This document shows positions 1 through 64,000 of a stretch of DNA of 64,000 bases, piece by piece. The DNA lies in assembly GCA_024684055.1 (NCBI GenBank), contig JAIKXN010000253.1, positions 1 to 64,000 on the forward strand, given 5' to 3'. The position numbers and the translations under genes were made by a program. Source of the DNA: Lachnospiraceae bacterium (GTDB lineage Bacteria; Bacillota; Clostridia; Lachnospirales; Lachnospiraceae). The notes below the pieces were generated by a model. That model saw nothing but the letters and a program-made list of their open reading frames with translations. It was not told the origin of the DNA and searched no databases. Numbering within the stretch: position 1 is the first letter of the stretch; every line of letters begins with the position of its first letter.

Positions 1-147
1 GGACTTTCCAAAAAAGAAATGGACTGGATCAGAGCACAGATCGAAGAGAAGAAAATTTTCAAGGAAATTTATTTTAAAGAAGCTTCGCCCGCAATAGCGG
101 CAAACTGCGGACCGGGTACATTCGGCCTTCTTTTAAGAGACAAATAA
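1..147 (+). CDS. C-terminal fragment of a DegV-like protein (truncated by window start)
   Basis: Frame 1 is open from base 1 to TAA at 145-147: GLSKKEMDWIRAQIEEKKIFKEIYFKEASPAIAANCGPGTFGLLLRDK*. The GPGTFGLLL end resembles DegV family C-termini. Confidence 0.6.
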   Translation, partial: GLSKKEMDWIRAQIEEKKIFKEIYFKEASPAIAANCGPGTFGLLLRDK

Positions 148-253
148 TTGTCTGATGCGAAAGTAAAAGTTTTCGGACAGGGAATAATCAATCGGCAGGA
201 TTGCAGCGGATTTATATACGGGGAAGAAATAAATTAAATAAATCGAGGTAGAG

Positions 254-1945
254 ATGTCGACATTTTATCTTGTTTGTTTTATAATTCCCATACTTTTTCT
301 TTTATGGTATATAAGCCTGGGCGAGCAGCACAGCACCCAGCTGACACTGCTTTTCTGCTCGGTTCTCGTATCAAATGCCGGATTTTACATCATTTCGGTT
401 GCTCAGAATCTTCCGCAGGCTTATATCGGCATAAAAATGTCGTATGTGGGAGGTGTTTTCCTGCCGCTGATTATGTTTCTTATAATATGTGACATCTGTC
501 ATGTACATATTCCGAAATTTGTGATGACATTAATGTACTGTGTTCAGTTTGTTATGTTCGGACTGGTCTGTACAATCGGCATTCTGCCTGTTTTTTATGA
601 AAGTGTTGAAATAGTAAATAACGGATTCTATGTTACGCTCGCAAAAGAATACGGTCCTCTTCATATTGTTCCGCAGATTGCTCAGTTTATTTATCTTCTC
701 GCGGGAATGGCAATTGCGGCTGTATCCATCGGAAGAAAAACGGTTGTAAGTTTTAAAACCGTAATGAGTTTTCTTTTTGCGATTATCATATGTATTTCCG
801 TTTATGCATTTGAAAGAATTCTGAGTCTTGATATTGAGTTTGTTCCTCTCGCTTTCATCATTGAAACAATTCTTGCAGTTATTCCTTTAATCAAACGAAA
901 TACCTATTCGATAAACGCAAATGCGCATGATATCTTCAATGATTATACTCAGGTCGGATATGTGACTTTTGACAGAAAACTCAGATACATGGGATGCGAT
1001 GACAAAGCTCTTAAAATCTTCCCGGAACTGTTAAAATACAGACTCGAGTATGTTCTTAAAGACAAGGGTTCTGACTTCACGAATGTTTTCCTTTCGGTGC
1101 TTAAAGGCTGCCAGAAAATAAAGGGAAGAAAAATACTCGATACAAATGTATTTCCTCTCGGAGACAAATACTATGAATACCGTATTGCGCCGATTTTAAA
1201 AGGCCACAGAAGAGTAGGATACATTGTTGAAATAAACGATGTAACGTTAAGAGAGATATACAGTAAGGCTCTTGAAGATGAGGTCAGCAAAAAGACCGAA
1301 AAAATCCGCGTCATGAAAGACAAGACAATGCTCGGAATGGCGCAGATGGTTGAATCGAGAGACTTAAGTACGGGCGGTCATATCAGACGTACTTCGATAG
1401 TTGTGGACATTCTTGCGAAAGAACTCTTAAAGAGAGATATGGGCTTTGACGAGAAGTTCCTTAAAATGGTTATTCGAAGCGCACCCATGCACGACCTCGG
1501 AAAGATAGCCGTAGAAGACAAAGTATTGAGAAAACAGGGTAAATTTACGCCGGAAGAATATAACGAGATGAAAAAGCATGCTGCAGCCGGTGCTGAAATA
1601 GTAAGCAAAATCCTTACCGGTATCGAAGATGAGGAATTTGTCAATATTGCGATAAACGTTGCCCATTATCATCACGAAAAATACAACGGAAGCGGATATC
1701 CCGAAGGACTTTCGGGCGAAGATATCCCGGTTGAGGCAAGAATCATGGCGTATGCGGATGTATTCGATGCGCTTGTGTCAAAGAGATGTTACAAGGAAGC
1801 ATTTGATTACGACAAGGCTTTCGGCATTATAGAAGAATCCGTGGGAACCCATTTCGATCCCGCACTTTTCGATGCGTTCATGGCATGTCGCAGTGAACTT
1901 GAGGAATTCTATTCGTCAACATCGGTTCTTCTCGAGCAGCAGTAG
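254..1945 (+). CDS. 7TM N-terminal sensor, PAS-like region and HD-GYP domain (c-di-GMP phosphodiesterase candidate)
   Basis: Hydrophobic N-terminus, then HDLGKIAVEDKVL, HYHHEKYNGSGYPEGL and DVFDALVSKRCYK motifs of HD-GYP proteins. Confidence 0.9.
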   Translation: MSTFYLVCFIIPILFLLWYISLGEQHSTQLTLLFCSVLVSNAGFYIISVAQNLPQAYIGIKMSYVGGVFLPLIMFLIICDICHVHIPKFVMTLMYCVQFVMFGLVCTIGILPVFYESVEIVNNGFYVTLAKEYGPLHIVPQIAQFIYLLAGMAIAAVSIGRKTVVSFKTVMSFLFAIIICISVYAFERILSLDIEFVPLAFIIETILAVIPLIKRNTYSINANAHDIFNDYTQVGYVTFDRKLRYMGCDDKALKIFPELLKYRLEYVLKDKGSDFTNVFLSVLKGCQKIKGRKILDTNVFPLGDKYYEYRIAPILKGHRRVGYIVEINDVTLREIYSKALEDEVSKKTEKIRVMKDKTMLGMAQMVESRDLSTGGHIRRTSIVVDILAKELLKRDMGFDEKFLKMVIRSAPMHDLGKIAVEDKVLRKQGKFTPEEYNEMKKHAAAGAEIVSKILTGIEDEEFVNIAINVAHYHHEKYNGSGYPEGLSGEDIPVEARIMAYADVFDALVSKRCYKEAFDYDKAFGIIEESVGTHFDPALFDAFMACRSELEEFYSSTSVLLEQQ

Positions 1946-2059
1946 ACCAAATTTGAACAGAATGTCTCTTCGGCAGCACAAATGTCGAACTTCAGTGAAT
2001 TAAATCCTGAACAGCAGTGAAAATTTAAACGGCTGAAATTTAAACCTGAACAGCAGTAA
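1907..2059 (+). repeat. Gene-tail repeat array: copies of the HD-GYP gene's last codons plus stop
   Basis: ...LEQQ* (TAG 1943-1945), a degenerate copy near 1973-1980, PEQQ* (TGA 2018-2020), PEQQ* (TAA 2057-2059). The last two units are exactly 39 bp apart and in the gene frame. Confidence 0.75.
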
Positions 2060-2070
2060 GATAAATAAAA

Positions 2071-2095
2071 AAACGGACCCAAAGGTCCGTTTTTT
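2071..2095. terminator. Bidirectional intrinsic terminator between convergent genes
   Basis: AAACGGACC-CAAA-GGTCCGTTTTTT hairpin with T/A tracts. Confidence 0.85.
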
Positions 2096-2116
2096 CAATG
2101 TCTTTATGAAGTTAAT

Positions 2117-2497
2117 TTAAATATCCGCTTTCCAGAGTCCGTGAATATTGCAGTATGCATATACGGACAGCGGTTTCTCGTCGATAAGAGCAAATTCGAC
2201 ATGCGGAGCTGCTCCGACTTCGAGATTCTTTCTGTGACCGCCTTTGTCTGTTTTAAGATATACCCAGTTTATGTTATGTTCGGGAAGCATCGGATGGTCC
2301 ACTGAACCCACATTGACTTTTACGATATTGCCTTCTACGCTTACAGCGGGAATGTGCTTTTCACCGCTTCCTTCGATCGCGCCGGGAATTAATTCTTCCA
2401 TGGCTTCACCGCAGCACATCGTCGGGCAGGGAGAACCTTTGATAATACCGATCATCTTGCCGCATTTCTTACATACATAAAATTTTACATCACTCAT
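2117..2497 (-). CDS. Desulfoferrodoxin / superoxide reductase
   Basis: N-terminal CKKCGK...CC motif, ipGAIEGSGEKHIPAV, HPMLPEHNINWVYL, YCNIHGLW. Confidence 0.92.
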   Translation of the reverse strand: MSDVKFYVCKKCGKMIGIIKGSPCPTMCCGEAMEELIPGAIEGSGEKHIPAVSVEGNIVKVNVGSVDHPMLPEHNINWVYLKTDKGGHRKNLEVGAAPHVEFALIDEKPLSVYAYCNIHGLWKADI

Positions 2498-2555
2498 TTT
2501 AAAACCTCCTTTTTAGTATAAGCATTCGAATTGAAGTTCGGTTACCGGTTGTTTC

Positions 2556-2864
2556 TTAACCTTCCAGAAGCTTAAGAATATCTGCTTTGGAATGTTTTCC
2601 GACAGTTTTGCTAACGAGTTTTTTGTCCTGTAAAACTACAAGTGTTGGTATGCTCATTACACCGAATTTTGCTGCAAGTTCGGGTTCGTCATCCGTATCG
2701 ATCTTGCCGACTGTGTATTCGGGATGTTCATCAGCGATTTCATCGACAATGGGGGAAACCATCTGGCAGGGACCGCACCATGTGGCAAAGAAATCCAGAA
2801 GTACCTTTTTGTCACCGCTGATAACCTCATCGAAATTGGCAGCGGTTACGTTAATTACTGACAT
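2556..2864 (-). CDS. trxA: Thioredoxin
   Basis: FFATWCGPCQMVSP active site and thioredoxin-fold sequence, 102 aa. Confidence 0.95.
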   Translation of the reverse strand: MSVINVTAANFDEVISGDKKVLLDFFATWCGPCQMVSPIVDEIADEHPEYTVGKIDTDDEPELAAKFGVMSIPTLVVLQDKKLVSKTVGKHSKADILKLLEG

Positions 2865-3083
2865 ATTGAAAACCTCCTTGATTTATTTTTCTTGGCTTCA
2901 ATTATACAGTATTTCCGAATCAAATAAACTCTTATTGAAACAAATTCACAAAAAATTAAAGATTAGGTCCGAATCGGGTTCTTTTCAAGGGCTTTTAAGG
3001 CATATTTTCACTTGCAAATATCGGCTGTAAAAGGTATTCTTAAATAGGTGTTTTATAAAAATATAATGGAAGTGGTGGCTATT

Positions 3084-4604
3084 ATGACTAACAACTATCT
3101 GGAAATGGTTGCGTTCGGAATTTATCTTGTTTTCGTAATCGCAATCGGAGTGTTTTTCTTTGTAAAAAGCAGAAATCAGACCGGTGACAAAGCTTATTTC
3201 CTCGGCGGAAGACAGATGAACGGTTTGGTTGCGGCTCTCTCGGCCGGGGCAAGCGATATGAGTGCATGGGTACTCATGGGACTTCCCGGTTCGATATATC
3301 TCTGGGGAATGGGACAGGTATGGATTTCGGTAGGACTTGTGATCGGTACCATATGTGCATGGGTATTCATAGCACCCAGACTCAGAAAATTCTCTATCAA
3401 AGCTAATGATTCGATTACAATTCCCATGTTTCTTACAAACAGATTCAAATCTACGAATCCCGCACTTCAGGCAGTGTGTGCGGTGATTTTTGTGGTTGTT
3501 TACTGCGTTTATTCCGCATCGAGTATTTCAGCCTGCGGTTCACTTTTTAAGAATGTTTTCGGATGGGATCCTCTTTACTCAATGATCGGAGCCACGATCA
3601 TCATTCTTCTTTATACATTCCTCGGTGGATTCAATGCAGTTTGCTGGACAGACTTCTTCCAGGGAATGCTTATGTTAATGGCATTGATGGCAGCACCGAT
3701 CGTTGCGCTTTTCGTAATGAACAGACCCGGTTTTGCACCGGTTGCGGAAGTTGTTACAGGCGAGAATTACTATAACCTCTTATCAAGCGGCAAATTTGAT
3801 TACGACAGTATAAAGGATATATTAAGCGGTCTCGGATGGGGATTAGGATATATGGGCATGCCTCACATCCTTGTAAGATACATGTCGATCAAGTCAGGAA
3901 AAGAAATGAGAAAATCACAGATCATCGGTTGCTTCTGGACAACCATTATCCTTATCATGGCATCGGTTGTTGCTCTTGTTGCTCATCAGTTCCTCGGAAC
4001 AAGCCTTGCAGAGAGCGAAAGAAGTTTAGTATTTATCACAATGGTTCGAGCGCTTTTCCCCGCATTTATTTCGGGAATTCTTCTTTCGGCAATTCTTGCG
4101 GCTTCGATGTCAACTGCAGACTCACAGCTTCTTGCTTCTTCGTCTGCATTTGCAACAGACCTTTACAAGCCTCTCATTCACAAGGATGCTAAGGACAAGG
4201 AAATGTTATGGGTCGGAAGAGGTATCGTTGCTCTCATTTCGATCGTAGCTCTTTTCATCGCAATCAATCCCAAGAGCTCGGGTATCATGGGACTGGTTGA
4301 ATGCGCATGGGGTGCATTCGGTGCGGCATTCGGACCGGCTATCATCCTTGCACTTTACTGGAAGAGATTTACATATCACGGCGCCATCGCAGGTATTCTT
4401 GCAGGTTTCGCAACAGATGCTTTATGGTACTGTTTATTCTCGGGTTCGGTAGAAAGTCTTTGTGTATACAATACAGGTCTTTACGAAATCATTCCGGGAT
4501 TCATTGTCAGCATGATCGTTGCGGTAGTTGTTTCTCTTATCGACAAGGAACCTTCAAAAGACATTCAGAATCTGTTTGATGAATCCGTAAGAATGAAAGA
4601 TTAG
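3084..4604 (+). CDS. putP: Sodium/solute symporter, PutP-like (SSS family)
   Basis: GGRQMNGLVAALSAGASDMSAWVLMGLPGSIYLWG and many TM segments. The ORF opens at 3048; ATG 3084 has a better-placed GGTGG ribosome site. Confidence 0.88.
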   Translation: MTNNYLEMVAFGIYLVFVIAIGVFFFVKSRNQTGDKAYFLGGRQMNGLVAALSAGASDMSAWVLMGLPGSIYLWGMGQVWISVGLVIGTICAWVFIAPRLRKFSIKANDSITIPMFLTNRFKSTNPALQAVCAVIFVVVYCVYSASSISACGSLFKNVFGWDPLYSMIGATIIILLYTFLGGFNAVCWTDFFQGMLMLMALMAAPIVALFVMNRPGFAPVAEVVTGENYYNLLSSGKFDYDSIKDILSGLGWGLGYMGMPHILVRYMSIKSGKEMRKSQIIGCFWTTIILIMASVVALVAHQFLGTSLAESERSLVFITMVRALFPAFISGILLSAILAASMSTADSQLLASSSAFATDLYKPLIHKDAKDKEMLWVGRGIVALISIVALFIAINPKSSGIMGLVECAWGAFGAAFGPAIILALYWKRFTYHGAIAGILAGFATDALWYCLFSGSVESLCVYNTGLYEIIPGFIVSMIVAVVVSLIDKEPSKDIQNLFDESVRMKD

Positions 4605-4644
4605 TATTAATCAGGGTCGTCTTTAAAGTGCAGGGGGAAAACAT

Positions 4645-5913
4645 ATGCAGAAAAGCGAACTTGTGGAACAGTTAAAAAACAAACAACTCGATAACGTGCT
4701 TATCGATATTTATTCGGATGAAAAGAAAATAGATTATCAGACCGCCAGATTCATTGCGGCTGCGGAAAAATTCGAGCAGCTTTTCGGAGGCGGAGAAATA
4801 AGCGTTTATTCCGCTCCGGGAAGGATTGAGATCATCGGAAACCAGACGGATCATCAGCACGGAAAGGTCATGGGAGCAGCAATAAATACCGATGCGATCG
4901 CTGTGGTCGGAAAAACGGATGATAACTGTGTAAGAATAGTGTCGGGGGACAATCCCGAAATCAAAATTGACATTAACGAACTTGAAAGCACCGAAGACGA
5001 AAACAGCACAACCTCGCTTATCAAGGGAATGCTGAACGGTCTTAAGGGCATGGGATATGAACTCGGAGGCTTCATGGCTTATATCACTTCCGATGTTCCC
5101 GTGGGTTCCGCATATGCTTCTTCGGCTTCTTTCGAAACTCTTATCGGAGCGGTTGTTTCGGGACTCTACAACGATATGAAGATTTCTGAAAGGGAAATAG
5201 CTCAGATAGGACAGTATTCCGAAAATATTTATTACGGCAAACCTTCAGGTCTTATGGATCAGATGATCTGTTCGGTAGGCGGACTTGTTTATATTGACTT
5301 TTCCAACCCTGCTGAACCGATAAAAGAAAAGATCGAAACGGATCTGTCCGAATACAGTATCTGCATGGTGGATACGAAAAGAGTGAATACAGATCAGCAG
5401 ACGGAAGCGGCGCAGATCGTTTCCGAAATGAAAGCTGTTGCCGTTGAACTCGGAAAAGAGTATTTAAACGAGGCGACGAGGGAAGAATTTGAAAAGATGA
5501 TTCCTGCGCTCAGAGAAAAAATGACTGACAGGGCGATACTTCGCGCAATGCATTTTTATGATGAAAACGAGAGAGTCGAAAAGGCTTTGAAGGCACTTAA
5601 AAACGGAAATACCGGAGAGTTTGCAAAACTCGAAAAAGAATCAGGAAAATCATCTTTTATGTATCTTCAGAATGTTGTCATACAGGATGATTCTCTGAAA
5701 CAGGATATTCTTCTTGCGATGGGCGTAAGCGAATCGATCCTTAAAGATGATGAAGCGTACAGAATACATAATTCCGGATTCTCGGGAGTTATGGAGGTTC
5801 TTGTAAAGAACGAAAACGTTGATGCCTATAAAGCAAGAATAGAGGAAGTTTTTCCCAATTGCGTCTGCAGTGTGTTGAAAATCAGGAAATACGGCGGTAT
5901 CCGAGTCATTTGA
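4645..5913 (+). CDS. galK: Galactokinase-like GHMP kinase
   Basis: APGRIEIIGNQTDHQHGKVMGAAINTD and VPVGSAYASSASFE motifs; divergent from the canonical GEHTDYN and GLSSSAS forms. Confidence 0.8.
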   Translation: MQKSELVEQLKNKQLDNVLIDIYSDEKKIDYQTARFIAAAEKFEQLFGGGEISVYSAPGRIEIIGNQTDHQHGKVMGAAINTDAIAVVGKTDDNCVRIVSGDNPEIKIDINELESTEDENSTTSLIKGMLNGLKGMGYELGGFMAYITSDVPVGSAYASSASFETLIGAVVSGLYNDMKISEREIAQIGQYSENIYYGKPSGLMDQMICSVGGLVYIDFSNPAEPIKEKIETDLSEYSICMVDTKRVNTDQQTEAAQIVSEMKAVAVELGKEYLNEATREEFEKMIPALREKMTDRAILRAMHFYDENERVEKALKALKNGNTGEFAKLEKESGKSSFMYLQNVVIQDDSLKQDILLAMGVSESILKDDEAYRIHNSGFSGVMEVLVKNENVDAYKARIEEVFPNCVCSVLKIRKYGGIRVI

Positions 5914-5931
5914 TTTTCGGGGGATTAATGA

Positions 5932-7089
5932 ATGGATAAGTTTCGTAAAAGATTGTTTGAGATAGTACAGATAGGAGCGGCAAAGGATTTACTAAGCCGT
6001 TCTTTTGATATTATCATATCCGCTGTTATCATTCTTAATATTGTTGTGACTTTTTTAAGTACTTTCAATGAGCTTGGATCGATAAAAGGCGTCCTTTACG
6101 GCATTGAGTTCGGAACGGTCATATTTTTTACCGCTGAATACATTTTAAGGATCTTTACGGCTGATTTTCTTTATCCCGACAAAACGAAAGCGATGGCGGT
6201 CATTGCTTTTCTTTTCTCGTTTTACGGCATTATTGATTTCTTAAGTTTCTTCCCGTTTTATCTTCCTTTTTTCACACCGACAGGTGTGGCGGTTTTCAGA
6301 CTTTTCAGAGTTTTCAGAATATTCAGACTTTTTAAGATTAATACTCAGTTTGATGCCTTCAACGTAATAGTAAGTGTTTTAAATGAAAAGAAGATGCAGC
6401 TTCTTTCGTCCGTAGTGCTTATCATGATGCTCATGCTTTCGGCTTCAATGCTTATGTACGGAGTTGAACATGAAGCGCAGCCGGAAGTATTCGAAAATGC
6501 CCTTTCGGGCTTCTGGTGGTCGATGGCCACGGTATTTACGATAGGCTACGGCGATATATATCCGGTTACGCTTTTGGGAAAAATGCTGGCACTTATAATT
6601 TCGTTCCTCGGAGTCGGGATCGTTGCGATACCTACGGGTATTATTTCCGCAGGCTTCGTTGAACAGTTTTCGAAACTCGACATGTACAAAGGTCACGGGG
6701 AAGGACATGAACTTGAATTTATCACGGGTGTCATAAATGAAAAACATAAATGGGCGGGGAAGGCGATCAAAGATATCGTAATTCCTCCGCAGTCGCTTAT
6801 CGTTATCGTAGTAAGGGATGGTAATTACGTTACGCCGGGCGGAAATCTTGTACTGAAAGCAAACGATACGGTCGTTCTTGCTGCGAAGAATTATAAGGAC
6901 GAAGATATACATCTTAATGAAATAGCAATGACTGAGGGCGACAAGTGGCTCGGCATGGAAGTAAAAGATCTGAATCTGACGCCCGATGAGAAGATCGTAA
7001 TGATAAGAAGAGGGCAGAAAACCATTATTCCAAACGGCAATACGGTCATACGAAAAGGCGACGGGCTGGTTATGTATCATATGGATTAA
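5932..7089 (+). CDS. Voltage-gated-type potassium channel with cytoplasmic TrkA-C/RCK-like domains
   Basis: S4-like FRLFRVFRIFRLFKI, selectivity filter TIGYGDIYP, C-terminal TrkA-C-like repeats. Confidence 0.88.
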   Translation: MDKFRKRLFEIVQIGAAKDLLSRSFDIIISAVIILNIVVTFLSTFNELGSIKGVLYGIEFGTVIFFTAEYILRIFTADFLYPDKTKAMAVIAFLFSFYGIIDFLSFFPFYLPFFTPTGVAVFRLFRVFRIFRLFKINTQFDAFNVIVSVLNEKKMQLLSSVVLIMMLMLSASMLMYGVEHEAQPEVFENALSGFWWSMATVFTIGYGDIYPVTLLGKMLALIISFLGVGIVAIPTGIISAGFVEQFSKLDMYKGHGEGHELEFITGVINEKHKWAGKAIKDIVIPPQSLIVIVVRDGNYVTPGGNLVLKANDTVVLAAKNYKDEDIHLNEIAMTEGDKWLGMEVKDLNLTPDEKIVMIRRGQKTIIPNGNTVIRKGDGLVMYHMD

Positions 7090-7102
7090 ATTGTACTATT
7101 CG

Positions 7103-7131
7103 TTGATTATAGACACAATATATGGTAAAAT
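7103..7131 (+). promoter_or_regulatory. Sigma-70-type promoter
   Basis: TTGATT-N17-TAAAAT upstream of the PLP enzyme gene at 7188. Confidence 0.6.
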
Positions 7132-7187
7132 GAATACGATTTGATTTAGTTTAAATGAAATAAACCAACTAACTAAACGGAGGCAGT

Positions 7188-8372
7188 ATGAAGAAAGTTG
7201 AAAACTATTATGCCGAATTTGACAGAAAGGAAAATCTTAAGTTTGACAGCAAAGTAGTTCATGGTGCACTTGGCTGCGATCCCATAAGCGGATCGGTAAG
7301 TTTCCCCATTTTCCAGACTGCAACTTTCAGACACAGAGATTTTGAAATATCCACGGGTTATGATTATTCCCGTTTACAGAACCCTACAAGACAGGAACTC
7401 GAGAGAACGATGGCTATCCTCGAAGAAGGTGCCGTGGCTTTTGCGTTTACTTCGGGACAGGCTGCGAACATGGCCGTTTTCGATTATCTCAAACGCGGCG
7501 AACACTGCCTTTTGTGTGATGACCTTTACGGCGGTACACACAGAATCGTGGAAGATATATTTAAAGTTAACGGAATCGAAATTTCTTACGTTGACATGTT
7601 TGATGCCGAAGCTGTAAGAAAGGCAATGAGACCGAATACCAAAATGGTATTCCTTGAGACTCCCACCAATCCAATGATGAAGGTCGGGGATATCAGAGGC
7701 ATCGCAAAAGTCGCTCACGAAGGCAATGCGCTTTTTGTCGTGGACAATACATTCATGACACCTTATTTCCAGAGACCGCTTACAATGGGTGCCGACATCG
7801 TTGTTCACAGCGGTACAAAGTATCTTTGCGGACACAATGACGTTGTGGCCGGCATCGTGGTAATAAAGGATGAGGAACTTACCCATCATTTCCAGGTTCA
7901 GCTAAAGAGTCTCGGATCGGGACTCGGTCCCATGGACAGCTGGCTTATCATCAGAGGCATCAAGACGTTGTCGCTTCGTATGAAAAAGCACAACGAGAAT
8001 GCTAAAGCAGTTGCGGAATGGTTAAGAAATCATCCTAAGGTAAAGAAAGTTTATTATGTCGGATTTGAAGATCATCCCGGATATGAACTTAATTTAAGTC
8101 AGGCATCGGGCTTTGGCGGAATGATCTCATTTGAACTCGATAGTGCCGAGAGTGCAAGAAAACTTCTTTCGAACGTAAAGATGATCCTTTTTGCAGAAAG
8201 TCTTGGCGGAACCGAATCGCTCGTGACTTATCCCATTACGCAGACACATGAAGACGTGCCCGATGATGTGAGAAGAGCGCTCGGGATCAACGAAGCATTT
8301 ATCAGGATTTCAATCGGTATCGAAGATGCCGAAGATATAATAAATGACCTGGAGCAGGCATTAAACAGTTAA
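7188..8372 (+). CDS. Trans-sulfuration PLP enzyme (cystathionine gamma-synthase/lyase family)
   Basis: YDYSRLQNPTR, LETPTNPMM, VVHSGTKYLCGHNDVVAG (PLP lysine) and SLGGTESLVTYP motifs. Confidence 0.93.
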   Translation: MKKVENYYAEFDRKENLKFDSKVVHGALGCDPISGSVSFPIFQTATFRHRDFEISTGYDYSRLQNPTRQELERTMAILEEGAVAFAFTSGQAANMAVFDYLKRGEHCLLCDDLYGGTHRIVEDIFKVNGIEISYVDMFDAEAVRKAMRPNTKMVFLETPTNPMMKVGDIRGIAKVAHEGNALFVVDNTFMTPYFQRPLTMGADIVVHSGTKYLCGHNDVVAGIVVIKDEELTHHFQVQLKSLGSGLGPMDSWLIIRGIKTLSLRMKKHNENAKAVAEWLRNHPKVKKVYYVGFEDHPGYELNLSQASGFGGMISFELDSAESARKLLSNVKMILFAESLGGTESLVTYPITQTHEDVPDDVRRALGINEAFIRISIGIEDAEDIINDLEQALNS

Positions 8373-8385
8373 TGCGGTAGGAATT

Positions 8386-9240
8386 ATGAAAATACCTTTT
8401 ACAAAAATGCAGGCATACGGCAATGATTACGTATATGTCAACGTTGCCGGAATGCCGGAAATAAACTGGAATGAAGTGGCGGTTCAGATTTCGGATCGCC
8501 ATTTTGGCGTTGGTGGGGACGGTCTTGTTCTTATCTGTCCCTCCGAAAAAGCGGATTTTAAAATGAGAATTTTCGATCCCGACGGAACCGAGGCCGAAAT
8601 GTGCGGTAATGCGGTAAGAAGTGTTGCCAAGTTTGTCTATTATCACAAAATGACAGACAAAAAGACGCTTACGATAGAGACTCTCGGGGGAATCAAGAAT
8701 CTTTATCTTACCGTGGATGACGGTGAAGTGGTCAACATAGAAGCCGAAATAGGCGAGCCCGTTTTTTCACCCGAAAAGATTCCCGTGGATTCGGAAAACG
8801 AAGAATTCATGAATGAGAATGTCAAGGTGAATGTGGAGGGAAGGATCATGCATTTCAGAATGTCTTCGCTTTCCTGGGGCAATCCTCATACCGTTATTTT
8901 TTTGGACGATCTTGAAACTCTGGATATCGAAAAGATCGGTCCGGCAATTGAGAATCATCCGATCTTCGCAAAGAGAACGAACGTAACTTTTGCGCGTGTC
9001 GTTGACAGAAAAACCATTCAGATCCGCGAGTGGGAAAGAGGATGCGGCGAAACAATCGGATGCGGTACGGGATGCTGTACGGCGCTGGTCTTTGCACACA
9101 GACTCGGACTTTGCGACAGAGAGGCGACTGTCATGCAGATTGGCGGAACGCTTGAAGTCAAGTGGGACGATAAAGGATTGGTACATATGAAAGGCCCGAG
9201 CTTTGTGGTCTTTGAAGGGGAATATTTTTATGAAGCTTGA
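8386..9240 (+). CDS. dapF: Diaminopimelate epimerase
   Basis: FTKMQAYGNDYVYV, GTEAEMCGNAVRS, WERGCGETIGCGTGCC motifs. Confidence 0.95.
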   Translation: MKIPFTKMQAYGNDYVYVNVAGMPEINWNEVAVQISDRHFGVGGDGLVLICPSEKADFKMRIFDPDGTEAEMCGNAVRSVAKFVYYHKMTDKKTLTIETLGGIKNLYLTVDDGEVVNIEAEIGEPVFSPEKIPVDSENEEFMNENVKVNVEGRIMHFRMSSLSWGNPHTVIFLDDLETLDIEKIGPAIENHPIFAKRTNVTFARVVDRKTIQIREWERGCGETIGCGTGCCTALVFAHRLGLCDREATVMQIGGTLEVKWDDKGLVHMKGPSFVVFEGEYFYEA

Positions 9241-10696
9241 AAAATTACTTGAAGGAATTCTGATTGAAGTTGTTTCCGGAAATCTTGATACGGAAATCAG
9301 TTCCTTATGCTATGACTCAAGAAAAGTTGAAAAAGGAAGCTGTTTCGTCTGCCTTACCGGTTTTAATACAGACGGCCATGAATATATAGATTCGGCGCTT
9401 GAAAAAGGTGCCGCTGCGCTTATAGTGGAGAAGGACGTTAAGATTGAGAATGACAAAGTTTCGGTTATAAAGGTGACTAATTCAAGAGTTGCGCTGTCAA
9501 AACTTGCATCCAATTTCTTCGATAATCCCGCAGACAGACTTATTGTTGTCGGTGTTACGGGAACAAAGGGAAAGACCACTACAACGCATATGTGCAAAAG
9601 CATTATGGAAGCATCAGGCGTTAAGGTCGGTATGATCGGTACTCTCGGTGCTTACACAGGAAACGAGCATATCGAGACAAAGAATACGACGCCCGAGTCA
9701 TATGAACTAATGGAACTCTTTAAGAAGATGGCCGATGCGGGATGCAGGGTTGTCTTTATGGAAGTATCTTCACAGGCCGTGAAGTTAAGAAGGATTGAGG
9801 GAATAAGATTTGCAATCGGTGCGTTTACGAATCTGTCTCCCGATCATATCGGACCCGGTGAACACGCTGATTTCGAAGAATACAAAAACTGCAAAAAAGA
9901 TTTCTTCAGACAGGTTGAAAACGCGGTTATCAATTCCGATGACGAATACGGAATCGAGATGGCTGAGTTTTCACCCTATCTTCATACCATATCCGTTAAA
10001 GAAAGCGCATATCTTTATGCGACGGATATAAGCAATACGTGGAAGAGCGATCTGATCGGAGTATCTTTTAAGATGCACGGAGATATCGAAAAAGACATCA
10101 CCATCGGTATTCCCGGACTTCACAATGTCGAAAATGCGCTTATTGCAGCTGAGATTACCCACCTTCTCGGAGCATCCGACGAAGATGTTATCGAAGGACT
10201 TAAAAATGTTTATATAAAGGGACGTACACAGCTTATCAAGGAGGCTGCACCCAGAGGAACATTCATCATAGATTACGCACATAATGCGATCAGTACCGAA
10301 AGCGTTCTTTCGACTCTGAGAGCTTACAATCCCGACAAGCTTACATGTCTATTCGGAGGCGGCGGAAACAAGCCCGTTGCAAGACGTCATGACATGGGAA
10401 GCGCTGCTTCGAAGTATTCCGATTATATAATTCTTACGGAAGACAATCCCAGATACGAGGAGATTGACGATATCAACAAATCGATCATTGAAGGCATTAA
10501 AGAATACGACTGCCCTTTTGAGGTTATTTATGATAGAAAAGAAGCAATCGAGCACCTTCTCGATATTTCGAAACCGGGCGAGATCGTGGCTCTTATCGGC
10601 AAGGGGCATGAGACGTATCAGGAAGTCAAAGGCGTAAAAAGATATTTCAGCGAAGAAGAAATCATCAGAGATTACATGAAAAACGTTAAAGGATAA
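9230..10696 (+). CDS. murE: UDP-N-acetylmuramoyl-tripeptide synthetase (Mur ligase)
   Basis: GVTGTKGKTTTTHM, MEVSSQAV, LFGGGGNKPVARRHDMG, LTEDNPRYE. The start overlaps the dapF end. Confidence 0.93.
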   Translation: MKLEKLLEGILIEVVSGNLDTEISSLCYDSRKVEKGSCFVCLTGFNTDGHEYIDSALEKGAAALIVEKDVKIENDKVSVIKVTNSRVALSKLASNFFDNPADRLIVVGVTGTKGKTTTTHMCKSIMEASGVKVGMIGTLGAYTGNEHIETKNTTPESYELMELFKKMADAGCRVVFMEVSSQAVKLRRIEGIRFAIGAFTNLSPDHIGPGEHADFEEYKNCKKDFFRQVENAVINSDDEYGIEMAEFSPYLHTISVKESAYLYATDISNTWKSDLIGVSFKMHGDIEKDITIGIPGLHNVENALIAAEITHLLGASDEDVIEGLKNVYIKGRTQLIKEAAPRGTFIIDYAHNAISTESVLSTLRAYNPDKLTCLFGGGGNKPVARRHDMGSAASKYSDYIILTEDNPRYEEIDDINKSIIEGIKEYDCPFEVIYDRKEAIEHLLDISKPGEIVALIGKGHETYQEVKGVKRYFSEEEIIRDYMKNVKG

Positions 10697-10697
10697 T

Positions 10698-11555
10698 ATG
10701 AGTACCGGAAAAAAAGTTTTTATAATTTTATCAATTGCATTTACGATCCTGTTTGCGGTTATTGCGTTTGTTTTGATCCCCAACAGAAAGTATTCGTTTC
10801 CGCTTGACGAGAACAAACTGGACATTCTCGTTGTGGGCGACAGTATTTTCTGTAATAACATATACGGAATTCCTGATCTGGCGGTTTACCTTGAGGAAAA
10901 AACGGGATGCGAGATCCAGAACTGTTCGATAGGCGGAACAAGTGCTTCCAAATTCAACAGGGGAAATGAAATAGATTATTATGCCGACAAACTGAATTTT
11001 TACAATGTGGCAAATATTATCTGTACGGGAAATGCTTCCACGGTGTCGGACAATACGCATTCGCTTTCGATAAACTTCCCTGACGGATACAAAAAGATGC
11101 TCTTTCTTGCGGGAACCGATCCGGCAAGGGAAGATTTTCTTATCGTCAATTACGGGATTAACGATGCGTTCATGAGAGTAAAGTGTAATTCCGACGACAA
11201 ATATGACAATTACACTTTCGGCGGGGCGATGAGACGCGGTATTGAGAAAATATCACAGAAATACCCGGACCTTAAGATCATCGTTAACGAAGTAAATTAT
11301 GCGACCATTATTCAGGTCGGCGAGAAAGACAGCGAATTTGATGAGATTACGGATCAGTTCAGAAAAGAGTACAATGCGGAACTTGAAAAAATAGCATCCG
11401 AATATCCGAATGTTTACTATTTCAGATTCAGTGATTACTGCGTGGTAAATGACGAAAATTACGAAGAATATCTTTTTGACGGAATACATTATAACGAGAA
11501 AGGCAAGGAAGCATACGCAACTGCGCTTGCTGAATATATCGGTGGATTAAACTAA
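10698..11555 (+). CDS. Membrane-anchored SGNH/GDSL-like hydrolase
   Basis: N-terminal TM, ILVVGDSIFCNN, NYGINDAF, DGIHYNEKGKEAYA. Confidence 0.75.
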   Translation: MSTGKKVFIILSIAFTILFAVIAFVLIPNRKYSFPLDENKLDILVVGDSIFCNNIYGIPDLAVYLEEKTGCEIQNCSIGGTSASKFNRGNEIDYYADKLNFYNVANIICTGNASTVSDNTHSLSINFPDGYKKMLFLAGTDPAREDFLIVNYGINDAFMRVKCNSDDKYDNYTFGGAMRRGIEKISQKYPDLKIIVNEVNYATIIQVGEKDSEFDEITDQFRKEYNAELEKIASEYPNVYYFRFSDYCVVNDENYEEYLFDGIHYNEKGKEAYATALAEYIGGLN

Positions 11556-12907
11556 TGGAAAAAAAGAAAGAAAACAACGGATCTTTTTTACAATATCTGA
11601 ATATAGCGGGTGCAGCGTGCCTGACCGGACTTACGGCGGTTCAGACCGTTCTTGCGATTCTTTGGCTGTCAAAGAACATGTTTGCCGGAGAAAACGGAAA
11701 AAGTGTTGTGTTCCATTATAAGGAAACAGGCAGTTTCGTACTCATGGGAGCAGTATTTTTCTTCCTTTTGCAAAATATCGTAAAGAAAGTTATTGGCGCC
11801 GAAGTTAAGTTTTGGCATTATGCGACAGTGGCGCTTTACGTAATGACACTTCCCGTGGTTTTAAGCATCAATTTCAACGCGACTTTGTATGCTGTCTGCA
11901 TTTCGTTTCTGCTTCTGCATGTTTTGTTTTCGTTAAGCTATTTTTATGGCAACCACGAACGAAGACTTTATGAACTCATAGGAATTTTTGCAATCCTTCT
12001 TGTTCTTTCGTATTTAAACAGGGCGGCTTTCTGGACGGGTGTTATCGAGACGTTTTTATTCCTTACGATTCAGCTTGTCAGAAATATAAAGATACGCCGA
12101 AAGAATATCGGTGACAAATCATGGAGAAACACACTTCTTCTTTTCTGCATTCTGATCATCATCATGCTTTTGCCGCAGTACTGTACCTACAATAACATTA
12201 AGCATACATTATACAGTCAGTCGCTTGAGGAACAGCTTTCGGCAAGAATAATAGTTCCCTATCTTGAATATGAAAAGAAAGACGGGGCGGAAGAATATCT
12301 GCTCGGTGTGATCAGAAACGCGGATTACGGTTACGGACATCCTTACAGGAATTTCAAGAATATTATTCACAGATACGAAGAAGACGGGCTTGATATGGAT
12401 ACCATATGGAAGAATCTTTACTCCAATGCATATTATCGTTACAGAAAGAGCATTGTGAAAAGATATCTGAGGGATTTCGCCAGAGGACTTGCATCGCCTT
12501 TTCTTACAGAGTCGGAGATGCACTCGGAAATGCTCGTGACACATCACGGATATTATTACGGACTCTTTGAGGAAAATGCCGAATACATATCGAATATATA
12601 CATGAAATTCTCGCTTTTTGCGCTTTTGTGTGTTTCGGCAGCAGTTCTCCTGCAGACGATCGCTCTTTTGATCATTGATGCGGTTAAGGGAAAATTTAAG
12701 CTTAAAATAGAAGAAGGCAGGCACAAGAGAATAGAAGCTGTCCTCTTAATTGCCTGCTTAGGAATTACAATGACTGCCATACAGACGCTGTTTTCGCTTG
12801 AAGGCACGTCGTATGTTTCGGGTATGGCCTCAATACTGACGTGTTTTTTGATCGCCACACTGACATGGTTTCGAAGATACAGAAATAAGACCAAAAGCGG
12901 AAAGTAA
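11555..12907 (+). CDS. Multi-pass membrane protein of unknown function
   Basis: 450 aa with many hydrophobic segments, coupled to the upstream SGNH gene. Confidence 0.7.
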   Translation: MEKKKENNGSFLQYLNIAGAACLTGLTAVQTVLAILWLSKNMFAGENGKSVVFHYKETGSFVLMGAVFFFLLQNIVKKVIGAEVKFWHYATVALYVMTLPVVLSINFNATLYAVCISFLLLHVLFSLSYFYGNHERRLYELIGIFAILLVLSYLNRAAFWTGVIETFLFLTIQLVRNIKIRRKNIGDKSWRNTLLLFCILIIIMLLPQYCTYNNIKHTLYSQSLEEQLSARIIVPYLEYEKKDGAEEYLLGVIRNADYGYGHPYRNFKNIIHRYEEDGLDMDTIWKNLYSNAYYRYRKSIVKRYLRDFARGLASPFLTESEMHSEMLVTHHGYYYGLFEENAEYISNIYMKFSLFALLCVSAAVLLQTIALLIIDAVKGKFKLKIEEGRHKRIEAVLLIACLGITMTAIQTLFSLEGTSYVSGMASILTCFLIATLTWFRRYRNKTKSGK

Positions 12908-12922
12908 ATTATTTGCTTTCCG
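12898..12922. promoter_or_regulatory. 25-bp near-perfect palindrome spanning both stop codons of convergent genes
   Basis: CGGAAAGTAAAT-T-ATTTGCTTTCCG. TAA (12905-12907) and the minus-strand TAA (12909-12911) lie inside. Confidence 0.6.
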
Positions 12923-14027
12923 TAAGTCTGTCTTTTAAGAGAGTTACAAGACGGTCCGCTATCATTTGGCGGCCGTTTTTGTTTGGCGTGATTCCGTCAT
13001 CTTCAAGATAATTGTCGGCATTGTCTTCGTTAATAAGAACGCCGCTGTAGAGATCGATATATGAAACACCGAAGTAATCGGTAAGACGTCTTGCGGCATT
13101 GAATGTTTCTTCAATCGTTCCGTATCCTGTATCGTACATTGCACAGGATACTTTTTTGTTATCATCGTCAATCGCATAGCAGAATGCGGGAGAAACGAAA
13201 ACGTACTGTGTATTCGGATTATCGTAATTGAAAAGATAAACCGAAGTATATACGGCGCCGAGAAGGGTCTGAAGGTTTTCGGTCTGGGCATCCGCACTGT
13301 TTTCGTTAAAATTGATGGGCTGGTGACCTGCACGGTAATCATGACCGTCATAGCAGAACATAACAACGTCTATATTTGAAATATCAAGACCTTCGAGAGT
13401 AGAGATAACTTCCTCGTATCTTTCGATATCATATTTGTCTTTGTCGAGATAAAGCAGAGCTTCTTTCTGCTTCGAAAAATCTTTCCATTTCAGATTGAAT
13501 GCAAGCCAGAACAAAGTGAAATAGTCTTCGGGACATTCCGAAGGCGAAAGTTCTTCGTTGTTGAAAGCATTAAGGTATGAACCGGGAAGGCTGCAGTTGT
13601 ATATTTCAACCTTGTCGGACACTCCTTTTTCAAACAGATCGATTATTCCCGAACCGTCCGAAATGCCTTCGGAATAGGAATCGTTTCCGAGAATGAGAAC
13701 ATTCGTGACGCCGTCGTCCGAATCTTTTGCGATAAGCGAAGGAGGCATCAGAATAATATTGTCTTTTGTATCGAGCTTTATGCTTTCAATGTCTTCTTCC
13801 GTGATTATGTAGGGCTTTCCTTTATTCCATACCTGAATACGCAGTATGATAACGATAACGCATATTATCAGAAGAACCGGAAGCGCACATGCGATTATTC
13901 TCGGATAATTCGGAACGCGTTTTTTCTTTTTATGAGAGTGTCCCCCGCTGTTTCCCGAAGGTCTGTGAGGATTTGAACTTCTCTGCGAAGCTGAGTTTCT
14001 GTTTCTGTCTGAATTGTTATTTGCCAT
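12909..14027 (-). CDS. Membrane-anchored SGNH-like hydrolase
   Basis: Ser/Asn-rich N-terminus, TM, NVLILGNDSYSEG, VVMFCYDGHD, DDGITPNKNGRQMIADRL. Internal ATG at 14027 preferred. Confidence 0.7.
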   Translation of the reverse strand: MANNNSDRNRNSASQRSSNPHRPSGNSGGHSHKKKKRVPNYPRIIACALPVLLIICVIVIILRIQVWNKGKPYIITEEDIESIKLDTKDNIILMPPSLIAKDSDDGVTNVLILGNDSYSEGISDGSGIIDLFEKGVSDKVEIYNCSLPGSYLNAFNNEELSPSECPEDYFTLFWLAFNLKWKDFSKQKEALLYLDKDKYDIERYEEVISTLEGLDISNIDVVMFCYDGHDYRAGHQPINFNENSADAQTENLQTLLGAVYTSVYLFNYDNPNTQYVFVSPAFCYAIDDDNKKVSCAMYDTGYGTIEETFNAARRLTDYFGVSYIDLYSGVLINEDNADNYLEDDGITPNKNGRQMIADRLVTLLKDRLTESK

Positions 14028-14175
14028 ATTTAAATCTCCGTAACGGATGAAGTTTCCTTTTAAACCCGGCATCTGCAACAGTCTGACAAATAAAACAAAG
14101 TGTTGTAGTTTGCCTCTTTTTTTTAAACATATATTACATTATATTGTATGTAATTGCAAATAAAATGAGCATATG

Positions 14176-14204
14176 TTGAAAAACGGGTATAAATATGCTA
14201 TTAT
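14176..14204 (+). promoter_or_regulatory. Sigma-70-type promoter
   Basis: TTGAAA-N17-TATTAT upstream of the GH25 gene at 14278. Confidence 0.65.
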
Positions 14205-14277
14205 TTTCTATGTATGGGCAGAATGCCCAATATGTGCTTTTTAATGAATGATTTGATTATAAAATGCAGGTAGGAAA

Positions 14278-17200
14278 ATGAAGAAAAACAATATTTTTGA
14301 TACTGAAATTCAGATGGTCGATCTTGAAAGCATGGATAACATGGAAGTATCCTTTGACGAGACGAGCGAACCCAATCCCATGCTGGCTGACGATGTCAGA
14401 CTGAACATGAAGGAGACACAGGTTATTTCCGCAGAAGAAATAGAAAAAGTAATGAAAGAAAACACTGTGGAAGATCTGCCCGATTCGGGAGAAACAATCG
14501 TTATTCCGAGCCGTGTGATCAAAAAGGCGGTTATGGATATCCCGACTGATGCAGGATATTCAAATGCTTCGAATGATGCATACAAAAACAAAACCGGATT
14601 CGAAAACGATGAATTCGGCGAAACAGTTACGTTTGACACTCGGGTCATAAACGCGGCATATGAGGAAAAGAAAAATCCCAACATGCTCGAACCCGATGAA
14701 TCTTATGATTTTGAGGACGATATTGATGAACCGGCAAGAAAGAAAGTTCATCATGCAAAAGAAAAGAGCGAAAAAGAATTACGAGCCGAAGAAGAAAGAC
14801 AGTTAAGAAAAGAAGCCAGAGCCGAAGCAAGAGCAGAAGAGAGAGAGGCAAAAGCAGAGGCGAGAGCTGAAGAAAAAATGGCAAGAGCAGAAGCAAAGGC
14901 AGAAGCAGCAGCCGAAGCAAAGGAAGCAAAAATCGCCGCAAGAGCAGAAGCCAAAGAACTTAAAGCAGAGGCAGCAGCCGAAGCAAGAGAAGCGAAACTT
15001 GCCGCAAGAGCAGAAGAAAAAGAACTTAAAGCGGAAGCGGCAGCAGAAGCGAGAGAATCCAAACTTGCCGCAAGAGCAGAAGAAAAAGAACACAAAGCCG
15101 CAGCGGCAGCAGAAGCAAAAACTGCCGCAAAACAGGTGAATCCGGCAGCAAAGCAGGACAATCCGGCTGCTAAACAGGGTAATCCTGCCGCCAAGCAGGC
15201 AAATCCTGCTGCAAAGACCGGAGCGAAGCCTGCGGTTAAAAACGGAGCAAAACCTGCAGTCAAAACAGGAGCAAAACCTGCAGTCAAAACAGGAGCAAAA
15301 CCTGTTTCACAAAACGGTGCGGCTACCGCAGCAAGGCAGGGAAATCCCGCAGCCAAACCTGCAGCCAAACCCGCAGCGGCTAAGCCTGCAGGAACAGTGG
15401 CAAACAAACCGGTTCAGCATGCAAAGAGTTCTCCTGTTTCTCCTGCGAAAACAGAATTTCATCCTAAGGGAGAACAGCGTCCCAGGGTTCCCGAAATGCC
15501 GGTCAAGGTTGTTCCTCCTCAGGAAAAGAAACCCGCAGCTCCCTCACATGTTATCCCCGACATGGGAATGACACAGGAAATACCCGTGGAAAACATGAAT
15601 ACGGAAGCTTTGGATACAGCATCAGTTAATGAAAATATTCAGGAAAACATTCACAACGTACAGAATGTTTCGAGAGAAAAAGTCGTACACAAAAAATCAA
15701 AGAAGAAATCACGTACCGCATTCGGTATCGTTGAAATCTGCGGCGTTGCAATAGCTCTTCTTCTTGTGATCCTACTTGGTGTTCTCGGCGTAAAACTTAT
15801 AGAAAAAGGCAAACAGAAAAACAATGTGGCCCAGTTTGCAAGCATAGGTGCCCTTTATTCCGAAATGGATTCAATCGGAAACGAGGGAATTCTGGCAATC
15901 GGAGAGAAAGCATCGATAAGTTCCGTTAACGTTCCCGAAGAAACCGAAAGTACGGAAGAAGGCACGGAAGAAACAGACAACAATCAGAATGTTTCGCCCG
16001 TATCGGTTAATTTCCTTTCAATAGAAAAAGATTTAAAGATTAAATTCCTTGATAAAAACACCGGAAAACTTATAAGCGGAATTCAGTTTGAAGTAACTGC
16101 AAAAGGCCCTAAAGGAGACGATTTCAAATGGACCGACTCAGATATGGACGGCATGATCTATGTAGATAAGCTTCAGCCCGGTAATTATGAAGTTAAAGTA
16201 CTTTCGGTACCGCCTTATGAATTCCCTGATACCGCGACAACGGTTAAAGTACAGGATACGATCGTATATCAGGTTATCAATGTTATCGACGAGGCACAGG
16301 ATATGAGCCAGGTCGATCTTGCCAAGGAAGAAAACAACGGCAAGGAAGTCGATGAAGGAAACAAACTTCAGGATACCGTAGAGTTTGTTGAATCCACGGC
16401 GACTCCCATTGAGGGACAGGACGGATACGTAAAGATTGATAAAAGCAAGATAAAGGATCCCGCAACGTTACAGTCGGCATATCTCTGGGGCGGATTCAGA
16501 AGAGTTGATTCCATAACACTGCTCGTCGGAGAAATGACGGTTCTCAATGTTCCTCACGAAGCCAATCAGACTCTTATGTTTTCAAGCGACAACCCCGATG
16601 TTGTGACGGTATCTCCAAACGGAGACTTAACCGCAATAAATGAAGGTGTTGCCAATGTTACCGCTTCGATTCTTGATTCAGAGCAGACTATCATTTCGAA
16701 CATAGTTTACAATGTCACGGTTAAAAGAAGCAATTCAGGGCGTATACTGGTAATCGACGGACCGAACACGGTTGAAATCGGAAAAGAGATCGAACTGATT
16801 GCAACGGGTTTGGTTACCTGGTCAAGCAGCGACAACAATATAGCTGTAATTGACGATAGAGGCGTGGTAAAAGGAATTTCCGAAGGTACGGTAACGATTA
16901 CCGCGGTTTCTGCGGAAGATCCGAGTGTTAAAGCCGAATTTAAGATAACGGTTAAAAAAGGCGCCGTTCCCGTAAATGAACTGATTCTTTCAAGTTACAG
17001 CGAAACAATGAAGGTGGGCGACAAAGTTAAGATCAAAGTAACGCTTTCACCCGAAGGAGCGGATAACCCCGGAATCACATGGTCTTCGGATAATACGAAT
17101 GTCGCAGTGGTAGACAAAGGAACCATTACGGCTGTGGGAAGCGGAAATGCTACAATACTTGCACAGACAAATGACGGAAGAGGCATTTGTGCGGCTGTTA

Positions 17201-18408
17201 CGGTAACGGTTAAGCCGAGTGAGGATTTAACACTGGTAGTACTCGGTGAAACAAACATTCAGGTTACTGAGGTCACAGTCGGTGTGGGAAGCACATATAA
17301 GCTTACTCCCAAGGTAGAAGGATTCTTAACCGATAACGGCGTAACCTTCAGCAAAGATTCGAGTGATGCATTTTCAATCGATGCAAACGGTGTGATCAAA
17401 GGCGAGAAGGTCGGTGTCGGACAGGTTACCGTTACTACAAAGGAAAACGGCAAAGACAATAAACCTGTAGTGAAATACGTCAAAGTAACCGTACAGAATG
17501 ACGTGACCAAAGATACCACAAGCAAACTTAAATATCATTCCGAAAAGGATAATGCAGACCTTCCCGTTTACATCAAAACGGCGGACGGAAAATATGTCGA
17601 AGCAACTTATGCCGATTACTACAAGGAAGGTGTGGAATTCTACGTTGCCGGTACGGTTGAGTATAAATACACAGGCTGGCAGACACTTAACGGAAACGTA
17701 TATTATTTTACCAAAGAAGGTAAGAAAGTAACCGGAGAACAGGTTATCGGAGGTACGAAATATACATTCGCTTCCGATGGTGCTCTTCTTAAAGACACAA
17801 ACGGTTCAAGAGGTATCGACGTATCCACATATCAGGGAACCATTGACTGGACTGCAGTCAAGAATTCGGGTATTTCGTTTGTAATTATCAGATGCGGCTT
17901 CAGAGGATATACAAAGGGCGGTCTTATCATCGATTCGAAATATCAGTCATATATCAAAGGTGCAACCGCTGCAGGTCTTAAAGTTGGTATTTATCTCTTC
18001 TCGCAGGCAGTTAACGAAGCAGAGGCAGTGGAAGAAGCTTCACTCTGCGTTAACCTTGCTCAGGGATACAAGATTTCATATCCGATATTTATCGACAGCG
18101 AATACGCAAACGGAGCACATAACGGAAGAGCCGACGGACTTGACAAGGCAACCAGAACCGCTGTATGCAAGGCATTCTGCGAGACGGTTAAATCCGCAGG
18201 TTATACACCCGGTGTATATGCTTCCAAATCATGGTTCTACAATAAACTTGATGTTAATCAGTTAAATTCTTACAAGATATGGCTTGCTCATTATACAGGT
18301 CAGACCGATTACACCGGCAAATACGATTTGTGGCAGCATACAGACAAGGGAAGAGTTAACGGAATCAACGGAAACGTAGACCTTAACTTCAGTTATCTCG
18401 GATATTGA
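14278..18408 (+). CDS. Large membrane-anchored GH25 lysozyme with long cytoplasmic Ala/Glu/Lys repeat region, prealbumin-like and Ig-like (BIG2) domains and wall-binding-like repeat
   Basis: TM ~15721-15810; KIKFLDKNTGKLISGIQFEV; repeated I/V-x-W-S-S-D/S-N BIG2 motifs; YTGWQTLNGNVYYFTKEGKKVTG; C-terminal RGIDVSTYQGTIDW...FVIIRCGFRGY...IDSEY GH25 motifs. Confidence 0.88.
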   Translation: MKKNNIFDTEIQMVDLESMDNMEVSFDETSEPNPMLADDVRLNMKETQVISAEEIEKVMKENTVEDLPDSGETIVIPSRVIKKAVMDIPTDAGYSNASNDAYKNKTGFENDEFGETVTFDTRVINAAYEEKKNPNMLEPDESYDFEDDIDEPARKKVHHAKEKSEKELRAEEERQLRKEARAEARAEEREAKAEARAEEKMARAEAKAEAAAEAKEAKIAARAEAKELKAEAAAEAREAKLAARAEEKELKAEAAAEARESKLAARAEEKEHKAAAAAEAKTAAKQVNPAAKQDNPAAKQGNPAAKQANPAAKTGAKPAVKNGAKPAVKTGAKPAVKTGAKPVSQNGAATAARQGNPAAKPAAKPAAAKPAGTVANKPVQHAKSSPVSPAKTEFHPKGEQRPRVPEMPVKVVPPQEKKPAAPSHVIPDMGMTQEIPVENMNTEALDTASVNENIQENIHNVQNVSREKVVHKKSKKKSRTAFGIVEICGVAIALLLVILLGVLGVKLIEKGKQKNNVAQFASIGALYSEMDSIGNEGILAIGEKASISSVNVPEETESTEEGTEETDNNQNVSPVSVNFLSIEKDLKIKFLDKNTGKLISGIQFEVTAKGPKGDDFKWTDSDMDGMIYVDKLQPGNYEVKVLSVPPYEFPDTATTVKVQDTIVYQVINVIDEAQDMSQVDLAKEENNGKEVDEGNKLQDTVEFVESTATPIEGQDGYVKIDKSKIKDPATLQSAYLWGGFRRVDSITLLVGEMTVLNVPHEANQTLMFSSDNPDVVTVSPNGDLTAINEGVANVTASILDSEQTIISNIVYNVTVKRSNSGRILVIDGPNTVEIGKEIELIATGLVTWSSSDNNIAVIDDRGVVKGISEGTVTITAVSAEDPSVKAEFKITVKKGAVPVNELILSSYSETMKVGDKVKIKVTLSPEGADNPGITWSSDNTNVAVVDKGTITAVGSGNATILAQTNDGRGICAAVTVTVKPSEDLTLVVLGETNIQVTEVTVGVGSTYKLTPKVEGFLTDNGVTFSKDSSDAFSIDANGVIKGEKVGVGQVTVTTKENGKDNKPVVKYVKVTVQNDVTKDTTSKLKYHSEKDNADLPVYIKTADGKYVEATYADYYKEGVEFYVAGTVEYKYTGWQTLNGNVYYFTKEGKKVTGEQVIGGTKYTFASDGALLKDTNGSRGIDVSTYQGTIDWTAVKNSGISFVIIRCGFRGYTKGGLIIDSKYQSYIKGATAAGLKVGIYLFSQAVNEAEAVEEASLCVNLAQGYKISYPIFIDSEYANGAHNGRADGLDKATRTAVCKAFCETVKSAGYTPGVYASKSWFYNKLDVNQLNSYKIWLAHYTGQTDYTGKYDLWQHTDKGRVNGINGNVDLNFSYLGY
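14923..15120 (+). repeat. Three tandem 66-bp coding repeats (22 aa, EAKLAARAEEKELKAEAAAEAR-like)
   Basis: Units 14923-14988, 14989-15054, 15055-15120 in frame. Confidence 0.8.
15244..15302 (+). repeat. Perfect 24-bp coding repeats (GAKPAVKT)
   Basis: GGAGCAAAACCTGCAGTCAAAACA present twice perfectly plus a partial third copy. Confidence 0.9.
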
Positions 18409-18430
18409 TTTTCCAAAAAAATTAAACATA

Positions 18431-18478
18431 ACGCCTTAATCATACGGACACTGAAGTACATATGATTAAGGCGTTTTT
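18431..18478. terminator. Intrinsic terminator
   Basis: CGCCTTAATCAT ... ATGATTAAGGCG perfect inverted repeat followed by TTTTTT. Confidence 0.85.
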
Positions 18479-18584
18479 TGAAGATTTCAACTCGTTGACA
18501 GATGCAATATATAAAGTTAAAATTAAGATGTGTTTTCGGTAATTTTATGAAGGGGAATTACGCGAATAATTCGCTATTGGTAAT

Positions 18585-20339
18585 ATGATGAATAATCAAA
18601 ATATCGATGAAGAAATCATCAGGGCAACTTACGGCGACTGTTTGTTTCTTTACTATTCTAACATTTCAAATGACAAAAAAGTCATTCGTCTCATGAACGG
18701 GAAATTAAGAAAAGAATGGGACGAAATCTACGGGAAATCAAAAGATCATTACAAGTCGGTATGCACTCTGATCGATCAGAAAGTTCATCCCGAAGATCAG
18801 GATAAAATCCGGGATATTTTCAAAAAAGAAAAATACACGGAATTAATGAAAGACCGCAAAACTTTTACGGTCTATTTTCGATACAAAGAAAATGATGAAC
18901 AGGAAGAATACATTTACGAAAAACTGACAATAGCAAGATCCGATGAAACCCTTGAAGATTCAAATATTCTTGTCTTTTTAAGCATTGATGTTGATGAGGA
19001 ATTCAGAAACAAACTCCGCGATATGGAGCAGAAAAAACAGTATTATTCCGTTACATATGCTCTTGGAAGAGAATACTCGTCCATTTATTATGTCGATATG
19101 GAATCCGGAAAGGTTACTCCCTATAACTTAAGTAACCGTATTGAAGGAATGTTCGGCGACAAGTTTTATAAATTCAATTATGACGATTCGGTTGAGGAAT
19201 ACATAAAAGAGGCTGTTCTTGAAAGAGACAAGGAAATGATGAGAAAAGTTCTTTCAAGAAAATTCATTTTAAGCCAGATAGCAGGGCAGGATCATTTCAC
19301 ATGGGTATACATGAACAATGAAGGGTGTTACTGTGAGATGAAATGCGTTAGGGTCAGCGAACCCGAAGAACCTGCAGCAGTTGTTATGGGATTTGCAGTT
19401 AAGGATGCAGAGATCAGGGTTGAGATGGAAGAGAAGGCTCAGCGTGATTTCCAGCTGGCTTTGCTTGACGGACTGAGCAGGGATTACGAAATGGTATGGC
19501 TTTTAAGGAAAGACCGCAAGATGAGACTTTTCAGAGTGTGCGACAATCCCGAAGTTCAGCGTGTTGCTCTCCAGTATTATGACTGCCAGGAGTTTGATAC
19601 CGGATTTACCAGTTTTATAGACAGATACGTATGCGAAGATGACAGGGAAAGATTAAAGGAATTTACACATTACGATACTCTGGTTGAAAACGTTCCTGCC
19701 GAAGGCATGTATGCCACGACATTCAAGAGAATCATTCCGGGCGGAAATTACGTTTATATACAGCTCTGTTTTACCAGAGCGGTGGGACCCGACGGTGAAG
19801 AAAACATTGTATGTGCATGCAGGGATGTTGATGCGCTCATCAGGGAAGAGAACGCCAGAAGAGAACTTTACAGAAATGCAATAAAAGAAAGAGACCTTGA
19901 CGGCCTTACGGGTATCAGAAACAGATACTGTTACGAGCATTACATCAGAGACGTTGAGAAAAGAAAAGAGAAGCCTGTATCAATCGTTTATATTGATGCG
20001 GATTTCCTGCATGAAATTAATAATTCCAAAGGTCATGATGCAGGCGATGCTCTCATCAGATTTATAGCGGATAATCTGATCAAACTCTGGGGAATAGATT
20101 ACTCATTCAGAATCGGCGGCGATGAATTTGTAGTATTTGATTACGAAAAAGACAGACGTAAAACAATAGAACGTATTGAGAAATTAAAGAGAAAGATCAG
20201 GGAAGAAAAATACAGCATTTCCATCGGATACAGTTATGCCGACAGAGTTTTCGATTTGACGGATTTGCTGGCAAAAGCGGAAAAAGCCATGTATGAAGAG
20301 AAGGAAAAACATCATAAAGATGCCGGTTATCTGCGATAA
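18585..20339 (+). CDS. GGDEF-domain protein with PAS-like N-terminal regions (diguanylate cyclase candidate)
   Basis: DLDGLTGIRNRYCYE, VYIDADFLHEINNSKGHDAGD, FRIGGDEFVVF. Confidence 0.92.
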   Translation: MMNNQNIDEEIIRATYGDCLFLYYSNISNDKKVIRLMNGKLRKEWDEIYGKSKDHYKSVCTLIDQKVHPEDQDKIRDIFKKEKYTELMKDRKTFTVYFRYKENDEQEEYIYEKLTIARSDETLEDSNILVFLSIDVDEEFRNKLRDMEQKKQYYSVTYALGREYSSIYYVDMESGKVTPYNLSNRIEGMFGDKFYKFNYDDSVEEYIKEAVLERDKEMMRKVLSRKFILSQIAGQDHFTWVYMNNEGCYCEMKCVRVSEPEEPAAVVMGFAVKDAEIRVEMEEKAQRDFQLALLDGLSRDYEMVWLLRKDRKMRLFRVCDNPEVQRVALQYYDCQEFDTGFTSFIDRYVCEDDRERLKEFTHYDTLVENVPAEGMYATTFKRIIPGGNYVYIQLCFTRAVGPDGEENIVCACRDVDALIREENARRELYRNAIKERDLDGLTGIRNRYCYEHYIRDVEKRKEKPVSIVYIDADFLHEINNSKGHDAGDALIRFIADNLIKLWGIDYSFRIGGDEFVVFDYEKDRRKTIERIEKLKRKIREEKYSISIGYSYADRVFDLTDLLAKAEKAMYEEKEKHHKDAGYLR

Positions 20340-21523
20340 TAATCCGTGATTTTCTTTACAGCCTCTATAACATCATCCGTATCTTTTTCCGTAAGTGTGG
20401 GATAAAGAGGGATACTTAAGATTCCCTTATATACTTCTTCTGCATTCGGACAGAGCCCTTCGCTGTAGCCGAGATGTTTGTAGTAAGGGAAGAAATATGT
20501 GGGAACATAATGAACCTGACACTGAATATTTTCGGCACTCATAGCATCGAAGAATTCTCTTCTGGTGCAGTTAAGCTTATCAAGAGAGAGTCTTATAATA
20601 TACAGATGTCTGCATGAATCGGATTCGGGAATTTCTTCCTGAATTATGATTTCGGGTATGCTTTTAAAAGCCTCGTTATATTTTTTAACGATGGCTTTTC
20701 TTTTTTCCTTAAAAGAATCAAGTTTGTTTAACTGTGACAAAAGAAAAGCGGCCTGAATGTCTGTTAACCGATAGTTAAATCCGAGAGAAATCTGCTCGTA
20801 ATACCAGCTTCCCTCGTGAGGAGCTTCTTCCATAAGGCTTTCGTCGTGAGTGATGCCGTGTGTATGTGCAAGAACAAGTTTTTTGTAAAATTCATCATTG
20901 CCCGTTGTTATTGCTCCGCCTTCTCCGCATGTGATGTTCTTGACGGGGTGGAAACTGAAACATGTCATGTCGGCAAGAGAACCGACTTTTCTGCCTCTGT
21001 AAAGAGAACCGATGGAATGAGCGGCATCCTCTATGAGAATGAGATTGTACTCATCGCATATCTTTCTTATTTTATCGAATTCAATGCACTGACCTGTAAA
21101 ATCCACGGCGATTACTGCTTTGGTTTTGTCGGTGATATGTGCCCTGATGCTTTCGGGATCTATATTGTAGGTTTTTGGATTAATATCAGCGAAAACGGGA
21201 GTTCCTCCGACGTAAAGAACACAGTTGGCACTTGCCGCAAATGTTAAAGGAGTAGTTATAACTTCATCTCCGGGTCCTATTCCGGCAGCCAAGCAGGCGC
21301 AGTGGAGCGCTGCCGTGCCGTTTGAAACGGAAACGGCATATTTAGCTTCGCAGTAATCGGCAAGTTTTTTTTCAAGCTCGCTGACTTTTGGTCCGCATGT
21401 AAGATAGTCGCTTGTCAGAACTTCGGTGACAGCTTTTACATCATCTTCCAGAACGGTCTGATGACCGTAAAATATTTTGTTTTCTCTTACGGGTTTTCCT
21501 CCGAATATTGCGAGCTTTTCCAT
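20327..21523 (-). CDS. DegT/DnrJ/EryC1 aminotransferase (PseC-like)
   Basis: VSNGTAALHCACLAAGIGPGDEVITTPLTFAAS, EDAAHSIGSLYRGRKVGSLADMTCFSFHPVKNITCGEGG. Confidence 0.93.
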   Translation of the reverse strand: MEKLAIFGGKPVRENKIFYGHQTVLEDDVKAVTEVLTSDYLTCGPKVSELEKKLADYCEAKYAVSVSNGTAALHCACLAAGIGPGDEVITTPLTFAASANCVLYVGGTPVFADINPKTYNIDPESIRAHITDKTKAVIAVDFTGQCIEFDKIRKICDEYNLILIEDAAHSIGSLYRGRKVGSLADMTCFSFHPVKNITCGEGGAITTGNDEFYKKLVLAHTHGITHDESLMEEAPHEGSWYYEQISLGFNYRLTDIQAAFLLSQLNKLDSFKEKRKAIVKKYNEAFKSIPEIIIQEEIPESDSCRHLYIIRLSLDKLNCTRREFFDAMSAENIQCQVHYVPTYFFPYYKHLGYSEGLCPNAEEVYKGILSIPLYPTLTEKDTDDVIEAVKKITDYYRR

Positions 21524-21694
21524 GTTCCACCTCCGTGAGAATGAACTTCCACGTAATTATAATTTTTTGAAAACTTATTGTCAATGTACGCGGATCGGAT
21601 CTGAGGTCGTAAGTATGGATAAAAAGAGGACTCTGTGATATAATTAATTATCTATGTGAATTAATAAAATAACGGTATTAAACAGGAGGAAAAA

Positions 21695-22564
21695 ATGAAG
21701 GGAATTATTTTGGCCGGGGGCTCGGGAACAAGACTTTATCCGCTTACGAAAGCAGTATCCAAACAGATTATGCCGGTCTATGACAAACCCATGATCTATT
21801 ACCCGCTTTCAATCCTTATGCTTGCGGGAATTCAGGAAATACTCATTATTTCAACACCGAGGGATCTTCCGGTTTTTAAGGAACTGTTCGGCGACGGATC
21901 GCAGCTTGGTCTTAAAATGGAATATGCCGTTCAGGAATATCCCAGAGGTCTTGCGGATGCTTTTATAATCGGCGACAAATTTATCGGTGACGATTCCGTT
22001 GCCCTTATTCTCGGCGACAACATTTTCTATGGCCAGAGCTTCTCCAAAGTATTAAGGGAAGTGGCTTCCAGAAAAGACTGCGCAACCATATTCGGATACT
22101 ATGTAAGAGATCCGAGAGAATACGGTGTTGTTGAATTTGATGAAAACGGAAAGGCGATCTCGATAGAAGAAAAGCCCGAAAATCCAAAGAGTAATTATGC
22201 GGTTCCGGGACTCTATTTTTATGATAACGATGTTGTGGAAATCGCAAAAAACGTAAAGCCTTCAGCCAGAGGCGAAATTGAGATTACCAGTATCAACAAC
22301 GAGTATTTAAGAAGAGGAAAGCTTTATGTGGAAACACTCGGCAGGGGTTTTGCATGGCTTGATACGGGAAATCATGATGCGCTTCTTGATGCGGCTGATT
22401 TTGTCGCTGCATTCCAGAAGAGACAGGGATTATATATTTCATGCATTGAGGAAATAGCATATAAGAGAGGTTTTATCACAAGAGATCAGCTTCTTGCCCT
22501 TGCGGAGCCTCTTATGAAAACAGCTTACGGACAGTATCTTGTTGAAGTTGCAAACGGACTCTGA
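21695..22564 (+). CDS. rfbA: Glucose-1-phosphate thymidylyltransferase
   Basis: [60 protein letters not shown]. Confidence 0.96.
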
Positions 22565-22566
22565 TT

Positions 22567-23793
22567 ATGAATAAAAAATTATTGTTAATTTCGATTACTG
22601 CCGCTTCATTATGTCTTTTTCTTGTTCTTGTTACCGTGTTTCTTGCGAACGGAAACATCGGCGGAGGCCGGAAAACACCCAAGACGGGAAATACAACCGT
22701 TAAAGAGAACGGAAACGACAAAGAAGTATATACGGACAGTAAATCCTTTCTGAATGACAAAAAATTTCTTGATGAGGAACAGCCGAATGCCGTTCATGAG
22801 GAAGAAGATAATAAAAAAGAGGTCAATCTCATTGTCAGCAGCGTTACCAAAGATATAAGGGTAACGATCACAGACTCGAGAGGAAACAAAATTACGGGCG
22901 TTCCTTTTTATGTGGATGTTAAGGATGTCGGTGAATACAAAGACATCGACATGGACGGATATATCTACATTGCCGGAATAAAACCCGGAAAATATGAGGT
23001 TGAATTTGTCGATAATGACAATTACCGCTGTGCAGAGAGTTCAAGCATAGAAGTATTTGAAACCGTTCAGTATGCAGCACTTGAAGATATCAAGTATTCC
23101 ATTGTTCAGGAAAAAGATGTGGACGTGGAAAAAGAAGATACAAAGCAGGCAGATGTTTACCGCGACGAAACCGAAAACACCGATATGACAAAGACTGACG
23201 GCGTTCAGGTCGGAATCGATGTTTCCGCATGGCAGAAAAATATCGACTGGGAAAAAGTTAAAGCATCGGGAGTCGAATTTGCGATAATAAGATGCGGATA
23301 CCGCGGTGCCCAGAAAGGGTATCTTATCGAGGATTCCTACTTTTACAGGAATCTTACTGAGGCTAAAAAAGCGGGAGTAAAAGTTGGTGTTTATTTCTTT
23401 ACGCAGGCGATAAACGAGACGGAAGCCGTGGAAGAAGCAAGTATGGTCCTCGCACTTGTCGGTGATACCGAACTCGAATATCCGATTTTCATTGATACGG
23501 AAAATACCAACGGAAGAGCAGATCCTCTGGATCGCGATACGAGAACCGCAGTATGCGATGCTTTCTGCAAGACGATAGAAAGGTCAGGAAGAAAAGCCGG
23601 TATCTACGCATCGAGAAGCTGGTACAACAACAAGCTTAATGACGACAAACTTGACGGGCATTACAGATGGGTGGCGGAATATGCATCAACCACAGCATAC
23701 AAAAGAAGATATGAGATGTGGCAGTATACTTCAAGCGGAAGCATAGACGGCATCGAAGGAAGAGTCGATCTCGACATAAGTTATTTTGATTAA
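22567..23793 (+). CDS. Membrane-anchored GH25 lysozyme with prealbumin-like domain
   Basis: N-terminal TM, RVTITDSRGNKITGVPFYVDV, VGIDVSAWQKNIDWEKVKASGVEFAIIRCGYRG GH25 motifs. Confidence 0.9.
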   Translation: MNKKLLLISITAASLCLFLVLVTVFLANGNIGGGRKTPKTGNTTVKENGNDKEVYTDSKSFLNDKKFLDEEQPNAVHEEEDNKKEVNLIVSSVTKDIRVTITDSRGNKITGVPFYVDVKDVGEYKDIDMDGYIYIAGIKPGKYEVEFVDNDNYRCAESSSIEVFETVQYAALEDIKYSIVQEKDVDVEKEDTKQADVYRDETENTDMTKTDGVQVGIDVSAWQKNIDWEKVKASGVEFAIIRCGYRGAQKGYLIEDSYFYRNLTEAKKAGVKVGVYFFTQAINETEAVEEASMVLALVGDTELEYPIFIDTENTNGRADPLDRDTRTAVCDAFCKTIERSGRKAGIYASRSWYNNKLNDDKLDGHYRWVAEYASTTAYKRRYEMWQYTSSGSIDGIEGRVDLDISYFD

Positions 23794-23832
23794 AATATTC
23801 ATTTTGAAATATAAAAAGGACGGAATGGCAAA

Positions 23833-24381
23833 ATGGGAAAATTCAGTGTAGAAACATGTGAGATAGAAGGACTTAAGGTGATCACTCCGAATGTTCTCGG
23901 CGACAAGAGAGGATACTTTATGGAATCGTATCAGGCGGAGAATTTTAAGGAAATAGGAATTGATACGGTATTTGTTCAGGACAATCAGTCGTCTTCGACA
24001 AAAGGTGTTCTAAGAGGCATGCATTATCAGATTAATTTCCCTCAGGACAAACTTGTAAGAGTTATTTCGGGTGAAGTTTATGACGCAGTCGTGGACTTAA
24101 GAAAAGGCTCGCCCACATACGGAAAAAGTTTTGGCGTGATTCTTTCTGCGGAAAACAAAAAGCAGCTTTTTATTCCAAAGGGATTTGCACACGGATTTCA
24201 GGTGCTTTCCGATACTGCGGAATTCTTTTATAAAGTAAGCGATTTTTATCATCCCAACGATGAAGGCGGTCTTTTATGGAACGATCCCGAAGTCGGAATC
24301 GACTGGCCCGAAAAAGATCCTTCCAAACTCAATATCATCGAACGCGATATGAACTGGCCCAAGCTTTCGGAGCTTAAATAA
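23833..24381 (+). CDS. rfbC: dTDP-4-dehydrorhamnose 3,5-epimerase
   Basis: GVLRGMHYQINFPQDKLVRVISGEVYDAVVDLRKGSPTYG, FIPKGFAHGFQVLSD. Confidence 0.95.
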   Translation: MGKFSVETCEIEGLKVITPNVLGDKRGYFMESYQAENFKEIGIDTVFVQDNQSSSTKGVLRGMHYQINFPQDKLVRVISGEVYDAVVDLRKGSPTYGKSFGVILSAENKKQLFIPKGFAHGFQVLSDTAEFFYKVSDFYHPNDEGGLLWNDPEVGIDWPEKDPSKLNIIERDMNWPKLSELK

Positions 24382-24391
24382 AGGTGTTTAA

Positions 24392-26422
24392 ATGAGTCAG
24401 GCTATAAAAAAAGCAGTACAGAACGTAATGCTTATGCCAAGAAAAAATAAATACGAAAAAGACTACCGTTCTCTTTTGAAAGAATACGAAGAAAACAGAA
24501 TCAGACTTATTGATTATGTTAAATCGGAGAAAGTTTGTCTTGAAACAAAAGAGAAAGTAAGTGTTCTTTCAGCAGAAGAGATTATTGAAAACGGCTCGGA
24601 TTTTTCTTATGAAGCCGGACGTTTTTATATTGTTTTTGATGAAGCGTACGGAATGCTTAAGGAAGAAACCGAAAGGATTGTTTTTGAATATGTGAGAGAC
24701 GATCGTGAAGCGAAGATGTGCTACGGCGATGAGGATTTCTTCGTGCTTTCCGGTGAGTATGACGAAAAGAAAGATGCGCGCATACCGCATGCTTTCAGAT
24801 TCTTCAAACCCGGGTACAGTCCCGAAACGCTGGAGTCGTTTAATTACATCGGAATCTTTGCCGCAGAAGGTGAGATTCTTTCGAGGGGGCTTCGAAATAT
24901 CGATTTAAATAATTATCCGGATATTCTTTTATATGAACTCGCAGTTGAAATATGTTCCCTGCTTAAGGAAGAAAACAATACCGGTGCGATAAGACATATT
25001 CCACGCGTGCTTTCTTCAAAGCCCGTAAAGGTTACGGAGCAGGAATACGGTGAGATTTTAAAAACAGGCAGATGCGACAGATTTTTAAAAGACGCGATGA
25101 GAAAATATGAATTGCCCGGAAGCGGAGATCGTTTTCTGGAAACAAGAAAGAAAGTATCCGAAAAACTCGGAATCGTTTCGAAAGGCGAAGCAGCGTCTAT
25201 TTCAGTCATCATTCCGTCGAAGGATAATCCGGACATGCTGATTTCGTGTATCGAAAGAATGAAACTGTCCGACAAAAAGAATGCACAACTCATCATAGTC
25301 GATAACGGTTCTTCGGAGGAAAACAGAAGAAGGATCGAGGCTTTTCTTGATACATACAAAGGCGAAAAGAAATACATTTACGATGTGTTTGATTTCAACT
25401 ACTCGAAGATGAACAATATGGCTGCAAAAGAAGCAAAAGGAGATGTTCTGCTTCTTTTAAATGATGATATAGAAGCCGACGGTTTCGAGTGGGCGGATAC
25501 GATGGCGCGCTTTGCAAAAAGAGAAGGCGTCGGATGCGTCGGATGCAGACTTTTATATCCGGACGGTAAAATCCAGCATGTCGGTATCACAGGAGGAGTA
25601 GACGGACCCGCGCATATCCATATGGGAGAAAGCGACGAAGAGAATCTGGGATTCGGCGACAACAGAGTCAGCAAAAACGTTCTTGCCGTAACAGGTGCCT
25701 GCCTCGCATTAAGAAAAGAACTTTTCGATGAAGCAGGCGGTCTTTTCGAAGAACTCAAAGTCGGATACAATGACGTTGACCTTTGCATGAATCTTTATGA
25801 AAAAGGCTTTCGCAATATCCTATTAAATGAGATTAAGCTTATTCATCATGAATCGGTCACAAGGGGAAAGGATGCCAAAAGCAAAGCCAAATCCTTAAGA
25901 CTTAAAAATGAAAAAGATATATTAAAAAAACGTCATGAAAAACTTATGACGGCGGATCCTTACCAAAGTGCAAAAGAAGATTTTCTTTTGGATTTTGAAA
26001 GAGAAAACAGCGGAAACGAGATTAAGAAAAAAGGGTCATTCGGAACAAGAAAGGCAAATGACGAAGAAGGATGGATTTATTCTTCTTTTGAAAGATTTGA
26101 AGTAACCGATACCGACGGGAAAAAGGTTCTCTCGGTCAAAGGGTTTTTGCTTGTTCCCGGAATTGACAATATGCGTTTCGATTTCGAAATGATTCTTGAG
26201 AATGAATCGAAACAGTATCTCATTCCGATCGAAAGGAAATTAAGAACCGATCTGTTTAACAGATTTAACGGAAGTGAAAATACACATCTTTGCGGTATGG
26301 AATTTGCGGAAGATTTAAGTGAACTTCCCGCAGGTACCTACGATGTGAAGATGTATGCAAAAGACCACGGCAATGTCAGAGAGATTATTTCGGATACCGG
26401 TCAGATGATTAGTTTACAATAG
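24392..26422 (+). CDS. Glycosyltransferase family 2 (rhamnan-type)
   Basis: ISVIIPSKDNPDMLISCIERM, VLLLNDDIE, GCRLLYPDGKIQHVGI, GYNDVDLCMNLYEKGFRNI. Confidence 0.9.
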   Translation: MSQAIKKAVQNVMLMPRKNKYEKDYRSLLKEYEENRIRLIDYVKSEKVCLETKEKVSVLSAEEIIENGSDFSYEAGRFYIVFDEAYGMLKEETERIVFEYVRDDREAKMCYGDEDFFVLSGEYDEKKDARIPHAFRFFKPGYSPETLESFNYIGIFAAEGEILSRGLRNIDLNNYPDILLYELAVEICSLLKEENNTGAIRHIPRVLSSKPVKVTEQEYGEILKTGRCDRFLKDAMRKYELPGSGDRFLETRKKVSEKLGIVSKGEAASISVIIPSKDNPDMLISCIERMKLSDKKNAQLIIVDNGSSEENRRRIEAFLDTYKGEKKYIYDVFDFNYSKMNNMAAKEAKGDVLLLLNDDIEADGFEWADTMARFAKREGVGCVGCRLLYPDGKIQHVGITGGVDGPAHIHMGESDEENLGFGDNRVSKNVLAVTGACLALRKELFDEAGGLFEELKVGYNDVDLCMNLYEKGFRNILLNEIKLIHHESVTRGKDAKSKAKSLRLKNEKDILKKRHEKLMTADPYQSAKEDFLLDFERENSGNEIKKKGSFGTRKANDEEGWIYSSFERFEVTDTDGKKVLSVKGFLLVPGIDNMRFDFEMILENESKQYLIPIERKLRTDLFNRFNGSENTHLCGMEFAEDLSELPAGTYDVKMYAKDHGNVREIISDTGQMISLQ

Positions 26423-26477
26423 CAGAAAAAGCTGACACAAACCGGGGTATTATCGAAAATAAACCGGAAAGAAAAAC

Positions 26478-28367
26478 ATGGGTACAGAAATGGACAACGA
26501 TCAGATCGAACAACTGAAGAAAGAGCTTGAAGAAGCCAAAAAGACGAACATGGAACTCTCCGGCAGAATTATCGAACTTACGGATGAGAAAGCCGAGATA
26601 GAAGAAAATCTTTCACGTATCAAAAACAGCAGGGTCTACAAATTAAGCAAGCCTTTAAGATACGTCAGATCTCAGATAAAAAGAGTGACACAGTACGGAA
26701 GCGTTTCGGCTGTCAATCAGAAGATCAAGAGTAAAAACAGACTTAAGAAAAGGTATAAGGAACTCGGAACACTTTCTTTTCCTGATGCAGAAGAAAGAAG
26801 CAGACAGGAGAATACGGTTTTCGCATCGAATACCTGTATTTCGATTCTGGTCCCGCTTTACAACACACCGGAAAATTTCCTTCGCGAAATGATCGATTCC
26901 GTGGTAACGCAGACATACAAAAACTGGGAACTCTGCCTTGCGGACGGTTCCGATGCGGAACATGAATATGTTTCCGAAATCTGTCGCGGTTATTCAGAGA
27001 AGGATTCGAGGATCAAATATCAGAAACTTGAAAAGAACGAGGGAATATCAGGCAATACCAACGAGTGTTACAAGATGGCAACGGGTGAATACATAGGTCT
27101 TTTCGATCATGATGATGTACTTCATCCCTCGGCACTTTTTAAATACATGGAAGCGATAGAAGAAGGCGCGGATTATATTTACTGCGATGAGGCTACGTTT
27201 ACCGACGGTGATTTGAACAAAATGATCACCGTTCATTTCAAGCCGGATTTTGCAATCGACAATTTGCGTGCCAATAATTATATCTGCCATTTCAGTGTAT
27301 TCAAAAAGGATTTGCTTAAAGAAACGGCACTTTTCAGAACCGAGTATGACGGAAGCCAGGATCATGACATGATCTTGAGGCTCACATCGCTTGCCAAAAA
27401 AGTTGTTCACGTTTCGGGCATATATTATTATTGGAGAGCACATGCGCTCAGTGTGGCCGCTAATATCAATGCAAAGACCTATGCGATCGACGCGGCAAAG
27501 AGAGCCGTTGCGGATCATCTGAAAAACTCCGGGATTTACAATACCGGGATCACGTCTTCGAGAGCTTTCGAAACCATTTTCCGTTTAAGGTATGAAGTGG
27601 TCGGAAAGCCTCTTGTTTCGATAATAATCAACGACGATAACGAAGAGTGCATTAATGCTGTAAATAAATGGAATACATACGATAATATCGAGATCATTAA
27701 AGAATCCGATTATATAAAAGAAAAGAATGCAAATAAGTTTTCAGTAAGAAACATACTTGCCGAAAAGGCAAACGGCGAGATCCTTCTGTTCCTTGACGGA
27801 AGTGTGTCCGTAAGATCGGAAGAATTTGTAAAAGAACTTGTTTCGATCGCGCAAAGAGAAGACGTCGGGGCAGCAGGTGCAAAGTTGATCGATTCAAAAG
27901 GAAAGATTGCTCATGCCGGGATTGTGACGGGGATCGGCGCGGACAAGGCAGCAGGTCTTATCCATTTCGGATTTGATACAAAATACATCGGATACATGGG
28001 TAAGCTTTGTTACATTCAGGATGTGTCCGCAGTTACGGGTGATGCGCTTGCCGTCAGAAAAGAAGTATTTTTAAAAGCGGGCGGTTTTGACGAAAGGTAT
28101 GCAGCTGCTTTTTCGGATATGGCATTCTGCCTTAAATTGCGAAGGAGCGGATATCTTAACGTATTCAACCCTTATGCTGAAGGCGTAAGCGACAAGTATC
28201 AGATGCTTCTTGGTGCAAATTCGGAAAAAATGACTGAGAAAGAAATTGAGTATTATAAAAAGGATCTCGAAAAATTCAGGGCAGATTTTAAGAAGGAACT
28301 TGAAGAAACCGATCCTTATTACAATTCATTCTTAACAAAAGAAACACTTGATTATTCGATTTGCTGA
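26478..28367 (+). CDS. Glycosyltransferase family 2 (two GT2-like regions)
   Basis: CISILVPLYNTPENFLREMIDSVVTQTYKNWELCLADGSD, GLFDHDDVLHPSALF; second half KLIDSKGKIAHAGIV...FDERYAAAFSDMAFCLKLRRSGY. Confidence 0.9.
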   Translation: MGTEMDNDQIEQLKKELEEAKKTNMELSGRIIELTDEKAEIEENLSRIKNSRVYKLSKPLRYVRSQIKRVTQYGSVSAVNQKIKSKNRLKKRYKELGTLSFPDAEERSRQENTVFASNTCISILVPLYNTPENFLREMIDSVVTQTYKNWELCLADGSDAEHEYVSEICRGYSEKDSRIKYQKLEKNEGISGNTNECYKMATGEYIGLFDHDDVLHPSALFKYMEAIEEGADYIYCDEATFTDGDLNKMITVHFKPDFAIDNLRANNYICHFSVFKKDLLKETALFRTEYDGSQDHDMILRLTSLAKKVVHVSGIYYYWRAHALSVAANINAKTYAIDAAKRAVADHLKNSGIYNTGITSSRAFETIFRLRYEVVGKPLVSIIINDDNEECINAVNKWNTYDNIEIIKESDYIKEKNANKFSVRNILAEKANGEILLFLDGSVSVRSEEFVKELVSIAQREDVGAAGAKLIDSKGKIAHAGIVTGIGADKAAGLIHFGFDTKYIGYMGKLCYIQDVSAVTGDALAVRKEVFLKAGGFDERYAAAFSDMAFCLKLRRSGYLNVFNPYAEGVSDKYQMLLGANSEKMTEKEIEYYKKDLEKFRADFKKELEETDPYYNSFLTKETLDYSIC

Positions 28368-28438
28368 CAAAGAAATATCCGATGATTCGACATCCGATCA
28401 TGGAACGCTCAATTATTCAGTATGCTGACAAGGAAATA
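28341..28438 (+). repeat. Gene-tail repeat: copies of the glycosyltransferase 3' end including stop
   Basis: 28341-28377 vs 28402-28438: 29/37 identical (ETLDYSIC* vs GTLNYSVC*), with a degenerate middle copy at 28381. Confidence 0.75.
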
Positions 28439-28443
28439 GATAA

Positions 28444-28989
28444 ATGTACGTTTATATAATTGAAGCCGTTTTATATGCTTTGCTTACAGCCGGTTTTTTC
28501 GCTTTTAAACGTTCTCCGAAGAAAGAGAAAAAAACGGTAATCAAAACAGCGATTACGGCCGCGGCAATGCTTTTTATACATCTGGCTTCCGATTTTCTGC
28601 TTTACATAGCAAGATTTATTTTTTATGACATTAATGCCATAAATGTAGGATTATATCTTTTTATAAATTTTCTCGGACTATTTATTCCTTTCGTTTCGGT
28701 TTATTTTATTGCGAAGTCGGCAGGAGTAAAGGCACGTTTGAATATTTTGATCCTGATTGCGCTTTTTGTTGTCATTGTATCAGGCCTCTTTTCGTACGTG
28801 GCCGTGCTTACATATCAGAACATAGACAATGCGTATATAATTGCCGAAGTTGCAAAGGAAGAGATAGATCTTTCTTCTGACGAGAAAGAGGCGGCGGTAC
28901 TTGAAGTTGTCAGCTCGCTCATTAATCTGATTCCTGCTATTGTTTATTCGGCGGTGTTATTTATCGAAAACAAAAAGAAACGCAGATAA
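28444..28989 (+). CDS. Membrane protein of unknown function
   Basis: 181 aa with several TM segments. Confidence 0.7.
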   Translation: MYVYIIEAVLYALLTAGFFAFKRSPKKEKKTVIKTAITAAAMLFIHLASDFLLYIARFIFYDINAINVGLYLFINFLGLFIPFVSVYFIAKSAGVKARLNILILIALFVVIVSGLFSYVAVLTYQNIDNAYIIAEVAKEEIDLSSDEKEAAVLEVVSSLINLIPAIVYSAVLFIENKKKRR

Positions 28990-29050
28990 CAGATTTTCCG
29001 TTATTGTTTTCATTATTCGAAAAGGGTGGAAAAATAAGGAGGAAGAGAAT

Positions 29051-30682
29051 TTGTTTGTATGCAAAAATTGCGGAGGAAACATAAGATTTGATATCAAATC
29101 GCAGAAACTCGTTTGCGGTATCTGTAATTCCTCATTTGAACCTGAAGAGATTCAAAAAGAAAATGACAGTGTAGATTACGATTTTTTCGAAGCCACGATT
29201 TTCACGTGCCCTCAGTGCGGGGCAGCCATCATGTGTGAAGATAACGAAGCGGCAAGTTTCTGTACTTACTGTGCGTCATCGACAGTTCTTACTTCACGTA
29301 TTTCAAGAGAAAAGAAACCCGATTACATTATTCCTTTCAAAAAGACCAAAAAGGAATGTATTGATGAGTTCAGGAAGATCACGAAAAAAGCGATATTTGC
29401 CCCCTCACAATTAAGGGATGCAAAAGTTCTTGAACAGTTCAAAGCAATCTATATCCCATATTGGTATTTCAATGTTAAACAGGAAGCGCTTTTTACTGTT
29501 AACGGAATGGAGGAGTACAAAGATTATACCTCCTCGATGAAGGGATTAAACTATTATAACGTTTCCGGTTATGTTGAAGGCGAATATGACGGCATATGCA
29601 GAGACGGCTCATACGATTTTTCCGATGATCTCGGGGAAAGGATAGCTCCTTATTTTACTGCTGAAAAGAAGAAATTCTATCCCTCGTATTTAAGCGGTTT
29701 CTATGCCGATACAACGGATATTCCCTCGAAAGTATATGAGCATGAAGCCAGAGAGATAGCAAATGACATTGCAAGGGATGTGCTTGAAGGGGAGGCTTCA
29801 AGGGGCGATTACAAAGACATGAAGGTTTATCTTTCGAATGATGAAGCCACGAAGCAGTTCAATACTCAGGTTACTTCCAAAAGAGCGCTGCTTCCCGTGT
29901 GGTTCATGTCATTCAGAAAGAAGGATAAAGTGGCCTATATGACCGTTAACGGTCAGACGGGAGCTGCCGCTACGGATTTTCCGATTTCGATCGTTAAATA
30001 TCTTATGGGAGTTTTGGCTGCAACGATTCTTCTGACGATTCCTGTTACGTTTATCATGATGATGTTTAGGTACGATGCCGCAAAGCTTTTTCAGGATGTC
30101 ACGCTTTTTATTTCCATGCTGTCTTTTATTATATATTTTATCGAAATAAAAAGACTTCAAACAAAAGACCTTCACAGCGAGGATGCGGGAAAGTTTTACC
30201 AGAAATATAAGGTAGTATATATAAAAGACAAAAAGAAAAATGTTGAATTAAAAAACTTTATACGTGCGAATATCGTGGATTTAAGTGCTTCAACCGTTCA
30301 GGTTTTTATCCTTATTTTCTACATTCTGTGTATTGCGGGTATTTTTTCACCCGATGCAAACGGAATACTTTTAAGGATCGGAATGTCGATCGGAAATCTC
30401 TTTATGGCGGGAGTCTGCGCATACAGAAGTTTTGGATTTAAAAAATCTTCAAGGTACATCGGGCTTATAACCGGCAGCCTTGCCGTGGTAATCGTTCTGG
30501 CAATTCAGATCATCGATCCGATTTCAAAATTCGGAAATATGCTCGGAGGAGCGGTTCTTTCTCTCGGCTGCTTCGTAATGTTTATCGATCTGGTCCTTTA
30601 CCATAATGAACTTACGATGCGTAAACCGTCGCTTTTAAGAAGAAGAGGAGGTGATGAAATTGCCGATAGTGTTGATCTGTAG
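29051..30682 (+). CDS. Zinc-ribbon (TFIIB-like) N-terminus plus membrane C-terminus protein
   Basis: CKNCGGNIRFDIKSQKLVCGICNSSF and CPQCGAAIMCEDNEAASFCTYCASS. TTG start with AAGGAGG upstream avoids overlap with the previous gene. Confidence 0.8.
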   Translation: MFVCKNCGGNIRFDIKSQKLVCGICNSSFEPEEIQKENDSVDYDFFEATIFTCPQCGAAIMCEDNEAASFCTYCASSTVLTSRISREKKPDYIIPFKKTKKECIDEFRKITKKAIFAPSQLRDAKVLEQFKAIYIPYWYFNVKQEALFTVNGMEEYKDYTSSMKGLNYYNVSGYVEGEYDGICRDGSYDFSDDLGERIAPYFTAEKKKFYPSYLSGFYADTTDIPSKVYEHEAREIANDIARDVLEGEASRGDYKDMKVYLSNDEATKQFNTQVTSKRALLPVWFMSFRKKDKVAYMTVNGQTGAAATDFPISIVKYLMGVLAATILLTIPVTFIMMMFRYDAAKLFQDVTLFISMLSFIIYFIEIKRLQTKDLHSEDAGKFYQKYKVVYIKDKKKNVELKNFIRANIVDLSASTVQVFILIFYILCIAGIFSPDANGILLRIGMSIGNLFMAGVCAYRSFGFKKSSRYIGLITGSLAVVIVLAIQIIDPISKFGNMLGGAVLSLGCFVMFIDLVLYHNELTMRKPSLLRRRGGDEIADSVDL

Positions 30683-30881
30683 TTTTTTCATCGCATTTTT
30701 TATTTCTTTTATACTTATTTTCATTCTTGCCAAAATCACATCCGTTTCCGCAAAGGTTAAGAAGAACAGCGAGGAACATGATACGGCGGGAATAAAGTAT
30801 AACTGTGTGGTTAAAAACGTGGATATTAAAAATAAACTCAGTCAGGTTGTGGTAAAGACGAACGATAAAACCACAATTTAA
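30654..30881 (+). CDS. Small single-TM protein overlapping the zinc-ribbon gene
   Basis: AGAGGAGG ribosome site, ~75 aa, hydrophobic N-terminus. Confidence 0.6.
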   Translation: MKLPIVLICSFFIAFFISFILIFILAKITSVSAKVKKNSEEHDTAGIKYNCVVKNVDIKNKLSQVVVKTNDKTTI

Positions 30882-30906
30882 ACAGAAACTCTTTAAAGGA
30901 GATACA

Positions 30907-30950
30907 GGTACCCTTTTTGCAGGTAAAACGGCAGAAAGGGTGCCTTTTTT
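30907..30950 (+). terminator. Intrinsic terminator
   Basis: GGTACCCTTT ... AAAGGGTGCC followed by TTTTTT. Confidence 0.8.
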
Positions 30951-31080
30951 ATACAGGGTCGCATATGGAAAACATCCGGTTTCGACGAACGCACGTCGCA
31001 CAACGAGCAGGGAAGATTTCAACATCCTTTCTGGATTTTGTAGAATGTTAAAAAAATTTGCTAAATTTATAACAAAGTTG

Positions 31081-31109
31081 TTGACAAGTGTTACACACTG
31101 TTATATAGT
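31081..31109 (+). promoter_or_regulatory. Strong sigma-70-type promoter
   Basis: TTGACA-N17-TATAGT upstream of the GntR gene. Confidence 0.75.
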
Positions 31110-31147
31110 GTTTATTGTTATAGGGTGTTTATTGTAAGTATAACAGT
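31097..31147 (+). promoter_or_regulatory. Operator-like region: 17-bp tandem repeat inside a 9-bp inverted repeat
   Basis: TTATATAGTGTTTATTG / TTATAGGGTGTTTATTG; ACTGTTATA (31097) and TATAACAGT (31139). Confidence 0.6.
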
Positions 31148-31189
31148 ATAAAACACAGTAAAACACGTTTCGGATAAACGGAGAGATGT

Positions 31190-31561
31190 ATGAAGATTAT
31201 AATCAACAACTCGTCAATGGTACCGATATATACGCAGATAATACAGCAGGTTAAATCCCAGATCGCATCGGATACTTTGAAAGAAAATGACGCACTTCCT
31301 TCTGTGAGGACTTTATCAAAAGATCTTAACATCAGTGCGTTAACGGTCAAAAAAGCATATGACGAACTTGAAAACGAAGGATTTGTTGTAACGGTCCACG
31401 GCAAGGGAACTTATGTATCCGGCAACAATTCGGATTATATACGCGAGAATCAGATAAAAGAAGTTGAGGAAGATCTGAGAAAGACAGCGGAAAAAGCCGA
31501 GTACTTTGATATTTCCAAAGATGATTTAAGGGAAATGTTTGAAATGATCCTTGAAGAATAA
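31190..31561 (+). CDS. GntR-family regulator, YtrA-like
   Basis: PIYTQIIQQVKSQIASDTLKENDALPSVRTLSKDLNISALTVKKAYDELENEGFVVTVHGKGTYV, short C-terminus. Confidence 0.92.
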   Translation: MKIIINNSSMVPIYTQIIQQVKSQIASDTLKENDALPSVRTLSKDLNISALTVKKAYDELENEGFVVTVHGKGTYVSGNNSDYIRENQIKEVEEDLRKTAEKAEYFDISKDDLREMFEMILEE

Positions 31562-31589
31562 AAACGAAAGCGGTTTTTGGGGATGAACT

Positions 31590-32444
31590 ATGATAGAGAT
31601 AAAGAATTTAACAAAAAAATATAAAAATTTTACACTCGACAATGTATCGATGACTGTTGAAGACGGAAGAATAACAGGCTTTATCGGACCTAACGGAGCG
31701 GGAAAAAGCACCACCTTCAAAGCAATGTTAAATCTCGTTAAACCCGATTCGGGCGAGATAATAATAAACGGAAAAAACATTAAGGATTTTAAGGAAGAAG
31801 ACAAAGCGAAGATCGGAGTTGTTTTAACGGATTCATATTTTTCGGATACATTTTCGATAAAAGATATTGCTAAAATACTTGAGGCTTCATACAAAACATT
31901 CAATAAAGAATTCTTCGTGAGTCAGTGCGAAAAATTCGGACTTCCGGATAAAAAGAAAATAAGAGAGTTTTCGAGCGGTATGAAAGCGAAACTCAAAGTT
32001 ATTACCGCACTTTCGTATAACACGGAAGTTCTTATTCTGGATGAGCCGACAGTAGGACTTGATGTCGTGGTAAGAGAAGACATTTTAAACTGCATCAGGG
32101 ATTATGTTGCGGAAGATGAAAAAAGAAGCGTGATAATCAGTTCCCATATTTCTTCCGATATCGAAAAACTCTGCGACGACATATACATGATATATGAAGG
32201 AAAGATCGTTCTTCACGAAGAAACCGACAAACTTCTTTTCGAATATGCGGTATTAAAGATCGAAGAAGAGGAATTCGATAAGGTAGACAAAAAATACATC
32301 AAAGCATTCAGAAAAGAAAGTTACGGATATGAATGCCTGACCTGGCAGAAGGACTTCTATTCCGAGAATTATCCTTCGATGGTGATTGAGAAAACGGGCA
32401 TCGATGAAATGATGATGATAATGATAAAAGGAGAACAGTTATGA
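31590..32444 (+). CDS. ABC transporter ATP-binding protein
   Basis: GFIGPNGAGKSTTFK, FSSGMKAKLKV, LILDEPTVGLD. Confidence 0.93.
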   Translation: MIEIKNLTKKYKNFTLDNVSMTVEDGRITGFIGPNGAGKSTTFKAMLNLVKPDSGEIIINGKNIKDFKEEDKAKIGVVLTDSYFSDTFSIKDIAKILEASYKTFNKEFFVSQCEKFGLPDKKKIREFSSGMKAKLKVITALSYNTEVLILDEPTVGLDVVVREDILNCIRDYVAEDEKRSVIISSHISSDIEKLCDDIYMIYEGKIVLHEETDKLLFEYAVLKIEEEEFDKVDKKYIKAFRKESYGYECLTWQKDFYSENYPSMVIEKTGIDEMMMIMIKGEQL

Positions 32445-33118
32445 AAGGATTGATAGTTAAGGACTTAAGACTTTTCCTTGATCAGAAAGTGCTGATCTTT
32501 ATCGGTCTGGTCTGCGCTTTTTTATGCATATTCACTTTAAAAGATCCTTCCTTTATTATCGGTTATCTTACGATCATGGCATCATGCATGGGAGCTGTTA
32601 CGGTTGCATATGATGAAATGAACAACGGAAGAGCATACATATTTACGCTTCCTTATTCGAGAGAAAAATATGCGGTTTCAAAATATGTTTTCGCTTTCGG
32701 GCTCGGAATGGTAACGCTTGCGGCAACGACGGTAATCGGTCTTGTGTTAAACGTAATAATGAAATACGATTCGATTCAGAATTTCCTTCTCGGAGCAGCA
32801 GGATTTCTGATTCCCGTATTTCTGGCACCGGCGGTAATGATACCGATTTCGCTTAAATTCGGACATGCAAGGAGCAGGATCGTTTTGTTCATCGTAATGG
32901 GATTTGTGATAGCGATAGTAACGGGACTTTCGTTTTTTGACGGTGTGGCTGTTTCGGTAGTAGAGGAAGAAGAGGTGGTTCAGTTAGACCTTTTCAATCG
33001 CTTTTCTCAGTCGTTAAATTACCTTCAGATAATGACTGCCGGAATAATCGGCTCGGCGGTAGCATTTGCAGCTTCGCTTGCTCTCAGTATCGGAATAGTA
33101 AAGAAAATGCAGTTTTAA
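32441..33118 (+). CDS. ABC-2-type permease
   Basis: Hydrophobic protein overlapping the ATPase stop by 4 bp. Confidence 0.8.
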   Translation: MKGLIVKDLRLFLDQKVLIFIGLVCAFLCIFTLKDPSFIIGYLTIMASCMGAVTVAYDEMNNGRAYIFTLPYSREKYAVSKYVFAFGLGMVTLAATTVIGLVLNVIMKYDSIQNFLLGAAGFLIPVFLAPAVMIPISLKFGHARSRIVLFIVMGFVIAIVTGLSFFDGVAVSVVEEEEVVQLDLFNRFSQSLNYLQIMTAGIIGSAVAFAASLALSIGIVKKMQF

Positions 33119-33124
33119 AACTTG

Positions 33125-33153
33125 TTGAAATGTCAACTTTTATTTGATATAGT
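33125..33153 (+). promoter_or_regulatory. Sigma-70-type promoter
   Basis: TTGAAA-N17-TATAGT upstream of the MacB-type operon. Confidence 0.65.
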
Positions 33154-33199
33154 ATTAGTGTTTGTGAAAAAAATAACATAAATAAATTAAGGAGAACAA

Positions 33200-34141
33200 A
33201 TGGCTTCACTAATTGAAATCAGGAATATGTGCAAGATCTACAATCCGGGCGAAAATGAAGTTAGAGCGCTCGACCACGTATCCCTGTCCATAGGCAAAAA
33301 TGAATTTGTAGCCATAATCGGACATTCCGGATCCGGTAAATCCACGCTGATGAACATGCTTGGATGCCTGGATGTACCGACCAGCGGAATTTATCTCTTG
33401 CACGGGTCGGATGTATCGCTTATGACGGATGATGAACTGTCGGATATCAGAAACAAGGAAATAGGATTTATCTTCCAGGGATTTAACCTTATAGCAAATC
33501 TGACAGCTTACGAAAACGTTGAACTTCCTCTTATTTACAGAGGAATATCCAAAAGAGAGCGAAGCAGTCTTGCGAAAGAAGCTTTGAGAAAAGTAGGACT
33601 TGAAAACCGAATGGATCACAAGCCTTCGGAAATGTCCGGCGGTCAGCAGCAGAGAGTTGCAATCGCGAGAGCCATTGCACAGGCACCTCCGGTTATACTT
33701 GCGGATGAACCTACGGGTAACCTGGATTCACATTCAACCAAAGAAATAATGAATATCTTAAAGACGCTTCATTCCGAAGGCAGAACGGTTATCATCATTA
33801 CACATGACAATGACATAGCCGCAAACGCCGACAGAATTGTTCATATAGAGGACGGAAAGATCACTTCGGATTCGGCAAACAGCGGCAATCTTAGCAGAGA
33901 AGACATCGACAGGGAAATCAAGGCCGGAACTTCACAGTCCGATTTCGCAAATGTAGCCACGGACTATGAGGACTCCGAAACGGAAGCTGAAACAAAAGCT
34001 TTCGAAATAAACGAAGAAATGACTTATACGGATGAGGCGGATACAAATGAAGTGCAGAAGGAAGATGATTATGACATCCCGGATGCACAGGTAGAAGATA
34101 CTGAAAACAATATAGATTTACATTTGAATGGAGAGAATTAG
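33200..34141 (+). CDS. MacB/LolD-type ABC ATPase with acidic C-terminal extension
   Basis: GHSGSGKSTLMNMLGCLD, MSGGQQQRVAIARAIA, ADEPTGNLDS; ~80 aa Asp/Glu-rich tail. Confidence 0.93.
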   Translation: MASLIEIRNMCKIYNPGENEVRALDHVSLSIGKNEFVAIIGHSGSGKSTLMNMLGCLDVPTSGIYLLHGSDVSLMTDDELSDIRNKEIGFIFQGFNLIANLTAYENVELPLIYRGISKRERSSLAKEALRKVGLENRMDHKPSEMSGGQQQRVAIARAIAQAPPVILADEPTGNLDSHSTKEIMNILKTLHSEGRTVIIITHDNDIAANADRIVHIEDGKITSDSANSGNLSREDIDREIKAGTSQSDFANVATDYEDSETEAETKAFEINEEMTYTDEADTNEVQKEDDYDIPDAQVEDTENNIDLHLNGEN

Positions 34142-34142
34142 G

Positions 34143-35801
34143 ATGAGCAGGAAACAACAGGCACAGCTTTCACTCGACAGAGAAAATCTTGACGCACAGC
34201 TTGAAGCGGCAGCACAGAAAAGAAAGAAAGCAAAAAGAAAGAAAATCATTATCAGAGTAGTGGTAATCGCAATTGTTCTGGTAGTATTACTCGCAATCGG
34301 AGCCGGAATACTCGGCGTAATAATGAGTAAGAAATCCATGGAACAGATGGTAAATGTTACCCATGTCGAAAACGGAGAACTTACACAGGAAGTTAAAATG
34401 AGCGGAACCGTTCAAAGCGACAATGTTCAGCATTTCTTCGCACCTTCCGCACTTAAAGTCGAGAGCGTTGCGGAAGTCGGAACATATGTCAAAAAAGGCG
34501 AGCCGATCATCAAATTTGACAGGGAATCTTATGACCTTGCACTCAAGCAGCTGGAACTTACCGACAAGATCACGGAAAATAATTATCAGAGTTCTGTTGC
34601 AGACAACAATACAAATATAGGAAAACTTGCCCAGGCACAGGCAGACGTGGCAAAGTATCAGGCTGAAGTGGATGAAAAGCAGAAAAAGGTTGATGAGTAT
34701 GATTCAAACAACTCATTTGACAAACTTCAGAAAGACGTTATGACTCAGATTGCAATGGAAGAAGGAACAATTGCTTACTGTGAAGGCGAAATTGACAATC
34801 TCTGGGTAGCATACAAAATTGAGATCGGATATGACACACTGAGCCAGGGCGAAGCTGAGCAGGCACAGAAGAATTTTGAAGCGCGCGCTGATGTTATTGA
34901 ATTACGTGAGAAGATCAATTATTCAAATCAGGTAATCAAAAATGTCAGGGGATTGATCAACGATAAGACTGAAAGTCTTACCGAGGCAAAGACAAATCTT
35001 GCGGAAGCAAAATCAAAACTTGAAACCGCCAAGGCTCAGGTTGAATCTTATAAAGCAACAAGCGGGAACGGTTATGACAGAGAAAATCTTCAGCTTCAGG
35101 GTGAGTTGAATACCTTAAAATCAGGCAGCGAATATGAAGAACTTCAGAAATACAAGGACGGATGTCTTTTAGCTCCTTTTGACGGGATCATTACCAAGTC
35201 TTATGTAAGCGAAGGAATGACTACATCCGTTACAGGCTCCGAAATGATAGAGTTCTCAAGCATTGAAGAAGTCAGTGTTGCTGTGTCAATCGGTAAAAAG
35301 GATTTAAACAAGATCAAAGAAGGCCAGAAGGTTAAGGTAACGATCCTTGATAAGGATTACGAAGGCGAAGTATCAAAGATTGCCAGAGTGGCTATAGCAG
35401 GAAACGGCGGAACAACAAGTGTTTCGACACTTATCAAGATCCTTGATCCCGACGAAAGCATTTTCCTCGGAATTGAAGCAAAGAATGTTATTACCACTGC
35501 ACATGAAGATAACTGCATGACTCTTTCTTCAGAATCGATAAATGTTGATGCGGACGGATATTTCGTTTATACGGTAAATGACATGAACATGGTTGAGAAA
35601 AAGCCGGTTGAAGTGGGTATTACAACAGAGGACAAATCACAGATCTTAAGCGGTATCGGCGAGAATGACAAAGTAGTGTCATACGTAACTTCCGTAGTTA
35701 AAGAAGGTGCGATAGTCGTACCTGTTGACGAAGAAGCAGGCGGAATTATGGGCGGCGTTACCGGAGGACCTGATTTAGGAGTAACGGTTCAGATGAATTA
35801 A
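34143..35801 (+). CDS. MacA/HlyD-type membrane fusion (adaptor) protein
   Basis: N-terminal TM, coiled coil, LLAPFDGIITKSYVSEGMTT. Confidence 0.9.
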   Translation: MSRKQQAQLSLDRENLDAQLEAAAQKRKKAKRKKIIIRVVVIAIVLVVLLAIGAGILGVIMSKKSMEQMVNVTHVENGELTQEVKMSGTVQSDNVQHFFAPSALKVESVAEVGTYVKKGEPIIKFDRESYDLALKQLELTDKITENNYQSSVADNNTNIGKLAQAQADVAKYQAEVDEKQKKVDEYDSNNSFDKLQKDVMTQIAMEEGTIAYCEGEIDNLWVAYKIEIGYDTLSQGEAEQAQKNFEARADVIELREKINYSNQVIKNVRGLINDKTESLTEAKTNLAEAKSKLETAKAQVESYKATSGNGYDRENLQLQGELNTLKSGSEYEELQKYKDGCLLAPFDGIITKSYVSEGMTTSVTGSEMIEFSSIEEVSVAVSIGKKDLNKIKEGQKVKVTILDKDYEGEVSKIARVAIAGNGGTTSVSTLIKILDPDESIFLGIEAKNVITTAHEDNCMTLSSESINVDADGYFVYTVNDMNMVEKKPVEVGITTEDKSQILSGIGENDKVVSYVTSVVKEGAIVVPVDEEAGGIMGGVTGGPDLGVTVQMN

Positions 35802-35827
35802 TTTAAGGAAACAGCAAGAAGAACAAA

Positions 35828-37063
35828 ATGGGACAGTTTTTAGAATATGTAAAAATAGCATATAAGAGCATCGTATCAAACAAGGGACGTACGTTTCTTA
35901 CGATGCTCGGTATCATAATCGGTATTGCATCGGTTATTATGATTACCGGTCTCGGAAGCGGTGTAAAGAATGCACTTGACGGTTCACTTGGAGATCTGTT
36001 CAGAGGACAGACTTATATCTATACGAACAGCGATGAATATATTACGATCGATGATATAGATTATATTAAAGAAAATGTAAAAGATCTCGTAATGTGTACG
36101 CCCGAAGAAAAGATGTACGGTTCCTCACAGTCGGTTAAGGGAATGTTCGATGTTGAATATATAATGGCAAACGAGACATACGAATTCTATGCTAGCGAAG
36201 GAATGTTAAAAGGAAGATATTTCACTGACGAAGAAGTGGAAAGAGGCGATAACGTTGCGGTTATTGACGAAAAGGGCGCCCAAGCTTATTTCGGAAGCAC
36301 CGATGCAGTCGGTCAGACGATATACGTTGATCTTTATGACATAACACTTGAATACAGAATAGTGGGTGTAAGAAAAGCAAAACAGAATGCGATCATGGAT
36401 CTTTCTGATTCGCTTAACGGAGAGGTAAAAAAACTTACGCTTGAAGTTCCTTACAGCCATTATTACAAGGTGACGGGTGAAACCTGGGTTATCGATTCTC
36501 TGTATTCAATGCTTCTTTCATCGAATTCACCGGAAATAAACGATACGCTTAAAAGAATAGTTAACATTCTTGAAGTCAGACATGATGTGAGAGGCGAAGA
36601 AGCATTTTATATTGATTCGTTTGATTCTTACCTCGAGCAGATCAATCAGATTATCGGCTACATTACGTTATTCATCGGCTTTGTTTCGGCTATTTCGCTT
36701 CTTGTAGGCGGAGTAGGAGTTATGAATATAATGCTGGTATCCGTTACTGAGAGAACCTCGGAAATAGGAATAAGAAAAGCTCTCGGTGCCAGAACGGGAT
36801 CGATAATGACACAGTTTCTTGCCGAATCGGCAATGATAACTTTTGTGGGCGGAATCTTCGGGGTACTTTTAGGATACGGCGGTGCGGAACTGCTTTGCTT
36901 CATAGTCGGTAAGGTGGCAAAAATACCCGTGCATGTATCGATCAATATATTTATAGCTTTGGGCGCTGCATTTTTCTCGGCGGCTATAGGAATTTTCTTC
37001 GGAATCTTCCCGGCTAAGAAAGCAGCAGATTTAAGCCCGATTGAAGCATTAAGACAGGAATAG
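35828..37063 (+). CDS. MacB-type permease
   Basis: NKGRTFLTMLGIIIGIASVIMI and GVMNIMLVSVTERTSEIGIRKALGAR. Confidence 0.92.
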   Translation: MGQFLEYVKIAYKSIVSNKGRTFLTMLGIIIGIASVIMITGLGSGVKNALDGSLGDLFRGQTYIYTNSDEYITIDDIDYIKENVKDLVMCTPEEKMYGSSQSVKGMFDVEYIMANETYEFYASEGMLKGRYFTDEEVERGDNVAVIDEKGAQAYFGSTDAVGQTIYVDLYDITLEYRIVGVRKAKQNAIMDLSDSLNGEVKKLTLEVPYSHYYKVTGETWVIDSLYSMLLSSNSPEINDTLKRIVNILEVRHDVRGEEAFYIDSFDSYLEQINQIIGYITLFIGFVSAISLLVGGVGVMNIMLVSVTERTSEIGIRKALGARTGSIMTQFLAESAMITFVGGIFGVLLGYGGAELLCFIVGKVAKIPVHVSINIFIALGAAFFSAAIGIFFGIFPAKKAADLSPIEALRQE

Positions 37064-37065
37064 AA

Positions 37066-38310
37066 ATGGGAAAATTTTTAGAATATTGCAAGATTGCGTT
37101 TTTTAACATCAAATCGAATAAAGTAAGAGCGCTTTTGACAATGCTCGGAATAATTATCGGTATATCTTCGGTTGTAGCCATTGTCAGTCTCGGAACGGGA
37201 TTCAAGAAGACGATCAACGATGAACTTGCCAGCCTTGCCGGAAATACGATCGAGATGATGGCTTATTCAGGCGATGTGGAATTCAACGATGAAGACATAG
37301 AAGCTTTGATCGAAAAAGAAAAGCATATAAAGGGAATTACTCCGGTCATCCAGGTTCCGGTCGAAGCCAATTACAAGAATATGAAATCATACAGCGGATT
37401 GTTGAAATGCGGTAATGAAATCCTTGATGAGACTTCAAAATACGATCTTCTGTATGGAAGATATTTCACCAAAGAAGAATGTGAATATTGCGAGAAGGTT
37501 TGCGTAATGGATAAGAGTTCCGCCAGAAAACTTTTTGGTACGGAAAATGCAGTCGGAATGACAATAGATTTTTATTACGGTTCCCAAGGACGAGGAGGCA
37601 CATTCAGAATTATCGGAATAAGAGATGATAACAGTTCCGTGATGGCTGATTTATTTATGGGCAGCGGCAGCTATGATATAAAAGCGGAATGCCCCGTGAA
37701 TTCATTTATTGATGCCATCGGCCTTTCGGGATATATAGACGGCTATACGGATATGGTCATGCTTTTGGATGATGCTGAGTATGCTGAACAGGTAACAGCA
37801 CACGCTACGGCTATCCTTGAAGCGAGACATGATGTCAGAGACCAGCAGGCGATCATAGCTTTGGATTACAATCAGATTCTTTCCATAGTGGATTCGTCTC
37901 TTACAATGGTTACGCTTCTTATAATGCTTGTTGCCGCCATTTCACTTTTTGTCGGCGGTATCGGTGTAATGAATATAATGCTCGTATCCGTAACAGAGAG
38001 AACCAGGGAAATAGGAATCAGAAAAGCACTCGGTGCAAGAACAAGTTCAATTCTGACTCAGTTTCTTGTCGAATCGGCATCGATCTCACTTCTCGGAGGT
38101 GTTATCGGTACGGTTCTGGGACTTTTGGGAGCGGAATTTGTATGCTTTATGATCTCCCTTTTCGGAGATACGTCGATGACAGCGGATTTTAATCCTGTTT
38201 TCATTCTCGCAATTGCATTGTTTTCAGTATCGATCGGTATTTTCTTCGGTATTTATCCCGCAAGAAAAGCCGCAAAATTAAGCCCTATCGAGGCTTTGAG
38301 ACACAGATGA
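37066..38310 (+). CDS. MacB-type permease (paralogue)
   Basis: NKVRALLTMLGIIIGISSVVAIV and GVMNIMLVSVTERTREIGIRKALGAR. Confidence 0.92.
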   Translation: MGKFLEYCKIAFFNIKSNKVRALLTMLGIIIGISSVVAIVSLGTGFKKTINDELASLAGNTIEMMAYSGDVEFNDEDIEALIEKEKHIKGITPVIQVPVEANYKNMKSYSGLLKCGNEILDETSKYDLLYGRYFTKEECEYCEKVCVMDKSSARKLFGTENAVGMTIDFYYGSQGRGGTFRIIGIRDDNSSVMADLFMGSGSYDIKAECPVNSFIDAIGLSGYIDGYTDMVMLLDDAEYAEQVTAHATAILEARHDVRDQQAIIALDYNQILSIVDSSLTMVTLLIMLVAAISLFVGGIGVMNIMLVSVTERTREIGIRKALGARTSSILTQFLVESASISLLGGVIGTVLGLLGAEFVCFMISLFGDTSMTADFNPVFILAIALFSVSIGIFFGIYPARKAAKLSPIEALRHR

Positions 38311-38354
38311 TTACATAGCTTCACCTATGTTTTTCATAAAACTCCCCTTTCATA

Positions 38355-38388
38355 AATCAAAGGATCGGAAACGATTCTTTGATTTTTT
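38355..38388 (+). terminator. Intrinsic terminator with GAAA loop
   Basis: AATCAAAGGATCG-GAAA-CGATTCTTTGATT followed by T7. Confidence 0.88.
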
Positions 38389-38497
38389 TATCCGAATGTC
38401 TTTGCTAAAAAGGATATGAAATATAAAGAGTTTTATAAATGATCCTGTTTTGTGTTATAATGATGCCATATTGATTAATATTTGGCAGAGTGAATTT

Positions 38498-39244
38498 ATG
38501 AGCAGCTTCAGAAAAGGGTTAACTGACGGATTACCGATCGGTCTCGGATACCTTGCGGTATCTTTTTCTTTCGGAATACTGGCAGTTGCGGGTGGATTAA
38601 ATGTCTGGCAGGCGACGCTTATTTCGATGACGAATCTTACAAGCGCGGGACAGTTTGCCGGACTTACGATAATGCTTTCCGGAGGAAGCGTTATTGAGAT
38701 GATCGTTTCGCAGATTGTTATAAATTTAAGATATTCGTTAATGTCCATATCAATGTCACAGCATATAGATGGATCAATGAACCTTCCGAGAAAACTCTTT
38801 TTCGGAGAATTTCATACCGATGAAATATTTGCTGTCGGAATGGGCAGACCGGAAAAACTCGGACATAAATATTTTCTCGGAGTTATTATAGCTCCTTATA
38901 TAGGATGGTCTTTGGGAACATTTCTGGGTGCGGTATGCGGCGAAATACTTCCCGCAATGGTAACAAATGCACTCGGAGTTGCGCTTTACGGAATGTTTAT
39001 TGCGATCATCGTTCCTCCCATGAAACATTCGTGGAAGGTGAGTATCGTGGTGGCACTTGCTGTTGTGCTGTCTTTATGCTTTGCATATGTGCCTTTCCTT
39101 AAAAATGTTTCGGCAGGTTTTGCCATCATAATCTGTGCGGTTACAGCTTCTGTTTTCGGAGCAATCGTTTTTCCCGTTAAAGACGAAAATGACGAAAAGG
39201 ACAAAGGGAAGGATAAACGCCCCTTTGAAGGAGGTACCGAATGA
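38498..39244 (+). CDS. azlC: AzlC-family branched-chain amino acid exporter subunit
   Basis: GLPIGLGYLAVSFSFGILAVAGGL, LTSAGQFAGL, NLRYSLMSISMSQ. Confidence 0.92.
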   Translation: MSSFRKGLTDGLPIGLGYLAVSFSFGILAVAGGLNVWQATLISMTNLTSAGQFAGLTIMLSGGSVIEMIVSQIVINLRYSLMSISMSQHIDGSMNLPRKLFFGEFHTDEIFAVGMGRPEKLGHKYFLGVIIAPYIGWSLGTFLGAVCGEILPAMVTNALGVALYGMFIAIIVPPMKHSWKVSIVVALAVVLSLCFAYVPFLKNVSAGFAIIICAVTASVFGAIVFPVKDENDEKDKGKDKRPFEGGTE

Positions 39245-39561
39245 ACTGGTTAGTGTTTTTAAAGTATCTTTTATTAATGGCCGGCGTAACATATCTGATC
39301 AGGGTTCTTCCGTATGTTTTCATGAGAAAAGAAGTGAAGAGCAGGTTCTTTAAGTCATTTCTTTCCTACGTTCCTTATACGGTACTTGCCGCAATGACTT
39401 TCCCGGCAATCTTATCCGCTACGGGAAACATATACAGTGCTTTGGCGGGAATGATAGTCGGAATAGCGGTGGCTTTCTTTGAAAAAGGACTCCTTGTTGT
39501 GGCTTTGTCATCCTGCGTTGCCGTGCTTATTGTGGAACTGGCGATTAAATTTATTTTTTAA
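39241..39561 (+). CDS. azlD: AzlD-family protein
   Basis: TYLIRVLPYVFMRKEVKSRFFKSFLSYVPYTVLAAMTFPAIL. Confidence 0.9.
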   Translation: MNWLVFLKYLLLMAGVTYLIRVLPYVFMRKEVKSRFFKSFLSYVPYTVLAAMTFPAILSATGNIYSALAGMIVGIAVAFFEKGLLVVALSSCVAVLIVELAIKFIF

Positions 39562-39656
39562 AACGATTATTCCGCTGAATGTGAAAAGACTTAAATGAGA
39601 TCGGGAAACCCCGGCTATAAAACATTTTGTCGGAAAGAAAAGATATTGGGAATAAT

Positions 39657-40460
39657 ATGAATTTGATTTCGATTGCAAACGAAACGATCAGAATATATGA
39701 AAAAGGCGAATATGAAGTAAACGGGAAAAAGGTTTTCTTTCCGGAAGGAGATTACAGCGGAGTATTCGTTTTTTCGCCGGAAATGGGTGAAGAGGTGCTT
39801 AAGGAAGATTTAATTATTCCCGCAAATCCTTCCATGTGCAAAATAAGTGTCATTAACAGCGATTCTTTTGCTGCAGCCCGAAGATTCGACAAGGGACTTG
39901 TAATGAATTTTGCGAACGCACACAATCCGGGAGGAGGATTCAGAATGGGTGCGACGGCGCAGGAAGAAGCATTGTGCCGCTGCAGTACGCTTTATGCCTC
40001 CATCACATCAAAGACCGCAGCGCAGATGTACGTCTACAACAATACACATGTAAGCAGTGTAGAATCCGATTATATGCTGTTTTCGAAAGATGTGCTGGTA
40101 TTCAGGGATGAACATTTAACTTTGCTTGAGGAGCCTTTTAAAACTGCGGTTGTGACGATCCCGGCACCGAACAGATACGGAGCCGCAGCTCTCGCATCTT
40201 CTGAAAAGATAAAGTATACTTTCGAAAGAAGAATAGCAATAATGCTAAAAGAAGCCGCAAAACTCGGCTACAGACAGCTTGTTCTAGGGGCCTGGGGCTG
40301 CGGAGCTTTCGGAAACAAACCCGGTGATGTGGCAAAATATTTCAGGAAAGCGATTATGGATGACAAACTCGGATACTTCTTTGATGAGATATGCTTCGCC
40401 ATTTACGGCAAAGAGGACGGAAGAAATATCACTGCCTTCAGGGAAGTGTTTAAAGATTGA
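39657..40460 (+). CDS. TIGR02452-type microbial poly(ADP-ribose) glycohydrolase-like macrodomain protein
   Basis: FANAHNPGGGFRMGATAQEEALCRCSTLY matches the PARG GGG-X7-QEE signature. Confidence 0.85.
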   Translation: MNLISIANETIRIYEKGEYEVNGKKVFFPEGDYSGVFVFSPEMGEEVLKEDLIIPANPSMCKISVINSDSFAAARRFDKGLVMNFANAHNPGGGFRMGATAQEEALCRCSTLYASITSKTAAQMYVYNNTHVSSVESDYMLFSKDVLVFRDEHLTLLEEPFKTAVVTIPAPNRYGAAALASSEKIKYTFERRIAIMLKEAAKLGYRQLVLGAWGCGAFGNKPGDVAKYFRKAIMDDKLGYFFDEICFAIYGKEDGRNITAFREVFKD

Positions 40461-40497
40461 ATATCAGTAATTGTTTTATGAGTTTAAGGATTGATTA
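40443..40497 (+). repeat. Gene-tail repeat: second copy of the PARG-like gene's last codons and stop
   Basis: GTGTTTAAAGATTGAATAT (40446) vs GAGTTTAAGGATTGATTAT (40480); 34 bp spacing, FKD* in both. Confidence 0.55.
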
Positions 40498-40554
40498 TTA
40501 CCGGAAATTTTGATAATTCAGGTTTCATAAAAAATTAAAGGAGAAGTCAGTACC

Positions 40555-41316
40555 ATGGAAAAAATAGCGGACACTCTCGACAGAGAAAAACTTACCAAAG
40601 CCATGAACGGATGCATCGAATGGATAAGGGATTTTTTTGAGAAAAACGGAAAAGGCTGCAATGCGGTTCTCGGAATATCCGGCGGAAAGGATTCATCCAT
40701 CGTTGCGGCTTTATGTGTGGAAGCACTCGGAAAAGACAGAGTGATCGGTGTGCTTATGCCAAACGGCGATCAGGCGGATATCGATATGGCGTATCTTCTT
40801 GTGAAGCATCTTGGTATCAAATATTACGTTATTAACATAAAGGATGCGATGGATGGAATAATAAGCGCTTTTCCCGAAGATCTTGAGATGTCAAATCAGT
40901 CGCGGATCAATCTTGCACCGAGGATCAGAATGAGTACCGTTTATGCGGTTTCACAGAGCGTGAACGGACGTGTTGCCAATACGTGCAACCTTTCGGAAGA
41001 CTGGGTCGGCTATTCGACGAGATACGGTGATTCCGTCGGCGATTTCTCCCCGGTTTCGCATTTTACGGTTCAGGAGATGAAGGAGATAGGAAGAATTCTC
41101 GGGCTTCCCAGAGAACTTGTGGACAAAGCACCCAGCGACGGTCTTTGCGGAAAAACCGACGAAGACAATCTTGGATTTACATATTCTGAACTTGACAGAT
41201 ATATAAGAACGGGTGAGATAGACGATGAAGAAAAGAAAGCATTGATAGACAGAAAGCATCAGATGAATCTTTTCAAACTTGAAGTAATGCCCGCATATGT
41301 TCCGGACTGGAAATAA
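40555..41316 (+). CDS. nadE: NAD+ synthase (ammonia-dependent type)
   Basis: GISGGKDSSIVAALCVEALG, NTCNLSEDWVGYSTRYGDSVGDFSP, PSDGLCGKTDEDNLGFTYSELD. Confidence 0.93.
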   Translation: MEKIADTLDREKLTKAMNGCIEWIRDFFEKNGKGCNAVLGISGGKDSSIVAALCVEALGKDRVIGVLMPNGDQADIDMAYLLVKHLGIKYYVINIKDAMDGIISAFPEDLEMSNQSRINLAPRIRMSTVYAVSQSVNGRVANTCNLSEDWVGYSTRYGDSVGDFSPVSHFTVQEMKEIGRILGLPRELVDKAPSDGLCGKTDEDNLGFTYSELDRYIRTGEIDDEEKKALIDRKHQMNLFKLEVMPAYVPDWK

Positions 41317-41349
41317 AACGGCAGGAAAATATGTGATTCGGAGTTAAAT

Positions 41350-42126
41350 ATGATAAACACAAATTACGTTAATTTAAAACAGCAGGTTGCTGAACTTTTA
41401 AACTATATAAGAAGCATGATGTATCCTGAAATCTTCGGAGAAATGGGATACAAATCGTCGGAAGCGCTTAAGGCAGATGCTTACTCTATGCTTGTCGAAA
41501 TGCTTTCCATGGTATATGAAGAGGAGGCTGATTATAAGTCTGTTGCCGATAAAATTTTTCAGGAAATACCGAATATAAGAAGAATAGTGGATACAGATGT
41601 CCAGGCGGCTTATGAAGGTGACCCTGCGGCAAAGTCGACAAAAGAAGTAATGCTTGCATATCCCGCTTTCGAAGCTATCAGCATTTTCAGGATCGCGCAT
41701 GAGTTTTACATTCAGGGAGTGCCCATTCTTTCACGAATGATGACCGAATATGCTCACAAAAATACAGGAATCGACATTCATCCCGGTGCGACAATCGGGC
41801 CGTACTTCTTTATCGATCACGGAACGGGAGTTGTTATCGGTGAGACAACCACAATCGGGGAACACGTAAAGCTTTATCAGGGTGTAACACTGGGTGCAAA
41901 GAGTTTCGCGGCAAATCCGGATGGTACTCTGGTTAAGGGAATTAAGCGTCATCCCGATATTGGAAACAATGTTGTTATTTATGCGGGAGCCACTATTCTC
42001 GGCGGAAGCACGAAGATTGGCGATAACTGTGTAATCGGCGGTAATGTATGGCTCACACATTCGGTTGATGACGGCAATACGGTTCTTGCTGCACACGAGA
42101 GAAATGAAATATTTACAAAGGAATAG
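41350..42126 (+). CDS. cysE: Serine O-acetyltransferase (hexapeptide)
   Basis: GIDIHPGATIGPYFFIDHGTGVVIGETTTIGEHVKLYQGVTLGAKSF. Confidence 0.92.
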   Translation: MINTNYVNLKQQVAELLNYIRSMMYPEIFGEMGYKSSEALKADAYSMLVEMLSMVYEEEADYKSVADKIFQEIPNIRRIVDTDVQAAYEGDPAAKSTKEVMLAYPAFEAISIFRIAHEFYIQGVPILSRMMTEYAHKNTGIDIHPGATIGPYFFIDHGTGVVIGETTTIGEHVKLYQGVTLGAKSFAANPDGTLVKGIKRHPDIGNNVVIYAGATILGGSTKIGDNCVIGGNVWLTHSVDDGNTVLAAHERNEIFTKE

Positions 42127-42218
42127 TTTTTGGAACAAAGAAAGCTGGTATAGCAAATATTTTTTATTATTTTATCGGGGAGGATAAATAATGAATAATA
42201 AAATAAAAAGAAATTAAA

Positions 42219-42258
42219 AAAAGCAAGGAAAACGATTTGGTTTTCCTTGCTTTTTTTA
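42219..42258. terminator. Bidirectional intrinsic terminator
   Basis: AAAGCAAGGAAAAC-GATTTG-GTTTTCCTTGCTTTTTTT. Confidence 0.9.
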
Positions 42259-42273
42259 TTCGAAAATATTCGA

Positions 42274-43368
42274 TCATAATATTTTGTCTATGTGAAGTTC
42301 TTTGTTCTTGGACAGATCGACCATATCCTCTCCGCATTGTACGATGGGTTTTGAAGGTGCATTTTTGTTAATGAATACGATCTTTCCCACACGACCGTCG
42401 CTTAACTGAACCGTATAATGAAGATATGTGTTACTTACATTCTCAAGGAAAGTGAGAATGAAGTGAGTGTCATATTTCTGAAGACCTTCGCTTTCGTAGA
42501 GTTCGATAACTCTGAAAGGACACATGGGTCCTCGGTAGATTCTCGCGGATGTCATCGCATCATATACATCGACTATTGCCACGATTTTTGCGTAACTGTC
42601 AATTCGATCCGCTGTAAGTCCCAGAGGATAACCTGAACCGTCACATTTTTCGTGATGCATTAATGCCGAATTGGAAATGTGATTGTTTACGCCCTGAGCT
42701 TTGAGTATATGATAACCTTCCACGGTATGTGTTTTAACGATCTGATACTCGTCGGTTGTAAGCTTGTCCGGTTTTTTGATGATCGTATCGGGTATTTTCA
42801 GCTTTCCGAGATCATGGAGCATTCCGCAAAGAGTAAGCAGATCCGTTTCTTCGGGGCTCATTTTAAGCCAGCCTGCAAAAACATTGCAGATAAGGGCGAC
42901 ATTCATTGAGTGCGCGAATGTAAGATCGTCGTACTGACGCATGTTATGCAGCATGTCCATTGTACTGAAAGATGAATTCTTGGCCTGAGCAATCAGTGAT
43001 TTTGTATTATCGAGAAGTTCATTCGTATTAATGGGAGAGTTTAGCTCGACAATATTATTGATACTGCTTCTGAAACCGTTAATCGTTTCATCGAATGACT
43101 GCTTGAACTCAGTGTATTCCTTACTCTGCTTGATAATGGCAGAATGAGGAAGTTCTTTGAGCTCGGGAATGGGAAGAGTTTCTTCCTCCGGAACCTCCTG
43201 AATGTCATCCTCGACACGTACTGACAGGATTGAATAAAATTCAAGCCTTGTAATGATTTTATCTGTAAGGACCAGACCCTTTGTAAGGATCATCTGTCCG
43301 TTGTAATTATAGACGTCTTCAGCCAAAACGTAGCCTGGAAGAAGGTCCTTGGTTTTTACTCTTTTCAT
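42274..43368 (-). CDS. HD-GYP domain protein
   Basis: MLHDLGKLKIPDTIIKKP, MHHEKCDGSGYPLGL, IVDVYDAMTSARIYR. Start MKRVKTKDLLPGYVLAEDVYN. Confidence 0.93.
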   Translation of the reverse strand: MKRVKTKDLLPGYVLAEDVYNYNGQMILTKGLVLTDKIITRLEFYSILSVRVEDDIQEVPEEETLPIPELKELPHSAIIKQSKEYTEFKQSFDETINGFRSSINNIVELNSPINTNELLDNTKSLIAQAKNSSFSTMDMLHNMRQYDDLTFAHSMNVALICNVFAGWLKMSPEETDLLTLCGMLHDLGKLKIPDTIIKKPDKLTTDEYQIVKTHTVEGYHILKAQGVNNHISNSALMHHEKCDGSGYPLGLTADRIDSYAKIVAIVDVYDAMTSARIYRGPMCPFRVIELYESEGLQKYDTHFILTFLENVSNTYLHYTVQLSDGRVGKIVFINKNAPSKPIVQCGEDMVDLSKNKELHIDKIL

Positions 43369-43504
43369 GGCATATACCTGATTTCCACAGCCTAACCGAT
43401 TAAAAGTTATATCAAAATTATAAAAAAAACAAGGGTAAAAGTCAATTATATGTATTGACACGCAAACCGATAGAGTGTATGTTTAATTTGATAAAAAAAT
43501 ACGT

Positions 43505-43653
43505 CTCTTATTCAGAGTGGTGGAGGTACATAGGACCTGCGAAGCCACGGCAACCCCTTAAAACGGAAGGTGCCAACCTGAGCGAAATATTCGAACAATA
43601 AGAGGACTGAGTATATGAAAAATGCTGCCGGTCCTTTTAGGAGCGGTTTTTTT
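43505..43653 (+). promoter_or_regulatory. SAM-I (S-box) riboswitch with terminator expression platform
   Basis: P1 CTCTTATT/AATAAGAG; AGAGTGGTGGAGG...GAAGCCACGGCAACC...AAGGTGCCAACCTGAGCG; terminator CCGGTCCTTTTAGGAGCGGTTTTTTT; upstream of metK. Confidence 0.93.
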
Positions 43654-43698
43654 ATTGGGAAACAGTGTATCGTTTATATAAAAAATAAGGAGTAAAAT

Positions 43699-44889
43699 AT
43701 GGAAAGAAAAATATTCACCTCTGAATCGGTAACAGAAGGACATCCTGACAAAGTCTGCGATGCCGTATCGGATGCAATACTTGATGCCTGCATGAAAGAG
43801 GATCCTATGAGCCGTGTAGCATGCGAAACGGCATGTTGTACAGGTTTTGTGCTTGTAACAGGTGAAATCACCACAAAGGCACATCTTGACTACCAGAAGA
43901 TTGTTCGCGAAACAGTTAATGAAATCGGATATAATGATGCAAAGACCGGTTTTGACGGAAATACTTGCGCTGTATTCGTTGCCATGGACACACAGTCTGC
44001 TGATATTGCTATGGGCGTTGACAAGGCTCTTGAAGCAAGAAACAACGAAATGAGCGATGCGGAAATCGAAGCAATCGGTGCAGGCGATCAGGGTATGATG
44101 TTCGGATATGCAACAAACGAGACCGAAGATTACATGCCCTATCCTATTTACTATGCACACAAGCTTTGCCGTCAGCTTACAAAGGTTCGTAAGGACGGAA
44201 CTCTCAAGTACCTTCGTCCCGACGGAAAGAGCCAGGTTTCGGTAGAATATGATGATAACGGAAAGCCTGTTCGTTTTGATGCGGTTGTTCTTTCTACACA
44301 GCATGATGAGGATGTTACCCAGGAACAGATTCATGCAGATATTAAGAAATATGTTTTCGACGAAATTCTTCCCAAGGATATGGTGGATGAGAATACAAAA
44401 TATTTCATCAATCCCACAGGACGTTTCGTAATCGGCGGACCTCACGGTGATGCAGGACTTACAGGACGTAAGATTATCGTTGATACTTACGGCGGATACG
44501 CTCGTCACGGCGGCGGAGCATTCTCCGGAAAAGACTGTACAAAGGTTGACCGTTCCGCAGCTTATGCGGCAAGATATGTTGCCAAGAACATTGTAGCATC
44601 CGGACTTGCAGAGAAATGCGAGATTCAGCTTTCTTATGCGATCGGTGTTGCAAAGCCCACATCAATCATGGTTGACACATTCGGTACCGGAAAAATTGAT
44701 GATGAAAAGATCGTTGAAATAGTAAGAGAGAATTTCGACCTTCGTCCTGCGGGAATAATCAAAATGCTTGATTTAAGAAGACCTATTTACAGACCTACGG
44801 CAGCTTACGGCCATTTCGGAAGAAACGATCTTAATCTTCCCTGGGAGAAGACTGACAAGGCAGAAGCACTGAAAGCGTATATAAAATAA
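43699..44889 (+). CDS. metK: S-adenosylmethionine synthetase
   Basis: [49 protein letters not shown]-like, [23 protein letters not shown]. Confidence 0.97.
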
Positions 44890-45333
44890 ATGAAAGTAAG
44901 AATCAAAAAACTCAGCGAAAAAGCAATAATTCCCACATACGGAACCGATTATGCGGCCGGAGCCGATCTGTATGCATGTCTTGAAAATACGGTTTCGGTT
45001 GAAAACGGAAAAACCGAAATGATAGGAACCGGAGTTGCGCTGGAAATACCCGAAGGATATGTCGGACTTGTATATGCGCGTTCGGGACTTTCCTGCAAAA
45101 AGGGACTCGCACCCGCCAATAAAGTCGGGGTAATAGACAGTGATTACAGAGGCGAGATCAAAGTTGCCCTTCATAATCACAATATTTCGGGAGATGCGAT
45201 ACCGGTTGAAAATGGCGAGAGAATAGCTCAGATAGTTATCGCTCCGTATATAAAAGCGGATTTTGAATTAACAGAAAATCTGGATGAAACGGATCGCGGA
45301 GAGAAAGGGTTCGGTTCTACGGGAACACGTTAG
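44890..45333 (+). CDS. dut: dUTP diphosphatase
   Basis: YGTDYAAGADLYAC, YARSGLSCKKGL, GVIDSDYRGEI, NGERIAQIVI, RGEKGFGSTGTR. Confidence 0.94.
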   Translation: MKVRIKKLSEKAIIPTYGTDYAAGADLYACLENTVSVENGKTEMIGTGVALEIPEGYVGLVYARSGLSCKKGLAPANKVGVIDSDYRGEIKVALHNHNISGDAIPVENGERIAQIVIAPYIKADFELTENLDETDRGEKGFGSTGTR

Positions 45334-45431
45334 TATCCACATATGTATCAGGAGATAATAATATGATTCCGAATAGACTGAATCGGAAAACGATTTTCGG
45401 AATTGATTTTGGAAACTATGAAGAAAGCGTT

Positions 45432-46331
45432 TTAAACTCCTGTGTAATCGAAGGCCGGAATAAATGATTCTTCGGCTGTTTCGCCTTCCTGAAAATAAGC
45501 ATTTACGATATTAAGAGAGAATACGTAATCGAGAAGTCGGTCGTATTCTCTTTTTGTTACTTTTCGCAAAAGCTCGGGATATTTTTCTCCGGCTTTTTTC
45601 AAAGAGTCGGAACCGACCGGAGTATACTGGTTCATTATCGACAGATAAACGTCATCGCCGTATGTTTCGTGGATATAGGAAACAACCTGCTTCGCGTTTT
45701 TTACTCCGAGCGGAAGAAGAAGGTGACGTACAATAATACCTTTTTTCATCATGCCTCTTTCGTCAAACACGTTCGGACCTGTCTGCCTGAACATTTCGGC
45801 TATGGCTCTTTTTGCATGATACGAATAGTCTGTAACACCCGAATAGTTTTTTGCGAGAGTATTATCCATGTATTTAAAATCAGGGAGATAAATATCCACA
45901 AGTCCCTCAAGGACTGCGAGAGTTTCCGGAAGTTCATAGGCCGAGGTGTTATAGACCACAGGAATGTCAAGCCCTTTGTTTTTGGCAATTATAAGAGCTT
46001 CTTTTATGGGATAAATATAGTGGGAAGGCGTGACCAGATTTATGTTGTTGGCACCCTGTTCCATAAGTTCGATGAAAATGTCGGACAGTCTTTCAACGCT
46101 GACTTCTTTACCGATCCTGCCCGTGGAAATATCCGAATTCTGACAGAAAACGCATTTAAGATTGCAGCCTGAGAAAAACACGGCACCGCTTCCTTCTTTG
46201 CCGCTTATTGACGGCTCTTCGTAAAAGTGCAGGGCGGCTCTTGCGATGCTTATACGCTCGTATTCTGAGCAGAAGCCTTTGTGAGAACTTCTGTCGATAT
46301 TACATTTTCTGGGGCAGATATTACAGATCAT
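45432..46331 (-). CDS. Radical SAM protein (PflA-like, COG1313-type)
   Basis: ICPRKCNIDR...GFC, FFSGCNLKCVFCQNSDIST (CxxxCxxC). Confidence 0.9.
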   Translation of the reverse strand: MICNICPRKCNIDRSSHKGFCSEYERISIARAALHFYEEPSISGKEGSGAVFFSGCNLKCVFCQNSDISTGRIGKEVSVERLSDIFIELMEQGANNINLVTPSHYIYPIKEALIIAKNKGLDIPVVYNTSAYELPETLAVLEGLVDIYLPDFKYMDNTLAKNYSGVTDYSYHAKRAIAEMFRQTGPNVFDERGMMKKGIIVRHLLLPLGVKNAKQVVSYIHETYGDDVYLSIMNQYTPVGSDSLKKAGEKYPELLRKVTKREYDRLLDYVFSLNIVNAYFQEGETAEESFIPAFDYTGV

Positions 46332-46533
46332 GATTTCTCCCGATGTTGATCAGTGTGCAGATACGAAATCGAAATCGTGAAAAATCTTTCCGAATGATGA
46401 TCCCGATGGATTTCGTCTGTAAAAACTTACTTGTGTTTTATGTGATTATAACACAAAAGTGTCGCTATTGCTTTTTGATATAAATTCTAATAAAATTTAC
46501 AGAGCGGGCAAAAAGCCGGTCAGGGTGATAAAA

Positions 46534-48813
46534 ATGGAAAAAAATTCAAAGACAAAAAAGATATCTTTAATAATTCTTATCTGCGAAGCGCTTTTAATTC
46601 TTGCTTCGATTCCTTTTCTGTTTTTTAAAAATGATATATATAATTTCAATGCGTCCGATTTTCTTTCGGGAGGCGGGGAACTTAACGAAAACAGCGTATA
46701 TGCCGGAAACGGTAATGAGTGCGATATTGTTTCGAAAACATTTGCCCTGCCAAGAGGTGTTTACAGAATCGCGCTTAATTACAAAACCGACGCAGATCAG
46801 AAAAATACCGTTAAAGTGACGGCAGGACAGGCTTCTTATAATTCCGTCAGAACAAATCCCGTTGTTTTGTACAGCGGAAAGAATCAGACGGATTATCTTT
46901 GCTATATAACTGAAAAAAACAATGATTTAAGTTTCGACATTCATTATTCCGGTGAGGGCAGTATTGAAGTATACGGAGCGATAATAAAAAAGACCAATAT
47001 TTTTGCGAGGGAATTTATTTTTACGCTGCTTGTTTTGTTTGTCATAATCGATGTTGCCTGGGTCCTTTATAACAAAGGATTTTTTGACAGGGAAAGAAAT
47101 ATCAGGATTCTGCTCCTTTCGGGATGCGTTTCTGTTTCATGCATTCCGCTTATGACGGATTATATGATGTCAGGCAGCGATTACATTTATCATCTTTTGA
47201 GAATAGAAGGTGTAAAGGACGGAATTCTTGCAGGCTGCTTTCCTGTCAGGATTTATCCCGAATGGGTGTACGGATACGGATATATTGATGCCGTAATGTA
47301 CGGTAATTTCTTTCTTTATATTCCGGCTTTGTTCAGACTGATCGGATTTGATGTCACCGCTTCGTATAAAATGTTTGTTGTCGTAATTAACATTCTGACG
47401 GTCATGAGTTCCTATGTATGCTTTAAGAAAATGACCGGTGACAGAAAAGCGGCTCTGCTTGGAACATATCTTTTCGTGCTCATGCCTTACAGATATTCGG
47501 CTCTTTATAATCTTTCAAGAGTCGGAATTTTCTGCGCAGCCGTTTTCTTTCCGGTGGTCCTTCTTGGAATGTACAAGATTTTTACTCAGGATGAAAAAGA
47601 AAAAAGCTTTAAGTACAACTGGATCATAACTTCGGCGGGTATCTGCGGAATCCTCTGGAATCATGTTTTAAGCACGGAAATAACCGGGCTCCTTATTATC
47701 TTTTTCTGCATCGTTTTCATAAAAAGAACTTTCAGAATACGAAGATTCGTACAGCTTCTTTTGAGTGCGGTTTCATCGTTTCTGGCGAGCCTCTGGTATA
47801 TCATTCCTTTTCTTGACAATTATATTAATCAGGACCTGCAGATAAAGAATGTTTACGAAAGAACGATTCAGAACAGGGGAATTCATCCGGCTCAGTTTTT
47901 CGCTCTTTTCGTTTCGCAGGATACAAACAGTACGATGTACGGTTACGAAGGACTTCAGGGAGCACTTAATCTGACATACGGATTTGCGCTTCTTTTCGGA
48001 CTTTTCATTTTTATGCTTGTTCTTTTTGGCAAAAAAGAAGAACAGGATAAAAAGAACATAAAAACGGGAATTGTTTTTGTGGTCTCTTCGGTTCTGCTTT
48101 CATGGATGTGTACGCTTTTCTTTCCCTGGGATTTCCTTCAGCAGAGAAATGCGGTATTTAAGATGTTAATATCAAGTCTTCAGTTCCCTTCGAGACTTAT
48201 AATATTCGCAGGCATTTTTCTGACCGTGGTTTCGATGGCAGCATTCCTTCTTTTAAGGAAGAACGAAAAAAGGGCAGATATTTTTGCCGGTGTGACGATG
48301 CTTTTATGTGTGGCGGGTGCGCTTTATTACAGCAGCGAACTTCTTAATAATGCAACGCCTTACAAACTTTATGATGTGGCCGAATTCGGAACCGGATTTA
48401 CCTCGGGAAGCGAATATATTTTCAATGACATAAAGAGCAATTACAACGATATCCTTACATACAGGGATGCTGCTCCGAGTGACAACGTGAATATTTCGGT
48501 ATATTCAAAAGACGGGCTTGATGTTGTAGTGGGATGCGAGAATACGAGCGATGAAAACGGCTTTGTGGACCTTCCGATGCTTTTTTACATAGGATACTCC
48601 GCAAAGGATCTCGGTACGGGAGAGACAATGAACTGCATCTTCGGAGACAGATGCGATATAAGAGTGATAATTCCTCCGGGATATTCGGGTAATTTCGAGG
48701 TTAAATATACCGGAAAAGGTTACTGGAGAATAGGTGATACGATAAGTCTTATAACGATAGCGGCAACGGGGCTTTATCTTACCACCTGCATTAAAAAGAA
48801 GAAAGAACAATAA
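46534..48813 (+). CDS. Large multi-pass membrane protein (YfhO / 6-pyruvoyl-tetrahydropterin-synthase-related membrane family)
   Basis: Many TM segments; SGSDYIYHLLRIEGVKDGILAGCFPVRIYPEW. Start chosen at MEKNSK. Confidence 0.7.
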   Translation: MEKNSKTKKISLIILICEALLILASIPFLFFKNDIYNFNASDFLSGGGELNENSVYAGNGNECDIVSKTFALPRGVYRIALNYKTDADQKNTVKVTAGQASYNSVRTNPVVLYSGKNQTDYLCYITEKNNDLSFDIHYSGEGSIEVYGAIIKKTNIFAREFIFTLLVLFVIIDVAWVLYNKGFFDRERNIRILLLSGCVSVSCIPLMTDYMMSGSDYIYHLLRIEGVKDGILAGCFPVRIYPEWVYGYGYIDAVMYGNFFLYIPALFRLIGFDVTASYKMFVVVINILTVMSSYVCFKKMTGDRKAALLGTYLFVLMPYRYSALYNLSRVGIFCAAVFFPVVLLGMYKIFTQDEKEKSFKYNWIITSAGICGILWNHVLSTEITGLLIIFFCIVFIKRTFRIRRFVQLLLSAVSSFLASLWYIIPFLDNYINQDLQIKNVYERTIQNRGIHPAQFFALFVSQDTNSTMYGYEGLQGALNLTYGFALLFGLFIFMLVLFGKKEEQDKKNIKTGIVFVVSSVLLSWMCTLFFPWDFLQQRNAVFKMLISSLQFPSRLIIFAGIFLTVVSMAAFLLLRKNEKRADIFAGVTMLLCVAGALYYSSELLNNATPYKLYDVAEFGTGFTSGSEYIFNDIKSNYNDILTYRDAAPSDNVNISVYSKDGLDVVVGCENTSDENGFVDLPMLFYIGYSAKDLGTGETMNCIFGDRCDIRVIIPPGYSGNFEVKYTGKGYWRIGDTISLITIAATGLYLTTCIKKKKEQ

Positions 48814-48900
48814 AAAGCAAATCCATACATAAACTCCGGGCAGCTTTAAGAAGGAAGCCGGAATATAAAAAAATTAAAACAGAATATTTAATCATTAAAA

Positions 48901-48944
48901 AACTCTCTTCGCCGGTGTTTTATATCCGGTAAAGAGAGTTTTTT
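48901..48944. terminator. Bidirectional intrinsic terminator
   Basis: AACTCTCTTCGCCGG ... CCGGTAAAGAGAGTTTTTT. Confidence 0.85.
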
Positions 48945-48969
48945 GTTTTGTCTTTATCAGTTTTAAAAA

Positions 48970-51246
48970 CTATTTGTACATCTCGATGAGATAGATGAGC
49001 GGTGAATTCCAGTAAATCGTAATTTCATTGATGGAATATGCCGTATCGTTATCAACGTAGCATGCGCCGCCCTGTCTGCCTTCGAGTACTTTGATCGCGT
49101 AAGGATCGGCAGGTTCGGAGTTCGGTCCGCCGACGAGCATTCCGGGAACTGCTTTTCCTTTGGCCTGTGAAGGTCTGTGGTGAGGATGCTCCGGTGAAAG
49201 GGTTCCTTCACCTGTTACATAGCAGTATCCCACGGGGTTGATACCGAAGAGATAATCGAGCTGGTAACGCGCATAATCATCATATTCCTTATTGCCTGTA
49301 AGCTTGTACATCATATTGAAAAGCATACCGTTATTTGCAATGGTCATGTTACTTCCCCAAGGATAATCGCGGAGTGTGGAGAAATAAGGATCCGTCTTTG
49401 CATTCTGAAGTGCTTCTTCGGCAGCCTGTGTGATCAGGTCCGTAAAGCGTTTTGTGAGTGCTGAATCCTTATCGGCATTTTCGCCTTTAAGGAAATCGTA
49501 TGCAGCGTATGTACCCATATCGGCCCATCCGAGACCCATTTTGAAATCTTCGTTTGCAAGCTCTGATGCCTTGGCCTGATATGCATTGTCGCCTGTTGCA
49601 AGGAAAAGTTCAACAGCGGCCCAAATGAATTCATCGGAGTTGTAAGCATCGGGATATTCGCCGGTTGAAATTGAGTTGGGATTTTTGAATCCCGTTTTGT
49701 CGGAAGCGGCATTTGCTTCCATGTATGCATAAGCTTTTTTGGATGCTTCGAGGCATTTTGAAGCGAATGCTGCATCATATGATTCATATAATACGCTTGC
49801 TTTTGCCATTATGGCTGAGAAATCGCCGGTTGCCGTTTTCGAAATGGGACATACGATCAGTTCAGCGGTTTCTTCCTCTGGCATTACTGTTCCGGGGAAT
49901 ACGGCACATGTCACTTTGTGATAAACGCCGCCGCTTTCGGCCTGCATCTTTAACATGAATTCGAGTTCGTATCTTGCTTCGTCAAGAATATCGGGAATGC
50001 CGTTTCCGCTTTCGGGAATATCGTAATCGTCGCCTCTTGAAGCTTCGCTTTCTTCAAATGTTAAGAAGAGATCGGCTACGGTTTTGGCACCTGCTACGAT
50101 GTATCTTCCGTAATCACCTGCGTCATGCCATCCGCCGCTTACGTCAATTGTATTTTTGGAAGCGTAAATCTTTGCTGTCGAGTTGTGACATACGGGGTGA
50201 GCGTAATCGCCTGCAAGGTCGCTTGTAAGCTCGCAGCCGCAGCGCTGAAGATAAAGCATTCTTACGATTTTTTTCGCAGGAGCGTCAAACACATCTTCGG
50301 CAATAGTGAACTGATAAGAATCATCAAGACCGTCTGTTGAAATGTAATATGTTCCGGGCTCCTTAAAATCCGTGAAATCACCTGTATAAGTCATACCGTC
50401 TCCGCTCGGGGATTCGACTGCCTCGGATGCAAAGGTTCCGGAATATGCGACCGAATCATCGGAAACATTTTTGATCTCGAATTTACTTACCGCTTTATCG
50501 GTTGTGGCAACGACCTTTTTGTTATCGCCGGGCTTGTATCCGATCTGGTTAACCTTGAGCGCTATTGCTTCGGGAAGACCTTCCGTTGCGGTAGCATTGC
50601 TTGCATCGGCGAGAGTAACTTTGAAATTGTCTATATAAATATTGTGTTTTGCTTCTTTGTCCATACCGTCAAAATATCCTAAATTGAAACAGAATCTCGG
50701 AGCCGGATCGGAGGCTTCGTCCATTGTGAAAGTTGCCTTGACAGTCTGAGGTTCGGTTGTTATAGGCTTGTCTTCTTCCATGTAATATGCATGATAGTCG
50801 CCGCCGTTTAACTGGAATCTCCACTGGTAGGGACGTTCTATATCGGAACGTATGTCAAAAGATATTTCGTAAACGCCGCCCTGGAGAAGTTCAAATCCGT
50901 CACGATATACCTGACAGGAATAATCGAGTGAACCTGTTCTTCTTATTTCAACCACCATTTCGCCTGATGATTTTTTAAGGCTGAAATCACCTTCGTTGGA
51001 ATATGTCGACCACGCCAGGTCTTTATCATTGTCGAAATTGTCATCGATCACGACTCCCTCTGCCAGAGGGTCTTCTTCATGGGTTTCAGTCACAATCGGA
51101 TCCTCTGTAGGAACCTCTGCGGTTATCGGAGCCGGATCGTCGGGGATGACCGGAGCGGGTTCGGGGTTCGGTTGATTACCGTGACAGGCTGTCAGTGTAA
51201 ATGACAGGAGACCTGCAAGGATCAGCGGCAACAGTCTTTTCTTCAT
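48970..51246 (-). CDS. GH9 endoglucanase lipoprotein with CBM4/9-like and CelD N-terminal Ig-like domains
   Basis: Lipobox LTAC; KVNQIGYKPGDNKKVV; SGGWHDAGDYGRYIVAGAKTVADL; EHPHHRPSQA. Confidence 0.94.
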   Translation of the reverse strand: MKKRLLPLILAGLLSFTLTACHGNQPNPEPAPVIPDDPAPITAEVPTEDPIVTETHEEDPLAEGVVIDDNFDNDKDLAWSTYSNEGDFSLKKSSGEMVVEIRRTGSLDYSCQVYRDGFELLQGGVYEISFDIRSDIERPYQWRFQLNGGDYHAYYMEEDKPITTEPQTVKATFTMDEASDPAPRFCFNLGYFDGMDKEAKHNIYIDNFKVTLADASNATATEGLPEAIALKVNQIGYKPGDNKKVVATTDKAVSKFEIKNVSDDSVAYSGTFASEAVESPSGDGMTYTGDFTDFKEPGTYYISTDGLDDSYQFTIAEDVFDAPAKKIVRMLYLQRCGCELTSDLAGDYAHPVCHNSTAKIYASKNTIDVSGGWHDAGDYGRYIVAGAKTVADLFLTFEESEASRGDDYDIPESGNGIPDILDEARYELEFMLKMQAESGGVYHKVTCAVFPGTVMPEEETAELIVCPISKTATGDFSAIMAKASVLYESYDAAFASKCLEASKKAYAYMEANAASDKTGFKNPNSISTGEYPDAYNSDEFIWAAVELFLATGDNAYQAKASELANEDFKMGLGWADMGTYAAYDFLKGENADKDSALTKRFTDLITQAAEEALQNAKTDPYFSTLRDYPWGSNMTIANNGMLFNMMYKLTGNKEYDDYARYQLDYLFGINPVGYCYVTGEGTLSPEHPHHRPSQAKGKAVPGMLVGGPNSEPADPYAIKVLEGRQGGACYVDNDTAYSINEITIYWNSPLIYLIEMYK

Positions 51247-51705
51247 TTTGCAACTCCTTCTCAATACTTTTATGTACTGTATAATCTTTCTTGTCTATTT
51301 CACATTTTAATATAAAACAGCCTTAAATAAAATAAAAAAGGTATAAAATAAACGTTAATTTTTTTGAAAACGCAGGTGTTTTCGCCGAAATATATTAAAA
51401 TGGGCTTTTTCTTTATAATAATTGCATAATTAATTTCACAAAAGAACGCGTAAAGTGTAAAAACTGACAAAAATACATTAAATTGTGGTATGATTTCCAA
51501 AAAACACATCATATTGTGTATTTTGAAGAATATAGGACTTGATTTATAAAATAAAATTTATATAATGATATATTGTAAGAATCGGGAAGAGATTCTTTTT
51601 GAGGGTATTTTCGGGACTTTTAAGGATCTCGGACATGTCCTGGGTATTGGGACAAATTATTTCGAACAGTTTTCGGATGGTTGGTAAAGAATACGGAGGA
51701 GCGCA

Positions 51706-54099
51706 ATGATTCCGCAGTGGAGAGATTTTAAAGGAAACAAATGGCAGACAGAAATTAATGTCAGGGATTTTATCCAGGAAAATTATGTTCCGTATGACGG
51801 AGACGAAACTTTCCTTGAGCCTGCAACAAAGAATACGCTTGCTTTATGGGACCAGGTACTCGACTTGTCAAAACAGGAAAGAGCAAAGGGCGGCGCACTT
51901 AATATGGATACAAGGACCGTTTCGATGATCACTTCTCACGGCCCCGGATATCTTGATAAGGAAAAAGAACAGATCGTCGGACTTCAGACTGATGAACCTT
52001 TCAAAAGACCGCTTCATCCTTTCGGCGGTATCAGAATGGCTGAGCAGGCTTGTGCGGATCACGGTTACGAAGTGGATCCCGAGATCAAAGATTTCTTCAC
52101 ATATTACAGAAAAACACATAATGCAGGATGTTTCGATGCATACACCACAGAAATGAGAGCATGCCGTTCATCCCATATCATTACAGGTCTTCCCGATGCA
52201 TACGGAAGAGGACGTATCATCGGCGATTACAGAAGAATTGCGCTTTACGGAATAGATATACTTATAGAAGACAAACTTCGTCAGAAACATACATGCGGCA
52301 AAGTAATGAATGATGAGGTGATAAGAACAAGAGAAGAACTTACCGAACAGGTAAGAGCACTTGAATTAATGAAGGAACTTGCGGCTTCTTACGGATGTGA
52401 CATTTCACGTCCCGCAACCAATGTCAAGGAAGCCATTCAGGCTATTTACTTCGGATACCTTTCGGCGATCAAGGAGCAGAACGGTGCTGCAATGAGTGTC
52501 GGAAGAACAACGACATTCCTTGATATTTACGCTTCAAGAGACCTTGCAAACGGAACATTCTCCGAAAGACAGATCCAGGAGTTTGTGGATCATTTCATCA
52601 TGAAACTCCGTATTGTCAAATTTGCAAGAACACCCAAGTACAACGATCTTTTCTCGGGCGATCCCATCTGGGCAACCGAATCGATCGGCGGTGTCGGGAT
52701 TGACGGACGTCATATGGTAACAAAGATGTCTTACAGATATCTTCATACGCTTGAAAACCTGGGACCGGCACCGGAACCCAACCTTACAATCCTCTGGTCC
52801 ACGAGATTGCCCGAGGCTTTCAAGAAATACTGCGCAAAGATGTCAATCAAGACTTCCGCGATCCAGTATGAAAACGATGACTTAATGCGTGTAACAAGAG
52901 GCGATGATTATGCAATCGCATGCTGCGTATCATCCATGAGAATAGGCAAGGAAATGCAGTTTTTCGGAGCGAGAGCAAACCTTGCAAAATGCCTTCTTTA
53001 CTCATTGAACGGCGGTGTCGACGAGATTACGAAAAAACAGGTCGGCCCCATTGCTCTTCGCCGTTATCAGGGAGATGTGCTTGATTACGATACCGTTATG
53101 GACAGCTTCACATTCATGATGGAGTGGCTTGCGGGAATCTATGTAAATACGCTTAACATCATTCATTACATGCATGATAAATACAACTACGAACGTGCAC
53201 AGATGGCACTTCATGACAGAGACGTAACGAGATTCTTTGCAACGGGAATCGCAGGACTTTCTGTTGTTACCGATTCGCTTTCCGCAATTAAGTATGCAAA
53301 GGTTGAACCGATCCGTGACGATGACGATATCATTGTTGATTTCAAGATTACGGGAGATTATCCCAAGTACGGAAATGATGATGACAGAGTTGACAATATT
53401 GCGAAAGAAATCGTTTCAATGTTTATGAACATGGTTCGTTCGCACCAGACATACAGAAATTCCGTTCCCACAACATCGGTTCTTACCATTACTTCCAATG
53501 TTGTTTACGGAAAGAATACAGGCGCAACGCCTGACGGGCGTCCCAAGGGTGCTCCTTTCGCACCCGGTGCAAACCCCATGTACGGAAGAGATTCCTCAGG
53601 TGCGGTTGCTTCGCTTGCTTCCGTGGCAAAACTGCCTTTTAAGGATGCACAGGACGGTATCTCGAACACATTCTCGATCATTCCTTCCGCTTTGGGCAAG
53701 GGTGATGAGAACTTCGTGAAAATAGACAGCGAAAAGGGCGCCGGAATCGTGACGGGTGCTGTCAGCGAGGATGAAAGCATTACACTCTCTGAAACAGCAA
53801 ACAAAGTTGCCGGAGAAGGATGCATCAATGAAGATATTGATAAGGTTTATGTCGCACCCGATGCAAGCGAATCACAGATTGAAAATCTTATTTCGCTTAT
53901 TGACGGCTATGCAACAAAAGGCGGTCATCATCTTAATGTTAACGTACTTAACAGAGAGACACTTCTTGATGCCATGGAGAATCCCGAGAAATATCCTCAG
54001 CTTACGATCCGTGTATCAGGCTATGCCGTAAACTTTATCAAACTGACCAAAGAACAGCAGCTTGATGTTATTTCACGTACATTCCATGAATCAATGTAA
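51706..54099 (+). CDS. pflB: Formate acetyltransferase (pyruvate formate-lyase)
   Basis: [23 protein letters not shown] and C-terminal [26 protein letters not shown] glycyl-radical motif. Confidence 0.97.
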
Positions 54100-54124
54100 T
54101 CTGTATTATGAGTAACTGAAAACG

Positions 54125-54153
54125 ATCGCGACAGGAAGGAATCTTGTCGCGAT
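54125..54153 (+). promoter_or_regulatory. Intercistronic hairpin between pflB and pflA
   Basis: ATCGCGACAGG-AAGGAAT-CTTGTCGCGAT stem without T tract. Confidence 0.65.
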
Positions 54154-54175
54154 TTGACATATTAAGGAGCAGGAT

Positions 54176-54961
54176 TTGGAGGGAAGAGTTCATTCAATAG
54201 AAACTTTCGGAGCGGTTGACGGACCCGGTGTAAGGTTTGTTGTTTTCTTTCAGGGGTGCCCCATGCGATGCGCTTACTGCCATAATCCCGATACCTGGGA
54301 TGTTAATGGCGGAACAGAAATGAGCGTTGAAGAAATTTATGAGAAGTTCGACAGAAACAGGGCTTTTTACAAAAATGGCGGAATAACCGCTTCGGGCGGA
54401 GAACCCATGATGCAGATCGATTTCCTGACAGAACTTTTTGAACGCTTTCACAATGAGGGAATTCACACATGTCTTGACACTTCGGGGATCATGTTTCCGC
54501 AAGGCGAAAGCATTTACAAGTTGAAAAATGAAGAGTATAACTGTTATAATATATTGGATATGAGCAAAGTAGACAGACTCCTTGAGGTCACGGATCTCAT
54601 TATGCTCGATATCAAACAGATAGACGTCCAAAAACATATAAACCTTACAGGGAAAAGGAATGAAGGGATCCTTGCTTTTGCAAAGTATCTTTCGGATAAG
54701 GGAAAGAAAATCTGGGTTCGTTTCGTCTGCGTACCGCAGGTGACGGATGACGAGGAAGAACTTAAAAGATACGGGAAGTTTCTGGCCGGACTTAAAACTC
54801 TTGAAGCACTGGATGTGCTGCCGTACCATACCATGGGTGTAAAAAAATATGAAGCCCTGGGAATACCCTATCGGCTTGAAGGCGTAAAAGCAGCAGATAC
54901 TTCCTATGTTTCAAAGAGAAAAAACATTATTATTTCAAATATGAATGTTTCGGATAAATAA
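54176..54961 (+). CDS. pflA: Pyruvate formate-lyase activating enzyme (TTG start)
   Basis: GPGVRFVVFFQGCPMRCAYCHNPDTWD, TASGGEPMMQ. Confidence 0.96.
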   Translation: MEGRVHSIETFGAVDGPGVRFVVFFQGCPMRCAYCHNPDTWDVNGGTEMSVEEIYEKFDRNRAFYKNGGITASGGEPMMQIDFLTELFERFHNEGIHTCLDTSGIMFPQGESIYKLKNEEYNCYNILDMSKVDRLLEVTDLIMLDIKQIDVQKHINLTGKRNEGILAFAKYLSDKGKKIWVRFVCVPQVTDDEEELKRYGKFLAGLKTLEALDVLPYHTMGVKKYEALGIPYRLEGVKAADTSYVSKRKNIIISNMNVSDK

Positions 54962-55074
54962 ATCATGATTCGAACATTTTTCGAAAAAACAGAGTACTCA
55001 TTGCTTACCTTATCGGCCGGCATTTGAAAACAGGCAGTGTAAGCTGAGGAAATGACAAAACGGAGGGATTCAGA

Positions 55075-56928
55075 ATGAGTTTGTTGAAGAAAGGAAAAAT
55101 AAGAGCGGTCAGCGCAATCAGTTCATTATTGCTGGTTTTGACTGCTGCTTTTGCCGCACCTGTAACCGTTTCGGCTAAAAACGAAGATACAGGAAGTGCT
55201 GATCTAAAGGTTACTTATCATACGAAAAGAGAAATAGCGCAGTATATTTCACAGCATCCTTATGATAATGCGAAACTTGTAAACTTTGATATAATGCCTA
55301 ATACTTCACAGCCGTATGCACTCGGAAAAGTTTCCGATTCCGTATTAAATGATGCACTCACGTATGTAAATATTTACAGATATATTGCCGGAATCCCCGC
55401 AAATGTAACGCTTGATGCGGGTTATACCGAAAAAGCGCAGGCTGCGACGATCGTAAATGCGGCAAACGGCAGAATGTCGCATAAGCCGGAACATCCCACC
55501 GGAATGTCGGATGAATTGTTCGGACTCGGTTATACGGGTGCCGGAAGCTCAAATCTCGGATATAATTATTCAAATCTTGCACATGTTATTTCGGCAGGAT
55601 GGATGAATGATTCCGATTCTGGCAACAGAAGCATGGTCGGACACAGAAGATGGGTGCTTAATCCCAAAATGTCCAAGACCGGATTCGGAGTATCGCCCGG
55701 AGCTAAGCATACCGCAATGTATGTTTTTGATCAGAATAACAGTGAAGGCTCCAATTATTATAATGTAGCATGGCCTGCACAGAATACTCCCTATGATTAT
55801 TTTAATTCAAGTTATCCCTGGACGATTTCCACAGGTGACGCTATTTCCGCTGCAAAGGTTACGGTAAAATGTGTGAATGACGGGAAAACCTGGAGTTTCG
55901 ACACACTCGGTGCTACCAATACGGGATATTTTAATTACAATAATCAGGGATACGGACAGAAAGGCTGCATAATATTTATTCCTTCGGGGATCAAGACCGA
56001 TAAGGGATATTCATACGAAGTCAGCGCTTTGTATACGATCAGTGGCGGTATAACGAAACAGCTTAATTACACGGTTGATTTTTTCGATATTAATGATTAC
56101 ATGTATACCGATGAACAGGTCAAACAGGTTAAGGCGTTTGTCGAACGTTTCTATAATATAATCCTCGGAAGACCTTCGGAAGAAGCGGGTATCAACGACT
56201 GGACAAACAAACTTCTTACAAAAGAACTGACGGGGGCCGAGGTTGCTGCAGGTTTTGCAAGAAGCACCGAATTTACGGGACAGAATACTTCAAACGCTGA
56301 TTTTCTTAAGAAATATTACAAGGCATTCTTTGACAGAGAACCGGATGCGGATGGATATAACGACTGGCTTTCACTTCTTAACAGAGGTGCGAGCAGAGAA
56401 CGCATACTTGTAGGATTTACCAATTCCGTAGAATTCCAGAATCTGTGTGACAGTTTTGGGATCAATCCCGGATCCCTTCCCGATGTTAACGAACCGGATC
56501 CGCCCGCACCCACTCCCAAATGGGATGCAAGCAATGTTGACGATGCCAAACTCAGAGAATATATAGACAGACTTTATATTTACACACTCGGAAGACCGGC
56601 AGACGAAGCGGGTGCAGCGAGTTGGATGGAAGTTATCAAGAACGGCTACGATGACTGGGGAACAGAGTACGATGCGGCTAAGGTAGCGGGTGTCGGATTC
56701 TTTACCTCCGAAGAGTATGTGCAAAGAGAAAGAACGAATGAAGAATTCCTTCATGATGCTTATGCCGCATTCTTTGACAGAGAACCGGACGCTCCGGGAA
56801 TGGAACACTGGCTGTATAATCTGAATATCGGCGCTTATGACAGAAAGAGAGTCATAGAGGAAGGTTTCGGAGATTCAATAGAGTTTTGTGAACTTCTCGA
56901 GTCATACGGATTTGTCAAAATACGTTAA
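55075..56928 (+). CDS. Secreted CAP/SCP-domain protein with two C-terminal DUF4214 domains
   Basis: Signal peptide; LNDALTYVNIYRYIAGIP...MVGHRRWVLNP CAP motifs; FVERFYNIILGRPSEEAGINDW...FFDREPDADGYNDW and a second copy. Confidence 0.88.
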   Translation: MSLLKKGKIRAVSAISSLLLVLTAAFAAPVTVSAKNEDTGSADLKVTYHTKREIAQYISQHPYDNAKLVNFDIMPNTSQPYALGKVSDSVLNDALTYVNIYRYIAGIPANVTLDAGYTEKAQAATIVNAANGRMSHKPEHPTGMSDELFGLGYTGAGSSNLGYNYSNLAHVISAGWMNDSDSGNRSMVGHRRWVLNPKMSKTGFGVSPGAKHTAMYVFDQNNSEGSNYYNVAWPAQNTPYDYFNSSYPWTISTGDAISAAKVTVKCVNDGKTWSFDTLGATNTGYFNYNNQGYGQKGCIIFIPSGIKTDKGYSYEVSALYTISGGITKQLNYTVDFFDINDYMYTDEQVKQVKAFVERFYNIILGRPSEEAGINDWTNKLLTKELTGAEVAAGFARSTEFTGQNTSNADFLKKYYKAFFDREPDADGYNDWLSLLNRGASRERILVGFTNSVEFQNLCDSFGINPGSLPDVNEPDPPAPTPKWDASNVDDAKLREYIDRLYIYTLGRPADEAGAASWMEVIKNGYDDWGTEYDAAKVAGVGFFTSEEYVQRERTNEEFLHDAYAAFFDREPDAPGMEHWLYNLNIGAYDRKRVIEEGFGDSIEFCELLESYGFVKIR

Positions 56929-56948
56929 TAATGAAATATCATATGATT

Positions 56949-56981
56949 AACCGCGGGACTTAACGGCCCTGCGGTTTTCTT
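56949..56981 (+). terminator. Intrinsic terminator
   Basis: AACCGCGGG ... CCCTGCGGTTTTCTT. Confidence 0.7.
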
Positions 56982-57270
56982 ATGTACGGGGCTTGAAATG
57001 CATTTTGCCGGCTGCAGCGGGAAAGACTCTGTGCATGGCACGGTAAGATTTCGCTGCAGCAGCCGATTTTAATTGTCTGAATTTAGTGTTTCGGAGGGTT
57101 ACATAACGCAAAGACACGATAAAAAGTGTGAATTTTTTAATTTTATATGGAATTTTACAAGAGGTTTGGGTTATAATATAAAAAGAATGCACTTTAAAAT
57201 CAAAAGGTTTTAAAAGCATAAAAATAATACTATTCAGACAGTTAAAAAACTGTCGGAGAGGGGAACATTC

Positions 57271-59970
57271 ATGAGCAAAAAGAGAATGAAAAAAACATTG
57301 CAGACAATTACAACGCTCCTTTTGACGGCAATTGTTGTTTTCAGTACTTTCGGTATGGACTTGCCCGTACTTGCAAAGGGTATTGATGACGATGCTGTAA
57401 TTGTTGAAGACGAAGACACTGTTGATGTCGACGTTGATGCTGAAGAAGACATCGATGCAGATGTTGAAGAAGACATCGACGCAGATGTTGACGAAGATGT
57501 CGACGCAGATGTTGACGAAGATGTCGACGCAGACGTTGATGAAAACGTTGATGCAGATGTTGACGAAGATGTCGAAGCAGACGTTGACGAAGATGTCGAA
57601 GCAGACGTTGACGAAAACGCAGATGTTGATGAAGACATCGAAGCAGAACCCGAGATTTCTTCTGAAAAAGTATTTGTTACTGAAGAAGAAGACGGAATTG
57701 ATGCAGGTCTTGGATTTTCTGCAGAAGCACATTTTATTTCTTCCGAAGAAGACTTTTTTGACGGAGAAGAAATTGATGCGGATGAACTTTTGTACAGTTA
57801 TATTGATGCCAATATTTCTGACGAAGATTCAGTAGATCCTCGCTATGCATCCTCACTTGTCGGAGACAGACTTCCGGCTTCCAGCAAACCTCTTTACAAT
57901 GCATTTAAGCAGGCAACATCAGATATCGCCAAAGGAAAAAGGTCCAGCACAACAGCGACAATTAATCCTCAGGCTCTGGGCTGGAATAGGAAGTATACTG
58001 CTGCAGAACTTGGCGTTTCAAGTCTGATTTCGGGATATTCGGTTTCTGAGGAAGCCATGAGAGCTCTCGATAAGAAAATCGGATTCGACAAATTTAATCC
58101 CAGAAATATAGTATTGGCCGTAATGGAAGATTGTCCTTACGAGAGATACTGGATGGGACTTTCCTGGAATTATGTAGGTTTAAGCGGAGTTTACTACAGA
58201 GTTACTTCTGACAAAAATTATATTTATTTAGACTTTGGTACTGAACTTGGAATTAAGATGACTCCTTCGAGAGATTTCGCAGGTTCAGAATCCTTTACTG
58301 TGGATACCAGCAAAACAAAGGCTGTAAATTCTGCAATTTCTAAAGCAAATACCATAGTTAAAGATGCTAAAAGCAAAACTGACTTACAGAAGATTACGTA
58401 TTACAAGGATCAGATTTGTGCACTCAATACATATAACCATGCAGTAGTAAACTGGCCTTCAAGCATGTACGGCAATCCCTGGCAGCTTGTTTATGTATTT
58501 GACGGAGATCCCAATACAAATGTTGTTTGTGAAGGATACAGTAAAGCTTTTATGTATCTTTGCGAAAAAACAAACTTCAGCGATTCGGAAATAGCATGTT
58601 ACACTGTAAGCGGAGAGGTTTATTTCCCTTCAAACCACGGTCCGCATATGTGGAATATTATTCACTGGAATAACAATAAGAATTATCTTGTTGATGTTAC
58701 AAACGTTGACGGCGGAAATCCCCCTGATCTGTTCTTTGCAACTCCTACAAGCGGATCTGTTGCAAGCGGTTATACTTTCAAGATGGGTTCAGCTAGCGCA
58801 AGATACGAATATGATGAGGATACCCTTGCTTTATACACAACAAAACAGCTTACTATCGGTAAGAAATCAAGCGGCAAACTTTCAAATATTTACGTAAATT
58901 ACGATCTTGATATCCTTTCAAATAAAAGCATTCCATTTACGGTTATAAGAGAAGGCGGATCAGACAACACCAAGTTCAAGGTTGCTTCGATTAAAGATGC
59001 TAACGGAAACGCAACAATGGCCGGAGACTATTCGACCAAATATCAGAAAGATAATATAATTAAATTAACTTTCTATTCAGCAGGAACTTACACAATTAAG
59101 TTCACCGCAAAAGATACAGATGGTACAACCAAATCTCAGAGCATTACAGTAACGGTTAAGAAGGGTAAAGTAGACAGAGCAAAAGTTGAGAAGTTTGTAA
59201 GCAGATTCTATACGATCATTCTTGGCAGAGATCCGGAGAAAGCCGGACTTAAATCCTGGACAGATGCACTTTGCAACGGAAAAATGACAGGATGTGATGT
59301 TGCTTTAGGATTCATAAGAAGTGAAGAATTTCTCTTAAAGCAGACATCCAACGGAACATATGTTAAGAAGTTATACAAAGCATTCTTTAACAGAGCTGCT
59401 GATGATGCAGGATATAAGGATTGGACAAACCAGCTTAAGAAGGGTGCATCCAGAGAACAGGTTCTTGCAGGATTTGTTAACTCTGCAGAATTCAAGAAAC
59501 TTTGTACATCTTACGGAATCAGACAGGGTTATCTTGATTATACAAAGCTTCCTCCTTTGAGCAACTGGAATGCTTCAAAGGCAAGTGATGCAAAGATTAA
59601 AGCATATGTTAAGAGATTATATACCGTAGCACTTGGCAGAACTCCCAGCACAGCAGAAGTTAATTCCTGGACAAAGACAATCAAGAACGGTAAAGATGCT
59701 AACGGCAACAAGTATAATGCAGCTCAGGTAGCAAGCCGCGGATTCTTTGAATCACCTGAATATACCAAGAAGAAGAAATCTGATGAAGCATTCATCAAAG
59801 ATGCTTACAAGGCTATGTTCGGAAGAGATGCTGACGCTGAAGGATTAAAGCACTGGAAAACTCAGCTTAAGAACGGTATGCCCAGAAGAACCATGCTTGA
59901 AGAAGGCTTCGGCAACTCAACAGAGTTTATTAAACTTATGGAATCCTACGGATTTGTACGTGTACCTTAG
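57271..59970 (+). CDS. Secreted transglutaminase-like protein with acidic Asp/Val repeat and two DUF4214 domains
   Basis: Signal peptide; (DVDEDVDA)n; VVCEGYSKAFMYL...HMWNIIHW...YLVDVTN catalytic-type triad; FVSRFYTIILGRDPEKAGLKSW etc. Confidence 0.88.
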   Translation: MSKKRMKKTLQTITTLLLTAIVVFSTFGMDLPVLAKGIDDDAVIVEDEDTVDVDVDAEEDIDADVEEDIDADVDEDVDADVDEDVDADVDENVDADVDEDVEADVDEDVEADVDENADVDEDIEAEPEISSEKVFVTEEEDGIDAGLGFSAEAHFISSEEDFFDGEEIDADELLYSYIDANISDEDSVDPRYASSLVGDRLPASSKPLYNAFKQATSDIAKGKRSSTTATINPQALGWNRKYTAAELGVSSLISGYSVSEEAMRALDKKIGFDKFNPRNIVLAVMEDCPYERYWMGLSWNYVGLSGVYYRVTSDKNYIYLDFGTELGIKMTPSRDFAGSESFTVDTSKTKAVNSAISKANTIVKDAKSKTDLQKITYYKDQICALNTYNHAVVNWPSSMYGNPWQLVYVFDGDPNTNVVCEGYSKAFMYLCEKTNFSDSEIACYTVSGEVYFPSNHGPHMWNIIHWNNNKNYLVDVTNVDGGNPPDLFFATPTSGSVASGYTFKMGSASARYEYDEDTLALYTTKQLTIGKKSSGKLSNIYVNYDLDILSNKSIPFTVIREGGSDNTKFKVASIKDANGNATMAGDYSTKYQKDNIIKLTFYSAGTYTIKFTAKDTDGTTKSQSITVTVKKGKVDRAKVEKFVSRFYTIILGRDPEKAGLKSWTDALCNGKMTGCDVALGFIRSEEFLLKQTSNGTYVKKLYKAFFNRAADDAGYKDWTNQLKKGASREQVLAGFVNSAEFKKLCTSYGIRQGYLDYTKLPPLSNWNASKASDAKIKAYVKRLYTVALGRTPSTAEVNSWTKTIKNGKDANGNKYNAAQVASRGFFESPEYTKKKKSDEAFIKDAYKAMFGRDADAEGLKHWKTQLKNGMPRRTMLEEGFGNSTEFIKLMESYGFVRVP
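57415..57648 (+). repeat. Acidic coding repeat, about 24-bp unit (GACGCAGATGTTGACGAAGATGTC)
   Basis: Repeated DVDADVDE/DVEADVDE codons with near-identical DNA. Confidence 0.9.
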
Positions 59971-60018
59971 AATTGTTTAAAGACGGGCTTTACAGATTGA
60001 ATTCGGCGGAATTACAAA

Positions 60019-60639
60019 ATGTACAAAAATGTAATAAAACGTTTAATTGATATTGTATGTTCGTTATTGGGGATCATATTTCTTGGAATCCCCATGGTCA
60101 TAATAGCCATAGCAATTAAGGCGGAAGATCCGGGACCGGTATTTTTCAAACAAAAGAGAGTGGGTATCCATAAAAAACATTTCATGCTGATCAAATTCAG
60201 AAGCATGAAGATGGATACCCCTCATGATACACCTACGCATCTTTTGGAAAATCCCGAACAGTACATTCTTAAAAGCGGAAAGTTTTTAAGAAAATACAGC
60301 CTTGATGAATTACCTCAGTTATTTAATATACTTGCCGGACAGATGAGCATTATCGGACCGAGACCTGCATTATGGAATCAGTTCGATCTGATTGAAGAAA
60401 GGGATAAATACGGAGCCAACGATGTTCTTCCCGGTCTAACCGGATGGGCACAGGTTAACGGAAGAGATGAACTTGAGATACCTGTCAAAGCAAAGCTTGA
60501 CGGTGATTATGTGAAATCGTTATCTTTTGCATTTGATGTAAAATGTTTCTTCAAAACCATCGGAGCGGTATTTAAACACGAAGGTGTTGTCGAAGGCGGT
60601 ACGGGAGCGTTATCAGAGAAAAGCAAAAAAGATGAATAG
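60019..60639 (+). CDS. Undecaprenyl-phosphate sugar-phosphate (priming) transferase
   Basis: KRLIDIVCSLLGIIFLGIPMVIIAIAIKAEDPGPVFFKQKRVG, KFRSMKMDTP, YSLDELPQLFNILAGQMSIIGPRPAL, PGLTGWAQVNGRDE. Confidence 0.95.
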   Translation: MYKNVIKRLIDIVCSLLGIIFLGIPMVIIAIAIKAEDPGPVFFKQKRVGIHKKHFMLIKFRSMKMDTPHDTPTHLLENPEQYILKSGKFLRKYSLDELPQLFNILAGQMSIIGPRPALWNQFDLIEERDKYGANDVLPGLTGWAQVNGRDELEIPVKAKLDGDYVKSLSFAFDVKCFFKTIGAVFKHEGVVEGGTGALSEKSKKDE

Positions 60640-60648
60640 AAAAAAATA

Positions 60649-60676
60649 AGGACGAAGATTTATCTTCGTCCGTTTT
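60649..60676. terminator. Intrinsic terminator
   Basis: GGACGAAGAT-TTA-TCTTCGTCC followed by GTTTTATTTT. Confidence 0.8.
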
Positions 60677-60689
60677 ATTTTATCTTGTT

Positions 60690-60845
60690 TTTTCTTCCGG
60701 CACGCATAGGATTGTTGTGGAATTCTATTTATCTTTCTGCATGCGTCGGATTGTTAAGAAAGTCTGCTTATCTTTCGGCACGCATAGGATTGTCGGAAAA
60801 TTTTGCTTATCTCTCAGCGCGCATCGGATTGTTGAGGAAGTCTTC
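60690..60845 (-). repeat. Gene-tail repeat array: 4 x 39 bp; unit 0 is the fcl C-terminus, three units lie beyond its stop
   Basis: In fcl frame: EDFLNNPMRAER* / AKFSDNPMRAER* / ADFLNNPTHAER* / IEFHNNPMRAGRK. GGATTGT occurs at 60709, 60748, 60787, 60826. Confidence 0.92.
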
Positions 60846-61748
60846 GTAAGCAAGTTTGATTCCGTCTTCGAGTTCCGTTTTGTATGTCCAGCCGAGCGCT
60901 GCGGCCTTTGAAACATCAAGGAGTTTTCTCGGAGTTCCGTTGGGCTTTGAGGGATCCCAGAGAATTTCTCCTGTATAACCGATAACTTTGGCAACAAGTG
61001 CCGTGAGTTCCTTAATTGTGATTTCTTTGCCGGTTCCGGCATTTACCGTTTCGTCTCCCGAATAATTATTCATTAAGAATACGCAGAGGTCTGCAAGATC
61101 GTCAACATATAAGAACTCGCGAAGCGGTGAACCGTCGCCCCAGCAGGTTACCTGCTTTTCGTCGTTTTCCTTTGCTTCGTGGAAACGTCTTATAAGTGCG
61201 GGAAGAACATGTGAATGCATAGGATGGTAATTATCGTTCGGACCGTAAAGGTTTGTGGGCATTACCGAGATGTAATCCGTGTTATACTGCTTGTTTAAGA
61301 ATTCGCAGTACTTTAATCCGGATATTTTAGCAAGGGCATAAGCCTCGTTTGTCTTTTCGAGTTCTGAAGTTAAAAGGCAGTCCTCTTTCATGGGCTGCGG
61401 CGCAAGTCTGGGATAAATGCATGAGGAACCGAGGAATTCGAGTTTTTTGCATCCGTTTTCCCATGCTGAATGAATTACATTCATTTCAAGAGTCATGTTG
61501 TAGTACATGAAATCCGCAAGTGCGTTCTGATTGGCGTAAATGCCGCCGACTTTTGCTGCTGCGAGGAAAACATATTCGGGCTTTTCTTTTGCGAAAAACT
61601 CTTCAACTGCAGCCTGACGACAGAGATCAAGTTCCGCATGGGTTCTTGTAATAATATTTTCGTATCCCTGCTTCTTAAGTTCTCTGACAATTGCCGAGCC
61701 TACCATTCCGTTGTGACCGGCAACATATATTTTTGAATTCTTTTCCAT
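60807..61748 (-). CDS. fcl: GDP-L-fucose synthase
   Basis: YVAGHNGMVGSAIVRELKKQGY, GSSCIYPRLAPQPMKED, NLYGPNDNYHPMHSHVLPALIRRFHEAK. Confidence 0.95.
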   Translation of the reverse strand: MEKNSKIYVAGHNGMVGSAIVRELKKQGYENIITRTHAELDLCRQAAVEEFFAKEKPEYVFLAAAKVGGIYANQNALADFMYYNMTLEMNVIHSAWENGCKKLEFLGSSCIYPRLAPQPMKEDCLLTSELEKTNEAYALAKISGLKYCEFLNKQYNTDYISVMPTNLYGPNDNYHPMHSHVLPALIRRFHEAKENDEKQVTCWGDGSPLREFLYVDDLADLCVFLMNNYSGDETVNAGTGKEITIKELTALVAKVIGYTGEILWDPSKPNGTPRKLLDVSKAAALGWTYKTELEDGIKLAYEDFLNNPMRAER

Positions 61749-61831
61749 CTATTTAATCCTGCCTTTATTTTTAGATAAAGATTTTTAAATTCACTACAAC
61801 ATTATACAGTAAAAGCTGATATTTTGCTAAT

Positions 61832-62317
61832 TTATTTCTTTTTATCTGAAATGAAAAAACGTCGCACCAAAAGATATACTAAAGGAATTGCGACCGCTGC
61901 ACCCAGGCAGTCAAGCCATACATCGAAAACACTGCTGTATCTTCCCGAAAAGTACTGTATCGTTTCATCCGTCATGGCAACAAGGAGTGAAGCGAGTATC
62001 ATATTAAGGTAAAGAGGGAACAACCTTATATGCTCCGGCTTTGAAAAGAAAAGGAGATACAGTATACAGAACTCTGCACCAAGAAGTGCATATTCGCTGA
62101 AATGTGCGCTCTTTCTTATTAACACTTCCGGTATTGAAAACGAGGAGTTTCCGCTGACATTGTGAAGCATCCCGTCGAAGATTCCCTTAAAGAACATGCT
62201 TTCTTCCGTCGAGCCTTCGGGAGGCACCATGGAATGTCCCCAGATAACTGCAAGTGTGATAACCGTGAGTATTACAAATATGATTTTTGCGATTTTTTTT
62301 GATTTGCTGTTTTTCAT
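61832..62317 (-). CDS. VanZ-like membrane protein
   Basis: WGHSMVPPEGS, RKSAHFSEYALLGAEF, DETIQYFSGRYSSVFDVWLDCLGA. Confidence 0.9.
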   Translation of the reverse strand: MKNSKSKKIAKIIFVILTVITLAVIWGHSMVPPEGSTEESMFFKGIFDGMLHNVSGNSSFSIPEVLIRKSAHFSEYALLGAEFCILYLLFFSKPEHIRLFPLYLNMILASLLVAMTDETIQYFSGRYSSVFDVWLDCLGAAVAIPLVYLLVRRFFISDKKK

Positions 62318-62338
62318 ATTGTTTATTAAATAGTTTAT

Positions 62339-62971
62339 TTATCGAAATCTGAAATATGCCGTCAAAGCCAGGAAGAGATATGGCAGATTCGCGAGGAAAT
62401 TATGCGAATCGCTGTATACAAGTCTTTCCGCAATATCGCATATAGCCAGTGCTGCAAGAAAATCAAATGCGAACAGACAAAGGTCGGAGAGCGGATTGAT
62501 TACGCATGATATGGTAAAAAGAATAAGCATTAAAGTTCCGATGGGTATGTATCTTTGGAACTTTAAGGCAGAGGTATCGGATTCTTCGATCTTTCCTTTT
62601 GAACTGTAAAGCTTCACGTACCATGCCAGTATCAAAAGTAAGGCAGCGGGAACAAGAATTCGAAATACACCCGAATAAAGAATAACGACCTGCGAGAATG
62701 CCTTGAATCCGGTAAAGCCGAAAGGGTTTTCATGCAGGTTTACATGAAATGAAACATTCGGAAGGATTGCGGTTAAGAGGGCAAGGCTTCTGAAAAATCC
62801 TTCAAAACTTATTTTTTTCGGTAAGATGAAAGTTAAGAAAGTCATTGCAATCAGAAGAACAAGCCTTGCCGGACTTTTGCAGGAATTAAAATACAGTAAA
62901 AGCAGAACTGCCGACAAAAGCAATGAAAGGATAATCGATATTATTTTTTTGGCATCGGGTTTGTTTTTCAT
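62339..62971 (-). CDS. Multi-pass membrane protein of unknown function
   Basis: Hydrophobic 210 aa ORF in a row of minus-strand membrane genes. Confidence 0.65.
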   Translation of the reverse strand: MKNKPDAKKIISIILSLLLSAVLLLLYFNSCKSPARLVLLIAMTFLTFILPKKISFEGFFRSLALLTAILPNVSFHVNLHENPFGFTGFKAFSQVVILYSGVFRILVPAALLLILAWYVKLYSSKGKIEESDTSALKFQRYIPIGTLMLILFTISCVINPLSDLCLFAFDFLAALAICDIAERLVYSDSHNFLANLPYLFLALTAYFRFR

Positions 62972-63081
62972 ACTGCCTCATTATGTTTTCTTTAAAAGTT
63001 CAAATTGTTTATTTATGGGATTTAAAACCATATCATTTTTTAACTTAAAACGGTTTGAATGCCGGTTGTAAATTGTTATGT

Positions 63082-64000
63082 TTAAAACGGAATAAATATT
63101 AAATCTCTGCATACCGTAATTAAGGCATGTATATATACTGAAACGGTAAACAGAACCAAAACTGTTTTAGACGGTTTTGAGTCTGTGTTCATTCGGTTCA
63201 GAACCGTAATTATATATGCAATCAGAACGCACATTATACCAAATGATGCGCGCTGAGGATAAGCGGGGGAGAGGAACATTGCTGCCTGTGCAATAAGTGC
63301 GAAGGCGAAAAGCGAAACGTTTCGAACGCTTATTTTTTTCAAAACGAAAATCTCGATTACGAATGCCGAAAAAGCGAAAAGCAGAGTCGGGAAGAGAAAA
63401 TCGCAGCTCGAGAGAAGGAAGTTGTCGATACGGTTATGGATTAACTGAGAGAGCGTTGTTTTTTCGACAAACTGATTTCTTACGAAATTACCGGGTGCGA
63501 GAATTAAAAGCGCACTTCCGAGAAGGGTAAGGAAAGCACCTTCGTAAAGGTAAGTATAAACTTTTTCTTTTCTGATGAACTTATATATAATAACGAAAAC
63601 AGTCAGCACAAAGCAGGTCGGTCCCATGTTTTCTGTACTCCAGCCCGCAATAAGTGCGAGAGGAATAATAAAGATTTCGATTGCTTTGATTTTTTCCTTG
63701 TTTTCGTCGAGACTTCGAAGGATGAAGAAAACATAAAGAAGAATCCATGAGGTGGAATAAAGATAATTTACACTTCCTGCTTCCCAGTACATGGAAAAAT
63801 GAATGCTTGCGTTAAATGATACTATCAGTGCTTCGGAAAGAAGGTAGAAAAGAGGATTCTTAACTCCCGCAACAAGGCAGATCATGAAGCCCAGAATAAG
63901 AGTTGCCAGAATATTTAGAATATCCGCGCCGAGTTCTCCTGTTGCGATGACACTCTGTAAAAGCGCATGGTTAATCACACGTCCGCCCCAGTTGAAATAA
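63082..64000 (-). CDS. Multi-pass membrane protein (DUF6056-like), 5' end beyond the window
   Basis: The frame stays open to the edge (…YFNWGGRVINHALLQSV…); the GTG at 63978 is probably internal. Confidence 0.65.
   Translation of the reverse strand, partial: YFNWGGRVINHALLQSVIATGELGADILNILATLILGFMICLVAGVKNPLFYLLSEALIVSFNASIHFSMYWEAGSVNYLYSTSWILLYVFFILRSLDENKEKIKAIEIFIIPLALIAGWSTENMGPTCFVLTVFVIIYKFIRKEKVYTYLYEGAFLTLLGSALLILAPGNFVRNQFVEKTTLSQLIHNRIDNFLLSSCDFLFPTLLFAFSAFVIEIFVLKKISVRNVSLFAFALIAQAAMFLSPAYPQRASFGIMCVLIAYIITVLNRMNTDSKPSKTVLVLFTVSVYIHALITVCRDLIFIPF

Follow-up and report, generated by a model that had tools for sequence, protein, structure and literature searches.

Gene tails repeated behind their own stop codons

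The window (the whole stretch of 64,000 nt analysed here, from a Lachnospiraceae bacterium) carries near its start an HD-GYP gene encoding 563 aa on the forward strand (254–1945), an open reading frame with Pfam matches to HisKA_7TM and HD_5, i.e. a 7TM sensor joined to an HD_5 domain. The gene ends in LEQQ-TAG (CTC GAG CAG CAG TAG; stop codon at 1943–1945), and this tail, CTCGAGCAGCAGTAG (1931–1945, forward strand), is found again twice in the 122 bp between the stop codon and a strong bidirectional intrinsic terminator that stands right behind the array (2066–2097; identified by terminator scan, inverted repeat and fold). Both copies lie on the same strand, read PEQQ-stop and are in frame with the gene: CCTGAACAGCAGTGA (2006–2020; CCT GAA CAG CAG TGA, stop at 2018–2020) follows 75 bp past the stop of the gene, and CCTGAACAGCAGTAA (2045–2059; CCT GAA CAG CAG TAA, stop at 2057–2059) exactly 39 bp beyond the preceding copy. 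Around them, a 21-nt block at 1998–2018 is 90% identical to the block at 2037–2057.

The tail and its in-frame repetition with TAG, TGA and TAA are thus present as claimed in the initial annotation, and shuffled sequences do not commonly yield such matches. The best tandem self-match in the 122 bp after the stop has a score of 15, whereas no score above 12 came out of 4000 dinucleotide shuffles (0/4000 reached 15). At least one copy of the last nine bases (one mismatch allowed) with an in-frame stop was seen in 2 of 20 000 shuffles, and two copies in none of them (0/20 000). Chance similarity is therefore excluded for the two good copies. The further copy that had been proposed between gene and array, CTTCGGCAGCAC (1968–1979, forward strand), matches at 8 of 12 positions, a level not told from chance, and carries no weight alone; of the spacings of 37, 38 and 39 bp that had been read from it, the 39 bp stands, whereas 37 and 38 rest solely on this doubtful match. 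The spacer does contain the nested TGAAA(A)TTTAAAC repeat. Repeated tandem duplication of the gene's 3′ end, in more than one event, is supported. The spacer can also be divided into mutually similar pieces of ~20 bp, with a poor alignment (43% mean identity). A DNA search with the spacer revealed no other real copy elsewhere in the genome.

A head-to-tail unit well above ~9 bp is found not only at 2006–2059 but also at about 60690–60809 on the reverse strand, behind an fcl-type (GDP-L-fucose synthase-like) epimerase gene (60807–61748, reverse strand; open reading frame, Pfam Epimerase; stop at 60807). There, sequence inspection and repeat scan give three 39-bp tandem copies (60690–60806) of the gene's tail, EDFLNNPMRAER-stop, the last one without the stop, followed by a terminator. 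The 39-bp spacing noted earlier as common to fcl and the last two HD-GYP stops is correct, and fcl is the stronger case. That the copies at both genes are in frame follows from the distances of 39 and 75 bp, which are by coincidence multiples of three. The presence of two tail arrays in a single window prompted a systematic test of gene ends. Two further cases were seen within the window, both on the forward strand: the gene ending at 28367 has a 61-bp tandem copy of its tail (28351–28438), which keeps its TGA and is out of frame, and the gene ending at 40460 has a weak short copy of its own (GTTTAAAGATTGA / GTTTAAGGATTGA; 40446–40494). Other features of the window include a SAM riboswitch (Rfam RF00162; 43505–43604, forward strand) and long in-frame repeats within two coding sequences, one rich in Ala, Glu and Lys (14811–15377) and one rich in Asp, Val and Glu near the N-terminus of an 899-aa protein (57424–57647).

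Tail arrays across the genome and in relatives

Stretches adding up to 1.07 Mb, or roughly one third of the genome, were scanned by aligning, with gaps, a 60-nt segment around each stop codon to the next 215 nt (cut-off score ≥18), and tails swapped between genes served as controls. In a first sample, 6 of 303 genes were followed by a tail copy at a level that no swapped-tail control attained. For the full 1.07 Mb we found tail copies at 19 of 816 gene ends, compared to 0.67 expected from swapped tails; genes were called alike for all sets as simple longest open reading frames, so that some small genes may be wrong. As the HD-GYP array itself scores under the gapped threshold, 19 is a lower bound. 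Together with the shuffles, these controls rule out chance as the source of the tail copies, and the arrays are a property of the genome and not of the HD-GYP gene.

The units measure ~30–100 bp, with two to five copies per array, and vary between genes, each matching the tail of its own gene, e.g. 96 bp (L124), ~46 bp (L117 at 10440) and 35 bp (L110). The stop codon lies inside the repeated unit of the gene-end arrays. Among the clearest are five copies of a 42-bp unit (L117:13274–13406, at 13283) and four copies of a 58-bp unit (L123:10983–11166), and in both of them each copy ends in TGA. Across the sampled arrays we found neither a unit common to different arrays nor a dispersed copy.

The same scan detected tail copies at 4 of 385 gene ends in G009, the nearest congener sampled, at 1 of 381 in the other congeners (5/766 for all congeners) and at none of 357 in a wider set of 58 non-redundant loci, most of which belong to other Clostridia and a few to other phyla. 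The difference between this genome and all controls is significant (19/816 versus 5/1123; p = 0.0003), that between this genome and G009 alone is not (p = 0.18). A mirror scan at gene starts of the same genome gave 3 of 752, compared to the 19 of 816 at gene ends (p = 0.001). Tandem repeats within coding sequence have about equal density here and in the relatives, and therefore the excess sits in the non-coding 3′ flanks. No clear array was found in the divergent spacers of the scanned sample, the single candidate being a 17-bp palindrome (GTTAGACATAACTAACC) that resembles a repressor operator and occurs twice, 50 bp apart (L152:6103–6169).

The closest HD-GYP homologue, in G009, encodes a 64% identical protein and is followed by the same desulfoferrodoxin-type gene; it ends in EEFYSTQQ-stop, with a short spacer to its terminator and no tail copies. 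The only fcl homologue compared (G014) has the identical terminal peptide EDFLNNPMRAER and likewise no tail copies. Judging from these two homologues, the HD-GYP and fcl arrays appear confined to this lineage. Separately, we observed in G009 a repeat of ~45 bp (AAAATGGACC..G.ACTCCGTCCCC.AGGTCCACTTT) with an internal inverted repeat, often in tandem pairs (several sites in L200; L131:1233–1304; L199:3107–3184).

Frame, stop codons and codon positions of the copies

The initial annotation attached importance to the frame of the copies and held that base changes had occurred at HD-GYP while a stop was kept. Neither point is supported across the sampled genome. The distance from the stop of the gene to the aligned stop of the copy, determined for 36 copies, is spread over the three phases (14/13/9). 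The aligned triplet is still a stop codon in 28 of the 36 copies, compared to ~65–68% (0.65–0.68) expected under a neutral model drawn from the copies' own decay, which at first and second positions runs to ~13% per site (p = 0.14); after correction by eye of two misaligned copies, retention is 30/36 and nominally above expectation (p = 0.03). Over the 36 copies, then, no frame bias is detectable and no clear selection on stops, and the succession of TAG, TGA and TAA at HD-GYP is best explained by two substitutions that happened to keep a stop while the copies decayed.

Differences between gene and copy amount to 14.5, 12.5 and 23.2% at first, second and third codon positions, respectively. 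Coding selection on the copies was considered as the cause of this third-position excess and rejected, as the excess is removed when copies are compared with each other (17.2, 16.4 and 20.5%; p = 0.25 for position 3). The excess is thus confined to the comparison of gene with copy, so that the gene alone appears constrained and the copies free to change anywhere.

Origin of the arrays and related systems

We consider it likely, with a probability of about 0.8, that the arrays are small, selectively neutral minisatellites that arose by duplications across the stop codon and then drifted. A unit of ~30–100 bp would start within the last codons of the gene and end in the spacer behind. Its origin is probably replication slippage, possibly between short matches. 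A duplication of this kind would leave the original frame and stop intact and be tolerated, because the coding sequence ahead of it is unaltered; within a gene, such an event would usually be harmful, and over a start it would add a false start site. Downstream copies could then drift freely and be duplicated again. The copies with their gene-specific units, their overrepresentation in this genome and at the 3′ ends of genes and the codon-position pattern, on which this account builds, are seen directly. We infer that tolerance, rather than a mutational hot spot, is the reason for the 3′ bias. Neutrality gives no reason for the roughly five times higher frequency of arrays here (19/816) than in the controls (5/1123). 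Loss of a repair gene was considered as the cause of the excess and rejected for the four examined: mutS and polA are present in the genome, and so are a recJ and an SbcD match above the cut-off. In one relative, the recJ match is split into two adjacent frames, possibly by a frameshift or an assembly error (G004:C39:35358–36862).

An unlikely alternative is that the region behind stop codons is a true duplication hot spot in this lineage, where duplications arise rather than merely survive and genes continually extend a series of copies of their own tails. After the release of ribosomes at the stop codon, the untranslated growing transcript might promote R-loops or fork stalling and, through these, tandem duplications. 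Consistent with this, 3′ ends of genes are affected six times more often than 5′ ends, divergent spacers have no clear array, and both terminator-adjacent arrays inspected stand before the terminator and are therefore probably transcribed. However, selection against duplications at starts yields the same bias, and the data do not separate the two. There is very little to recommend the idea that the copies are maintained as backup stop codons, or that readthrough turns them into alternative protein tails. The in-frame copies at HD-GYP and fcl, and the HD-GYP stops that differ yet stay stops, would fit it, but the 36 copies have no frame bias and near-neutral stop retention, vary freely among themselves, and are missing behind the homologues examined in relatives (HD-GYP in G009, fcl in G014).

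We regard it as equally improbable that strain alleles were placed in tandem during assembly of this metagenome-assembled genome. The assembly consists of 264 contigs, and gene-copy differences rich in third positions are what strain alleles would show; yet a misassembly would neither favour 3′ over 5′ ends nor spare coding interiors, the copies contain indels and diverge by up to 30%, with copy-copy differences lacking a clear third-position bias, and congeners handled alike have few arrays. Least credible of all is a dispersed mobile or structured RNA element inserted behind genes. Several sites are affected in one genome, and G009 does carry a dispersed spacer repeat of ~45 bp, but the units here are unrelated between genes in both sequence and structure and each fits the tail of its own gene, the HD-GYP spacer has no other genomic copy, and no Rfam match was found at the array.

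Among known systems, the neutral minisatellites favoured here are closest to the variable number tandem repeats (VNTRs) of Yersinia pestis with a stop codon inside the unit, of which ten were reported at stops and six at starts (PMC3689786). In that study, VNTRs overlapping a stop are argued to affect the open reading frame little and to matter less than those at starts (PMC3689786). The arrays share with them the tandem units containing the stop, the higher number at stops than at starts and a sequence of their own at each locus (PMC3689786), but they have longer units (~30–100 bp, as opposed to mostly 7–21 bp) and old, diverged copies. We thus classify the arrays as minisatellites of the Y. 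pestis stop-overlapping kind, longer, older and unusually many; as the analysis covered one strain of the species, we do not class them as VNTRs in the strict sense, which requires copy numbers that vary between strains. MIRUs are one family of related sequence over many loci. In this respect the arrays differ, as their units are gene-specific, each locus having its own unit from the tail of the adjacent gene, and no sequence family is shared between the loci; the likeness to the MIRU-VNTRs of Mycobacterium tuberculosis lies in tandem units of the 40–100-bp range in intergenic spacers (PMC2734929). The intergenic TAACTGA repeats of Beggiatoaceae are likewise direct spacer repeats that happen to include stop triplets, but consist of one fixed 7-bp motif throughout the genome (PMC4679880), whereas no common motif is found here. 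Beyond the stop-overlapping VNTRs, literature searches did not reveal a description of gene-tail arrays.

The arrays also call for caution, as in-frame tail copies with different stop codons can give the impression of a function while being neutral. A 3′ bias of mutational rather than selective origin would point to a connection between translation termination and genome instability. Taken together, the arrays represent a natural record of small tandem duplications where selection permits their survival. Each of them sets a gene tail under constraint beside copies that are free of it, and rates of duplication and decay could thus be read from a single genome.
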